NCBI RefSeq assembly: GCF_008801915.1
Contig: NZ_VZOV01000001.1
Span: forward strand, 124,001 to 188,000
DNA from: Cupriavidus gilardii
GTDB taxonomy: Bacteria; Pseudomonadota; Gammaproteobacteria; Burkholderiales; Burkholderiaceae
Length of the DNA stretch: 64,000 nt
Reading direction: 5' to 3'
The notes under the pieces are model-generated. The model saw nothing but the letters and a program-made list of their open reading frames with translations, had not been told where the DNA came from and did not search any database. The translations under genes and the position numbers were made by a program. This document shows, one piece after another, positions 1 to 64,000 of the stretch (its first letter is position 1; each line of letters begins with the position of its first letter).

Positions 1-1
1 C

Positions 2-1642
2 CTGGTCGAGCCGCAGTCGTCGGGCATCGGCGGCGGCGCCTTCATCATGCATTACGATGCGCAGACGAAGAAGGTCATCGCCTACGACGGCCGCGAGACC
101 GCGCCGGCCGGGGCCGACGAGAACTATCTGCGCTGGAAGTCCTCGACCGACCAGACCCCGCCGCTGCCCAATGCCGTGCGCAGCGGCCGCTCGATCGGCA
201 CGCCGGGCACCTTGCGCGTGCTCGAACTCGCCCATCGCGACTACGGCAAGAAGACGTGGAAGGAGCTGTTCTCGCCAGCGATCAAGCTGGCCACCGACGG
301 CTTCGCGATTCCGCCGCGCATGGCCGCGTCGATCTCCAGCGCCACCACCGTGCAGAACATCAAGCGCGATCCGGAGATGGCCGCCTACTTCCTGAATCCG
401 GACGGCACCCCGCGCGCGGTCAATACGATCCTGAAGAATCCGGCGCTGGCGCAGACCTTCACCGCGGTGGCCGAGGGCGGGGCCGATGCGTTCTACAAGG
501 ACGGTCCGATCGCGCGCGCCATCGTCGACAAGATCCGCACGACCTACGACGGCGGCACCACGCCGGGCGTGACCACGCTCGACGACCTTGCCAACTACCA
601 GGCGAAGAAGCGCGAGCCGGTCTGCACCACCTACCGGCAATACGAGATCTGCGGCATGCCGCCGCCGTCGTCGGGCGGCATCGCGGTCGGCCAGATTCTC
701 GGCATCCTGGAGAACTTCGACATGGCCAGCCATGCGCCGACCAGCATGGACCAGAACGGCGGCAAGCCCAGCGTCACCGGCGTGCATCTGGTCGGCGAGG
801 CGGGCAACCTGGCCTATGCCGATCGCAACCAGTACGTCGCCGACACCGACTTCGTGCCGTTGCCCGGCGGCAGCCCGGACACGATGCTCAACAAGAGCTA
901 TCTGGCCCAGCGCGCCGGCATGATCAGCCTGACCGCGGCGATGCCGCGGCCCGTGCCGGCCGGCAACTTCGGCGGGGCGCCGATGGGCGCGCCGATCATC
1001 GCCGAGCGCGGCACCACGCATCTGTCGCTGGTCGACAAGTATGGCAACGTGGTGGCGATGACCACGACGATCGAATCGGGACTGGGCTCGTACCACATGA
1101 CCGGCGGCTTCCTGCTGAACAACGAGCTGACCGATTTCAGCGCGGAGCCGGTCGATGCGAACGGTGCGCAGATCGCCAACCGCGTGCAGCCGCTGAAGCG
1201 GCCGCGCAGCTCGATGTCGCCGACGCTGGTGTTCGAGCGCAAGGGCGACGGCAGCCGCGGCGACTTCAAGATGACCACCGGTTCGCCCGGCGGTGCCACC
1301 ATCATCCAATACGTCGCCAAGACGCTGGTCGGCGTGCTGGACTGGAAGATGGACGCGCAGCAGGCGGTGTCGATGATCGACTTCGGTTCGAACAACGCGA
1401 CGATGATCGTCGGCGGCGAGCATCCGAACGTCGATACCAGCACGCCGCAAGGCGGCCTGCCGGGCGACAACGACCCGCTGGTCAAGGGTCTGCGCAACCT
1501 GGGTCACACCGTCAGCGTGGGCAACCAGTCGAGCGGCCTCAGTGCGATCGTGCGCGAGACGATCGGCGGCGCGCCGGCGCTGGTCGGCGGTGCCGATCCG
1601 CGGCGCGAGGGCGTGGTGCTGGGCGATACGTTCCGGCCGTGA
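2..1642 (+). CDS. ggt: Gamma-glutamyltransferase, 5' end missing
   Basis: This periplasmic Ntn-hydrolase cleaves gamma-glutamyl bonds of glutathione and related peptides. The reading frame is open from base 2, so the signal peptide and first part of the large subunit lie outside the window. The first visible residues (VEPQSSGIGGGAFIMHYD) are the family motif near the N-terminus. The autoprocessing site is GTTH; the nucleophilic Thr that starts the small subunit is at bases 1013-1015, followed by SLVDKYGNVVAMTTTI. The typical small-subunit motif PRSSMSPTLVF and a Gly-Gly loop (TTGSPGGATI) are present. An imperfect 12-bp hairpin at 1674-1704 follows the stop but has no T-run. Family assignment is firm; the physiological substrate is not shown. 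Confidence 0.93.
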   Translation: MVEPQSSGIGGGAFIMHYDAQTKKVIAYDGRETAPAGADENYLRWKSSTDQTPPLPNAVRSGRSIGTPGTLRVLELAHRDYGKKTWKELFSPAIKLATDGFAIPPRMAASISSATTVQNIKRDPEMAAYFLNPDGTPRAVNTILKNPALAQTFTAVAEGGADAFYKDGPIARAIVDKIRTTYDGGTTPGVTTLDDLANYQAKKREPVCTTYRQYEICGMPPPSSGGIAVGQILGILENFDMASHAPTSMDQNGGKPSVTGVHLVGEAGNLAYADRNQYVADTDFVPLPGGSPDTMLNKSYLAQRAGMISLTAAMPRPVPAGNFGGAPMGAPIIAERGTTHLSLVDKYGNVVAMTTTIESGLGSYHMTGGFLLNNELTDFSAEPVDANGAQIANRVQPLKRPRSSMSPTLVFERKGDGSRGDFKMTTGSPGGATIIQYVAKTLVGVLDWKMDAQQAVSMIDFGSNNATMIVGGEHPNVDTSTPQGGLPGDNDPLVKGLRNLGHTVSVGNQSSGLSAIVRETIGGAPALVGGADPRREGVVLGDTFRP

Positions 1643-1800
1643 TGGCGGCGCGTTAGCGCGGCAGTGAAGGGGCGGGTCGGGTCCTGTACGAGCAGGCCCG
1701 GCCCGCTTCGCTTGCAGCGCCGGTTCGGGCCGGCGCCGGCAGCGCCCCGGTACAATGGCCGCTTTCCGCTTGCGCGCTGACTCTTGAATCTCTCGTCCCC

Positions 1801-3006
1801 ATGACCACGCTAGGAACGCCCCTGTCCCCCCGTGCCACCAAAGTGATGCTGCTCGGCTCCGGAGAGCTCGGCAAGGAAGTGCTGATCGCCCTGCAGCGGC
1901 TCGGCGTCGAAACCATCGCGGTCGACCGCTACGAGAACGCGCCGGGCCAGCAGGTCGCGCACCATGCGCGCACCATCGCGATGAGCGACCCCGAACAGCT
2001 GAAGGCGCTGATCGAGGCCGAGCGGCCCGATCTGGTGGTGCCCGAGATCGAGGCGATCGCCACGCCGATGCTCGAGGCGCTCGAGGCGGCCGGCACGGTG
2101 CGCGTGATCCCGACCGCCCGTGCTGCGCGGCTGACCATGGACCGCGAGGGCATTCGCCGGCTGGCGGCCGAGACGCTGGGCCTGCCGACCAGCCCATATC
2201 GCTTCTGCGATTCGCTGCAGGAACTGCGCGACGCGATCGACGGCGGCATCGGCTACCCGTGCGTGGTCAAGCCGGTGATGAGCAGCTCGGGCAAGGGGCA
2301 GAGCAAGCTTGACGGTCCGCAGGACGTCGAGCGTGCGTGGGAATACGCGATGGCCGGCGGGCGCGTCAGCCACGGCCGCGTGATCGTCGAAGGCTTCATC
2401 GATTTCGATTACGAGATCACCTTGCTGACCGTGCGTGCCCGCGGCGCCGACGGCGGCATCGAGACGCATTTCTGCGAGCCGATCGGCCATCTGCAGCAGG
2501 CCGGCGATTACGTCGAGAGCTGGCAGCCGCATCCGATGCATCCCGCCGCGTTGCAGAAGGCGCGCGAGATCGCCCGTGCGGTGACCGGCGATCTCGGCGG
2601 TCAGGGGCTGTTCGGCGTCGAGCTGTTCGTCAAGGGCGAGCAGGTCTGGTTCAGCGAGGTCAGCCCGCGCCCGCACGACACCGGCATGGTGACGATGATC
2701 ACGCAGTGGCAGAGCGAATTCGAACTGCATGCGCGCGCGATTCTGGGCCTGCCGGTCGATACCGCGCTGAAGAGCCCGGGCGCGAGCGCGGTGATCTACG
2801 GCGGCGTGGAAGGGGAGGGCGTGGTGTTCGACGGCGTCGACGAGGCGCTGCGCGTGCCCCGCACCGATCTGCGGCTGTTCGGCAAGCCGGAGAGCTTTAC
2901 CAAGCGCCGCATGGGTGTGGCGCTCGCCTACGATGGCGATGTCGAGACTGCGCGAGCCAACGCGCGAGAAGCGGCAGGCAAGGTGTTGCCGCGGCTGCCT
3001 GGATGA
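1801..3006 (+). CDS. purT: Formate-dependent phosphoribosylglycinamide formyltransferase (GAR transformylase 2)
   Basis: PurT uses ATP and formate to formylate GAR in purine synthesis, a folate-independent alternative to PurN, in the cytosol. The 401-residue length matches the family (about 390-400). Visible landmarks are the N-terminal dinucleotide-like motif [12 protein letters not shown], followed by [16 protein letters not shown], the ATP-grasp segment [16 protein letters not shown] and the metal-binding region [25 protein letters not shown]. The ATG at 1801 has no strong Shine-Dalgarno, but the conserved MLLGSGELG block begins 15 residues in, which supports this start. The gene stands alone; the downstream neighbour is convergent, with a palindromic repeat between them. 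Confidence 0.95.
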
Positions 3007-3040
3007 TCAGCCGATGAGTGGATAGCAACCGCTATTTGCT

Positions 3041-3148
3041 CCCCTCTCCCGCTCGCGGGAGAGGGGCTGGGGGAGAGGGCAAGCGCGGCCGCCATGCCGG
3101 CGCCGTTGCCCTTCTCCCCAACCCGCTGCCCGGTGGTGAGAGGGAGAA
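3041..3148. repeat. Dispersed palindromic repeat, family 1, compound copy
   Basis: A perfect 12-bp inverted repeat (CCCCTCTCCCGC, 2-nt loop, complement) spans 3041-3066. It is followed by a G-rich tail (3067-3080) and, at 3107-3148, a partial inverted copy of the same block. It lies between the convergent purT and sensor-kinase genes, where it could fold as a terminator in either direction. Other copies of the core are at 30238, 33794 and 48085. Confidence 0.8.
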
Positions 3149-3164
3149 CACCATCGCCGTGCGC

Positions 3165-4598
3165 TCACGCCGCGGCCCGTCTCGTTGGCGCGCTCGTCTG
3201 CGCCATCGCCCGCGGCAGCCACATGCCGACCCACAGCCCGTGCGGCAGCGCATTGCGGGCCGCGATGCCGCCGCCGTGCGCCGCAATGCTGGCCATCGCG
3301 ATGCTCAGGCCGAGCCCCGAGCCTTCGCCGTCCGGCCGCGCACCGTCGCGGACCCGATAGAAGGGCTCGAACAGATGCGGCAGCGCATCGGCCGGCACGC
3401 CCGGACCGCCGTCGACGATATCGAGTTCGAGCCGATCGCCAACGCTGCGCAGCGTCACGCGGATCGGCGAGGCCGGATCGGTGTGCCGGATCGCATTGCG
3501 CAGCACGTTGTCGATCGCACTGGCCAGGCGCACTCGATCGCCCATCACCATCGCGGGCGGCGGGGCCGTCCATTCGATCGAGACGCCACGCGCCGCGGCC
3601 TCGAAGCGCGCGTCCTCGACCACGGCCTGCACCACGCCGGCCAGTTCCAGCGGCTGCAACGGCAAGCCCTTGGCGCCGAGCCGGGCCAGCGTCAGCGTAT
3701 GCGCGACCAGGCCGTCGAGCCGCTCGATCTCGCGCTCGATCCGATCGAGTTGCACCGACAGCCGGCCATCGTCGCGCCTGGCCAGTTCGGTCGAAACCTG
3801 CAGCCGTGCCAGCGGTGAACGCAGTTCATGGGCGATATTGCGCAGCATCCGTTCACGCGATCTGACCAGCGCCTCCAGCCGCGCCGCCATGCTGTCGAAA
3901 TCGCGCGCCAGATGGCCCAGTTCGTCGGCGCGCGCGGCCAGCGCGGGCGGCATGCGCGCACGCAGATCGCCGCCGGCCAGCGCGCGGACCGCCTCGCGCA
4001 CGCTCTGCACCGGCGCGGTGACATGGCGCGTCAGCGCCCAGCACAGCGGCGCGCTGACGGCCAGCGCGAACAGGCCGAGCGCCAGCATCACCGGCGACAG
4101 ATGCAGCATCTCCCAACGCGAGGAGTCGAACGGCAGGAACACCAGCAGCAGATCCTCGCCGCCGGGCAGCGGGATCGCCTGCGGGTCCCACCAGGACACG
4201 CTGGCGCCCGGGGCCAGCGGCAGCGTGGCGCGATCGTGGTCGAGCGGCGCGCTCGCGGCGAGCGCATGGCGCGGGCGCTCCAGCGTACTGACCCAGTCAT
4301 GCACCCGTGTCGGCAGGCGGCGCTCCAGGATATCGGCGTTGTGCTCGTCGACCAGGTAGATCTGCAGCGCCGAGAAGCGCGAGTCCATCGCGCGCACCCA
4401 GCGCTCCAGCCCCGGCCGCCCCTGCGTGCGCGCGATCTGCAGCGCGTCCTGCGTCAGGCTGGCCGGATTGAGACCGTCCAGCGCCTGGAAGCGATACCAG
4501 GCGACCGATGCGGTCAGCGCCATGCCGATCGCCACGATCGCGGCCATGCCGGCCCAGAAGGCGAGGAAGTTGCGCCAGAACAGCGGCAGCGATGCCAT
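3165..4598 (-). CDS. Two-component sensor histidine kinase
   Basis: This is an inner-membrane sensor kinase of 477 residues. A membrane segment lies at about residues 12-34, then a roughly 130-residue periplasmic region, a second segment at about 167-190 and a HAMP linker. The HisKA dimerisation helix carries the phospho-accepting His at residue 257 (NIAHELRSPLARLQ). The catalytic ATPase domain shows the N box (NVLRNAIRHT), DGGPGVP and GSGLGLSIA. The layout is that of CpxA/RstB-like kinases. It starts 3 bp after the response-regulator stop, so the two are co-transcribed. The signal cannot be read from sequence; neither flanking gene (purT or the TonB receptor) is an evident target. Confidence 0.9.
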   Translation of the reverse strand: MASLPLFWRNFLAFWAGMAAIVAIGMALTASVAWYRFQALDGLNPASLTQDALQIARTQGRPGLERWVRAMDSRFSALQIYLVDEHNADILERRLPTRVHDWVSTLERPRHALAASAPLDHDRATLPLAPGASVSWWDPQAIPLPGGEDLLLVFLPFDSSRWEMLHLSPVMLALGLFALAVSAPLCWALTRHVTAPVQSVREAVRALAGGDLRARMPPALAARADELGHLARDFDSMAARLEALVRSRERMLRNIAHELRSPLARLQVSTELARRDDGRLSVQLDRIEREIERLDGLVAHTLTLARLGAKGLPLQPLELAGVVQAVVEDARFEAAARGVSIEWTAPPPAMVMGDRVRLASAIDNVLRNAIRHTDPASPIRVTLRSVGDRLELDIVDGGPGVPADALPHLFEPFYRVRDGARPDGEGSGLGLSIAMASIAAHGGGIAARNALPHGLWVGMWLPRAMAQTSAPTRRAAA

Positions 4599-4601
4599 GG
4601 C

Positions 4602-5309
4602 TCAAGCCACCAGCACGTAGCCGCGACCGCGCTGGTTGCGGATGACCGTCGTGGCCCCGGACCCGTCCAGCCCCAGCTTGCGGCGCAGGCTGCTGATATG
4701 CGTATCGATGCTGCGGTCGTAGCGGTCCGGCACGCGCCCCAGCGCGTATTGGCCCAGCTGTTCGCGCGCAACCACCTGTCCCGGCGAGCGCATCAGCATT
4801 TCCAGGATCCGCGTTTCCGCGCCGGTCAGCGAGGTCTCGCCATGGGCCTGCACGGCCTTGCCGGATCCCGGGTGCAAGGTCAGCCCGCCAACCGTCAGCG
4901 TGTCGGCCGCACTGTCCGGCGTGATGTCGAAGCGGCGCAGCACCGCGCCGATGCGCGCCTTCAACTCACGTGGGCTGAACGGCTTGGCCAGATAGTCGTC
5001 GGCGCCGAGCTCCAGTCCGATCACGCGATCGGTTTCGTCGCCATGCGCGGTGAACATGATGACCGGGCGCTGCGAACGCGCGCGATGGCGGCGCAGCAGT
5101 TCGAGCCCGTTGCCGTCGGGCAGCATCAGATCGAGCAGCGCCAGGTCGTGATCGTCGCGCGCCAGCAGCGCCTCGCCGTCGGCGCCGCGATGCACGACCG
5201 AGAAATGCCAGCGCTCCGGCTCGAAGTATTCGCGCAGCATCTGCGTCAGTTCGACGTCGTCGTCGATCAGCAGGATGCGCCTTGGCGCTTCAGGCGAGCG
5301 TACTTGCAT
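4602..5309 (-). CDS. OmpR-family response regulator
   Basis: This is a 235-residue DNA-binding response regulator. The receiver domain has the acidic pair DDD at about residues 16-18, the phospho-acceptor Asp at about residue 60 (LALLDLMLPDGNG), and the conserved Lys in DYLAKPFSPREL. The winged-helix output domain ends in the classic HISSLRRKLG...IRNQRGRGYVLVA. It is the first gene of the leftward pair with the kinase at 3165-4598. The 200-bp gap upstream is shared with the TonB receptor, so it may be divergently expressed from the Fur-box region; that is inference. Confidence 0.92.
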   Translation of the reverse strand: MQVRSPEAPRRILLIDDDVELTQMLREYFEPERWHFSVVHRGADGEALLARDDHDLALLDLMLPDGNGLELLRRHRARSQRPVIMFTAHGDETDRVIGLELGADDYLAKPFSPRELKARIGAVLRRFDITPDSAADTLTVGGLTLHPGSGKAVQAHGETSLTGAETRILEMLMRSPGQVVAREQLGQYALGRVPDRYDRSIDTHISSLRRKLGLDGSGATTVIRNQRGRGYVLVA

Positions 5310-5442
5310 GCGAATCGGAAAGGGTAGGCACCGTCTCCGTGAGCGGCGATCGAGCCGCGATCGCGCGTCACGTCAAGAAGTGCAAAGAAGTCAAAAGCTG
5401 TCCAAAGCCCGTTGATGAGCCCGGCGGACCACATTCTAATAT

Positions 5443-5461
5443 GAGAATGATTGTTATTCAC
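5443..5461 (+). promoter_or_regulatory. Candidate Fur box
   Basis: GAGAATGATTGTTATTCAC matches 13 of 19 positions of the classical Fur consensus. It sits in a locally AT-rich patch 48 bp before the TonB-receptor start. It predicts iron repression of the receptor and the siderophore-binding protein. Confidence 0.72.
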
Positions 5462-5508
5462 AAGTCCGGTTACCTGTGACGTGCCGGGCATACGGGGAAA
5501 TCGCGAGC

Positions 5509-7605
5509 ATGGGCAGTAGCAGCAGTAGCAGCAATAGCGGCAATATCGGCAGGAAGGCGGGATCGGCGGGCAGTACGACAACGAGGGGTCAACGCAGGCC
5601 ACCCGCCGTGGCACGAGTCGCCGCCACGCTGTGCGCGGGCGGCGCGGCATGGATGGCAGGCGGTGCGCTGGCGCAGCCGGCCGCCGGCGAGGCCAAGGCG
5701 CCGGCCGCGCCGGCCACGCTCGAGACCGTGGTGGTCACCGCCTCCGGCTACGAGCAGCAGATCAAGGAAGCGCCCGCGTCGATTTCGGTGATCACGCGCG
5801 AGGCGCTGGAGACGGGTGCCTATCGCGACATCAACGACGCGCTGATCGGCGTGCCGGGCGTGGTGGTCACCGGCGGCGCCGACCGGCAGGACATCAGCCT
5901 GCGCGGCATGGGGGCCAAGTACACGCAGATTCTGATCGACGGCAAGCGCCAGAGCTCGCGCGAGACCCGCACCAACTCGGACAGCGCCGGCGTCGAGGGC
6001 GGATGGACGCCGCCGCTGGCCGCGATCGAACGGATCGAGGTGGTGCGCGGGCCGATGTCGTCGCTGTACGGCTCGGACGCGATGGGTGGCGTGATCAACA
6101 TCATCACGCGCAAGGTGCCGAAGCGATGGACCGGCGAGGTGCGCACCGATGCCACGCTGCAGCAGCACAGCGCCTCCGGCAACATCTACCAGGGCAACTT
6201 CTATCTGGCCGGCCCGCTGCAGACCGATCTGCTTGGATTGCAGCTGTACGGCCAGTACACGCACCGCGAGGAGGACGACATCGCCTACGGCTTCCGCGGC
6301 CGCGATACGCGCAACGTGACCGCGAAGCTCGCGCTGACGCCGAACCGCAACCACGACATCGTGCTCGAGGCAACCTCGATGCGGCAGAACATCGAGGAGA
6401 CGCTGGGCCGCACCGTGGCGCCGCTGCAGCCTGGCGCAAGCTGTCCGCGCACCGGCTGCCCGGCATCGTCCGAGACCGACTACCGCAGCGAGAAATACGC
6501 GCTGTCGCACACCGGCCGCTGGGGCTTCGCGACCTCGGACAGCTATATCCAGCAGGAAGAGTTCGACAACCGCTCGCGCCGGATGAAGGTCAAGAACCTG
6601 GACATGCGCACCAGCTGGACGATGCCGCTTGGCAACCACATGCTGACCGTCGGCGCGAACTATCTGAACCAGCGCCTGAACGACCAGACCGGCAACCAGA
6701 TCGCGGGCGGGCCGAACCAGGTCGAGCGCTATCAATGGGCGCTGTTCGCCGAGGACGAATGGCGGCTGACAGAGCGCTTCGCGCTGACCGGCGGCCTGCG
6801 CATGGACAAGGACGAGAAGTTCGGCGACCACTACAGTCCGCGTCTCTACGGTGTCTGGCAAGTGGCAGACCGCTGGACCGTCAAGGGCGGCGTGTCGACC
6901 GGCTTCCGCGCTCCCGACCTGCGCCAGACCGTGGCCGGATGGGGCCAGACCAGCCGCGGCGGCAATATGTACGGCAATCCGGACCTGAAGCCCGAGACCT
7001 CGGTCACGCAGGAGATCGGGCTGCTGTACGACAACGGCACGGGCTTCAACGCGGGCTTCACCGTGTTCAACAACGACTTCAAGGACAAGATCACGCGCGT
7101 CGCCTGCCCGCTCACGCAATGCACCGACGGGCCGAACCAGTTCGGCGCCAACCCGACGACCTACATGAACGTCGACAAGGCGTACTCGCGCGGCATCGAG
7201 GCGAACCTGAAGTGGCCGCTGGCGCGCAACTGGTCGCTGGTCGGCAGCTATACCTTCACCAAGTCGGAGCAGGAGAGCGGCCAGTACCAGGGCCAGCCGC
7301 TGAACCAGCTGCCCAAACACCTGCTGACGGCCACGCTGAACTGGCAGGCCACCGGCGCGCTGCGCGCCTGGACCCGCGTCAACCATCGCGGCAAGGAAAG
7401 CCAGCCGATCACCGGACCGTCGTCGAGCACCGTGGTAGCGCCGTCGTACACCTTCGTCGACCTGGGCGCGACCTACGCGGTCAACAAGAACGTGTCGGTG
7501 TTCGCCGGCATCTACAACGTGTTCGACAAGTCGGTCCGCTATGCCGACTACGGCTATGTCGAAGACGGCCGGCGCTACTGGATGAGCGTCTCGGTCAAGT
7601 TCTGA
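5509..7605 (+). CDS. TonB-dependent siderophore receptor, FepA/CirA type
   Basis: This outer-membrane ferric-siderophore receptor is 698 residues from the chosen ATG. An upstream GTG at 5476 is in frame, but the ATG at 5509 has a GGGGAAA ribosome site 8 nt before it. The unusual N-terminus (GSSSSSSNSGNIG) is encoded by an AGC/AGT repeat and precedes the export signal ending ...GGALAQP. The TonB box is ETVVVTA. The plug shows LRGMGAKYTQILIDGKR and IERIEVVRGPMSSLYGSDAMGGVINIITRKV, close to CirA/FepA plugs. The barrel ends in an aromatic residue (...MSVSVKF). A Fur box precedes it and a siderophore-binding protein follows 11 bp later. The exact siderophore (catecholate by analogy with CirA/FepA) is inferred. 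Confidence 0.92.
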   Translation: MGSSSSSSNSGNIGRKAGSAGSTTTRGQRRPPAVARVAATLCAGGAAWMAGGALAQPAAGEAKAPAAPATLETVVVTASGYEQQIKEAPASISVITREALETGAYRDINDALIGVPGVVVTGGADRQDISLRGMGAKYTQILIDGKRQSSRETRTNSDSAGVEGGWTPPLAAIERIEVVRGPMSSLYGSDAMGGVINIITRKVPKRWTGEVRTDATLQQHSASGNIYQGNFYLAGPLQTDLLGLQLYGQYTHREEDDIAYGFRGRDTRNVTAKLALTPNRNHDIVLEATSMRQNIEETLGRTVAPLQPGASCPRTGCPASSETDYRSEKYALSHTGRWGFATSDSYIQQEEFDNRSRRMKVKNLDMRTSWTMPLGNHMLTVGANYLNQRLNDQTGNQIAGGPNQVERYQWALFAEDEWRLTERFALTGGLRMDKDEKFGDHYSPRLYGVWQVADRWTVKGGVSTGFRAPDLRQTVAGWGQTSRGGNMYGNPDLKPETSVTQEIGLLYDNGTGFNAGFTVFNNDFKDKITRVACPLTQCTDGPNQFGANPTTYMNVDKAYSRGIEANLKWPLARNWSLVGSYTFTKSEQESGQYQGQPLNQLPKHLLTATLNWQATGALRAWTRVNHRGKESQPITGPSSSTVVAPSYTFVDLGATYAVNKNVSVFAGIYNVFDKSVRYADYGYVEDGRRYWMSVSVKF

Positions 7606-7616
7606 GGAGTCCGGCC

Positions 7617-8615
7617 ATGCAATCGATTTCGTTCAACATGTCCGCCGCGTTCGCCGCGCTGTCGATCTGCGCAGCCTGCAGCGCGTTCGCGGCGGCACCG
7701 ACGGCGACGTCCACCGCCACCGGCCACGCGCTGTCGATCGCCCATGCAAAGGGCACCACGACGCTGGCCGCGCCGCCCGCCAAGGTCGTCACGATGGACC
7801 TGTCCACGCTCGATACGCTCGATGCGCTCGGCGTGCCCGTCGCCGGCGTCCCCGCAACGAAGCTGCCCGCGCATCTGGTCCGCTATCAGGACGACAGCGT
7901 GGTCAAGGTCGGCACGCTGTTCGAACCGAATCAGGCGGTGATCGAGGCGATCGCACCGGGCCTGATCGTCGTCGGCGGACGTTCGGCCAGGCAGTACGAG
8001 GCGCTGTCCCGGCTTGCACCGACGGTGGACCTGAGCATCGATCGCGGCGACCGCATCGGCAGCATCGCCCGCCATGCCGACAGCCTCGGCCGCGTGTTCG
8101 GCCGCCAGCAGCAGGCCGGCAGTGCCGTGCAGGCCCTGCGCGCAAGCGTGGAGGCGCTGAAGCAAAAGGCCGCCACCGCCGGCACCGCGCTGGTGGTGCT
8201 GATCGCCGGCGAGCACATCAGCGCACAAGGGCCGGGATCGCGCTTCGGCACCGTGCACGATGCGTTCGGCTTCCAGGCGGCCCTGCCGGGCCTGAATCCG
8301 GAGGGCAAGGGAACGAAGCTGACGGTGCAGCAGGTCAGGGAGGCCAATCCCGACTGGCTGTTCGTGATCGACCGCGACGCGGCGGTCGGCAAGCCGCCGT
8401 CGGCTGCGCTCGCCTCGATCGACGGCGCCGCGCTGGGGCGCAATGCCGCCGGCAAGCCGGTGCGCGTGGTCAAGCTCGACCCGGTCCTGTGGTACCTGAT
8501 GGATGGCGGCGGTGTGCGGGGGATGCAGCTGACGGTGCAGCAAATCAGCGATGTCCTGCGCGATGCCGTCCCGCCCCCAACTTCCGTCGTTCCCGCGCAT
8601 GCGGGAACCCAGTGA
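7617..8615 (+). CDS. Iron-siderophore ABC transporter substrate-binding protein
   Basis: This is a periplasmic binding protein of 332 residues (FepB/FatB class, helical-backbone fold). It has a signal peptide (cleavage near AFAAAP), the AAPPAKVVTMDLSTLDTLDALGVPVAGV entry motif and PGLIVVGGRSARQYEALS. It starts 11 bp after the receptor stop with a GGAG site, so the two form one Fur-controlled unit. No membrane permease or ATPase follows; they must lie elsewhere. The last ten residues (SVVPAHAGTQ) are encoded by a dispersed palindromic repeat that has run into the gene's end and supplied the stop codon, so the native C-terminus may have been a little different. Confidence 0.87.
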   Translation: MQSISFNMSAAFAALSICAACSAFAAAPTATSTATGHALSIAHAKGTTTLAAPPAKVVTMDLSTLDTLDALGVPVAGVPATKLPAHLVRYQDDSVVKVGTLFEPNQAVIEAIAPGLIVVGGRSARQYEALSRLAPTVDLSIDRGDRIGSIARHADSLGRVFGRQQQAGSAVQALRASVEALKQKAATAGTALVVLIAGEHISAQGPGSRFGTVHDAFGFQAALPGLNPEGKGTKLTVQQVREANPDWLFVIDRDAAVGKPPSAALASIDGAALGRNAAGKPVRVVKLDPVLWYLMDGGGVRGMQLTVQQISDVLRDAVPPPTSVVPAHAGTQ

Positions 8616-8674
8616 CTTTCGGCGAGGCCAGCGGATAAAGACGCTGGGCCCCCGCGTTCGCGGGGGCGACGGGA
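8584..8674. repeat. Dispersed palindromic repeat, family 2, two hairpins
   Basis: Two perfect hairpins are joined by about 40 nt: GTTCCCGC/GCGGGAAC at 8589-8608 and GCCCCCGCG/CGCGGGGGC at 8648-8667. Each is next to a CCAGTG/CGCTGGG-type flank, in opposite orientation. The left hairpin lies inside the end of the siderophore-binding protein gene; the right one lies just before the convergent DinB gene stop. A decayed copy is at 15474-15560 and a single hairpin at 36010-36030. Confidence 0.8.
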
Positions 8675-8697
8675 TGTGGAACGGCGATTGCCGCGGG

Positions 8698-9204
8698 CTA
8701 GGCAGCGATCGCGGTTTCCGCGTGCATCTTCCCAAGCAGCCACTGCAGCCCCGCCAGATGCTGCTGGTCGTGGCTGCATAGATAGTGCACGAGGCTGCGG
8801 ACCGTCAGCGGCCCGTAGCCCTCGAACTTTGCGGTGCGGGCAAGCTGCCGGTCGTCCAGCCCGGCGATCAGCGCGACGGTCTTCTCGCGCGCCGCGCGGA
8901 AGTCTGCGAGCGCCTGCCCGCCATCGGCCGTCGCATAGGCACGCTCGATTGCCAGCGCGTCGCCGTCGATCGACGGCAGCAGCGGGTGGGTTTCGCTCAG
9001 TGTGCGCTCAAGGCGCAGGTGATAGCCGTCGATCTCGATATCCCGAACGTGGCACAGCTGGCCGATCGGGGTGAACGGCTCGCTCGGCACGCCGTCCCAG
9101 CTGGCCGGCGACCAGTTGCGATGCGTGGCCGGAACGGCCCCGTAGAAGGCTTCCAGTTGGCGCGGGAAGTCGCGCAGGGCGGCAAGGGTGGCGGCGTCGA
9201 TCAT
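8698..9204 (-). CDS. DinB-like (DUF664-type) four-helix-bundle protein
   Basis: This is a 168-residue cytosolic protein resembling the DinB/YfiT metal-binding bundle. Potential metal ligands are the His in QLCHVRDIEIDGYHLRLER (about residues 52 and 62) and the C-terminal HDQQHLAGLQWLL (about 145-149), the usual three-His pattern. The chosen ATG (9204) starts directly at the conserved region (MIDAATLAALRDFPRQLEAFY) but has a weak ribosome site. An in-frame ATG overlapping the thioredoxin stop (ATGA at 9339-9342) would add 46 residues that look non-native, though it would couple the two genes. Function in this family is mostly unknown; bacillithiol/mycothiol-type thiol transfer is one known role. 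Confidence 0.78.
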   Translation of the reverse strand: MIDAATLAALRDFPRQLEAFYGAVPATHRNWSPASWDGVPSEPFTPIGQLCHVRDIEIDGYHLRLERTLSETHPLLPSIDGDALAIERAYATADGGQALADFRAAREKTVALIAGLDDRQLARTAKFEGYGPLTVRSLVHYLCSHDQQHLAGLQWLLGKMHAETAIAA

Positions 9205-9338
9205 GTCGTGGGGGCGCTTGGGCTCGGCGTGGTAGAACGCATGGCGAAATGTACCGAGCGCCGCGGCACGTCGACAACCATGATGCCGCTGTTTCCCTCC
9301 GGCGGACCGGAACAGAGCCGCGCGAACCCGCGCCTCGG

Positions 9339-9692
9339 TCATGCGGCCGCCGCCTCGTCGCCGGCCATCCGGTCGATCTGCCGCATCGCCTTCTCGATTT
9401 CGTCGGCGTCGGTCGGCCTGACCAGCCGCGCCACTTCCTTGCCATCGCGCAGGAACACCAGCGTCGGCCACAGCTTGATGCGGAACGAGCGGCCGAGCGG
9501 GCGGCCGCTGCCGTCCTCGACCTTGATGTGCCGCACCTGCTGATGGCGCGAGAAGGCCGAGGCGATCGGCGCCTGCGCGCGCATGCAGTAGCCGCACCAG
9601 GGGGCGCCGAACTCCAGCACCGCGGCGCCCGGCAGCGCGTCGATATCCTCGCGTGGTGGCTCGATCGCCATATAGGTTTCGGACATGGCCAT
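9339..9692 (-). CDS. Thioredoxin-like protein
   Basis: This 117-residue single-domain thioredoxin fold carries the active site APWCGYC at about residues 30-36. The atypical CGYC dipeptide suggests a reductase or glutaredoxin-like redox potential. The cis-Pro region is LWPTLVFLRDGKEVARLVRP. No signal peptide is seen, so it is probably cytosolic. The ATG at 9692 has GGAG 7 nt before it. It lies upstream of the DinB-like gene on the same strand and is probably co-transcribed with it. Confidence 0.9.
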   Translation of the reverse strand: MAMSETYMAIEPPREDIDALPGAAVLEFGAPWCGYCMRAQAPIASAFSRHQQVRHIKVEDGSGRPLGRSFRIKLWPTLVFLRDGKEVARLVRPTDADEIEKAMRQIDRMAGDEAAAA

Positions 9693-9860
9693 TTGTCGTC
9701 TCCGTCGTTGTCCTCGATATCCCAGAACTAGCGAAATTCACGCCAAGGACGGCTCAAGTGTGCGGCAGGGCTGACGTAAACCCTGAATGAAACCACACTA
9801 ACATCAGAATTAAGCGGCTGCTGAGTCGCTTTTTTGATGATAGCCGTCCCCTGGCCCATC

Positions 9861-11465
9861 ATGAACATCAGTCAACGTCTGCTTTTCACGCTGTTCTTTT
9901 CGCTGCTCGCCTTGCTGGTCGTCGGCATCGGCGGCATCTGGCAACTGAACCAGGCCGAACAACGCCTCGAGTACTTCAACGAAAACACGCTGACCAGTGT
10001 GCGTCGGCTCAACGCGATCAAGGACAGCACTACCGCGATCCGGGTCCAGCTGTACCGCCACGCGCTCGCCGACGATGCCGGCGCCAAGGACGAAGCCGAG
10101 AAGGAAGCCGCCAGGGCGATCGCACGTTTCGACGAGCTGGCGGCCAAATACGAGCGCGAGGACATCTCCAACGATGCCGACCGCAAGCTGCTGGAAGAAG
10201 ACCGTGCCGCGCTGGCACGCTATCGCGCGCAGCATGCCGCGTTCTTCGCGCTCTCGCGCACCAACGACACCGCGGGACTGCACGCGATGCTGTCCGCGGG
10301 CGAGCTGCATCTCGCTTCGGCCGCGTTGCGCAAGCAGATCGACGCGCATCTGGACTTCAACAGCAAGATGGGCGACGACGCGGTGAGCGAGAACCAGCGC
10401 GCCAGCGCGATCGCGGTGCGCGTGTTCGGTACCGTGATCGGCGTGACCGTGCTGGTGGTCGCCGTGCTCGCATGGCTGCTGTATCGCCGCATCCGCGACA
10501 GCCTCGGCGAGATGCAGGCCAGCATGGAGCATGTCAGCGAAACGCTGGACCTGAGCCATCGTTCGCCGGTGCGCCGCCTCGACGAGGTCGGCCGCACCGC
10601 GCAGAGCTTCAACGCGCTGCTCGACCGCGTCGCCGCGGCAATGCGCGAGGTGCGGCAATCGAGCGATTCGGTCGGTGTGGCCGCACGCCAGATCGCGGCC
10701 GGCAACGCCGACCTGTCGTCGCGCACCGAGCAGCAGGCCGCGTCGCTCGAGGAGACGGCGTCCAGCATGGAAGAGCTGACCACCACGGTGCGCCACAACG
10801 CCGACAGCGCTCGCCAGGCCAGCACGCTGGCCGACAACGCCGCCGCCGTCGCGCAGCACGGCCATGTCGCCACTGGCCAGATGGTCGAAACGATGGGTGC
10901 GATCAGCACCAACTCGAACCGCATCGCCGAGATCACCGGCATGATCGAGGGCATTGCCTTCCAGACCAATATCCTGGCGCTGAACGCCGCGGTGGAAGCG
11001 GCGCGTGCCGGCGAGCAGGGCCGGGGTTTCGCGGTGGTGGCCGGCGAGGTGCGCACACTGGCGCAGCGCTCGTCGACCGCCGCCAAGGAAATCAAGGAGC
11101 TGATCGACGCTTCCGTGACCACGGTGCGTACCGGGTCGGCGCAGGCAGAAAGCGTCGGCGCGACCATGAACGAGATCCAGCAGGCGGTCAAGCAGGTGTC
11201 CGACATCATCGGCGAGATCGCCGCCGCCACCGGCGAACAGAGCCGCGGCATCGAGCAGGTCAACCAGGCGGTCGGCCAGATGGACCAGGTCACGCAGCAG
11301 AACGCGGCGCTGGTCGAGGAGGCGGCCGCCGCAGCGCATTCGCTGGATGAACAGGCGACGCGCCTGCTCGACACGGTGGCGATGTTCCGCCTCGCGGCGG
11401 GCCATGACGCGGCCATGGCGTCGAAGGCCCCGGCGGCTGCCCGCGCGCAGCTGGCGGCGGCTTGA
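9861..11465 (+). CDS. Methyl-accepting chemotaxis protein
   Basis: This is an inner-membrane chemoreceptor of 534 residues. TM1 is at about 7-28, followed by a four-helix-bundle periplasmic domain, TM2 at about 188-208, HAMP, and a long cytoplasmic coiled coil. The kinase-binding tip is visible as [37 protein letters not shown], the invariant MCP hairpin. Gln/Glu-rich methylation helices flank it ([21 protein letters not shown]). There is no C-terminal CheR/CheB-binding pentapeptide; the protein ends QLAAA. TTG 9834 and ATG 9837 lie upstream in frame, but ATG 9861 gives the usual MNxxxRL start. The ligand is unknown. The stop codon is the first of a tandem series. Confidence 0.93.
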
Positions 11466-11514
11466 AGAACTTGAAGGACCTGAAGGACCTGAAGGACCTG
11501 AAGGACCTGAAGGG
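11463..11514 (+). repeat. 9-nt tandem repeat forming a ladder of in-frame stop codons
   Basis: Beginning with the chemoreceptor stop, TGA recurs in the same frame at 11463, 11472, 11481, 11490, 11499 and 11508. The repeated unit is TGAAGGACC. The array ends exactly at the stop codon of the convergent gene (11515-11517). In the other forward frames it would read as EGP or LKD repeats, but nothing supports translation there. Confidence 0.9.
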
Positions 11515-14112
11515 CTAGCTCGCGGCGACCCGCTGTACGGTGCCGCGGTTGCCGTCGACGGCCAGCATGTCGCCGTCGGCGAGCTGCGACAGGATGCCCG
11601 GCAGATTGACCACCGCCGGAATGCCGAACTCGCGCGCGACGATCGCGCCGTGCGACAGGTAGCCGCCGGTCTCCATCACCAGGCCGCCGGCGCGCAGGAA
11701 CAGCGGCGTCCAGGCCGGATCCGTACTGGGGGCGACCAGGATGTCCCCGTTCGCCATCGCGGTCGCCTGTTGCGGACTGCGCGCGACGCAGGCCGGTCCG
11801 CGCGCCTGGCCGGCGCCGACCGGCGTGCCGGCCCAGCGCCCGGCGGCCGCGTCGGCTACCGACGCGGCGCTCGGTTCCGCTGACGAGAACACCGCCGGCA
11901 ACGCGCCCGGCTGTTCGACGATCACCGCAGGCTCGGTCTGCCTGGCCTGCCGCGCCAGCGTGTCGGCCCGTCGTGCCGCGCGCTGGGCGGCGTGCTGCAG
12001 TGGCAGGCGCCCTTCCGCGGCAGCGAGCAGTTCGAATGCGGTCAGATGGAACACATCGTCGGGCCGCTTCCATCCGGCATGCTCACCCCCATGGGCCAAC
12101 CGCGTGCCCAGCGCCAGCGCGGTGCGCCGCACTGCTTCCAGATACCGCATCAACGCACTGCGCGCCGCTTCGCGCTGATTGCATTCGCGCGTGGCCACCC
12201 GCACCATCCGCCGCAGCAGCGGCAGCATCGCGGGGCGGGCCAACGGCGGGATCGCGGTACGCAGACGCTGCCATGCCTGGCGTGCGGCATCGCGCTGGCG
12301 CTGCCGCACTGCGTCGGCGTCGCTGCCGATCATGCCGAGCACGGTATCGAGCAGATAGTCGGGCGCCTCGCGCCAGCGCGGTTGCCGCACGTAGCTTTCC
12401 GCGGTGGCCCGATGGCCGTAGCGATCCAGGAACTCGGCGAACGCGCGCCGGAATGGGCTGTCCGCAGGCAGTTGCTGTGCCCACTGCGCGCCGATCCGCT
12501 GCGGACTGCGCAGCCACGCCAGCGCTTCGGCGTCGGCCGCGGCCGTTTCCGCCAGCGCGATCAGTGCGTAGCCCTGCTGCGCTGTCACGCTCGGCTCGCC
12601 CCCGGCCATCAAGGCCGCCGTCACGGCATAGCCTTCGCCGGGGCAGTACTTGTCGACCAGATCGACGAGCCCTGCCAGCGTGCCGCCGGCCGACCCCTGC
12701 AGGAAGAACAGCGGATCGGCCTGCGCCACCGTGCGGAACTGTTCGCGCAGCAGCCCGGCCAACGCGGCGGGCTCGTCCGGCAAGGCTTGCTCGCGCCACT
12801 GACGCGCCTGCTCGGCCGCGCGCGCCAGGGCGGCCCCGCCAAGGCGCCGTTGGCCCGGCGAGCGCGCCAGATACCGCAGCATGCGCAGGCCGCGTGCAAG
12901 CCGGTCGCGCGGGCCCGGCGGCGGCACGACGATTTCCGGCTGCGTGCCGCCGAGCAGGCGGTTGACGGCGTCCGGACGCACGCCCAGCGCGTCGTAGCAC
13001 TCCCATTGCATCAGCGACACGTCCAGATACAGCCTGCCGTCGAACAGCGCCGCGTGCTCGGTCCCGGGCAGGATCGGATAGCCGGACAGCGCGAAGCCCA
13101 GCGTCAGCATCCGGTTGGCCATCGTGCGGCAGCCGTGCCAGTCAAGCGCGGACAGCGGGTCGGGCATGATCTCGCGGGTATTGCCGCGCGACCAGTAGCG
13201 CGGCTGCTCGCGCAGTGCCGGATAGGTGTGCCGCGCCCGCGCGGTGACGGGCCGCGCCTGCACGATCCAGAAACGCTCGCCGTCCCAGACCCATTCGATG
13301 TCGTAACGGGGATTGGCGAAGTCGAGCGCGCCGGCGGCGTCGCGCGCCAGTTCGCCGAGCGCAATGGCCTGCGCATCGGACAGTACCGCCTCGGCGGCCC
13401 GCTGCGCAGGCGTGTCGATTACCGTGGTGCCGCCGCCGGACAGCAGCTGCGTCATCCGTTGCTTGCCGCCCAGGCGGCGCGCGATGACACGCAGCGCATC
13501 GCCGCCATCGGTGCTTTCGTTGCTCTGCAGCCGGTATTCGTCGCCATCGGCCTGCCCGCCGACCAGCGCTTCACCGAGCCCCCAATGCGCGTGGATCAGC
13601 ATCTGGTCGTCGCGGCCGGACAGCGGATCGCAGGTAAAGGCGATGCCGGCCGCCACCGCCGGCAGCAGCGGCATCACGACCACCGCCATCGCCGGTGCTT
13701 CCCCATCGAGGCCGAGGCGTTGCCGGTAGGCGAGCGCCGCCGGCTCCCACACCGAATCCCATGCCGCCTGCACCGCCTCGGCGACGGCATCGACGCCGGT
13801 GACGTTCAGCCGCGACAGGTGGATGCCGGCGAACGAAGCCTGCGCCGAATCCTCCTGCGGGGCCGACGAGCGGATCGCCAGCGGGGTCCGTTCCCACCCA
13901 CGCACTGCCAGCTCGCGTGCCAGCGCGTCGCGCAGCGCCCGCGGCACCGGATCGCCGGCCCGCCGGCCGCGGCTGGCATCGGCGTGGATCACGAAGCCAT
14001 CGGGCACCGGCACGCCGAGCCGCGCCATCAGCGCCAGTTGCCAGCCCTTGCCGCCGGCGGCAGCCGGCCCTTGCGCGGCCGCGGCGGGCCAGTCGAGCAG
14101 CAGGGCGCTCAT
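11515..14112 (-). CDS. PEP-utilising dikinase-type phosphotransferase, rifampin-phosphotransferase-like
   Basis: This is an 865-residue enzyme with a PEP-synthase-type ATP-grasp N-domain (GGKGWQLALMARLGVPVPDGFVI at about 20-42; IRSSAPQEDS; DIEWVWDGERFWIVQARPV ending near 290). A long central domain follows, then a C-terminal swivelling phosphohistidine domain with GGYLSHGAIVAREFGIPAV. The phospho-accepting His is at about residue 821. Domain order, total length and the C-terminal His position match rifampin phosphotransferases better than true PEP synthases, which carry a PEP-binding TIM barrel after the His domain. It overlaps the TetR gene by ATGA (14109-14112), so the pair is translationally coupled. 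The substrate is not proved; other orphan PEP-utilising enzymes share this layout. Confidence 0.82.
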   Translation of the reverse strand: MSALLLDWPAAAAQGPAAAGGKGWQLALMARLGVPVPDGFVIHADASRGRRAGDPVPRALRDALARELAVRGWERTPLAIRSSAPQEDSAQASFAGIHLSRLNVTGVDAVAEAVQAAWDSVWEPAALAYRQRLGLDGEAPAMAVVVMPLLPAVAAGIAFTCDPLSGRDDQMLIHAHWGLGEALVGGQADGDEYRLQSNESTDGGDALRVIARRLGGKQRMTQLLSGGGTTVIDTPAQRAAEAVLSDAQAIALGELARDAAGALDFANPRYDIEWVWDGERFWIVQARPVTARARHTYPALREQPRYWSRGNTREIMPDPLSALDWHGCRTMANRMLTLGFALSGYPILPGTEHAALFDGRLYLDVSLMQWECYDALGVRPDAVNRLLGGTQPEIVVPPPGPRDRLARGLRMLRYLARSPGQRRLGGAALARAAEQARQWREQALPDEPAALAGLLREQFRTVAQADPLFFLQGSAGGTLAGLVDLVDKYCPGEGYAVTAALMAGGEPSVTAQQGYALIALAETAAADAEALAWLRSPQRIGAQWAQQLPADSPFRRAFAEFLDRYGHRATAESYVRQPRWREAPDYLLDTVLGMIGSDADAVRQRQRDAARQAWQRLRTAIPPLARPAMLPLLRRMVRVATRECNQREAARSALMRYLEAVRRTALALGTRLAHGGEHAGWKRPDDVFHLTAFELLAAAEGRLPLQHAAQRAARRADTLARQARQTEPAVIVEQPGALPAVFSSAEPSAASVADAAAGRWAGTPVGAGQARGPACVARSPQQATAMANGDILVAPSTDPAWTPLFLRAGGLVMETGGYLSHGAIVAREFGIPAVVNLPGILSQLADGDMLAVDGNRGTVQRVAAS

Positions 14113-14813
14113 CGTGCGCGTTCCGGCTCGGCCGCGCGTGCCGCGCCGTGGAAGAACAGGTCGACGATGGCCGCGAACTCGGCGCGCAGGTCGCCGGCGG
14201 GCGCCGCAAGCCAGCGCATCAGCGCGCCCAGGTAGAGATGGTGGAACAGCGTCGCCAGTTGTCCCGACGGCAGGTCGCGCCGCAGTTCGCCGCTCTGCTG
14301 TCCCGCCGCCATCAGCGCATCGAAGGCGAGGTCCATGCCGCTGCGTCCCGGCGCGCCTTCACCGTCGCCCTGCTCGAAGCGGCCCGGTCCGAGATCCAGA
14401 AAGCGGAAGCGCAGGTAGTGCGGCAGGTAGCCGCGGCGCGCCTCGCACCAGTCGGCCGAGGCCGACAGCAGATAGCAGAGTCGTGCCTGGAAGCTGCCCA
14501 GTCCCTCCAGCGCGCAGCGCAATTGCTGAAGCCCGGCCGCCAGCTCGCCGTGGAACTGATGGGCCAGCAGCGCCTCCTTGACCGGAAAGTGGTTGTACAG
14601 CGTGCCCTTGGCGACATCGGCCTGCGCGGCGATCTGCTCCATCGTCACCGCCTCGTAGCCATGTGCCTCGAACAGATCGAAGGCGGTGGCCGCCAGATGG
14701 TCCAGCGTCTGGTTGCGCTTGCGCTGACGCCGCCCCGCGGGCGGCGGGGCGGCGCTGGCGTCGATGGGCAGGTCGAACGGGGTCCGGATGGGGCGCTGAG
14801 GCGAGGTTTCCAT
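14109..14813 (-). CDS. TetR-family transcriptional regulator
   Basis: This 234-residue repressor-type protein has an N-terminal helix-turn-helix (LDHLAATAFDLFEAHGYEAVTMEQIAAQADVAKGTLYNHFPVKEALL, about residues 40-85) and a variable ligand-binding C-half. The first 35 residues are a basic, Pro-rich tail. An in-frame GTG lies 6 nt upstream (14819). It is the first gene of a two-gene unit with the phosphotransferase and lies next to a palindrome, so autoregulation together with the enzyme is likely. Confidence 0.9.
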   Translation of the reverse strand: METSPQRPIRTPFDLPIDASAAPPPAGRRQRKRNQTLDHLAATAFDLFEAHGYEAVTMEQIAAQADVAKGTLYNHFPVKEALLAHQFHGELAAGLQQLRCALEGLGSFQARLCYLLSASADWCEARRGYLPHYLRFRFLDLGPGRFEQGDGEGAPGRSGMDLAFDALMAAGQQSGELRRDLPSGQLATLFHHLYLGALMRWLAAPAGDLRAEFAAIVDLFFHGAARAAEPERAR

Positions 14814-14845
14814 TTGCACGTCGCTTAAATTTGAACGTCGTGCAA
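14814..14845. promoter_or_regulatory. Inverted repeat, likely TetR operator
   Basis: TTGCACG and CGTGCAA form 7-bp arms separated by 18 nt containing the AT-rich TTAAATTTGA. The element touches the TetR start codon, in the position expected for an autorepressor site. Confidence 0.6.
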
Positions 14846-14888
14846 TTTTATGCTCCGTTCTCCTCTTGTCAAGGCATTCGATGACGGC

Positions 14889-15356
14889 TTACGCCGTCGT
14901 CTCGGCCTCCGTGTCGCCGATGTAGACGACCTTCTCGGTCATCGGATCGAACGGCAGCGAGCCGTGCTCGTGCACCACCAGCCACCGGCCGTTTCGCTTC
15001 TGCAAGCAGACCGTGATGCGGATCCAGGTGCCGCCGGCCGGATGGTCGGGCTCGTCCACCGGCGCGATGCGGCTCAGGCAATGGCAGAAGGCCAGGTCCG
15101 CGCCAACGGTCAGCACGATGTCCTTGCGCTCGGACCGGAAGCGCCGGGGCAGATACGGAAAGCAGGCTTCCCACGTGGCGCGGTACGCGTCCACGCCTTG
15201 CAGCGCGTAGGGCGGCTTGACGTCGAACAGCGCCACGTCGGGCGCATAGTTGGCCGTCATGGCGGCGGCGTCGCGCCGTTCCAGCGCGCGGGCCCAGTCC
15301 TCCATCATCTGCGTGATGGTGCGTTCATCGGTCTGCTGGTCCTTGCTAATGCTCAT
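14889..15356 (-). CDS. SnoaL-like/DUF4440 (NTF2-fold) protein
   Basis: This 155-residue NTF2-like protein has the DUF4440 pattern: MEDWARALERRDAAAMTANYAPDVALFDV, HCLSRI and NGRWLVVHEHGSLPFD. A good AAGGAG site stands 7 nt before the ATG at 15356. Related proteins (SgcJ/EcaC, ketosteroid-isomerase-like) are small-molecule-binding or isomerase-like, and most have no assigned reaction. It is read in the same direction as the TetR pair but separated from it by about 75 bp. Confidence 0.82.
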   Translation of the reverse strand: MSISKDQQTDERTITQMMEDWARALERRDAAAMTANYAPDVALFDVKPPYALQGVDAYRATWEACFPYLPRRFRSERKDIVLTVGADLAFCHCLSRIAPVDEPDHPAGGTWIRITVCLQKRNGRWLVVHEHGSLPFDPMTEKVVYIGDTEAETTA

Positions 15357-15473
15357 GATGTGCTCCTTGTCGGTTCGGTTTCGAACCCGCCTCCGGGCCT
15401 GTCGGTACGGCCGGCAGAGCGGCTCCTACCCCTTTGTCGAGCGGGAGCGTCGTAATTCGACAATCTCCAATCC

Positions 15474-15560
15474 GCCGTCGCCCCCGAGCAGGCGAGGGCC
15501 CAGTGGCTTGAGGCACCCTCGACAAGACACCGGGTCCCCGCCCGCGTGGGGCGCCGGAAT
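15474..15560. repeat. Dispersed palindromic repeat, family 2, decayed copy
   Basis: It has the same two-hairpin plan as 8584-8674: CGTCGCCCCCG...GGGCCCAGTG on the left and CCGGGTCCCCGC...GTGGGGCG on the right, with several mismatches in the stems. It fills most of the 314-bp gap between the DUF4440 gene and the PQQ-type dehydrogenase (15357-15670). Apart from the downstream gene's ribosome site, nothing else was recognised in that gap. Confidence 0.6.
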
Positions 15561-15670
15561 TTCGTGTCTTAAAATGCACAGAACCGGGTTTGCCACCGCT
15601 GGCAGCGGCGGCAATCGGGCCGATACTTGCTGGAAGACCTGTCAGGTCGCAAACCATTGAGGAGTGCGTC

Positions 15671-17011
15671 ATGAGAAGGGTTCGCCTTGTCATCGTGCTG
15701 GGTGCCGTCACGCTGCTGGTCGGCGGGTGCTTTCTGCTGGGCATGGGTGACCGCGCCACGCTGACGGTGGCGCAGGGCACCGGTCCGTCGCCGACCCTGC
15801 CGCCGCCGAACAAGACGCTGCTGCCGACCGTGGACATCGCACCGGCGATCGGCTGGCCGGCCGGCGCCCGGCCGACACCCGCGCCGGGGCTTGCAGTGAC
15901 GGCCTTCGCCGATGGGCTCGATCATCCGCGCTGGCTCTACGTGCTGCCCAACGGCGACGTGCTGGTGGCCGAGTCCAATGCACCGCCCAAGCCGGAATCG
16001 GGCAAGGGCATCCGCGATTGGGTCATGAAGCTGGTGATGAAGCGGGCCGGCGCCGGCACGCCCAGCGCCAACCGCATCACGCTGCTGCGCGATACCGACC
16101 GCGACGGCGTCGCGGACAAGCGCTCGGTGTTCCTGCAGGGCCTGAACTCGCCGTTCGGCATGGTGCTGGTCGGCAACGACTTCTATGTCGCCAATGCCGA
16201 TGCGCTGATGCGCTTTCGCTATCGCCCCGGCGCCGACCGTATCGACGAACCCGGCGTCAAGGTCGTGGATCTGCCCGCCGGCATCAACCACCACTGGACC
16301 AAGAACGTGATCGCCAGCCACGACGGCCGCAAGCTCTACATCACGGTCGGCTCCAACAGCAACGTCGGCGAGAAGGGCATGGAGATCGAACAGGGGCGCG
16401 CCGCGATCTGGGAGCTCGATCGCGCCAGCGGCAAGATGCGGCTGTATGCGACCGGCCTGCGCAATCCGAACGGACTGGCCTGGGAACCCGTGACCGGCCA
16501 GCTGTGGACCGCGGTCAACGAGCGTGACGAAATCGGCAGCGACCTTGTTCCGGACTACATCACCGCGGTGCGCGATGGCGGCTTCTATGGCTGGCCATAC
16601 AGCTACTGGGGCCAGCACGTCGACGTACGGGTCAAGCCGCAGCGGCCCGAACTGGTGGCCACCGCGCTGGTCCCCGACTATGCGCTCGGTCCGCACACCG
16701 CATCGCTGGGAATCACGTTTGCCGACGGGCTACGCTGGCCCGAGCCGTTCCGCGAAGGCCTGTTCGTCGGCCAGCATGGCTCGTGGAACCGCAAGCCCAA
16801 GAGCGGCTACAAGGTGATCTTCGTCCCGTTCCGCGGCGGCGTGCCCAAAGGCGAGCCGATCGATGTGCTGACCGGCTTTCTCGATGCTTCGGAGCATGCC
16901 CATGGCCGCCCGGTCGACGTCAAGGACGATCGCCGCGGCGGACTGCTGGTGACCGACGATGTCGGCAACGTGGTCTGGCGCGTCACCGCGATGACGGCAA
17001 GACGCCGATGA
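15671..17011 (+). CDS. PQQ-dependent sugar (sorbosone-type) dehydrogenase lipoprotein
   Basis: This 446-residue six-bladed beta-propeller dehydrogenase belongs to the soluble glucose/sorbosone dehydrogenase class. The lipobox is LVGGC with the acylated Cys at residue 20, so it is an envelope-anchored lipoprotein. Family landmarks are [87 protein letters not shown] and [22 protein letters not shown]. The ATG at 15671 has a GAGGAG site. Its stop overlaps the next gene's ATG (ATGA, 17008-17011). The neighbour is a PQQ receptor, which supports PQQ as the cofactor. The sugar substrate is not known. Confidence 0.87.
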
Positions 17012-19134
17012 GGAGCGGTGCAGCGGCATGGGCGGCCGGTGTCTTGCTGCCGCTGTCGGGATGGGCCGGTGCACAGCATGCGCCCGATGCGCCGGCACCG
17101 GCCGCCGAGCGCGCGCTGGCGCCGGTGGTCGTGACCGCCACGCGCGTCGATGCCCCGGTGTTCGATACCCCTGCATCGGCCGACGTGGTTTCGGGCGGCG
17201 CGCTGCGCGACGACAGGCCGCAGATCAATCTGAGCGAAGGGCTCGGCGCCGTGCCGGGCCTGCTGGCCAAGGACCGGCACAACTACGCGCAGGACCTGCA
17301 GTTGTCGATCCGGGGCTTCGGTGCGCGTTCGAGCTTTGGCGTGCGCGGCCTGCGGCTGTATGTCGACGGCATTCCCGCGACGATGCCAGACGGGCAGGGG
17401 CAGACCTCGAATATCGACATCGCGTCGATCGATCGCGTCGAGGTATTGCGCGGCCCCGCCTCGGCGCTGTACGGCAACGCATCGGGCGGTGTGATCCAGG
17501 TCTGGACCGAGCCTGGTGCGCGGCCGCCGCTCGTCGAAGGCAGCGTCGGCGCCGGCAGCTATGGCACGTGGCGCTATGGCCTGAAGGCCAGCGGCGCGCC
17601 CGCGCAAGGGGAGCCGGGCCTGGATTATCTGGTCAGCGCCTCGCGTTTCACCACCGAGGGATATCGCGACCACAGCGCGGCGCGCAAGAACCTTGGCAAT
17701 GCGCGGCTGACGTGGCGACCCGATGCCGACAGCAGCTGGACGCTGGTGGCCAATGCGGTCGAGCTGAGCGCGCAGGACCCGCTCGGGCTGACACGGGCGC
17801 AGTTCGACGGCGCGCCGCGCTCGGCGCCGCTGGCCGAACAGTTCGATACGCGCAAGACGGTGCAGCAGGCGCAGGGCGGCCTGCGTCACGAACGCCGGAT
17901 CGACGCCGACAACACGCTGATGGCGATGATCTACTACGGGCGGCGAGAAACCCGCCAGTTCCTGTCGATCCCGCCCGCGGCGCAACGCAGCCCGCTGTCG
18001 GCCGGCGGTGTCATCGATCTGGCCCGCGACTACGGCGGCGCGGACCTGCGCTGGACGCACCGTGGCCAAATTGGCCGCATGCCGCTGACGCTGATCGGAG
18101 GGCTCGCCTACGACTCGATGGAGGAAAGGCGCCGCGGCTACGAGAACTTCATCGGCAGCACGGAACAGCCGGTGCTCGGCGAGCAGGGCAGCCTGCGGCG
18201 CGACGAGCGCAATACCGTCTGGAATTTCGATCAGTATCTGCAGGCTTCGCTGGACCCGAGCCCGCGCTGGACCGTCGAAGCGGGATTGCGCCACAGCACG
18301 GTGCGCTTCTCGTCGAGCGATCGCTATATCGTCGGCGCCAATGGCGACGACAGCGGCTCGGTACGTTACGACAAATGGTTGCCGGTCGGTGCGGTGCGCT
18401 ATCGCGCCAGCGAATCGCTGAATCTGTATGCGACCGCGGGACGCGGCTTCGAAACGCCAACGCTGAACGAGATCTCGTATCGGCCCGACGGTTCGGCGGG
18501 CCTGAATTTCGCGCTGCGCCCGGCCACCAGCACCTCGGTGGAGATCGGCGCCAAGCACAGGCTTGCCGGCGGCCTGCTGACGGCGGCGCTGTTCCAGACC
18601 CGCACCGATCAGGAGATCGTCACCGCCACCAGCAGCGGCGGCCGGGCCAGCTATCGCAATGCCGGCCGCACGCTGCGCCAAGGCGTGGAACTGGGCTGGA
18701 GCGGCGCGCTGCGGCGGCATTGGCAGGCGCAGCTAGCGTACAGCTATCTGGATGCGACCTTCCGCGACACGGTGCCGCCCGGCATCGTCGCCGGCAACCG
18801 TCTGCCCGGCACCGCGCGCCACGCTGTCTATGGATCGCTCGCCTGGGCCCCGCCGCGCGGCTGGCGCGCCGGCATCGATCTGCGCTACCTGAGCGCCGTG
18901 CCGGTCGACGATCGCAACAGCGATCGCGCGCCCGGCTATTTCGTGACCGGCATCCACGCCGGCTACACCATGCCCGTCGGCCGCTGGACCCTCAATGCGT
19001 TTGCGCGGATCGACAATCTGTTCGATCGCCGCTATGCGGGATCGGTGATCGTCAACGATGGAAATGGGCGCTATTTCGAGCCGGCGGCCGGCCGCAATGC
19101 GTTTGCCGGCGTATCGCTGTCGTATGCGTTCTGA
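17008..19134 (+). CDS. pqqU: TonB-dependent PQQ receptor, PqqU (YncD) family
   Basis: This 708-residue outer-membrane receptor has a signal peptide ending near GWAGAQ and a TonB box APVVVTATR. Long near-identical stretches to the E. coli YncD/PqqU plug and barrel are visible: [51 protein letters not shown] and [12 protein letters not shown]. Others are [59 protein letters not shown] and [16 protein letters not shown]. PqqU imports pyrroloquinoline quinone. The start codon overlaps the stop of the PQQ-type dehydrogenase, so uptake of the cofactor and its user are translationally coupled. Family membership is firm; the ligand is inferred from homology and context. Confidence 0.9.
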
Positions 19135-19296
19135 TTCCCCATCGCGGTAAATGCTCCGTTAATTGGAGGCGGCGGAAAAAAGCAAGAGCGTTCGCAAAAA
19201 TGGATCGGTGTTTCAGGTCTTACAATATGTCACGCCTTTCCAGAGGGGCGGGAAATTATGCTCAAGATTCCCCATAAGGAAATCAAGGAGAGGGAA

Positions 19297-20466
19297 ATGA
19301 GAACCAATTTCAAATACCGGGGGCTTGCATTCGGCGTCGCTGCTTCCGCTGCAATCCTGGCCGCCTGCGGTGGCGGCGGCGATGACGATGGCGGCGGCAC
19401 CGGTACGCTCAGCGTGTCGATGACCGATGCGCCGGCCTGCGGCTTCGACCATGTCTTCGTCACCGTCGACAAGATCCGCGTCCATACCAGCGCCAACGCC
19501 GAGGATGGCACCGGCGGCTGGGCCGAGATCGATGTCAATCCCTCCCGCCGCATCGATCTGCTGTCGCTGCAGAACGGCACGCTGACCAAGCTGGGCCAGA
19601 CCGTGCTGCCGGCCGGCCAGTATCAGCAGGTCCGCCTCGTGCTCGATCGCAATACCGGCAACTCGCTGGCCAATTCGGTGGTGCCGACCGGCGGCGCCGA
19701 ACAGCCGCTCGATACGCCGAGCGCCACGCAAAGCGGGTACAAGATCATCCGTCCGTTCACCGTGCAGCGCGACACGCTGGTCGACCTGGTGCTGGACTTC
19801 GACGCGTGCCGCTCGATCGTGCAGCGGGGCAACGGCTCCTATGCGCTGAAGCCGGTGGTGACCGCGGTGCCGCTGGTGGTCAGCGGCGCGATCCAGGGCT
19901 ACGTTTCGCCGGCGCAGGCCGGCGCCACCGTCTATGCCCAGCAGAATGGCGTGACCATCAAGGGTACGCTGGCCGACAGCAATGGCGCCTTCACGCTGTC
20001 GCCGCTGCTGCGCAGCAGCGATGCGGGCAACTACAGCGTCGTGGTGGTGCAGAACGATCGTGCGACCGGCGTGATCCAGAACGTGCCGGTCACCGCGCAG
20101 GCCACCACCACGGTGTCGACCTCGGCGGCGCCGATCGCGCTGCCGGCCTCGCCGATGCGCCGGATCACGGGCGCGGTGCTGCCCGCCTCGGCGCAGGCCT
20201 TCGTGCAGGCGAAGCAGAATGTCGCCGGCGCTCCGATCGAAGTGGCCGTCGCCAATGCGAACTTCGATACAGGCGCCTATCAGCTGAACGTGCCGGCCGC
20301 CGCCCCGCTGGTGGGGACCTATCAGCCGACGCTGCCGATCGCGCTGAGCGCGGATGCCGCCGCGGCAGGCAGGTACACTGTCACCGCAACATCGGTCACT
20401 GGCGCCACGCTGAGCACCGAGCGCGACGTCTCGGCAGGCGATGCGACGGCGAACTTCCAGTTCTGA
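19297..20466 (+). CDS. DUF4382 domain lipoprotein
   Basis: This 389-residue secreted lipoprotein has a lipobox LAAC (Cys at about 24) followed by a Gly/Asp spacer. The DUF4382 domain covers about residues 35-190 (GTLSVSMTDAPACGFDHVFVTVDKIRVH, RIDLLSLQNGTL, LPAGQYQQVRLVLD, LVLDFDACRSIV). Two or three Ig/carboxypeptidase-regulatory-like repeats follow (SGAIQGYVSPAQAGATVYAQ..., TGAVLPASAQAFVQAK). A strong GGAGAGGG site stands before the ATG at 19297. Its function is unknown in all relatives; surface adhesion or ligand binding is conceivable. A small lipoprotein follows 36 bp downstream, probably in the same transcript. Confidence 0.85.
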   Translation: MRTNFKYRGLAFGVAASAAILAACGGGGDDDGGGTGTLSVSMTDAPACGFDHVFVTVDKIRVHTSANAEDGTGGWAEIDVNPSRRIDLLSLQNGTLTKLGQTVLPAGQYQQVRLVLDRNTGNSLANSVVPTGGAEQPLDTPSATQSGYKIIRPFTVQRDTLVDLVLDFDACRSIVQRGNGSYALKPVVTAVPLVVSGAIQGYVSPAQAGATVYAQQNGVTIKGTLADSNGAFTLSPLLRSSDAGNYSVVVVQNDRATGVIQNVPVTAQATTTVSTSAAPIALPASPMRRITGAVLPASAQAFVQAKQNVAGAPIEVAVANANFDTGAYQLNVPAAAPLVGTYQPTLPIALSADAAAAGRYTVTATSVTGATLSTERDVSAGDATANFQF

Positions 20467-20502
20467 TCAGCTGAAATCCACATCAACGACAAGGAACATG
20501 CA

Positions 20503-20676
20503 ATGAGTTCGATGAAGGCAATCTGCGCGCTGCTGATCGGCGCCGGCACGCTGCTCGGCGGCTGCGCCGTCTATACCCCGCACGGTGCGGTGGTCACGCC
20601 GGGCGCGGTCGTGGTCGATCCGGGCCCCGGCCCGTATCACTGCCCGCCGGGACAGGCGAAGAAGGGACGCTGCTGA
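20503..20676 (+). CDS. Small lipoprotein (57 aa)
   Basis: The short reading frame starts MSSMKAICALLIGAGTLLGG and is followed by a lipobox Cys at residue 21. The mature part is Val/Pro/Gly-rich and ends HCPPGQAKKGRC. AAGGAAC lies before the ATG, and a strong terminator follows 41 bp after the stop, which together support a real gene. Similar tiny lipoproteins with a PPGQAKKG tail occur in Burkholderiales; no function is assigned. The C-terminal Cys residues could form a disulfide. Confidence 0.75.
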   Translation: MSSMKAICALLIGAGTLLGGCAVYTPHGAVVTPGAVVVDPGPGPYHCPPGQAKKGRC

Positions 20677-20717
20677 TTGCGGCGAGCGGTTGGCGATCCG
20701 CCGACCGCCACGGCAAG

Positions 20718-20744
20718 GATGGGCCTGCGGGCCCATCTTTTTTT
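20718..20744 (+). terminator. Rho-independent terminator
   Basis: A perfect 8-bp stem GATGGGCC/GGCCCATC with a TGCG loop is followed by seven T. It ends the lipoprotein transcript. Confidence 0.92.
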
Positions 20745-20777
20745 GCCTGTTCTGCCAATACGGGCGACGGCAATGGC

Positions 20778-21110
20778 TCAATCGCGGATCAGCTTGTCGA
20801 GCTTGCCGTGGACGCTGGCCCAGACCTCGTGCTCCGGCAACGGCCCCTTTGCCTGCGTCAGCCGTTTCCATTCCGGCTTGCGGGCCAATTCCGCGTTGAT
20901 GGCAACGAAATGGCGCTGGTCGTCGGGAAGCATCTCTTCGGAATAGATCGCGCCCACCGGGCATTCGGGCACGCACATCGAGCAATCGATGCATTCGTCC
21001 GGGTCGATCACGAGGAAATTCGGCCCTTCGTGGAAACACGACATCGGGCAGACTTCGACGCAATCGGTATAGCGGCACTGGATGCAGGCATCCGTTACGA
21101 CAAACGTCAT
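20778..21110 (-). CDS. fdxA: 7Fe-8S ferredoxin FdxA
   Basis: This 110-residue dicluster ferredoxin has the cluster motifs CIQCRYTDCVEVCP (Cys 9, 12, 17, 21) and CIDCSMCVPECP (Cys 40, 43, 46, 50). The first motif has the spacing of the [3Fe-4S] half. The C-terminal extension (EWKRLTQAKGPLPEHEVWASVHGKLDKLIRD) is typical of the FdxA group. It is a cytosolic electron carrier; partners cannot be deduced here. It is a single-gene unit on the minus strand, convergent with the small lipoprotein gene. Confidence 0.95.
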   Translation of the reverse strand: MTFVVTDACIQCRYTDCVEVCPMSCFHEGPNFLVIDPDECIDCSMCVPECPVGAIYSEEMLPDDQRHFVAINAELARKPEWKRLTQAKGPLPEHEVWASVHGKLDKLIRD

Positions 21111-21256
21111 GGGGCAACGCGCAAGAACGGCGGGGACAACGAAAAACCCGATGCTAGCGCGCGAGCCGGCGGATGTGCCGGCCCGGGTTTGTGCGACACC
21201 ATCAAAAACTTTCAAGCCATGCGATGACGCGGGCGGGTGCCTGCCGGACCGCCAAT

Positions 21257-21284
21257 AAAAAGGGGCCGGTAATACTACCGGCCC
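21257..21284 (-). terminator. Rho-independent terminator of the porin gene
   Basis: The 9-bp stem GGGCCGGTA/TACCGGCCC with a 4-nt loop (21263-21284) is followed on the minus strand by a T-run (21257-21261). It lies about 105 bp downstream of the porin stop and upstream of fdxA. Confidence 0.88.
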
Positions 21285-21388
21285 AACGTCCTTGCACCCA
21301 TGAAGAAGACAAGGTCGATATGATCGTTCGCGCGGCGGCGCGTCCTGGCGCCGCCGCATGCCCGCATGGCGGGCGTTCGAGGCTTCGC

Positions 21389-22447
21389 TTAGAAGCGGTG
21401 ACGCATGCCGATCGTCACGCCGGTCTGGTTCTCGCCGGCCTGGGCGGTACCAGCGCCGTTCAGGCCCAGGTCCGAACCGTCCTTGTTGCGCACGTAGCCG
21501 ACGTTCAGGTAGACGTCCGTGCGCTTGGACAGCGAGTAGTCGGCGGACAGCACGAACATCCACGGATCGGCACCGGTGTTCTTGGTGTCTTCGTAGTAGG
21601 CCGCGCCGGTCAGGCTGAAGGCCGGGGTGAACTTGTAGCGAGCGCCGGCCCAGTACAGGTTGCTACGGGTGCTGGTGTCGGTCAGCGCGCCGAGGCCTTC
21701 GTCGCGCATCCAGCGATAGCCGGCAAACACCTTGGCGGCGCCGAATTCGTAGGCGGTACCGACCGCCAGGCGCTTGGCCGCGCGGTCCTGCAGCGCGACG
21801 GTGGCGCCCTGGTACTGGTCGTAGGCGGTGCCGATCGAGAAGCCGCCCGCCGCATACGACAGGCCGCCGCCGAACTGGCGCGCCACCTTGGCTTCGCCCG
21901 GCACTTCACCGTTGTTGTCGCGGCCGAAGCTGTAGAAGCCCGTCGCGGTCAGGCCGCCGAACTTGCCGGTGTACTTGATGTTGTTGTCGGCGCGGCCGTT
22001 GAATGCCGAATCGACGCTGTTCAGCGAGTAACGCGGACCGACGCCCATCGGGTCGAAGGCGCCGAACAGGTCGTACAGCGCGTTCTGCTGACGGCCCAGC
22101 GAGATGGTGCCGAAGTTGCCTTGCAGGCCGACATAGGCGGCGCGGCCGAACAGGCGACCGCCCTGGGCCGAACGGCCGGTGTCGATGTCGAAGCCGCTTT
22201 CCAGAACGAACAGACCCTTCAGGCCGCCGCCCAGGTCCTCGGTGCCGCGCAGACCCCAGCGCGAGCCCGACAGGTTGCCCGAGTTCATGCGCACGGCGGT
22301 GTCGCCGCCGCCGGCGCTCGGCGCGTTGCTGATGACTTCGATGTCGGCATCGACGATGCCGTACAGCGTGACGTTGGTTTGGGCGGACGCTGCGCCGGAG
22401 GCGGCGGTGGCAGCGGTCGCGGCCAGCGCGAGGAGGGCTTTCTTCAC
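21389..22447 (-). CDS. General porin, Burkholderiales type
   Basis: This outer-membrane trimeric porin has 352 residues. The start is GTG at 22447 (VKKALLALAATAATAASGAASAQ signal peptide), 4-5 nt after a weak AAGAGAA site. Landmarks of the Gram-negative porin-4 family are NVTLYGIVDADIE, SRWGLRGTEDLGGGLKGLFVLESGFDIDTG, LFGRAAYVGLQGNFGTISLGRQ and the C-terminal beta-strand ending MRHRF with terminal Phe. It allows passive diffusion of small solutes. About 220 bp of upstream sequence contains a low-GC stretch that probably holds the promoter; no clear hexamers could be fixed. Confidence 0.95.
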   Translation of the reverse strand: MKKALLALAATAATAASGAASAQTNVTLYGIVDADIEVISNAPSAGGGDTAVRMNSGNLSGSRWGLRGTEDLGGGLKGLFVLESGFDIDTGRSAQGGRLFGRAAYVGLQGNFGTISLGRQQNALYDLFGAFDPMGVGPRYSLNSVDSAFNGRADNNIKYTGKFGGLTATGFYSFGRDNNGEVPGEAKVARQFGGGLSYAAGGFSIGTAYDQYQGATVALQDRAAKRLAVGTAYEFGAAKVFAGYRWMRDEGLGALTDTSTRSNLYWAGARYKFTPAFSLTGAAYYEDTKNTGADPWMFVLSADYSLSKRTDVYLNVGYVRNKDGSDLGLNGAGTAQAGENQTGVTIGMRHRF

Positions 22448-22667
22448 GGTGTGTTCTCTTTTGACTGGTGATGGAAGACTGAAGAGGTCTGCCGCCGGCA
22501 GCGTGGCGCGGGTTCGACCCGTGAACCCCTGCCGGCGCAAACGGGGGCGATCTTCGCTTGCTTTTATGACACCTATAAGTAAGGTGAAAATCACGTTGTA
22601 AAAAAGCCGCAGTGCCATCCCGTTACGGCGTGCGGGGTCCGTGAAGACTTCGGATCAAACAGAGATG

Positions 22668-22700
22668 AAAAAGGGCGAAGCGCCGAAGCGCTTCGCCCTT
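22668..22700 (-). terminator. Strong terminator left behind by the M48 peptidase relic
   Basis: A perfect 12-bp stem AAGGGCGAAGCG/CGCTTCGCCCTT with a 6-nt loop is followed on the minus strand by a T-run. It lies 36 bp downstream of the truncated peptidase stop, so it was presumably that gene's own terminator. Confidence 0.9.
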
Positions 22701-22735
22701 GTGGCCATCGACGGCGAGCGACGGCCCGCGGCGGT

Positions 22736-22880
22736 TCAGCCGCCCTTGGCCAGACGGCCTTGCATGCGCTTGGCGCGATCGGCCGAGCCCGGGTGCGAAT
22801 CGAACATGCCGGACTTGCCGCCGTCGAGCTTGGCCAGCTTCTCGAAGGCCGTCACCAGCCCCTGGCGATTGGCCTTGTTC
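22736..22880 (-). pseudogene. 3' remnant of an M48-family metallopeptidase gene
   Basis: Only about 45 C-terminal codons remain: QGLVTAFEKLAKLDGGKSGMFDSHPGSADRAKRM, then a short tail and a TGA stop. This is the typical C-terminal end of periplasmic M48 (BepA/YfgC/LoiP-like) peptidases. The HExxH domain is absent. Homology stops abruptly at about 22880, where the sequence becomes AT-rich and the frame reads through unrelated codons. The original terminator is intact downstream, so this is a deletion or insertion relic and not a working gene. Confidence 0.72.
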
Positions 22881-22901
22881 CGTATTGCCCCTGGATTTTT
22901 A

Positions 22902-22915
22902 TTGATTCGAATCAA
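22902..22915. other. Perfect 14-bp palindrome in a low-GC scar
   Basis: TTGATTCGAATCAA is an exact palindrome inside the AT-rich segment 22880-22990, which abuts the truncated peptidase. It may be a regulator site or the footprint of a lost mobile element; no associated gene is seen. Confidence 0.5.
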
Positions 22916-22987
22916 GCGTGCCCGACGAATAAAGGCGGCGCATTGTACGATCGTTTTATATTCGGGATTGCACACAACGGTAATAGA

Positions 22988-23010
22988 AAAAACGCCGGTC
23001 AGGCCGGCGC
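22988..23010 (-). terminator. Terminator of the enoyl-CoA hydratase operon
   Basis: CGCCGG/CCGGCG forms a 6-bp stem with a 5-nt loop, followed on the minus strand by six T. It lies about 22 bp after the hydratase stop and closes the operon running left from 26034 or 27078. Confidence 0.82.
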
Positions 23011-23032
23011 TTTGTTGGAATCGAGGCGCAAT

Positions 23033-23824
23033 TCAACGCTTGCGATTGACGAATTCCGCCATATAACGCTGCGGCTCGCCGGTATCGAACGCACTGCCGA
23101 ATTCCGCGACGCTGTTGGCGATTGCCGTATCGACCGGCTGATCCTCCCATTCGCGCAGCAGCCGCTTCTGCTGGCGCACGACCGTCGGCCCGAAGCCTGC
23201 CAGCAGCAGTGCAACCCGCTCGACTTCGGCATCGAGCTCGGCCAGCGGCACCACGCGATGCACCAGCCCCCACGACAGCGCCTGCGCGGCATCGCACAGC
23301 TCGCCGGTCAGCAGCATCCAGGCCGTGCGGGCATTGCCGATCAGGCGCGGCATCAGCGCGGCGTGAATCACCGACGGAATGCCGACCTTGACCTCGGGCA
23401 TGCCGAGGTTCGCGTTGTCGCCTGCGATCCGCAGGTCGCACGCCAGCGCCAGTTCCAGTCCGCCGCCCAGGCACCAGCCCGGCATGCGCGCGATCACGGG
23501 CACCGGGCAGTGCCGCACGGCGTCGCACAGCGCGCGCAAGCCGGAGATGAAGCGCTCGGCGCTGTCCCGCGTCAAGCCGGCCATCTCCTTGATGTCCGCG
23601 CCGCCGACGAATCCCTTGTCGCCGGTGCCGCGCAGGATCAGCACGCGCACCCGGGGGTCGGCGGCCAGCGTGCGTACCGCCTCGGTCAGCGCGGCGATCA
23701 CCGGCGTGCCGAGGATATTGAGCGAGCCGGCCTCGCTGATGGTCAACGTGGCAATGCCGCGCGCGTCGACGGCGACGGCGGCGTGGCGGCCCGGATCGGC
23801 AACCGGTGTGGCGGTGGTGCTCAT
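23033..23824 (-). CDS. Enoyl-CoA hydratase/isomerase family protein
   Basis: This 263-residue crotonase-fold enzyme acts on an acyl-CoA. The oxyanion-hole segments are GDKGFVGGADIKEMAGL (about 67-83) and PGWCLGGGLELALACDLRIAGDNANLGMPEVKVGIPS (about 114-150). In that second block the Glu of MPEVKVGIPS aligns with the catalytic-acid region of hydratases. It is the last gene of the unit with a Bug binding protein (7 bp gap) and a CaiB-type CoA-transferase, so it probably hydrates an enoyl-CoA made from the acid imported and activated by those partners. The precise substrate is unknown. Confidence 0.87.
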   Translation of the reverse strand: MSTTATPVADPGRHAAVAVDARGIATLTISEAGSLNILGTPVIAALTEAVRTLAADPRVRVLILRGTGDKGFVGGADIKEMAGLTRDSAERFISGLRALCDAVRHCPVPVIARMPGWCLGGGLELALACDLRIAGDNANLGMPEVKVGIPSVIHAALMPRLIGNARTAWMLLTGELCDAAQALSWGLVHRVVPLAELDAEVERVALLLAGFGPTVVRQQKRLLREWEDQPVDTAIANSVAEFGSAFDTGEPQRYMAEFVNRKR

Positions 23825-23831
23825 GGTGTCC

Positions 23832-24830
23832 TCACTGCAGTTTGGCGAACTGGATCTTGTCGACGACGCGTTTCCAGTGCTGGTTTTGATTGCGGATCAG
23901 GTCGGCGAAGGCCTTGCGCGAGGTCCACGCCGGAATCGCGCCCTGCTTCTCGATGGCGGCGATGACCTCGGGATCGGTCAGCGCCTGGCGCACCGCGTCG
24001 TTTAGCTTGTCCAGGATCGCATCTGGCGTGCCGGCCGGGGCGCCGAGGCCGAACCACGATGGATTGTTCATCGCCGGCAGTCCGGCCTCCGCGTAGGTCG
24101 GCACATCGGGCAGCAGCTTCAGCCGCTGCCTGGCGGCCACTGCCAGCGGCTTCAGCCGCTTGCCCTGGATCAGTCCCGACGAGGACGGAATATTGTCGAA
24201 CACCACCTGGATCTGTCCGGCCACCGCGTCGTTCAGCGCCGGTCCCAGGCCCTTGTAGGGGACATGCAGCATGCGCGTGCCGGTCTCGCTCATGAACAGC
24301 TCGCCGTTCATATGGCTCAGGCCGCCGTTGCCCGAGGAGCCGAACGAGTATTTGCCGGGGTTGGCCTTCAGCAGCTTGATGAAGGAGGCCACGTCGGTCG
24401 CCGGGAACGAAGGGTTGACCACCAGCACGTTGGGCACGTCGGCCAGGTTGCTGATCGGCGCGAAGTCCTTGACCGGGTCGTACGGCGTCTTCACGTAGAC
24501 GTTGGGATTGACCGCGTGCGAGCTCTCGACCTCCATGACCAGCGTGTAGCCGTCGGCCGGCTGCTTGGCCGCATAAGCGCTGCCGACCGCGCCGCCGGCG
24601 CCGGGCCGGTTTTCCACCACGACCGGCTGCGCCAGGATGGCGCCCATCTTCGTGCCGACGATCCGGGCCAGGATGTCGGTGGTGCCGCCGGCGGCGTAGG
24701 GGACGATCAGCTTGATGGGCTTGCTGGGATAGCTGTCGGCATGCGCGTGCGTGGCGACGGCGGCCGTGGCGGCCAGCGCGGCAATCAGCTGCATGGACTT
24801 GTGCGCGGCGGCGCGGTGCGGATGTTTCAA
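23832..24830 (-). CDS. Tripartite tricarboxylate transporter substrate-binding protein (Bug family)
   Basis: This periplasmic binding protein of 332 residues begins at TTG (24830) with a GAGGAG site; a later ATG at MQLIAAL is the alternative. The signal peptide ends near THAHADSYPSKPI. Bug landmarks are YPSKPIKLIVPYAAGGTTDILAR, VVENRPGAGGAVGSAYAAKQPADGYTL, the MLHVPYKGLGPALNDAVAGQIQ block and WFGLGAPAGTPDAILDKL. No TctA/TctB membrane partners are in the window, the usual situation for the many orphan Bug genes of Burkholderiales. Context suggests it binds the carboxylic acid activated by the adjacent CoA-transferase. Confidence 0.9.
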   Translation of the reverse strand: MKHPHRAAAHKSMQLIAALAATAAVATHAHADSYPSKPIKLIVPYAAGGTTDILARIVGTKMGAILAQPVVVENRPGAGGAVGSAYAAKQPADGYTLVMEVESSHAVNPNVYVKTPYDPVKDFAPISNLADVPNVLVVNPSFPATDVASFIKLLKANPGKYSFGSSGNGGLSHMNGELFMSETGTRMLHVPYKGLGPALNDAVAGQIQVVFDNIPSSSGLIQGKRLKPLAVAARQRLKLLPDVPTYAEAGLPAMNNPSWFGLGAPAGTPDAILDKLNDAVRQALTDPEVIAAIEKQGAIPAWTSRKAFADLIRNQNQHWKRVVDKIQFAKLQ

Positions 24831-24870
24831 GGGTGTCTCCTCGTGGATGTTCGTATGGAAAGGAAAGAAC

Positions 24871-26034
24871 TCAGGCGCCGTGCTCGCCGAGCAGCGGCGG
24901 CGCGGCGAGCGGGGTGGCCGGCGTGTCCGTCGACGAACCCGGCAGCATCGGATTGCGCACCATCGGAATGCGGCCGAGCACCGGATGTTCGGCGTGCCGC
25001 AGCAGGCGGCGATGCCGGACCTGCGGATGCGCGAACACTTCCTCGATCGAGTGGATCGGCCCCCATGGCACGCCGGCCGCATCGAAGGCATCGGTCCATT
25101 GCCGGCGCGAGCGGGTCGCGAATACCTGCGCCAGCAAGGCTCGCAATGCCGGCAGATTGGCGATGCGCGCGCTGTTGGTCCGATAGCGCGGATCGGCCGG
25201 CAGATCGGCCAGTCCGGCCACGTCGCAGAAGCGCGCGAACTGCGCATCGTTGCCGATCGCCAGGATCAGATGACCGTCCGCGCAGCGGAATACCTCGTAG
25301 GGCGCGCAATTCGGATGCGCATTGCCGCTGCGCGGCGGATTGCGCCCCGAGAACAGATAGTTGGCACCCTGGTTGGCGTTGAGCGCCACCGCGACGTCCA
25401 GCAGCGCGATGTCCAGATGCTGGCCCTCGCCGGTTGCCTGGCGCTGGAACAGCGCGGCCAGCACCGCCGACGTGGCATACATGCCGGTGCTCAGATCGAC
25501 CACCGCGACGCCGGTGCGCAGCGGCCCCTCGCCGGGCTCGCCGTCGGGCTGGCCGGTATAGCTCATCAGGCCGCCCATGCCCTGGAACACGTAGTCGTAG
25601 CCGGGCTTGTCGGCCATCGGGCCGCTTTGGCCGAAGCCGGTGATCGACAGGTAGACCAGCCGCGGGTTGCGCGCCTGCAGGCTCGCGTAGTCCAGCCCGT
25701 AGCGCTGCAGCGTGCCGGCCTTGAAGTTCTCGACCAGCACGTCGGCCTGGTCGGCCAGCGCCAGGATGGCGGCCTTGCCCTCGGCGGTGGTGAAGTCGAT
25801 CGCCAGCGAGCGCTTGCCGCGATTGCAGCAGGCGAAGTACGCGGACATCCGTTCGCTGCCGTCGGCCGATTGCAGATAGGGCGGGCCCCAGCCGCGCGTA
25901 TCGTCGCCGCGCTCGGGGTGCTCGATCTTGATGACCTCGGCGCCGAGGTCGGCCAGATTCTGGGTACACCAGGGCCCGGCAAGGATTCGGGACAGGTCCA
26001 GCACCTTGATGCCGGACAGGGCCTTGTGCAGCAT
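24871..26034 (-). CDS. CaiB/BaiF (family III) CoA-transferase
   Basis: This 387-residue enzyme moves CoA between carboxylic acids. It has the N-terminal GIKVLDLSRILAGPWCTQNLADLGAEVIKIEHPERGDDTR block, NRGKRSLAIDF, LVENFKAGTLQRYGLDY and YVFQGMGGLMSYTG. The catalytic Asp is expected in AVVDLSTGMYATSAVLAALF. The start at 26034 has a GGAGA site, and the gene lies between the LysR regulator and the Bug protein, all leftward. It would activate an imported acid before the hydratase step. The length fits the family. Confidence 0.9.
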   Translation of the reverse strand: MLHKALSGIKVLDLSRILAGPWCTQNLADLGAEVIKIEHPERGDDTRGWGPPYLQSADGSERMSAYFACCNRGKRSLAIDFTTAEGKAAILALADQADVLVENFKAGTLQRYGLDYASLQARNPRLVYLSITGFGQSGPMADKPGYDYVFQGMGGLMSYTGQPDGEPGEGPLRTGVAVVDLSTGMYATSAVLAALFQRQATGEGQHLDIALLDVAVALNANQGANYLFSGRNPPRSGNAHPNCAPYEVFRCADGHLILAIGNDAQFARFCDVAGLADLPADPRYRTNSARIANLPALRALLAQVFATRSRRQWTDAFDAAGVPWGPIHSIEEVFAHPQVRHRRLLRHAEHPVLGRIPMVRNPMLPGSSTDTPATPLAAPPLLGEHGA

Positions 26035-26145
26035 GGGGTCTCCGCGTCGATTCGATCGCGGAGCAGTATATTTTTGCGCCCGGCGGCCAACCAGTCGAAT
26101 GTCTTCAAGCCACCGTTCGCGGCAATTCAACGGTCGGGCGGCCGG

Positions 26146-27078
26146 TCACGCCAGCGCGTCGCGGGTCGCCGCCACGTGCGGATCGCCCAGCAGGAACTCG
26201 GCAAAGGCCTCGGCGAAGGCGGGCAGCTTGCCGGCGGCCGGCAGCACCAGATTCAGCCGGCGCCGCGCCCAGTCCTCGGCCAGGCGTACGCCGGCGACGC
26301 GGCCGTCGCGCAGCGAGGCCGCGGCGACGCTGCGCGGCACCAGCGCCAGCCCGACGCCGGCTTCGACCAGCGCCAGCACCGCGTCGAAGGTCGGCGCGTG
26401 CAGGCGGATATTGGGCGAGCGGCCGAGCCGGTGCGCGGTATCGCGCAGGAACACCACATTGCTGGTATCGCGGCCCGGGCAGACGAAGTCGTGGTCCAGC
26501 GCTGCGCCAAAGCGTACGCCGCCCGGCTGCGCCTCGGCCTCGCGCGCCAGCGGATGATCGGCGGGCACGGCCAGCATCAACTCGTCGACCGCATACGGCA
26601 TCCATCGCACCCCCTGCGTCTCGACTTCGCCGGCCTGCACGCCGACATCGGCCTCGCCAGCGGCGATGGCGGCCGCGATCTCGAGGCTGGCCCGCTCCTC
26701 CAGATCGATATTGACCTCGGGATGGGCGTTCAGGAAGCGGCCGACGCTGGGCAGGATGAAGCCGTTCAGCGAACTGCTGTTGGCGATCAGGCGGATGTTG
26801 CCCTTCAATCCCGCGGAAAACCGGCCGAGCTCGCCATGCATTCGTTCGAGGCCGCGCAGCAGCTCGCGCACGTGGCCGAGCAGCGCGGTGCCGGCCGCCG
26901 TCAGCTCCATGCCGCGCGCCGCGCGCACGAACAGCGGCGTGCCCAGCGCCAGCTCGAGGTTCTTGAGCCGATAGCTGGCCGCCGACGCAGTGATATGGAT
27001 GGCGGCGGCGCCGCCGGACAGGCTTTGCGATTCGGCGATGGCCTGGAACAGCCGAAGGTCCGTCAATTCGTAGCGCAC
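26146..27078 (-). CDS. LysR-family transcriptional regulator
   Basis: This 310-residue LTTR has an N-terminal winged HTH (MRYELTDLRLFQAIAESQSLSGGAAAIHITASAASYRLKNLELALGTPLFVRAARGMELTAAG) and a periplasmic-binding-like effector domain. It stands upstream of, and in the same direction as, the CoA-transferase operon. This differs from the common divergent LTTR layout and suggests it is either the first gene of the operon or a separate unit 111 bp upstream of the CoA-transferase. It is probably the pathway regulator; its ligand is unknown. Confidence 0.9.
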   Translation of the reverse strand: MRYELTDLRLFQAIAESQSLSGGAAAIHITASAASYRLKNLELALGTPLFVRAARGMELTAAGTALLGHVRELLRGLERMHGELGRFSAGLKGNIRLIANSSSLNGFILPSVGRFLNAHPEVNIDLEERASLEIAAAIAAGEADVGVQAGEVETQGVRWMPYAVDELMLAVPADHPLAREAEAQPGGVRFGAALDHDFVCPGRDTSNVVFLRDTAHRLGRSPNIRLHAPTFDAVLALVEAGVGLALVPRSVAAASLRDGRVAGVRLAEDWARRRLNLVLPAAGKLPAFAEAFAEFLLGDPHVAATRDALA

Positions 27079-27182
27079 CGGGTTCTCTCTGGCGGGTCGG
27101 TCGGCGGGCGGCGCCTTGCATGGCGCGCCCGGTGCCGCATTCTAAGCCCCCCGCCGCGGCGGCCGGCGTCGGCGCGCAGCGG

Positions 27183-36037: not shown

Positions 36038-37495
36038 CTAGCGCCGTACCGCCTGGGCGCGCGGCATGTCGCCCAGGTGCTGCTGGTGCGGGTCGATCTC
36101 GCTGTCCCGCAGCTCTGCACCGCGGCGGTACTGCCGACGCACCAGATAGACCAGCAGCAGGATGCCGAGGCTGACGACGCCGAGCAGCAGCGGCTTGCGC
36201 TGGTCCGGGATGAAAGCCATTGCGATCACGATGCCGGCCATGCCGATGATCGCCACATAGGTCAGATACGGATACATCCACATGCGCACGCGCAGCTTCT
36301 CCGGCGCCTCGCGCTCGAGCCGCGCGCGCAGCCGCAGCTGCGACACCGCGATCAGGATGTAGACGAAGATCGCCACCGTGCCGTAGGAATTGACCAGGAA
36401 GGCGAACACCGTATCGGGCGACACGTAGGACATCACCACCGCGGCATAGCCGAACAGCGTCGAAAACAGGATCGCGCGGACCGGCACGCCATTGCGGTTC
36501 AGTTTGGCCAGCGCGGCCGGCGCGTCGCCGCGGCGCGTCAGCGCGAAGATCATCCGCGACGACGCATACAGGCCCGAGTTCAGCGCCGACAGCACCGCGG
36601 TCAGCACCACCGCGTTCATCACCTGCGCGGCGCCGCGAATGCCCATCGCGTCAAGCGCGCTGACATAAGGCGTGGCGATGCCGGGCGAGTTCCACGGCAC
36701 CAGGCAGACCACCAGCAATACCGAGCCCACGTAGAACACCAGCACGCGCGTGATCACCGAGTGGGTCGCCTTGGCCACGGCCTTCTGCGGCTCCGCGGTC
36801 TCGGCCGCGGCAATGGTGACGATCTCCGCGCCGAAGTAGAACCCGGTCGCGGCGACGGCGCCGGTCAGCACCGGCATGATGCCGTTGGGCGCGAAGCCGC
36901 CATGCGCGCTCAGGTTGGCGACGCTGGGCGCGGTATCGGGCCACATGCCGAGCACGAACAGGCCGGCCAGGAACAGGAACACGACGATCGCCGCCACCTT
37001 GATCGAGGCGAACCAGAATTCGAACTCGCCGAAGGACTTGACGGAGAACAGGTTGGTCAGCGTCAGCATCACCAGCAGCACCAGGCTGATGGCCCAGGAC
37101 GGCACGTCGGGCAGCCAGTAGCGGATCAGGTCCGCGCCGGCCACCGCTTCGATGGCGACCACGATGACCCAGAAGTACCAGTACATCCAGCCGGTCAGGA
37201 AGCTGGCCAGCGCTCCGGTCTGGGGCTTGTCGCGCCATGCTTCGCGCGCGTATTCGTAGAAGGAGCCGACGGTGGGCAGCGCGCACGCCATCTCGCCGAG
37301 CATCCGCATCACCAGCACCACCAGCATGCCGGTCAGCAGGAAGGACAGCACGGCCGCCGGGCCGGCCGACTTGATCACCACGCCGCTGCCGACGAACAGT
37401 CCGGCACCGATCACGCCGCCGAGCGCGATCATCGTCATGTGGCGCTGTTTCAGGCTGTGCTTGAGGCCGCGCGAGCCCTCGGGGTTATCCAGCAA
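36038..37495 (-). CDS. APC-superfamily amino-acid permease, probable taurine importer
   Basis: This 485-residue inner-membrane transporter of the GabP/AnsP amino-acid:H+ symporter family has 12 predicted membrane spans. The family start signature is RHMTMIALGGVIGAGLFVGSGVVIKSAGPAAVLSFLLTG, and SSRMIFALTRRGDAPAALAKLNRNGVP is the central conserved loop. GABA and beta-alanine permeases belong here, so a taurine-like zwitterion is a plausible substrate. It sits between xsc and tauX in the leftward operon. It offers a second uptake route beside the ATP-driven TauABC. Confidence 0.88.
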   Translation of the reverse strand: MLDNPEGSRGLKHSLKQRHMTMIALGGVIGAGLFVGSGVVIKSAGPAAVLSFLLTGMLVVLVMRMLGEMACALPTVGSFYEYAREAWRDKPQTGALASFLTGWMYWYFWVIVVAIEAVAGADLIRYWLPDVPSWAISLVLLVMLTLTNLFSVKSFGEFEFWFASIKVAAIVVFLFLAGLFVLGMWPDTAPSVANLSAHGGFAPNGIMPVLTGAVAATGFYFGAEIVTIAAAETAEPQKAVAKATHSVITRVLVFYVGSVLLVVCLVPWNSPGIATPYVSALDAMGIRGAAQVMNAVVLTAVLSALNSGLYASSRMIFALTRRGDAPAALAKLNRNGVPVRAILFSTLFGYAAVVMSYVSPDTVFAFLVNSYGTVAIFVYILIAVSQLRLRARLEREAPEKLRVRMWMYPYLTYVAIIGMAGIVIAMAFIPDQRKPLLLGVVSLGILLLVYLVRRQYRRGAELRDSEIDPHQQHLGDMPRAQAVRR

Positions 37496-37641
37496 TTTTT
37501 GTCTCCAGTGCTTCTCATGATGGTGTCGTCACGGCTTCGCTGTCTTTGTTTTGTCTGTCCGGGGCCGCATTGCTGCGGCGGCCCCCGCAGGCCGTGATCG
37601 CGCGGCGCGGCAGGGCCGCACCGCGCGCCTCGTTGCTTCCG

Positions 37642-39444
37642 TTATACGTAATCCTTGTACTTGTCGAGCAGGCGGACCGGCTTGGACAAGGCATCGCGGC
37701 GGAACGGATCGCCCAGTTCGCGGGTGCACATGATTTCCACGATGGTGGTCTTGCCGTGGTTCATCTGCAGGTCGATGGCCTTCTTCAGCGCCGGGCCGAC
37801 GTCCTCGAGCCGATCGACCACGATGCCTTCGGCACCCATCGCGCGGGCGATGTTGGCGAAGCTCGGATTGTCCAGCTCGCCGGCGACGAAGCGGCGATTG
37901 TAGAAGTCCACCTGGTTCTTCTTCTCCGCGCCCCACTGGCGGTTGTGGAAGACCACCGCGGTGACCGGGATGTTGTGGCGCACGCAGGTCATCGTTTCCA
38001 TCAGGCTCATGCCCCATGCGCCGTCACCGGCGTACGAGATCGCCGGCCGGTGCGGCGCGGCAACCTTGGCGCCGATGATGGTCGGGAAGGCGTAGCCGCA
38101 GTTGCCCCAGCTCATCGCCGCGAAGAAGCTGCGCGGCTTTTCGAAGCGCAGATAGCTGTTGGCCACCGAGTTGATGTTGCCGATGTCGGTCGACACCATC
38201 ACATCGGCCGGCATCGCCTTCTCGAGCTCGCGCAGCACCTGGCGCGGATGCAGGTAGGTGCCGCCGTTCGGCGTGCGTTCGTTCTTCTGCTCCTCGATCA
38301 TGTCGAGGCTGAACGGGTCGCGCTCGTGCGTCCACTCGTCCAGTTCCTTCTCCCAGGCGGCCTTCTCGGTAGCGATCTGGTCGGCGCGCGCGGCGCGGGT
38401 CGCGTCGCAGGCCAGCGTGCGGTTGGCCAGCCGTTCGGTCAGCGCGACGGCGGCCGCCTTGGCGTCGCCGCAGATGCCGACCGAGATCTTCTTGACCAGG
38501 CCCAGCATCTTGTGATCGGCGTCGATCTGGATGATCTTGGCCGTCTTCGGCCAGTAGTCCATGCCGTGCTGCGGCAGCGTGCCGAACGGTCCAAGGCGCG
38601 AGCCGAGCGCGACCACGACGTCGGCGCGCGAGATCAGCTTCATCGCGGCCTTCGAGCCCTGGTAGCCGAGCGGCCCGCACCACAGCGGGTGGCTCGCGGG
38701 GAAGGAGTCGTTGTGCAGATAGCTGTTGACCACCGGCGCGCCCAGCCGCTCGGCCAGCGCCTTGCATTCCTCGACGCCATCGGCCATCACCACGCCGCCG
38801 CCGGAAATGATCACCGGGAACTTCGCCTGCGCCAGCAGCTCGGCCGCTTCGTTCAGGCTCTGCTCGCCGCCGGGGCCGCGGTCCAGCCGGCGCGGCTGCG
38901 GAATCTCGGCCTTGATCTGGCCGTAGAAGTAGTCGCGCGGGATGTTCAGCTGGGTCGGGCCCATCTCGGACATCGCGCGATCGAAGCAGCGGCCGGTGAA
39001 TTCGGCCATGCGCGCCGGATTGGTGACGTGGCCCTGGTACTTGGTGAACTCCTGGAACATCGGCAGCTGGTTCGCTTCCTGGAAGCCGCCCAGGCCGATG
39101 CCCATGGTGCCGGCCTCGGGCGTGACGATCACGACCGGGCTGTGCGCCCAGTAGGCCGCGGCAATCGCGGTCACGCAGTTGCTGATGCCCGGGCCGTTCT
39201 GGCCGATCACGACGCCGTGGCGGCCCGACACGCGGGCATAGCCGTCGGCCATATGGCCGGCGCCTTGCTCATGCACCACCGGGATCAGGCGGATGCCGGC
39301 CGGCGCGAAGATGTCCATCGCATCCATGAAGGCCGAGCCCATGATGCCGAACATATCGGTGACGCCGTTGGCGGCGAGGGTTTCGACAAACGCCTCGGAA
39401 GGCGTCATGGCCTGCGGGCCGGCGGTGGGGGTGTGGTCGGACAT
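37642..39444 (-). CDS. xsc: Sulfoacetaldehyde acetyltransferase
   Basis: Xsc is a thiamine-diphosphate enzyme that converts sulfoacetaldehyde and phosphate to acetyl phosphate and sulfite. The 600-residue length is typical. ThDP-fold marks are NGVTDMFGIMGSAFMDAMD, the conserved Glu in IPVVHEQGAGHMADGYARVSG, and the C-terminal ThDP/Mg2+ site GDGAWGMSLMETMTCVRHNIPVTAVVFHNRQWGAEKKNQVDF. The motif MGPTQLNIPRDYFYGQI is characteristic of Xsc and separates it from acetolactate synthase. It leads the leftward taurine operon. Two operator-like sites lie in the 243-bp gap shared with cobS. Confidence 0.95.
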   Translation of the reverse strand: MSDHTPTAGPQAMTPSEAFVETLAANGVTDMFGIMGSAFMDAMDIFAPAGIRLIPVVHEQGAGHMADGYARVSGRHGVVIGQNGPGISNCVTAIAAAYWAHSPVVIVTPEAGTMGIGLGGFQEANQLPMFQEFTKYQGHVTNPARMAEFTGRCFDRAMSEMGPTQLNIPRDYFYGQIKAEIPQPRRLDRGPGGEQSLNEAAELLAQAKFPVIISGGGVVMADGVEECKALAERLGAPVVNSYLHNDSFPASHPLWCGPLGYQGSKAAMKLISRADVVVALGSRLGPFGTLPQHGMDYWPKTAKIIQIDADHKMLGLVKKISVGICGDAKAAAVALTERLANRTLACDATRAARADQIATEKAAWEKELDEWTHERDPFSLDMIEEQKNERTPNGGTYLHPRQVLRELEKAMPADVMVSTDIGNINSVANSYLRFEKPRSFFAAMSWGNCGYAFPTIIGAKVAAPHRPAISYAGDGAWGMSLMETMTCVRHNIPVTAVVFHNRQWGAEKKNQVDFYNRRFVAGELDNPSFANIARAMGAEGIVVDRLEDVGPALKKAIDLQMNHGKTTIVEIMCTRELGDPFRRDALSKPVRLLDKYKDYV

Positions 39445-39487
39445 GCTTGCGGTCTCCGGTAGGTTGGGATCGTTGTGACTCGTAAAA

Positions 39488-39509
39488 CGGTACGTTATGT
39501 ACCGAAAAC
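39488..39509. promoter_or_regulatory. Operator-like site 1 (xsc/cobS divergent promoter)
   Basis: The 22-bp element reads CGGTACG, a 3-nt spacer, then TGTACCGAAAAC. It contains the inverted repeat CGGTAC-N5-GTACCG, 43 bp upstream of the xsc start. Closely related elements lie at 39570 and 44787 and a longer variant at 44867, and none was noticed outside the taurine locus. Confidence 0.68.
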
Positions 39510-39569
39510 TGTTGTTTGGCTGAAATGTAGGACGGAGCTCGAGCATCGTCAATAGGAAAATCCATTATT

Positions 39570-39591
39570 CGGTATGAGTTGTACCTAAAAG
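39570..39591. promoter_or_regulatory. Operator-like site 2 (xsc/cobS divergent promoter)
   Basis: It has the same length and layout as site 1 (CGGTATG, 3 nt, TGTACCTAAAAG), with 16 of 22 positions identical. It lies 97 bp before the cobS GTG, so both sites could serve both directions. Confidence 0.65.
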
Positions 39592-39687
39592 TGAGACTGG
39601 GATAAGATAGCCTCGTGAACAGCCGGCGGCGGGCATGCGCCTGCGCGGCGCGTCGAAGTAGTCCAGCCTTATCCAGGAGAAACCGAA

Positions 39688-40662
39688 GTGGCGATCGACC
39701 TTGCCAGCGTGGCACCGGACCGCATGGTGTCGGTGCGTGAAGTGTTCGGCATCGACAGCGCGATGCGGGTGCCGGCCTTCGGCGTGCGCGACGACCACGT
39801 GCCGGAGATCGATCCGGGCTACCGCTTCGAACCGGAGGTCACGCTCGCGATCCTGTCCGGCTTCGTCAGCAACCGCCGCGTGCTGGTGCAGGGCATGCAT
39901 GGCACCGGCAAGTCGACCCATATCGAACAGGTGGCGGCGCGGCTGAACTGGCCGTGCGTACGCGTCAACCTCGATGGGCATATCGGCCGCATGGACCTGG
40001 TCGGGCGCGATACCGTGGTACTGCGCGACGGCCAGCAGGTCACCGAATTCCAGGAGGGCATCGTGCCGTGGGCGCTGCAGCGGCCGATCGCGCTGGTGTT
40101 CGACGAATACGACGCGGGCCGGCCGGACGTGATGTTCGTGATCCAGCGCGTGCTCGAGCGCGATGGCCGGTTCACGCTGCTGGACCAGAACCGCGTGATC
40201 CAGCCGCATCCGTTCTTCCGGCTGTTCGCGACCGCCAACACGGTCGGGCTTGGCAACCTGACCGGCATGTATCACGGCACCCACCTGCTGAACCACGCGC
40301 AGATCGACCGCTGGAACGTGGTGGCGACGCTGGACTATCTGCCGCGCGAGGCGGAGATCGATATCGTGCTGGCGCGCGTGCCGGAACTGGCCGACGCGGC
40401 CGGACGCGAGTTGGTTGGCACCATGGTCGCCGTCGCGCAGTTGACGCGCGAAGGGTTTGCCGCGGGCGACGTGTCGACGCTGATGTCGCCGCGCACCGTG
40501 ATCGCCTGGGCCGAGAACTGCCAGATCTTTCGCGATCCGGCGCTGGCGTTCCGGCTCAGCTTCCTGAACAAGTGCGAGCCGGGCGAGCGCCCGATCGTGG
40601 CCGAGTATTTCCAGCGCGGCTTCGGTACCGAGCTGGAGCCCTGCGGCGACGCGGCGGCCTGA
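39688..40662 (+). CDS. cobS: CobS-like AAA+ ATPase (cobaltochelatase subunit)
   Basis: This 324-residue MoxR/CbbQ-clade AAA+ protein starts at GTG 39688 with an AGGAGA site. Walker A is GMHGTGKST at about 69-77 and Walker B LVFDE at about 136-140. The CobS signatures VREVFGIDSAMRVPAFGVRDDHVPEIDPGYRF, ARLNWPCVRVNLDGHIGRMDLVG, FQEGIVPWALQRP and DRWNVVATLDYLP are all present. With CobT and CobN, CobS inserts cobalt into hydrogenobyrinate diamide in aerobic B12 synthesis. Here it is coupled to cobT (2 bp gap) but sits opposite xsc, and no cobN or other cob gene is near. It may be the cell's chelatase ATPase or a chaperone used in the taurine pathway. Confidence 0.85.
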   Translation: MAIDLASVAPDRMVSVREVFGIDSAMRVPAFGVRDDHVPEIDPGYRFEPEVTLAILSGFVSNRRVLVQGMHGTGKSTHIEQVAARLNWPCVRVNLDGHIGRMDLVGRDTVVLRDGQQVTEFQEGIVPWALQRPIALVFDEYDAGRPDVMFVIQRVLERDGRFTLLDQNRVIQPHPFFRLFATANTVGLGNLTGMYHGTHLLNHAQIDRWNVVATLDYLPREAEIDIVLARVPELADAAGRELVGTMVAVAQLTREGFAAGDVSTLMSPRTVIAWAENCQIFRDPALAFRLSFLNKCEPGERPIVAEYFQRGFGTELEPCGDAAA

Positions 40663-40664
40663 CG

Positions 40665-42473
40665 ATGTCGACGTCGACGTCGACGAGCGCCGAGGCCGCG
40701 GACCCCGCGGCCGGCGCGATCGCGGAGCCTGCGCTGCCACCGTTGCCGGCGGCGGTGCAGCGCCGGCGCGAGGCGTTGTGCGCCGCCGTGCTGCGCGCGC
40801 TGGCGGGGGACGCCGCCTTGCATTACCGCGCGGGAAGGCCATGGCGCGGCCAACGGCCGCTGCCGCTGCAGGCGCCGCACCTGCTGACCGATGCCGGCCG
40901 CGATTCCTTCCCCGACCTGCGCGGCAGCGTGGACGCCGTCGCGCTGCGCCTGCGGCATGGCGATGCGGACCTGCATCGCGCGCTGCGGCCCGCCGACCCC
41001 GTCGCGCGGCTGCTGTTTGAACTGTTCGAGCAGTTGCGCTGCGAGACCCATCTGCCCGCCGGCATGCCGGGTGTGGCCGCCAACCTTCACGCCCGCTTCG
41101 AACGATGGTCGCTGGCGTTCCATCGCTCCGGGCTGACCGAAGGGCGTTTCGGCATCCTGGTCTACACGGTGGCGCAGGTGGTCTGGTCGCGGCTGTCGGG
41201 CCGGCCGGTGGTCGAGGAGACCGAGGACCTGATCGAGGCCACGCGCGCGGCGATCGTGCCTGCGCTGGGCACCGCGCTGGCCGGCATGCGGCGCACGCGC
41301 GCCGACCAGCGCGCCTTTGCCGAACACGCGCTGGCCGCGGCGGAGATGGTGGCCGGGATGCTGCGCGACGATGCCCGTCGCGCAGGCCTGGCCGACGACG
41401 ATGGGCGTGAAGCGCACGAATCCGTGCGCGACGGCTTCTCGCTGCTGCTCGACTTCGAGGACGAGGCGCTGTTACAGGAAGCAGGCGGCGCCGGCTCCGG
41501 CGGTGCTCGTGCCCGCGCCAACGAGGCCCGTGCGCCGGCCTACGCTGCCTTTACCACCCGCTACGACCGCGAGCTGCGCGCCGCCACGCTGGCGCGGCAG
41601 GCTTCGCTGCAGGCATGGCGCGAACGCCTGGACCGGCGCATCGTCGGCGGTGGCATCAATCCGGTCCGCATCGCTCGCACGTTGTCGTCGGCCTTCGCGC
41701 TGCCGGCCGCCGATGGATGGTCGTCCGGCGACGAAGAGGGCCGGCTCGACCGCAGCCGGCTCGCGCAGCTTGCCTGTGCCGGCGGACAGCGGCGCATCTT
41801 CCGCCAGCCCCGCCTGCAGCCGCGCACCGATGCGGTGCTGGCGTTCCTGATCGATTGCTCGGGCTCGATGAAGGCGCATATCGACCAGATCGCCTTGCTG
41901 GTCGATGTGATGATCCGCGCGGCCGATGCCGCGGGCCTCGGCACCGAAGTGCTCGGCTTCACCACCGGCGCCTGGAACGGCGGCCGCGTGGCGCGCGACT
42001 GGCAGGCGGCGGGCCGCCCGCCGTCACCGGGCCGCCTCAACGAGGTCTGTCATCTGGTGTTCAAGGATGCCGACACCAGCTGGCGCCGCGCCCGCACCGG
42101 CATCGCCGCGCTGTTCAAGGCCGATCTGTTTCGCGAAGGCATCGACGGCGAAGCGGTCGACTGGGCCTGCACCCGCCTGCTGTCCCGCCCGCAGTCGCGG
42201 CGTCTTCTGGTGGTGGTATCCGACGGCAGCCCGATGGACCGCGCCACCGCGCAGGCCAACGGCGAGCGGCTGCTGGATGACCATCTGAAGGACGTGGCGG
42301 CCCGCCACGAGGCCCAGGGGCGGATCGAACTGATGGGGCTGGGCGTCGATCTGGACCTGAGCCCTTACTACCGGCGCCACTTCCCGCTGGACACCACCCG
42401 GCCGCTGGATACGGCGGCGATCGATGCCATTGCGAGGTGGGTGGGGAGTGGGGGGCGTGAGGCCCAACACTAG
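40665..42473 (+). CDS. cobT: CobT-like VWA-domain protein (cobaltochelatase subunit)
   Basis: This 602-residue partner of CobS has an N-terminal region with VQRRREALCAAVLRALAG and CETHLPAGMPGVAANL, an acidic middle part, and a C-terminal von Willebrand A domain. The VWA has a perfect MIDAS start DCSGS (Asp at about residue 397), LGFTTGAWNGG, HLVFKDADTSWRRARTGIAALFKADLFREGIDGEAVDWACTRLL and VVVSDGSPMD. All of these match CobT. The start MSTSTSTS is encoded by a GTCGAC repeat. It follows cobS directly. The expected metal-ion-dependent protein binding is intact. The absence of cobN next to it is the notable point. Confidence 0.84.
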   Translation: MSTSTSTSAEAADPAAGAIAEPALPPLPAAVQRRREALCAAVLRALAGDAALHYRAGRPWRGQRPLPLQAPHLLTDAGRDSFPDLRGSVDAVALRLRHGDADLHRALRPADPVARLLFELFEQLRCETHLPAGMPGVAANLHARFERWSLAFHRSGLTEGRFGILVYTVAQVVWSRLSGRPVVEETEDLIEATRAAIVPALGTALAGMRRTRADQRAFAEHALAAAEMVAGMLRDDARRAGLADDDGREAHESVRDGFSLLLDFEDEALLQEAGGAGSGGARARANEARAPAYAAFTTRYDRELRAATLARQASLQAWRERLDRRIVGGGINPVRIARTLSSAFALPAADGWSSGDEEGRLDRSRLAQLACAGGQRRIFRQPRLQPRTDAVLAFLIDCSGSMKAHIDQIALLVDVMIRAADAAGLGTEVLGFTTGAWNGGRVARDWQAAGRPPSPGRLNEVCHLVFKDADTSWRRARTGIAALFKADLFREGIDGEAVDWACTRLLSRPQSRRLLVVVSDGSPMDRATAQANGERLLDDHLKDVAARHEAQGRIELMGLGVDLDLSPYYRRHFPLDTTRPLDTAAIDAIARWVGSGGREAQH

Positions 42474-42513
42474 CGCCGCAGGTGCCCCGGATTCTTGGTA
42501 GGCCAGTCGCTGT

Positions 42514-42786
42514 TCATTTCCGCACCCGTCGCTTTTTGATCGCCGTGAGGTTCTCGATCCATGGTTCGATATCGTAGGCTTCTGCGGACAGCAACACCCC
42601 CAATTCCCGAAGCAGATGCAGAACCTTCCCCAATTGCGTTGTGGGTTTGCCGGCTTCGACATCGGTGATGAAGCTAGGCGACAGACTCGTTCCACGTGCC
42701 ACTTCGTCACGGGTCAGTCGTTGAGACAAGCGGGCGGCGCGTACAAGTTGCCCAAGCGTTTCAGCGTCGGAGATGCGAACGATCAT
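42514..42786 (-). CDS. XRE-family (HipB-like) regulator, solo
   Basis: This 90-residue DNA-binding protein has a helix-turn-helix (LGQLVRAARLSQRLTRDEVARGTSLSPSFITDVEAGKPTTQLGKVLHLLRELGVLL) like HipB antitoxins, and a basic C-terminus IKKRRVRK. It starts at ATG 42786; an in-frame ATG 33 nt upstream has no better signal. There is no HipA kinase gene beside it, so it is not a complete toxin-antitoxin pair. An inverted repeat 50 bp upstream is a likely autoregulatory site. It sits between cobT and tauE and could regulate either, or be a passenger. Confidence 0.82.
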   Translation of the reverse strand: MIVRISDAETLGQLVRAARLSQRLTRDEVARGTSLSPSFITDVEAGKPTTQLGKVLHLLRELGVLLSAEAYDIEPWIENLTAIKKRRVRK

Positions 42787-42835
42787 GGCGCCATACCTTA
42801 GAGGACCGGACTCGATCATAAAACGTCCGCTCGGC

Positions 42836-42875
42836 TCCTTTATGGCGATTTCAGGAGGGAAAGTTCCATAAAGGA
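42836..42875. promoter_or_regulatory. Long inverted repeat upstream of the HipB-like gene
   Basis: The perfect 10-bp arms TCCTTTATGG (42836-42845) and CCATAAAGGA (42866-42875) are 20 nt apart. The flanking GCTC and GAGC extend the symmetry. Weaker half-sites (CCATACCTTA near 42791 and CCTTATGG near 42896) flank it. It is low in GC compared with its surroundings. Confidence 0.68.
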
Positions 42876-42904
42876 TACGAGCGGCTACGGTAGCCCTTAT
42901 GGTT

Positions 42905-43678
42905 TTAAGCTGAATACGCCATAAACCACTGCCACAGCGCTCCCCCCATCAAGTACGCACCCAGCACGACCAGCACGCCAAACGCGAGCCTTCGGGTGGC
43001 TTCCGTCGACAACGGCGGCGGGAAGCGCCGTGCCGCGATCGTGCTCAGGGCCACGACCGGGAAGGCCAGTGCGGCCTGCAGCCACACGTCGCCGGCCAGC
43101 TCGCCTTGCCAGGCGCTGTAGGCGGTGCGGACGGCCGAAGTGGTGGTGAAGACCAGGATCAGCGCGCAGCGGATCTGCACCATGTTCAGCGGTTGGCGAT
43201 AGAACTGGAAGATCAGCGGCGGCCCCGAGACGCCGAACAGGCCGCTGAGCAGGCCGCCGCAGACGCCGCTGACGAAGAAGCTGCCGTCGCCGGAGCGGCT
43301 GGGCAGCGCGGCGGGGCGCAGCGCGGCGCCGATGCCGCCATACAGCACGACCGCACCGAGCATCAGCTGCAGCACGCCGGCGGCGGTGCCGCTCAGGTAG
43401 TGCAGCAGCACGACACCGGCGACCACCGACGGCAGGATGCCGAGCGTGGCGGCCCGCACCGCGCGCCAGTCGATATGGTGCAGCTTGCCGGGCAGCGCCA
43501 GCGCGCCGTTGGCGAGCGTCAGCAGGCTGACCAGCGCGGCCAGCGTGGCGACCGGTGCCAGATGCAGGCCGCTAGCCGCGCCCATCACGATCAGACCCAT
43601 GCCGAACCCGGTCACGGTCTGGAAATAGCTGCCGAGCCCGAGCAGGGCCAGTACCGGCAGCAAGGTTTCGACATTCAT
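42905..43678 (-). CDS. tauE: Sulfite exporter TauE (DUF81 family)
   Basis: This 257-residue inner-membrane protein has about 8 predicted helices in two halves with the DUF81 repeats (LGLGSYFQTVTGFGMGLIVMGAAS and CGGLLSGLFGVSGPPLIFQFYRQ). In Cupriavidus necator, TauE exports the sulfite made by Xsc. The start overlaps the pta stop (ATGA, 43675-43678), so the two are translationally coupled, which strongly supports the sulfite-export role. Confidence 0.9.
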   Translation of the reverse strand: MNVETLLPVLALLGLGSYFQTVTGFGMGLIVMGAASGLHLAPVATLAALVSLLTLANGALALPGKLHHIDWRAVRAATLGILPSVVAGVVLLHYLSGTAAGVLQLMLGAVVLYGGIGAALRPAALPSRSGDGSFFVSGVCGGLLSGLFGVSGPPLIFQFYRQPLNMVQIRCALILVFTTTSAVRTAYSAWQGELAGDVWLQAALAFPVVALSTIAARRFPPPLSTEATRRLAFGVLVVLGAYLMGGALWQWFMAYSA

Positions 43679-44763
43679 CGGGACTGCGCGGCTCCCGATG
43701 GTGGCGTGGCGGAAGGCAGGTCGATGGGCAGCGCCATCTGCGCGCGGGCATCGGTATCTTCGAGGTCCGCGGCCTGCGCCTGCACCACGGTCACCGCGAT
43801 CACGTGGAAGATGTCGTCGGCGCTGCAGCCGCGCGACAGGTCGTTGGCGGGGCGCCGCAGGCCCTGCAGCATCGGCCCGATCGCCACCGCGCCGCCGAGG
43901 CGCTCGGCGAGCTTGTAGCCGATATTGCCCGCCTCCAGGCTCGGGAACACCAGCACGTTGGCGTGCCCGTGCACCTGGGATGCCGGCAGCTTGCGCTCGG
44001 CGATCTCGGCGACGATCGCCGCATCGAGCTGCACGTCGCCGTCGATCGCCAGGCCGGGCCGCAGCGCACGCACCCGCTGCGTCGCCGCGGCGACCTTGTC
44101 CACGGCGGCGTGGTGGGCGCTGCCATTGGTCGAGAACGACAGCATCGCCACGCGCGGCGTTTCCATCAGCAGGCTCTGCGCGCTGTCGGCGGCGGCCATC
44201 GCGATCTCGGACAGCGCCTCGGCGTCCGGGTCGATCACCAGGCCGCAGTCGGAGAAGATCAGCCCGCCCTTGAGCGAGTGGAAGGGCTCGCAGAACATCA
44301 TCAGGAAGAAGCTCGATACCAGCCGGAAGGACGGCGCGATACCGATGACCTGGATCGCGTGACGCACCACGTCGGCAGTGGTATGGACCGCACCGGCCAC
44401 CGAGCCGTCGGCGTCCCCGGCCCGCACCATCAGGTTGGCGAAGCATAGCGGCGCCAGCACGTCGCGTTGCGCCTGCTCGGGCGTCATGCCCTTCGATCGG
44501 CGCAGCGCCAGCCATTGCCCGGCGTAGCGGTCCCGCTGCGCAGCGCTGGCCGGGTCGACCACGTCGATGCCGTCCAGCGCGATGCCGTGCCGCTCGGCGG
44601 CATCGGCGATACGGGCGGCATCGCCGACCAGCACGATGCGCGCGATGCCTTCTTCCGCGGCGCGCCGCGCGCCCTGCAGCACGCGCGGGTCCTCCGCCTC
44701 GCACAGCACGATGCGCCGGGGGGACGAGCGCGCGCGCTCGATGATGCGGTGGATCGCTTTCAT
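43675..44763 (-). CDS. pta: Phosphate acetyltransferase
   Basis: This 362-residue short-type Pta (PTA_PTB domain only, without the DRTGG/P-loop N-domain) converts the acetyl phosphate from Xsc to acetyl-CoA. Visible motifs are IVLCEAEDPRVLQGARRAAEEGIARIVLVGD, GDADGSVAGAVHTTADVVRHAIQVIG, VAMLSFSTNGSA and the terminal ANVLVFPSLEAGNIGYKLAERLGGAVAIGPMLQGLRRPANDLSRGC. It is the first gene of a leftward pair with tauE, preceded by two operator-like sites resembling those at xsc. Confidence 0.94.
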   Translation of the reverse strand: MKAIHRIIERARSSPRRIVLCEAEDPRVLQGARRAAEEGIARIVLVGDAARIADAAERHGIALDGIDVVDPASAAQRDRYAGQWLALRRSKGMTPEQAQRDVLAPLCFANLMVRAGDADGSVAGAVHTTADVVRHAIQVIGIAPSFRLVSSFFLMMFCEPFHSLKGGLIFSDCGLVIDPDAEALSEIAMAAADSAQSLLMETPRVAMLSFSTNGSAHHAAVDKVAAATQRVRALRPGLAIDGDVQLDAAIVAEIAERKLPASQVHGHANVLVFPSLEAGNIGYKLAERLGGAVAIGPMLQGLRRPANDLSRGCSADDIFHVIAVTVVQAQAADLEDTDARAQMALPIDLPSATPPSGAAQSR

Positions 44764-44786
44764 GGCGGATACGGTGAATAAAAAAG

Positions 44787-44808
44787 CGGGATGAAACGTA
44801 CCGAAAAC
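44787..44808. promoter_or_regulatory. Operator-like site 3 (pta promoter)
   Basis: CGGGATG, 3 nt, then CGTACCGAAAAC; 17 of 22 positions match site 1 at xsc. It lies 24 bp before the pta start. Confidence 0.62.
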
Positions 44809-44866
44809 GGGATCTGACCGAAGCATAGGGCGGCCGGCCCTTTCGGTCAACAAAAATCTCGAAAAA

Positions 44867-44889
44867 CGGTACGTTAGATGCACTAAAAC
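44867..44889. promoter_or_regulatory. Operator-like site 4 (pta promoter), one base longer
   Basis: It begins with the same ten bases as site 1 (CGGTACGTTA) and ends TGCACTAAAAC, with total length 23. It is a diverged member of the same motif, about 105 bp from pta. Confidence 0.55.
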
Positions 44890-45260
44890 GGGACGGAAGG
44901 GGCCGTCATGGTGCGAGCGACGAGCGCGCGCGGCTGGCCGCAGGGCCGAATACGGTGCCGTTCGGCGGCCGGTCGGCGCTTGGACCCACGATTGCCGCCC
45001 AGTGGCACTATGGCGCGCGCCACCCGCTGCCTACGATAGCGCTACCCAACGTGCAAGGCGTTGGCCGCCGATTGCCGCCACGATGCGGCGACGGCCGATC
45101 AAAGGACGCGACAGCCGTCCACTGCAAGGAGACATTGGCATGCGACCTGCTTCCAGTCTTCCCCTCCTCGAGTAGGCACCTCGCCGGTGCCTGGATTCTC
45201 CGTGCCGCTCCCTGGCTCCCTGCCGCGGCACGCAACCTGTCTTTCTTGAGGAATACGACG
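44890..45260. other. Upstream region of tauA
   Basis: The pta-tauA gap is 497 bp in all. The part right of operator 4 is ordinary high-GC sequence without a convincing gene. A possible ATG at 44908 opens a frame that runs on into tauA but has non-native composition. TGAGGAAT (45247-45254) is the tauA ribosome site. No related operator copy was seen close to tauA. Confidence 0.5.
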
Positions 45261-46271
45261 ATGCGTTGGATCGAGCGTTGGATCAAGCAGTTCGCAACAG
45301 GCGCAGTGCTGGCCGCCGCCGTGCAGACGGGCGCGCTGGCACAAGCGAAGGAAGTGGTGATCGCCTACCAGGACATGGTGGTGCCATGGCGCCATGTGCA
45401 GGACGCCAAGGAGATCGAGAAGCTGACCGGCTACAAGGTGTCGTTCCGTCAGTTCTCCGGCGGCGGCGACGTGATTCGCGCGATGGCGTCGGGACAGATC
45501 GCGATCGGCGAGGCCGGCACCTCGCCGATCGCCTCCGCGCTGTCGCAGGGGCTGGACGTCGAGCTGTTCTGGATTCTCGACGACATCAACGCCGCCGAGG
45601 CGATGGTCGCGCGCAACGGCACGCGCATCGACAGCGTCGCCGATCTGAAGGCCAAGCGCGTCGGCGTGCCGTTCGTCTCGACCACGCACTATCACACGCT
45701 GGTCGCGCTGGAGCAGGCCAAGGTCGATCCGAAGCAGGTCCGCATCATGAACATGCGGCCGCCGGAAGTCGCCGCGGCCTGGCAGCGCGGCGACATCGAC
45801 GCGACGTTCATCTGGGACCCGGTGCTGGCGCGAATCAAGCCGACCGGCAAGGTGCTGCTGACCTCGGGGCAGATCGCGCAGTCGACCGGCAAGGCCACCT
45901 TCGACGGCATGATCGTCAGCAAGAAGTTTGCGCGCGAGAACCCGGACTTCATGGTCAAGTTCGTCAGGATGCTGGCCGCCGCGGATGACAGCTACCGCAA
46001 GAACAAGGCCGCGTGGACCGCCGATTCGCCGATGGTCAAGACCGTCGCGAAGGTGTCGGGTGCCAGGCCCGAGGACGTGCCGGGCAGCATGTCGCTGTAC
46101 GCGTTCCCGACGCTGGAGGAGCAGGCGTCGCCGCGCTGGCTCGGCGGCGGCGCGGCCAAGGCCCTGCAGTCGGCGGCGCAGTTCCTGAAGGAGCAGGGCA
46201 CGATCCAGACCGTGCTGCCGGACTACTCCGCCGGCGTCAATGCCGAGTGGGTCAAGCGGGCGATGCGTTGA
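45261..46271 (+). CDS. tauA: Taurine ABC transporter substrate-binding protein
   Basis: This periplasmic protein of 336 residues has a signal peptide ending near GALAQAKEV. Stretches matching TauA include [89 protein letters not shown] and [11 protein letters not shown] near the C-terminus. It captures taurine or a close aliphatic sulfonate. It is the first gene of tauABC, 56 bp before tauB. Sulfonate specificity is supported by its place beside the taurine pathway genes. Confidence 0.92.
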
Positions 46272-46327
46272 GCCCCCGCCTGTCCAGTTCTTTCAGCGAT
46301 TCGCCAACGACCCCACAGGGAACCGAG

Positions 46328-47110
46328 ATGGCCAAACTCGAAATCGACAACCTCAGCGTCAACTATGGCGGCGCGGGCGGCACGCAGACGCTCGCGCTGT
46401 CGCAGGTCAACCTGACCATGGAGCGCGGCGACTTCGTCGTCGCGCTGGGCGCCTCCGGCTGCGGCAAGACCACGCTGCTGTCCTGCATCGCCGGCTTCAT
46501 GCAGCCGTCGGAAGGCGAAATCCGCCTCGATGGCCGCGCCGTCAACGGGCCCGGCGCCGAACGCGGCGTCGTGTTCCAGAAGCATGCGCTGATGCCATGG
46601 CTCAACGTCGCCGACAACGTCGCGCTGGGTTTGCGCATGCGCGGCGTCGGCCGTGGCGAGCGGCTGCGCATCGCACGCGACAAGCTGGCGCTGGTCGGGC
46701 TCGAGCATGTCGCCGACAAGCCGGTCTACCAGCTGTCGGGCGGCATGCAGCAGCGCGTCGGCATCGCGCGCGCGCTGGCCAACGATCCGGCGGTGATGCT
46801 GATGGACGAACCGCTGGGCGCGCTCGACGCGTTGACGCGCGAGTCGATCCAGGCGCTGATCCTGCAACTGTGGGCGCGCGAGCAGAAGATCGTTTTCTTC
46901 ATCACGCACAGCGTCGAGGAGGCGCTGTTCCTGGCCACACGGCTGATCGTGATGACGCCGTCGCCGGGCCGCATCGCCCACACCTACGAGCTGCCGTATG
47001 CGCGCCGCTATATCGAATGCGGCGATGCCCGCGCCGTCAAATCCGATCCGGATTTCATTCGCCACCGCGAAGAAATCGTCGACCTGATCCATGCCACGCC
47101 ACAAGGATAA
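46328..47110 (+). CDS. tauB: Taurine ABC transporter ATPase
   Basis: This 260-residue ABC ATPase has Walker [10 protein letters not shown], the Q-loop in [26 protein letters not shown], signature [15 protein letters not shown], Walker [17 protein letters not shown] and the H-loop in [26 protein letters not shown]. These are typical of the TauB/SsuB branch. It energises uptake with TauC. Its stop is 4 bp from the tauC start. Confidence 0.94.
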
Positions 47111-47114
47111 GCCG

Positions 47115-48053
47115 ATGCCTGCCACCGTTCAGAGCCTGCCGGGCGCGACGCGCGCGCCGGGCGCCGTTGTTGCCAACGAGATGTCTTCCACCACGACGAC
47201 CGCCGCCGCGGCCCCGGCGGCACCGGCAGCACCTTCGGCGTCAGCACGCAAGATCCGCACGGTCTCCGGTTACCGGATGCCGGGCGAGGGCTCCAGTTCG
47301 CGCATTTCCGCGGTCACCGTGGTGTCGCTGCTGGTGCTGTGGTGGGTCGCCAGCCATTTCGGCTGGCTGCCGCCGCTGTTCCTGCCGACGCCGGAATCGA
47401 TTGGCGCCGCCTTTGTCGATGCGTGGAACGGCAATGTGCAGGGCGGCCTGCCGCTGCTCGACCATTTCTGGGCCAGCATGGTCCGCGTGTTCGGCGCCTT
47501 CGCGCTGGCGGCTGTCACCGCGGTGCCGGTCGGCGTGCTGATGGGCGTGTCGCGCATCGCGCGCGGCGTCTTCGATCCGCCGATCGAGTTCTACCGGCCG
47601 CTGCCGCCGCTGGCCTATCTGCCGCTGATCGTGATCTGGTTCGGCATCGACGAGACCTCGAAGATCCTGCTGATCTTCCTGGCGTGTTTTGCACCGATGG
47701 CGATGTCCGCGCGCGCCGGCGTGCGTTCGGTGACGATCGAGCAGATCAACGCGGCCTATTCGATGGGCGCCACGCCGTGGCAGGTGATTCGCCATGTGGT
47801 GCTGCCCGCCGCGCTACCGGACATCCTGACCGGCATGCGCATCGCGATCGGCTTCGGCTGGACCACGCTGGTCGCGGCCGAGATGGTGGCCGCCACCGCG
47901 GGCCTGGGCCAGATGGTGCTCAACGCGTCGAACTTCCTGCGTACCGACGTGGTGGTGATGGGCATCGTGCTGATCGGGCTGATCGCCTATGGCTTCGACC
48001 TGCTGATGCGCGGCGTCGAAAAGTGGCTGGTGCCGTGGAAGGGAAGGGCTTGA
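47115..48053 (+). CDS. tauC: Taurine ABC transporter permease
   Basis: This 312-residue inner-membrane permease starts with an unusually long Ala/Thr-rich tail of about 60 residues (MPATVQSLPGATRAPGAVV...AAPAAPAAPSASARK) before the first span. About 6 spans follow. The ATPase-coupling EAA-type loop is SVTIEQINAAYSMGATPWQVIRHVVLPAALPDILTGMRIAIGFGWTTLVAAEMVAA. It is the last gene of tauABC and convergent with the iclR gene. Confidence 0.93.
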   Translation: MPATVQSLPGATRAPGAVVANEMSSTTTTAAAAPAAPAAPSASARKIRTVSGYRMPGEGSSSRISAVTVVSLLVLWWVASHFGWLPPLFLPTPESIGAAFVDAWNGNVQGGLPLLDHFWASMVRVFGAFALAAVTAVPVGVLMGVSRIARGVFDPPIEFYRPLPPLAYLPLIVIWFGIDETSKILLIFLACFAPMAMSARAGVRSVTIEQINAAYSMGATPWQVIRHVVLPAALPDILTGMRIAIGFGWTTLVAAEMVAATAGLGQMVLNASNFLRTDVVVMGIVLIGLIAYGFDLLMRGVEKWLVPWKGRA

Positions 48054-48084
48054 AGGGCGGATGCGCGAAGCCGCTGGACGACTT

Positions 48085-48108
48085 CCCTCTCCCGCGAGCG
48101 GGAGAGGG
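48085..48108. repeat. Dispersed palindromic repeat, family 1
   Basis: The 11-bp arms CCCTCTCCCGC/GCGGGAGAGGG have a GA loop. It lies between the convergent tauC and iclR genes. Confidence 0.85.
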
Positions 48109-48137
48109 AACACCGCATCGACGCCGGTGCGCCTGCC

Positions 48138-49025
48138 TCAGAACGTCGAGGCCAGGTCCGCCGCGGCCTGCTGCAGCCGCGGCACGAATTCCAGCGAACG
48201 CGACAGCGGCGAGCGTACCGTCGGCGCATGGACGGCAAGGGCGGCCACCACCTGCCCGCGCTCGTCGCGCACCGGCACCGCGACGCAGCTGATGCCGGCG
48301 ACGAACTCCTCGTTGTCGACGCCGATCTGCTTGTGCGCGCAGCGGTCCAGCTCTGCCTCTAGCAGTTCGACATCGGTGATGGTGTTCTGCGTGAAGCGCT
48401 CCAGCGGCAGTTGCCGCACCAGCGCGCGGCGCTGTTCGCGCGGCAGCAAACCGAGCAGCAGCTTGCCGCTGGCCGAGCAGTGCAGCGGCACATGGGAACC
48501 GGGCTTCAGGTCCAGCCGCAGTGGCCAGGGCGCCTCCATGCGGTCCAGGTAGAGCACCGCGCTCTCGTGCAGCATGGTCAGGTTGACGGTCTCGCCGATA
48601 TCCTCGACCAGCCGCGACAGGATCGCGTGGCGCAACTGGCGGGTGCCGGAATGCGTGACGATGGCCACGCCGAGGCGTGCCAGCCGCGGACCGACCGCAT
48701 AGGCGTTGCGCGCGCCGGGTTCGCGGATCACCAGCCCGCCGGATTCGAGTGCGCCCAGCATCCGGTGCAGCGAGGCCTTCGGCGCCTCGAAGCCTTGCAT
48801 GATCTCCGCCAGCGTCAGCGGCCGGTCCGCGGCGACCAGGAATTCGAGCAGCGCGAAGGCGCGCAGCGTCGGCGTGTCGCCGCGGTCGTTGGCCGCTTCG
48901 CTGGGCGGCGGCGGGGGCGGCACCGGGGCGGGCCGCGCAGCGGCCTTCGCCGCTGCGGCTGGATTGGCCTTGGCGGCTCCGCGCGCGCGCGGAGCGGACG
49001 TCGCGGCGGTGGTGGCGGTTTTCAA
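48138..49025 (-). CDS. IclR-family transcriptional regulator
   Basis: This 295-residue regulator starts at TTG 49025, which has GGAGGA 6 nt before it. A long Ala/Pro-rich N-tail (about 45 residues, including PVPPPPPPSE) precedes the winged HTH (TLRAFALLEFLVAADRPLTLAEIMQGFEAPKASLHRMLGALESGGLVI). The effector domain has LRHAILSRLVEDIGETVNLTMLHESAVLYLDRME and the conserved GISCVAVPVRDERGQVVAALAVHAP. It is downstream of the EamA-phnW gene run in the same direction and convergent with tauABC, so it could serve either locus. Confidence 0.9.
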   Translation of the reverse strand: MKTATTAATSAPRARGAAKANPAAAAKAAARPAPVPPPPPPSEAANDRGDTPTLRAFALLEFLVAADRPLTLAEIMQGFEAPKASLHRMLGALESGGLVIREPGARNAYAVGPRLARLGVAIVTHSGTRQLRHAILSRLVEDIGETVNLTMLHESAVLYLDRMEAPWPLRLDLKPGSHVPLHCSASGKLLLGLLPREQRRALVRQLPLERFTQNTITDVELLEAELDRCAHKQIGVDNEEFVAGISCVAVPVRDERGQVVAALAVHAPTVRSPLSRSLEFVPRLQQAAADLASTF

Positions 49026-49132
49026 AGCGATTCCTCCGTTCCGGAAAACGAGACAAAGCGATTGTACTTCCGGATTGGGGTGTGCCGCCATGCGACCCCG
49101 GTACGGCACGGCGGCGCTCCGCGCCTCAGGCC

Positions 49133-49984
49133 CTAACGCGCCAGCTGCAACGTCACGATCCCCGCCAGTACCAGCGCGGTTGCCAGCAGCCGCCGCCGGT
49201 CGAACGGCTCGCGCAGCAGGAAGTAGCCCAGCAGCGCGGCGAAGATCACGCTCGATTCGCGCAGCGCGGCCAGCTTGGCGACCGGCGCCAGCGTCATCGC
49301 CCACAGCATCAGCGCATACGAGCCGACCCGGTTGATGCCGCCGATCCACGCGCGCTTCCACTCGGTGCGCAGCAGCGTCAGCAGCGTGCGGCCGCGCCGG
49401 ACCGCCGCGTAGCCCGGCATGAACAGATGCGACAGCGTCTGCAGCCAGACGATGTACGAGAACACCTGACCGTGGCGCTTGACCGCGGTGCCGTCGATCA
49501 CGGTGCCGCCCGCCAGGCAGGCGCCGGCCAGCAGCGCGAACCCCATCAGCTGCGGCGACTGCGTGCGCCAGCGCACCAGGCTGACCAGCCCGCAGCAGAT
49601 CAGCGCGATGCCGACGTAACCGCCGGGGCCGAGGCGCTCGCTGCCCATCGCGAGCAGCAGCAGAGCGACCATCATCGGCGCGCAGCCCCGCATCAGCGGA
49701 TAGGCCTGGCTGAAGTCGCCCCGGTTGTAGGCCGCCACCAGCGACAGCTTGTAGACGACCTCCAGGCAGACCGTCGCCAGCAGGAAGGGCCAGACCGCCG
49801 GCGCGGGCAGCGGCACCAGCAGCAGGAAGGGCAGCGCCGCCAGCAGGCAGAACGTATCGATCAACGCCATCGACGACAGCCGGTCGCCGCCGATCTTGAC
49901 GATCGCATTCCAGGAGGCGTGCATCACCGCGGACAGCATCACGGCGACGAACGCCATCCAGTGGAAGTCGGCGGGAAGGGTCAT
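49133..49984 (-). CDS. EamA/DMT-superfamily transporter
   Basis: This 283-residue inner-membrane protein has about 10 spans in two EamA halves ([35 protein letters not shown] and [25 protein letters not shown]). It also has the family end [41 protein letters not shown]. Its start overlaps the phnW stop (ATGA, 49981-49984), so it belongs to the AEP operon. DMT proteins often export amino acids or small metabolites; efflux of a by-product such as alanine, or AEP uptake, is possible but unproven. Confidence 0.87.
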
Positions 49985-51114
49985 GCCGCCCTGGCCAGCT
50001 GCGCCGCCATGTCGATGCCCATCTCCTGCAGCGTCAGCCCGATCGCGGACACCACGTTGCGCATTTCGTTGTCGTCGATCGCGCCGATGCAGCCGACGCG
50101 GAAGGTCTCGACCTGCGTCAGCTTGCCCGGATAGAGGATATAGCCGCGCTCGCGTACCTTCGCATAGAAGGTCTTGAAGTCGTAGCGCGGGTCGTCCGGC
50201 GCGTGGAACGTCACGATGATCGGCGCCTGTACCTCGGGACGCAGGAAGGGACGGAAGCCCAGCTCGCGCATGCCGTCGATCAGCGCGGCGCAGTTGCGGC
50301 GATAGCGCGCGCCGCGCACCGCTTGTCCGCCTTCGGCCAGATACTGGTCCAGCGCCGCGCGGAAGGCGGCGACCACGTGCGTGGGCGGCGTGAAGCGCCA
50401 CTGCGTGGTCTTCTGCATATAGGCGTACTGATCGTACAGATCCAGCGCCAGCGAATGGCTGTTGCCCTGGCTGGCCTCCAGCACGTCCTTCCTGACCAGC
50501 ACGAAACCCATGCCCGGCACGCCCTCGATGCATTTGCCGGTGGCCGCCACCAGCGCGTCGAACGGCATCGTGCGCGCGTCGATCTCGATCGCGCCGAACG
50601 AACTCATCGCATCGACGATCAGGCCCTTGCCGAGCCGCGCGCACAGCTGCGCGATCTCCGGCAGGGGATTGAGCACGCCGGCACCGGTCTCGCAATGGAC
50701 CTGCGCCACATGGGTGATCGACGGGTCGGCGGCCAGCGCGGCCTCGATGGCCGCCGCGCTGGCGGGCTGGTCCTCGGGGATAGCCAGTTCGACCGCGGCG
50801 CGGCCGATCGCCTTGCAGATCTTCAGGATGCGCTGGCAATAGGCGCCGTTCTGCGGCACCAGCACCTTGCCGTCGCGCGGCACCACGTTCGCCATCGCCG
50901 CTTCGACGGAAAACGTGCCGCTGCCCTGCATCGGCACGCAGACATGGGTGCCTTCGCCGTGCACGATGCGAACCAGATCCTCGCACAGGCTGCCGGTGAT
51001 GGCGTTGAAGGCGGCGTCCCACGAGCCCCAGTCGCGCAGCATGGCTTGCTTGGTCGCGAGCGAGGTGGTCAGAGGGCCGGGCGTCAGCAGAATGGGGTCG
51101 TTGCCGCGAATCAT
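49981..51114 (-). CDS. phnW: 2-aminoethylphosphonate--pyruvate aminotransferase
   Basis: This 377-residue PLP enzyme turns AEP and pyruvate into phosphonoacetaldehyde and L-alanine. Landmarks are [11 protein letters not shown] at the N-terminus, the substrate/PLP site [13 protein letters not shown], Asp168 in [15 protein letters not shown], and the PLP Lys194 in [43 protein letters not shown] ends the fold. The length equals that of known PhnW proteins. It follows the AEP transporter genes and is coupled to the EamA gene. Confidence 0.95.
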
Positions 51115-51180
51115 GGTCGAATCTCCTGGCAGGGTGTGGCGGAGCGGGAATCGTCTGTGGGTTGTCGGGCTCAGTCCGGC

Positions 51181-52934
51181 TCAGTCGCGTTGGCCGGCGC
51201 CGCGCCATGCCTGCGTGCGGCGCTCGAGCCAGCGCTGCAGGCCGTGGTATGCCAGGCACGCCGTGGCGCAGGTCAGCACGACCAGGGTCGCCATCGCCGC
51301 GGCTGGGCCGATATCGCCGGATTCGTCCAGATTGACGATCTCGACCGAGGCCAGCTTGGTGTCGGCGCCGTACAGGAACACGACCGCCGACACGGTGGTC
51401 ATCGCATTGATGAACAGGTAGCGCGATATCTCGACGATCGCGGGCAGGCAGGCCGGCACGGTCACGCGCAGGAAGGTGGTGTAGAACGGTACCTTCAGCG
51501 AGGCGGAGACCGCCTCGAATTCGCCGTCGAGCTGCTTGAGGGCCGTGACGGCGGTCAGGTGGCAGGACGCGTAGTAGTGGACGATGGTGACGAGCACCAG
51601 GATGCCCAGCGTCTGGTACAGGACGTGGAGCGGATTGGCGGCCGGCACGAAGAAGAAGATATAGCCCAGCCCCAGCACCAGCCCCGGCACGCCCATCGGC
51701 AGCACCGCCATCAGCCGCACGAAGCCGCGCAGCCACTGCAGGCCGCGCGTCTTCTCCAGCAGATAGGCGGTGGTGAAGATGAACACGGGCCCGATCAGCG
51801 CGCAGGCCAGCGCCAGCTTCAGGCTGTTGAACCAGGAGGCGACGACGCCGCCCTCCACCAGTCCGACCCGGTAGTGGTTCAGCGACAGCGAGAAGTTGTA
51901 GGGCCACAGCTTGACGAACGACGCATAGATCGCCATGCCCATGACGGCGACCATCAGCGCGGCAACGAGCCAGCAGAACGCCGCCATCGCGAGGTCGAAG
52001 CGGCGGCTGCGGCGGGGGACGTAGGGCACCGAGCGGGCCGACATCTGCGCCAATTGCCGGCGCTGCACGCGCGCGTCGATGCAGTAGGTGATCAGCACCG
52101 GTACCAGCAGCATCAGCGCGACCACCGCGCCCTGCGAGAAGTCCTGCATGCCGATCACCAGCTTGTAGATGTCGGTGGCCAGCATGGGGAAGTTGCCGCC
52201 GATCACCTTCGGGATGCCGAAGTCGGAGATCGCATAGGTGAAGACGACCATCGAGGCACTGACCAGGCCATACCGCGCGGCGGGCACGGTGATCGTGAAG
52301 AACTTGCGAATCGTCGATGTCCCCAGCGCGTCGGCCGCCTCGTACAGCCTGGCATCGGTCAGCGACAGTGCCGTGATCAGGATCATCAGCGCATGCGGGA
52401 AGGTGGCGAACACCAGCGCGCCGACCACGCCGAGCGGCCCGTAGATCTGCACGTCGCCCATATGGGGCTTGAGCAGCCCCTGGTTGCCGAACCAGAAGAT
52501 GAACGAGATCGCGGCGAGCAGCGATGGCGCCAGCAGCGGAATCAGCGCGAGATTGCGCAGCAGGCCCTTGGCGCCGATGCGGCTGCGCGTCAGCGCGTAG
52601 GCGAAAGTCAAGGCGAGCGGCACCGTGATCGCGGTGGCCAGCGTCGATACCCAGACGCTGTTCCAGACCGAGCGCCACAGCGCCGGCGTCGTCAGGTACG
52701 CGCGGAAATGCGCGATGCCGGCCAGCGTGCCGTCGCGGTTCTGCACGCTCTTGGCGAGGATCATCACGATCGGCGCCAGCACGAAGCACAGCAGCGCCAG
52801 CGCGGCGGCACACAACAGCGCGTGCGCGATGCGGTCGGTCCAGTGCGTACGGACCGTGCCGAGGACGGTGGCGGGCGCGAAAGCGGGAGATAGCGGCGTG
52901 ACAGGCGGCGCGGGCGCCTTCGACAGGAGCAGGC

Positions 52935-52938
<4 letters not shown>
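51181..52938 (-). CDS. AEP ABC transporter permease, two permease domains fused
   Basis: This 585-residue inner-membrane protein has about 12 spans in two BPD permease halves. The first EAA-type loop is DARLYEAADALGTSTIRKFFTITVPAARYGLVSASM and the second is DGEFEAVSASLKVPFYTTFLRVTVPACLPAIVEISRYLF. The classical AEP system has separate PhnU and PhnV; here both halves are one polypeptide, as in FbpB-type iron permeases. Its start overlaps the ATPase stop (ATGA, 52935-52938). Confidence 0.9.
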
Positions 52939-54044
<1,106 letters not shown>

Positions 54045-54118
54045 GGATGTGGGCTCCATCGGGTCAAACGAGGGCGGCGCGCCTGGCGGCCGCGGCGAGC
54101 TGTCGAGAGTGCGGCGTC

Positions 54119-55150
54119 CTACTGTTTCTCGGCCTTGGCGCTGTAGCGCTTCTGCCATTCGGTCAGCACGCGCTCGCGGTGCTTCGCGATGTAGCCGAAG
54201 TCGTTCTTGACCAGCATCTTTTCGTAGCCGGCCGGAATCGTGTCGATCTTGCGGGCCACGCCGGGGTAGGCCACGATCGCCCAGTCGCGCGCGAACAGCT
54301 CGTTGGCTTCCTTGCTGGCCAGCCAGTCCAGATAGCGCTGCGCGGCCTCCTGCTTTCTGGTGCCCTTGACGATAGCCGCGGCCTCGATGTCGTAGCCCAG
54401 TCCTTCGCGCGGGAAGATGATGTCGATCGGCGCGCCGGCGGCCTTGGTCTTGTGCGCGCGCAACTCGAACGAGATGCCGATCGGGAATTCGCCGGCGCCG
54501 GCCTGCTTGCACGGCTTCGAGCCGGAATGGGTGTACTGGGCAATGTTCTCGTGCAGCGCATCCATGTACTTCCAGCCTTCCTGCTCGCCGAACAGCTGCA
54601 GCCACGCGGTCACGTCGAGAAAGCCGGTGCCCGAGGAGACCGGGTTGGGCATCACGATCATCCCCTTGTAGATCGGCTTGGCCAGATCGCGCCAGGTCTC
54701 GGGCCGGGGCAGGTTGCGCTTCTTCGCTTCGATGGTGTTGAAGCAGACCGTCGCGCCCCAGACGTCGAGTCCGACCCACGATGGCGGCGTCGCTTTGTCG
54801 CTGTAGTCGCGCGTCAGCCGTTCGAAACCCTTCGGGCTATAGGGCTGCAGCATGCCTTCCTGCTTGAGCAGCTCCAGGCTCGAGGCGGCGAGGCCGGCGA
54901 TCACGTCGGCCTGCGGGTTGGCCTTTTCGGCCAGCGCCTTGGCGGTGATCACGCCGGTCGAGTCGCGCACGTACTTCAGTTCGATATCGGGCGCGACCTT
55001 GGCGAAACCCTCGGCGTAGGGCTTCAGCGTCTCGATTTCCCAGGCGGTGTAGACGGTCAGCGTGGTCTTCTGCGCGAACGCGGCGCCGCTCAGAACTAGG
55101 GCGGCCGTGGCGGCGAGGGCTTGCTTGGCGAGTGTCATGGCGGTTCTCAT
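54119..55150 (-). CDS. phnS: AEP ABC transporter substrate-binding protein
   Basis: This 343-residue periplasmic iron/polyamine-type binding protein starts at ATG 55150 with AAGGAG 7 nt before it. The signal peptide ends SGAAFAQ. Family marks are TLTVYTAWEIETLKPYAEGFAKVAPDIELKYVRDSTGVITAKALAEKANPQADVI, MPNPVSSGTGFLDVTAWLQLFGEQEGWKYMDALHENIAQYTHSGSKPC and AGAGEFPIGISFELRAHK. The binding-site Ser/Gly residues (SSGTGF, SGS) suit a phosphonate ligand. It is the first gene of the leftward AEP operon. Confidence 0.88.
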   Translation of the reverse strand: MRTAMTLAKQALAATAALVLSGAAFAQKTTLTVYTAWEIETLKPYAEGFAKVAPDIELKYVRDSTGVITAKALAEKANPQADVIAGLAASSLELLKQEGMLQPYSPKGFERLTRDYSDKATPPSWVGLDVWGATVCFNTIEAKKRNLPRPETWRDLAKPIYKGMIVMPNPVSSGTGFLDVTAWLQLFGEQEGWKYMDALHENIAQYTHSGSKPCKQAGAGEFPIGISFELRAHKTKAAGAPIDIIFPREGLGYDIEAAAIVKGTRKQEAAQRYLDWLASKEANELFARDWAIVAYPGVARKIDTIPAGYEKMLVKNDFGYIAKHRERVLTEWQKRYSAKAEKQ

Positions 55151-55331
55151 TGTGGGGCTCCTTGTGGCATTGTATGTGCCAAGTTGTGTCAATTTGGTGA
55201 ATTGTGTGCAGTGACGCGCGAAGTCGTGCACCACCTCGAATCACCGTGAAACCCTTGTGCATCAACACTTGCAAGACATACGCCCGCACGGAACCGCGCT
55301 TTGTCTCCGCTTCAGCGCTCGTCGGCGTCTT

Positions 55332-55366
55332 GGTTTGTTGACAATATACAAACCGCTTGCTTTAAT
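55332..55366 (+). promoter_or_regulatory. Sigma-70 promoter overlapped by an inverted repeat
   Basis: A -35 box TTGACA (55338-55343), a 17-bp spacer and TTTAAT (55361-55366) point toward the GntR-phnA-phnY genes. GGTTTGT-N9-ACAAACC (55332-55354) covers the -35 box, as expected for a repressor site. The whole phnS-GntR gap is 314 bp (55151-55464). Its left half holds the phnS ribosome site and AT-richer repeats of GTGTCAATT type, but no clear promoter. Confidence 0.72.
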
Positions 55367-55464
55367 CGCAACCAGCAAATGCACGCATGCCAGCCGGCCC
55401 TGGCCGGCTGCTGAAACGGCCCTGCGCCGCGTGCAACGCCATCCCCGGTAAGTCAGGAGTGTTC

Positions 55465-57569
<2,105 letters not shown>

Positions 57570-57632
57570 TCGGGCCCGGCCCGGCCGGTCCGAATCGCGT
57601 CACCCTTGCCTGCACCTCACGGAGCCCCGAAC

Positions 57633-59096
57633 ATGAACGCCCCCCAGTTTCCCGCCGCCCAGGTCAGCCCGCATTTCCGCGCCGAAGCGCTGCGTATCGA
57701 CGGCGAGCGGGTCGTGCGCGACCGCGTCATCGAAGTGCGCAATCCCTACGACGGCACGCTGGTCGGCACGGTGCCGAAGGCGACCGTCGAGGACGTGCGG
57801 CGCGCCTACGCGGTGGCGCGCGCCTATCGCTCGACGCTGACCCGCTACGAGCGCGCCGCGATCCTCGATCGCGCCGCCGCGCTGCTGCGCGAGCGCACCG
57901 AGCCGGCCTCGGACCTGATCACGCTCGAGTCGGGTCTGTCGAAGAAGGATTCGCTGTACGAGATCGGCCGCGTCGCCGATGTGCTGAACTTCGCCGCCAA
58001 CGAGGCGCTGCGCGACGACGGGCAGATGTTCTCGTGCGACCTGACACCGCACGGCAAGAAGCGCCGCGTGATGACGCAGCGCGAGCCGCTGCTGGGCGTG
58101 ATCACCGCGATCACGCCGTTCAACCATCCGATGAACCAGGTCGCGCACAAGGTCGCGCCGTCGATCGCCACCAACAACCGGATGGTGCTCAAGCCGTCCG
58201 AGAAGGTGCCGCTGTCCGCGTACTACCTGGCCGATCTGCTGGTCGAGGCCGGCTTGCCGCCGCAGATGCTGCAGTTGCTGACCGGCGATCCGGCCGAGAT
58301 CGCGGACGAGCTGATCACGCATCCGGCGGTGGACCTGATCACCTTCACCGGCGGCGTGGCGATCGGCAAGTACATCGCCGCCAAGGCCGGCTACAAGCGG
58401 GTGGTGCTGGAGCTCGGCGGCAACGATCCGCTGATCGTGATGGACGACGCCGACCTCGACCGCGCCTCCGACCTCGCGGTGCAGGGCTCGTACAAGAACT
58501 CCGGCCAGCGCTGTACCGCCGTCAAGCGCATGCTGGTGCATCAGGCCGTCGCCGCGCGCTTTACCGAGCTGGTGGTCGAGAAGACCCGGGCGTGGAAATA
58601 CGGCGACCCGATGGACCGCGGCGTCGACATGGGCACGGTGATCGATGCCCAGGCCGCGGCGCTGTTCGAGGCGCGCGTCAACGAGGCGGTGGCGCAGGGC
58701 GCGCGGCTGCTGATCGGCAACCAGCGCGACGGCGCGCGCTACGCGCCGACAGTGGTCGATCGCGTCGATCCCGCGATGACGCTGGTGCGCGAGGAGACCT
58801 TCGGCCCGGTCTCGCCGATCATCACCTTCCGCGATATCGACGAGGCGATCCGCATCTCCAACGGCACGGCCTTCGGCCTGTCCTCGGGCATCTGCACCAA
58901 CCGCATCGAGGACTTCACGCGTTTTGCCAACGAGCTGCATGTCGGCACGGTCAATCTGTGGGAGGTGCCCGGCTACCGCATCGAGCTGACGCCGTTCGGC
59001 GGCATCAAGGATTCGGGGCTCGGCTACAAGGAAGGCGTGCAGGAGGCGATCAAGAGCTTCACCAATCTGAAGTCGATCACGATGCCGTGGGGGTGA
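57633..59096 (+). CDS. phnY: Phosphonoacetaldehyde dehydrogenase
   Basis: This 487-residue NAD(P)-dependent aldehyde dehydrogenase oxidises phosphonoacetaldehyde to phosphonoacetate. Visible are the cofactor segment ITAITPFNHPMNQVAHKVAPSIATNN, FTGGVAIGKYIAAKAG, the general base Glu in VVLELGGNDPLIVMDDADLD, and the nucleophile Cys in YKNSGQRCTAVKRMLV. The end is FGGIKDSGLGYKEGVQEAIKSF. The ATG at 57633 has a GGAG site. Sandwiched after phnA, it is assigned as PhnY by context as well as family; sulfoacetaldehyde or glycolaldehyde dehydrogenases are close relatives. Confidence 0.92.
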   Translation: MNAPQFPAAQVSPHFRAEALRIDGERVVRDRVIEVRNPYDGTLVGTVPKATVEDVRRAYAVARAYRSTLTRYERAAILDRAAALLRERTEPASDLITLESGLSKKDSLYEIGRVADVLNFAANEALRDDGQMFSCDLTPHGKKRRVMTQREPLLGVITAITPFNHPMNQVAHKVAPSIATNNRMVLKPSEKVPLSAYYLADLLVEAGLPPQMLQLLTGDPAEIADELITHPAVDLITFTGGVAIGKYIAAKAGYKRVVLELGGNDPLIVMDDADLDRASDLAVQGSYKNSGQRCTAVKRMLVHQAVAARFTELVVEKTRAWKYGDPMDRGVDMGTVIDAQAAALFEARVNEAVAQGARLLIGNQRDGARYAPTVVDRVDPAMTLVREETFGPVSPIITFRDIDEAIRISNGTAFGLSSGICTNRIEDFTRFANELHVGTVNLWEVPGYRIELTPFGGIKDSGLGYKEGVQEAIKSFTNLKSITMPWG

Positions 59097-59207
59097 GGGT
59101 CGGGGTGAGGGGCGGGGGAGCGGGCAAGCGGCGTGCGGCGTTGCCCCGCCGTCCTGTCATGACGCTCGGCTAAAATTCCCGCACCTTCCACAAGCCCCGG
59201 AGTCCCC

Positions 59208-59963
59208 GTGCTGGCCGAACAACGGCAGAAATACATCCTCGACCAGCTGGCCGCCAGCGGCGCGCTGCAGATCGGCCAGCTGGTCGCCGAGCTCGGCGTG
59301 TCGCGCGAGACCGTTCGCCGCGACCTCAATGCGCTGGCCGCGCGCGGCCTGCTGGTGCTGACGCACGGCGGGGCGCTGGCGTCGAACCGCGCCGAGGCCG
59401 ATACGCAGACGCGGGCGGCCGTCAATGCCGAAGGCAAGCGCGCGATCGGCGTGCGCGCCGCCGAGCTGGTGCCCGACGGCGCCTCGGTGATCATCGACTA
59501 CGGGACCACCACTCATGCGGTCGCGCAGGCGCTGCTCGGCCACCACAACCTGCTTGTCTATACCAACGACCTTTCGATCGCGCTGCTGCTCGGGCGCCGC
59601 AACGGCAACCGCGTGGTCGTGCTGGGCGGCGAGCTGCAGGACAACGAGGACGCCACCAACGGCTGGGACACCGTCGAGCAGCTGTCGCGTTATCACGCCG
59701 ATTTCGCCTTCATCGGCATCGGCGGCATCAGCAACGACGGCGAGGTCAGCGAGTATTCGCGGCCCGCGGCCGAGCTGCGCGGCCGCATGCTGCTGTCGGC
59801 CAGCGTGCCATGCGTGGTGGCCGACCATACCAAGTACGGCCGCCATACCGGCGTGCAGGTCAGGCACTTCGACAAGGCCGCCTATCTGATCAGCGACATG
59901 GCCCCCGAGGCCCCGCTGGCCGAGGCGCTCAAGCGCCGCGGGCCGGCGCTGCTGATTGCCTGA
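59208..59963 (+). CDS. DeoR-family transcriptional regulator
   Basis: This 251-residue regulator starts at GTG 59208. It has the N-terminal HTH (LAEQRQKYILDQLAASGALQIGQLVAELGVSRETVRRDLNALAARGLLVLTHGGA) and a sugar-phosphate-isomerase-like sensor domain (DGASVIIDYGTTTHAVAQALLGHHNLLVYTNDLSIALLL, IGIGGISNDGEVSEYSRPAAELR, VADHTKYGRHTGV). It follows phnY by 111 bp and has its own terminator, so it may be the last gene of the AEP unit or a separate regulator. The effector is typically a phosphorylated small molecule. Confidence 0.88.
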   Translation: MLAEQRQKYILDQLAASGALQIGQLVAELGVSRETVRRDLNALAARGLLVLTHGGALASNRAEADTQTRAAVNAEGKRAIGVRAAELVPDGASVIIDYGTTTHAVAQALLGHHNLLVYTNDLSIALLLGRRNGNRVVVLGGELQDNEDATNGWDTVEQLSRYHADFAFIGIGGISNDGEVSEYSRPAAELRGRMLLSASVPCVVADHTKYGRHTGVQVRHFDKAAYLISDMAPEAPLAEALKRRGPALLIA

Positions 59964-59970
59964 AGCGCGG

Positions 59971-59997
59971 GCCGGAACGCCCGGTCCGGCATTTTTT
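59971..59997 (+). terminator. Rho-independent terminator after the DeoR gene
   Basis: The 6-bp stem GCCGGA/TCCGGC with an 8-nt loop is followed by A and six T. Confidence 0.82.
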
Positions 59998-60030
59998 CGC
60001 TCGGGGTCACAACACTTTTGACTGTCGAAA

Positions 60031-60047
60031 TTCACCATTTTGGTGCT
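60031..60047. promoter_or_regulatory. NtrC-like binding site upstream of gdhA
   Basis: TTCACC-ATTT-TGGTGCT differs from the NtrC consensus TGCACC-N4-TGGTGCA at only two positions. It lies 41-57 bp before the gdhA start, close enough for repression or roadblock; no sigma-54 element was seen. Confidence 0.58.
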
Positions 60048-60087
60048 AAAGTCGCGCTCCAACTCAAGAAAATCGACAGAGACAGCC

Positions 60088-61431
60088 GTGAGCCTTCCGA
60101 CCCTCGAAGCCTTCCTTGCCGGCGTGGCCCGGCGCGATCCTGACCAGCCCGAGTTCCAGCAGGCGGTCAAGGAAGTGATGATGACCCTGTGGCCGTTCGT
60201 CGAGCGCAATCCGCGCTACGCCGACCAGGCCCTGCTGGAACGGCTGGTCGAACCCGAGCGCGTGATCCAGTTCCGTGTGGCATGGACCGACGACCAGGGC
60301 AAGGTGCAGGTCAACAGGGCGTTCCGCGTGCAGCACAGCTCGGCCATCGGGCCCTACAAGGGCGGCATGCGCTTCCACCCGACCGTCAACCTGTCGGTGC
60401 TCAAGTTCCTCGGCTTCGAGCAGACCTTCAAGAATGCGCTGACGACACTGCCGATGGGCGGCGGCAAGGGCGGTTCGGATTTCGATCCCAAGGGCAAGTC
60501 GGACGGCGAGGTGATGCGCTTCTGCCAGGCGCTGATGACCGAGCTGTATCGCCATCTCGGCACGGACACCGATGTCCCGGCCGGCGACATCGGCGTCGGT
60601 GGCCGCGAGGTCGGCTTCATGGCCGGCATGATGAAGAAGCTGTCGAACCAGTCGGCCTGCGTCTTCACCGGCAAGGGCCTGGCCTTCGGCGGCAGCCTGA
60701 TGCGTCCCGAGGCGACCGGCTACGGCACCGTCTATTTCGCGCAGGAGATGCTGCACCGGACCGGCCGCGACTTCGACGGCCAGCGCGTGCTGATCTCCGG
60801 CTCGGGCAACGTCGCGCAATACGCGGCGCAGAAGGCGATCGAACTGGGCGCCAAGGTGCTGACGGTGTCCGATTCGGGCGGCGTGCTGCACTATCCGGAA
60901 GGCATGAACGACGAGCAGCTGGCCGCGCTGATGGCGTTCAAGAACGAGGAGCGGGGCCGTCTGTCGGACTTCGCCGAGCGCCAGGGCCTGCGCTTCGAGG
61001 CGGGCCGCACGCCGTGGCATGTGCCGGCCGACATCGCGCTGCCGTGCGCGACGCAGAACGAGCTCGGCGGCGAGGATGCGAAGCGGTTGCTGGCCAATGG
61101 CGTGTTCTGCGTGGCCGAGGGCGCCAACATGCCGTCGACGCTGGAGGCGGTGGACCATTTCCTGGCCGCGCGCATCCTCTACGCGCCCGGCAAGGCCAGC
61201 AATGCCGGCGGCGTCGCGACTTCGGGCCTGGAGATGTCGCAGAACGCGATGCGCCTGTCATGGCATCACGCCGAGGTCGACGCCAAGCTGCACTTCATCA
61301 TGAAGGACATCCATCAGAACTGCATCCATCACGGACGCAAGGACGACGGCTATGTCAACTATGTCGAAGGCGCCAATATCGCCGGCTTCGTCAAGGTCGC
61401 CGACGCCATGCTGGCGCAGGGCGTGATCTGA
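60088..61431 (+). CDS. gdhA: NADP-specific glutamate dehydrogenase
   Basis: This 447-residue hexameric-type enzyme makes glutamate from 2-oxoglutarate and ammonium. The length equals the enterobacterial enzyme from the GTG at 60088. The active-site block is AIGPYKGGMRFHPTVNLSVLKFLGFEQTFKNALTTLPMGGGKGGSDFDPKGKS, with the catalytic Lys and Asp in PAGDIGVGGREVGFM. The nucleotide-binding GSGNVAQYAAQKAIELGAKVL follows, then CATQNELGGEDAKRLL and EGANMPSTLEA. A possible in-frame start at 60040 has no homology support. It could recapture ammonium freed from taurine, but it is also a housekeeping gene. Confidence 0.95.
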   Translation: MSLPTLEAFLAGVARRDPDQPEFQQAVKEVMMTLWPFVERNPRYADQALLERLVEPERVIQFRVAWTDDQGKVQVNRAFRVQHSSAIGPYKGGMRFHPTVNLSVLKFLGFEQTFKNALTTLPMGGGKGGSDFDPKGKSDGEVMRFCQALMTELYRHLGTDTDVPAGDIGVGGREVGFMAGMMKKLSNQSACVFTGKGLAFGGSLMRPEATGYGTVYFAQEMLHRTGRDFDGQRVLISGSGNVAQYAAQKAIELGAKVLTVSDSGGVLHYPEGMNDEQLAALMAFKNEERGRLSDFAERQGLRFEAGRTPWHVPADIALPCATQNELGGEDAKRLLANGVFCVAEGANMPSTLEAVDHFLAARILYAPGKASNAGGVATSGLEMSQNAMRLSWHHAEVDAKLHFIMKDIHQNCIHHGRKDDGYVNYVEGANIAGFVKVADAMLAQGVI

Positions 61432-61557
61432 CGATCGGGTCCGTCGCGCGGGCGATGTAGCTTCTTGCCGGCGTTGCCGCGACGCCGCTGGTGGCGTGGC
61501 AATTCTGCAAGCCCGTGTAAGAACGCGCCGCCGGCGCGCCGCGATACCGCACCGCAC

Positions 61558-61586
61558 AGCGGGCCTTCGGGCCCGCTTTCTTTTTT
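61558..61586 (+). terminator. Rho-independent terminator after gdhA
   Basis: A perfect 8-bp stem AGCGGGCC/GGCCCGCT with a UUCG tetraloop is followed by TTCTTTTTT. It overlaps the 3' boundary of the convergent membrane-protein gene. Confidence 0.93.
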
Positions 61587-61587
61587 G

Positions 61588-62106
61588 TCAGTCGCTGTCG
61601 GCCTCGGCGCCCGCGGCCGGAATGGCTCTTGCATCTTGGCGCTGGCGCGGCCGGCATAGCGTGACCAGCGGCAGCGCGAGCCCGAAGGCGACATAGACCA
61701 GCGCCAGCGACCACGGCGACAGGCGCCGCTCGAAGCCAGGCGTCAGCCGTTTCGGCGTCAGGCGCAGGTCGACCACGCAGGCGGCGGCCGCGACCGCGAG
61801 CCCGGCCAGGATCGCCGCCGCGGGCCGCTGCGGCTGCGACGAGCGGCCCACCCAGGCTTCGTAGAACGCGGCCCAGAATACCGACATCGCATGATGGATC
61901 ACGTATCCCACCGCGGTATAGCGCCAGGCCGGACCATTGGCATGGATCGCGCGATCGCCCCAGACCCAGTGGCTGACCGCATTGACCGGCGCCAGCGTGT
62001 TGCGGCAATCGAAATGGCCGCCGCAGGCCAGGGCGATGGTGGACAGCACGCTGGCGCTGGTGCCGGAGGCGAGGCTCCGGCCGACGAAATCCTGGATGGC
62101 GCTCAT
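61588..62106 (-). CDS. Unknown integral membrane protein (172 aa)
   Basis: The protein has about four hydrophobic segments (SVLSTIALACGG, AVGYVIHHAMSVFWAAFYEAWV, PAAAILAGLAVAAAACVVDL and SLALVYVAFGLALPLVTL) and a charged C-tail. A conserved-looking polar region contains SHWVWGDRAIH and YVIHHAMS. The start at 62106 has a clear GAGGAA site. No function is known to me. It is divergent from the SDR-DoxX gene and may work with it at the membrane. Confidence 0.75.
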   Translation of the reverse strand: MSAIQDFVGRSLASGTSASVLSTIALACGGHFDCRNTLAPVNAVSHWVWGDRAIHANGPAWRYTAVGYVIHHAMSVFWAAFYEAWVGRSSQPQRPAAAILAGLAVAAAACVVDLRLTPKRLTPGFERRLSPWSLALVYVAFGLALPLVTLCRPRQRQDARAIPAAGAEADSD

Positions 62107-62157
62107 GTCGGTTCCTCGGAACGGGATGCGGCGACGGGCGGCACCGCGCGTCCCACG

Positions 62158-63492
62158 GTGCTGCTGACCGGCGCCAGCGGTTTTATCGGCGCCGCGATTG
62201 CCTCGGCGCTGGCACGCGCCGGCTGCCGGGTCCTCTGCGGCGTGCGCGACCCGGCGAAGGCCCCGCGCGACCTCGGCTCATGCGAATTCCGTGCCGTCGA
62301 TTTCGGCGCGCTGACCGATGCGCAGGCATGGCTGCCGCTGCTCGACGGCGTCGACGTCGTCGTCAATGCGGTCGGCATCTTCGCCGAGCGCGGCGAGCAG
62401 ACCTTCGAACTGTTGCACCGGCGCGCGCCGATCGCGCTGTTCGCCGCCTGCGCGCGCGCGGGCGTCCGCGCGGTGATCCAGATCTCCGCGCTGGGCGCGG
62501 ACGAGCAGGCCACCACGCCCTACCACCTGAGCAAGAAGGCCGCCGACGATTACCTCGCTGATCTTGGCCTGCCCGCGGCGATCCTGCAGCCCTCGCTGGT
62601 CTACGGGCCGGGCGGCGTCAGCGCGCGGATGTTCGGCACGCTGGCGACGATGCCGCTGCTGCCGTTGCCCGGGGGCGGCAGGCAGCGCGTGCAGCCGGTC
62701 CATCTGGACGATGTGGTGACCACGATCGTAAGGCTGGCCACGATGGCCGACGGCAATCCGGGCGGTGCGGCGGCAATGCGCCCGGATTGGCAGCAAGGCC
62801 GCATCCCTGTGGTCGGACCGACTGCGCTGAACCTGCGCGACTATCTCGGCCAATTGCGCAGCGCGCTTGGGCAGCCCGGCCGGCTGCGCGTGGTGCCGAT
62901 GCCCGACGCACTGGTCCGCGCCAGCCTGCCGCTGATGACGCGGCTGGCGCCCGGGCTGCCGCTGAACCAGGATGCGCTGGCGATGCTGGCGCGCGGCAAT
63001 ACCGGCGACCCGGGGCCGATGCATCGGCTGCTCGGCCGTCCGCCGCGTGCGGTTCGCGACTTCGTGCCCGCGCGTTGGCGCGAGGCCGCGCGCACGCAGG
63101 CCGTGCTCGGGTGGCAATTGCCGATCCTGCGCACCGCCGTCGCGCTGGTCTGGATCGTCACCGGCATCGTGTCGCTCGGGCTCTATCCGGTCGAGGACAG
63201 CTACGCATTGCTGGCGCGCGCCGGCGTACCGCAGGCGCTGCGGCCGTTGGCGCTGTACGGCGCGGCCGGCCTGGACCTGCTGTTCGGGCTGATGTGCTTC
63301 GCCCCCGCGCGTTGGCGCTTTCCGTGGATCTGGGCCGCACAGGCCGCGCTGATCCTCGGCTACACCGTGATCATCAGCGTGCGGCTGCCCGAGTTCTGGC
63401 TGCATCCCTATGGCCCGCTGACCAAGAACCTGCCCATGCTGGCCGTGCTGTGGCTGCTGGGTACGCTGGAGCGCAAGCGATGGACTACATGA
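62158..63492 (+). CDS. SDR-family NAD(P)-binding protein fused to a DoxX-like membrane domain
   Basis: The N-terminal Rossmann domain has TGASGFIG, ALGADEQATTPYHLSKKAADDYL (atypical SDR) and ILQPSLVYGPGG. The C-terminal ~120 residues form four membrane helices of the DoxX-like type (ALVWIVTGIVSLGLYPVEDSYALLARAGVP, PLALYGAAGLDLLFGLMCF, AALILGYTVIISVRLPEFWLHPYGPLTKNLPMLAVLWLL). The start is uncertain. GTG 62158 lies just inside the first strand with no ribosome site. The next in-frame ATG (62014) would overlap the divergent gene by 93 bp, and the well-placed ATG 62105 is out of frame. Relatives act in NDUFA9-like or quinone-related roles; the function here is unknown. It overlaps the next gene by 13 bp. 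Confidence 0.8.
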   Translation: MLLTGASGFIGAAIASALARAGCRVLCGVRDPAKAPRDLGSCEFRAVDFGALTDAQAWLPLLDGVDVVVNAVGIFAERGEQTFELLHRRAPIALFAACARAGVRAVIQISALGADEQATTPYHLSKKAADDYLADLGLPAAILQPSLVYGPGGVSARMFGTLATMPLLPLPGGGRQRVQPVHLDDVVTTIVRLATMADGNPGGAAAMRPDWQQGRIPVVGPTALNLRDYLGQLRSALGQPGRLRVVPMPDALVRASLPLMTRLAPGLPLNQDALAMLARGNTGDPGPMHRLLGRPPRAVRDFVPARWREAARTQAVLGWQLPILRTAVALVWIVTGIVSLGLYPVEDSYALLARAGVPQALRPLALYGAAGLDLLFGLMCFAPARWRFPWIWAAQAALILGYTVIISVRLPEFWLHPYGPLTKNLPMLAVLWLLGTLERKRWTT

Positions 63493-63953
63493 TCGTCAAA
63501 TGGATCCACGTCGTCGGCAGCACGCTGCTGTTCGGCACCGGCGTGGGCAGCGCCTTCTATCTGCTGGCCGCCTCGCTGACGCGCGACAGCCACGCGGTCG
63601 CGGTGACCTCGCGCCATGTGGTGATCGCCGACTGGCTGTTCACCACCAGCACGGCAATCCTGCAGCCGGTCACGGGCTACATGCTGATGCGCATCGCCAA
63701 TTTTTCATGGGAGCTGGCGTGGCTGCGCGTATCGATCGTGCTGTACGTCGTCGCCATCGCCTGCTGGCTGCCGGTGGTCTGGCTGCAGATGCGGATGCGC
63801 ACCGTGTCCGCGGCAGCGGCGGGCGCGCGCACGCCGTTGCCGCCGGCCTACTGGCGGTACTTCCGCTGGTGGTTCGCGCTCGGTGTGCCGGCGCTGTTCA
63901 GCTTCCTGGCGATCTTCTATCTGATGATCGCCAAGCCGGCCACGCTGTTCTGA
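63480..63953 (+). CDS. DUF2269 family integral membrane protein
   Basis: This 157-residue inner-membrane protein has four predicted spans. The DUF2269 start VKWIHVVGSTLLFGTGVGSAFYLL has a conserved His in the first helix, then VTSRHVVIADWLFTTSTAILQPVTGYMLM and FRWWFALGVPALFSFLAIFYLMIAKP. The start codon lies inside the SDR-DoxX gene (13-bp overlap), so the two are translationally coupled. The biochemical role is unknown. The conserved His residues in membrane helices would suit heme or quinone contact, but this is speculation. Confidence 0.85.
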   Translation: MDYMIVKWIHVVGSTLLFGTGVGSAFYLLAASLTRDSHAVAVTSRHVVIADWLFTTSTAILQPVTGYMLMRIANFSWELAWLRVSIVLYVVAIACWLPVVWLQMRMRTVSAAAAGARTPLPPAYWRYFRWWFALGVPALFSFLAIFYLMIAKPATLF

Positions 63954-64000
63954 AGCGCGCGGGCGAAGCCGTCCCCGCGCCTGCCGCCCGCGGCTGGCGT

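Follow-up and report, generated by a model that had tools for sequence, protein, structure and literature searches.

Recognition of the TonB-dependent PQQ receptor PqqU in a 2025 survey (PMC12124388) relied on Y, F or W at position 99 (E. coli numbering) together with R304 and R365. In some PqqU groups that survey detected no PQQ synthesis and no PQQ enzyme, the Nitrosomonadaceae (n = 40) being one example. Its authors suggest that a PQQ enzyme was overlooked by their own search, which employed three Pfam models (PF01011, PF13360 and PF13570) alongside a profile taken from Diamond et al. (PMC12124388). GSDH, PF07995, aldose and YliI are not mentioned in the main text of the survey, which does describe four Burkholderiales genomes where pqqU is syntenic with synthesis genes. 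On the enzyme side, PQQ and calcium in the AA12 domain of CcPDH from Coprinopsis are contacted by R273, H363, R430, N431, D451, H539, H560, W563, N564 and R621 (PMC6881789). Of these, W563 and N564 make contact through their main-chain amides; S449 provides a further main-chain contact, and His363 is the counterpart of the catalytic His144 in sGDH (PMC6881789). The AA12 enzyme of Trichoderma is PQQ-dependent according to the title of PMC6881810.

The window analysed here is a 64,000-nucleotide stretch of a Cupriavidus gilardii contig (NZ_VZOV01000001.1, positions 124,001 to 188,000), and the gene pair described below lies on its plus strand. The first gene (15671..17011) encodes P0001, an AA12-like PQQ-type dehydrogenase of the GSDH family (446 aa), assigned by Pfam and by a PDB profile match to 6jt5 (CcPDH); AGGAG at 15660..15664, read from the sequence, is its likely ribosome-binding site. 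The second gene (17008..19134) encodes P0002, a TonB-dependent PQQ receptor (708 aa), assigned to PqqU by Pfam, NCBIfam and a residue signature. As a sequence-only reading of this DNA had stated, the enzyme stop (TGA) and the receptor start (ATG) lie in a common ATGA, at 17008..17011. The overlap is conserved: an in-frame ATGA is found in the six other genomes of a 60-genome genus sample that carry a close receptor (73–92% identical to P0002) and in Noviherbaspirillum massiliense (L123; L, G and C numbers are our labels for loci, genomes and contigs), with alternative start codons possible in some of these genomes. Upstream, the pair is flanked by a SnoaL-like protein on the opposite strand; downstream, about 160 bases past the receptor, a DUF4382 protein is encoded on the same strand. 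The latter (window 19297-20463) has a weak carboxypeptidase-regulatory-like match. At L229, too, a gene on the receptor's strand comes next (405 aa). Scans for promoters and terminators near the pair gave scores close to the shuffled means.

P0002 contains a TonB plug (PF07715) and a beta-barrel (PF00593), both above the Pfam cut-off. The long blocks nearly identical to E. coli YncD/PqqU that had been noticed earlier are indeed present, at an identity of 52.3%, and a phmmer search of the PDB gave E values of 1.7e-232 to 6v81 and 1.8e-232 to 9c4o. PqqU is also the best NCBIfam model, with 950 bits against 206 for the next family; this score is below the 1200-bit cut-off of NF041535 (PqqU), which is an annotation rule and not a biological feature. 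The missed equivalog cut-off, together with the observation that overall identity is a poor guide to the substrates of TonB-dependent receptors (PMC12124388), would favour a receptor that takes up some other ligand and merely resembles PqqU. The ligand site argues against this. The E. coli numbering of PMC12124388 agrees with chain 6v81 at all 11 residues tried, and in that numbering P0002 has Q84, F99, Q121, K274, R304, Q308, L310, R365, N477, Y481 and R536. At ten of the 11 PQQ-site positions P0002 has the E. coli residue or an accepted substitute; the exception is leucine for Q310, a position where the Q310A variant of E. coli PqqU supports growth like wild type (PMC12124388). Since F99, R304 and R365 are present, P0002 is a PqqU by the rule of that survey, and K274 and R536 are kept as well. 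In P0002 itself the site corresponds to F110 (Y99 of E. coli), K283, R313, R375 and R546, with a codon span of 17335..18645. Given this site and a lead of 744 bits for the PqqU model, uptake of a different ligand is very unlikely. We note that three PqqU-like receptors from outside the Burkholderiales (L236, L238 and L248) depart from the signature at R304 and have E in place of K274; E at position 274 has been suggested to permit metal co-transport (PMC12124388).

P0001 is above the Pfam cut-offs for GSDH and DUF7133, and the 8-blade models PF01011, PF13360 and PF13570 gave no match to it at E 0.1. Its N-terminus resembles a lipoprotein signal, with Cys20 (15728..15730) in a lipobox-like VGGC. 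The enzymes of L121, L123, L226, L232, L233 and L234 have such a cysteine too, and that of L165 has none. Searched as a single sequence, P0001 shows weak likeness to a number of PQQ enzymes, led by CcPDH and a Thermus enzyme, which tie at E 1.5e-06. A profile (A2) of 29 relatives, comprising the window enzyme, its own paralogue and enzymes found beside PqqU, matches 6jt5 best in the PDB (E 2.1e-18), followed by Trichoderma AA12. An AlphaFold model from a five-sequence alignment (pLDDT 60.2, pTM 0.69) is usable for the fold and not for the ligand pocket, the loops of which are partly at pLDDT <50; a single-sequence model was discarded (pLDDT 37.6). In fold comparison AA12 chains take ranks 1–4 (Z 34.5–35.6, partly tied, rmsd 2.5–2.8 over 327–332 residues), with Z 35.6 for 6jt5, 29.9 for Acinetobacter glucose dehydrogenase and 28.1 for E. 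coli Asd/YliI. Foldseek also places AA12 at ranks 1–4.

All ten side chains matching the CcPDH PQQ/Ca contacts are kept in P0001 (R87, H208, R264, N265, D286, H342, H369, W372, N373 and R413; codon span 15929..16909). The full set occurs in 25 of the 30 rows of the family alignment, and five rows have K or R at H560; L229 is omitted from this alignment, as are L218 and L252, which are weak matches. Trichoderma AA12 is without several of the ten residues in the same alignment, thus the set is typical of AA12 enzymes and not obligatory. Might P0001 instead be a calcium propeller of the lactonase-like, SMP-30-like or NHL-like kind, acting on the product of another PQQ enzyme? Such propellers align well too (Z about 24–26), DUF7133 is also called by Pfam and the confidence of the model is middling (pLDDT 60). 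They are outranked by AA12 and by the other PQQ sugar dehydrogenases (Z about 27–30), each of the ten side chains of the CcPDH PQQ/Ca site is retained, and no 8-blade PQQ enzyme that could be the source of the product was found in the genome, among the matches listed. We consider the calcium propeller quite unlikely, and the case for P0001 as a predicted PQQ-dependent enzyme is strong. In the earlier label of PQQ-type sugar dehydrogenase, the PQQ-type part agrees with the 10/10 ligand residues. By profile and fold the nearest enzymes are AA12 and not the Acinetobacter-type soluble glucose dehydrogenase, TIGR03606 (glucose/sorbosone PQQ dehydrogenase) gives 22.2 bits on P0001 against a cut-off of 434.55, and the name “sugar dehydrogenase” is guessed on the basis of the fold. 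A viral scan for AA12-like genes returned one locus.

The statement that no pqq synthesis genes are seen in the window also fits the searches of the whole genome, an assembly of 5.79 Mb in 115 contigs with an estimated completeness of 100%. Whole-genome searches for PqqC and PqqD gave no matches, and PqqE has only relatives below the cut-off (51.8 bits vs 381). Since these searches detected no synthesis genes, any PQQ that the organism uses must come from outside. An 8-blade PQQ dehydrogenase was likewise not found in the genome at E 1e-15 (among the matches listed), using a model that does detect the control E. coli. Two AA12-like genes are present, the window enzyme and an unlinked one on contig C2 (near 135618-136658; L021 1-3699). 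The second enzyme is about 31% identical to P0001, keeps the ten PQQ/Ca residues and stands alone. One or both of these enzymes are the candidate PQQ users of the genome.

The gene pair is probably a respiratory unit that scavenges PQQ. TonB-powered PqqU would bring free external PQQ into the periplasm, and the cofactor would there fill the apo-form of the co-encoded enzyme, a calcium-dependent AA12-type six-blade quinoprotein and predicted lipoprotein. The loaded quinoprotein would then oxidise a substrate, probably sugar-like, and pass the electrons to the respiratory chain. Elsewhere in the Burkholderiales the unit would take the form of a cassette in which a c-type cytochrome joins the AA12-like enzyme and PqqU. 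The two genes, their overlap, the ligand residues of both proteins, the lack of detected PQQ synthesis genes and the recurrent linkage are established at the level of sequence. The self-contained scavenging module of the sequence-only reading is supported in part, by the PqqU signature, the full PQQ/Ca site, the overlap, the failure to find synthesis genes and the recurrent pairing; its further element, service to one enzyme alone, is put in question by the second AA12-like gene on contig C2. That gene, unlinked and with the same ligand residues, is also what one would expect if PqqU imports PQQ mainly for the second AA12-like enzyme or for a missed PQQ enzyme, the operon being incidental.

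In the genus sample 51 of the 60 genomes have a receptor match at 1e-100. Close receptors (P0002 or ≥73% identical) have the enzyme directly upstream, with the ATGA overlap, in seven out of seven cases. The remaining 44 receptors are 44–48% identical to P0002, and the PQQ signature is kept in the 13 that were fetched. A further 42 genomes have an enzyme 66–72% identical to P0001 located apart from pqqU; there is a PqqU match elsewhere (44–48% identical to P0002) in 36 of these and no match at 1e-100 in six. Linkage is therefore not required. We note that the genus (L008-L020) has two PqqU lineages, a linked type (73–92%) and an unlinked type (44–48%), with PQQ residues in both where fetched.

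The order-level sample comprised 300 genomes, 64 of which have a PqqU match at 1e-150; removing three of the window's genus leaves 61. An AA12-like gene lies within 1.31 kb of pqqU in 20 of the 61, compared with a chance expectation of 0.23 within 6 kb if placement is assumed to be uniform. The 20 genomes cover nine family codes, and the AA12-like gene is on the same strand as pqqU in 15 and on the opposite strand in five. One of them, G254 (L218), was scored as linked from a match to just a 57-position enzyme piece. The same locus has an internal stop in the receptor match besides the short enzyme piece and is possibly a decaying or misassembled cassette. As a control, the BtuB model gave 106 matches in 57 of the 61 genomes (105 places, 41 of them short, one being G340's own PqqU), and no AA12-like gene lies within 6 kb of any of them. 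On a FastTree phylogeny of PqqU the linkage label requires 17 changes, at least 12 of them forced by starred branches, hence linkage has been gained or lost many times. The tree has 88 rows; it includes four linked named loci and omits 76 unlinked named ones, L218 and receptors under 560 bits. The absence of AA12 linkage in 41 of the 61 genomes fits an incidental operon. Against this, the seven close genus relatives and Noviherbaspirillum all preserve the overlap and the order of the genes, and the linkage greatly exceeds what uniform placement predicts and recurs across the tree. An incidental operon is thus unlikely, and we retain the scavenging unit as the preferred reading.

Among the best 80 named loci, many of which are from Achromobacter, Variovorax and Enterobacterales, at least four have the enzyme in the flanking DNA retrieved, which reached up to 10 kb (two Polaromonas loci, one from a lichen betaproteobacterium and one from Noviherbaspirillum); as some named loci are short contigs, 4/80 is a lower bound. 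One of 29 other gammaproteobacterial loci is linked, through a weak match. Linkage is rare outside part of the Burkholderiales. Homologues of the enzyme (71–74% DNA identity) are carried on Azospirillum and Sinorhizobium replicons, and Rhizobium replicons have them too. The match covers the enzyme only, so these enzymes evidently persist without a linked PqqU. In Fisher tests over the 61 genomes, which ignore relatedness, linkage was compared with the lack of pqqC (18/44 vs 2/17, p 0.036) and with the lack of an 8-blade enzyme among the matches listed (13/29 vs 7/32, p 0.10).

What adjoins pqqU was classified at 63 order-level loci outside the genus. An AA12-like gene is the neighbour at 20, pqqC lies within 8 kb at 10 and an 8-blade enzyme lies within 6 kb at nine or more (seven located by coordinates and two membrane glucose dehydrogenases by protein scan), with no overlap among the classes found. 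The neighbour scan covered 75 of 88 proteins and reached 24 of the 26 loci that still lacked a PQQ neighbour at that stage, and 8-blade matches were taken as listed, so the 24 loci left without any are an upper bound. The two membrane-bound PQQ glucose dehydrogenases beside pqqU (L166:3455-5923 and L175:3487-5862, family f4) score above the TIGR03074 cut-off. Proximity of pqqC and pqqU (L194 in G123, L205 in G198, L179 in G203, L208 in G207, L201 in G174, L217 in G148, L210 in G128, L189 in G132, L172 in G294 and L185 in G074) extends to more genomes than the four of PMC12124388.

A c-type cytochrome of one kind is found within 3 kb of PqqU at 16 of the 20 linked order-level loci versus 0 of the 45 unlinked ones. 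The gene often sits between enzyme and receptor. A single profile, seeded from linked loci, was used throughout, and the counts accordingly speak for that cytochrome kind only. The same profile matched none of the 29 other gammaproteobacterial loci and, among the 80 named loci, only the linked Polaromonas loci L116 and L120. Eight of these cytochromes (seven of the 16, and that of L120) were compared with Pfam and all eight match Cytochrom_C. The search found no such cytochrome next to the window pair, in its six close relatives, at L121, L123, L165 and L226 (which have P0001-like enzymes), or at L204 and L212. The enzymes of the cytochrome-less loci with P0001-like enzymes mostly have a lipoprotein-like signal, L165 being the exception. 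We infer that the unit may come in two builds, a soluble enzyme with a cytochrome, or a membrane-anchored enzyme with another electron acceptor.

These enzymes bear on the PqqU genomes reported to be without a PQQ enzyme. None of the 29 A2 enzymes matches PF01011, PF13360 or PF13570 at 1e-5 and all 29 match GSDH; the Pfam models of the survey thus miss these enzymes. Outside the genus, 29 of the 61 PqqU genomes are without an 8-blade enzyme (TIGR03075, E 1e-15, among the matches listed). pqqC is present in none of the 29, an AA12-like gene in 23, and this gene is linked within 6 kb in 13 (including the G254 fragment). No AA12-like gene was found in the other six (G064, G147, G158, G179, G223 and G308). 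With nine genus members added, six of them picked for having a close receptor, 34 of 70 are without an 8-blade enzyme (among the matches listed), 28 with an AA12-like gene and 18 linked. A family search for AMO, the marker sought for ammonia oxidisers, was positive in three of the 61 genomes, all of which have 8-blade enzymes. On balance we favour the view that PqqU has a major client in the AA12-like quinoproteins that has so far been overlooked, that the enzyme–(cytochrome c)–PqqU cassette runs respiratory oxidation on scavenged PQQ in organisms that do not make it, and that this explains many of the PqqU genomes reported as enzyme-less. The analysis suggests that bacterial AA12-like enzymes may often run on scavenged cofactor. 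The puzzle of PqqU genomes without a PQQ enzyme is now directly testable with two proteins.

A literature search, largely outside subscription journals, found no PqqU operon with a client enzyme. Each part belongs to a kind already known; the unit that they make up, and how widely it occurs, appear to be new. P0002 resembles E. coli PqqU (YncD; 6v81/9c4o) as a TonB-dependent receptor with a near full-length match and the PQQ-site residues, and differs from it in being 52% identical, with Y99 replaced by F and Q310 by L. The gene for P0002 overlaps the enzyme gene, and the comparison with E. coli PqqU concerns protein sequence only. P0001 shares with the CcPDH AA12 domain (6jt5, 6jwf) the six-blade propeller, the closest profile and fold and the ten PQQ/Ca side chains. 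With the Trichoderma AA12 enzyme (6h7t, 6i1q, 6i1t) it shares the six-blade propeller and a close profile and fold. Unlike either, it is bacterial, a predicted lipoprotein and without a haem domain, at about 20–24% identity. The soluble glucose dehydrogenase of Acinetobacter and E. coli Asd/YliI are also six-blade PQQ enzymes with the Arg-Asn pair and the catalytic His region, but have lower Z with the P0001 model, and TIGR03606 is far under its cut-off. The four Burkholderiales genomes of PMC12124388 likewise place PqqU beside PQQ genes; there PqqU is paired with synthesis genes, whereas the window pairs it with a client enzyme.
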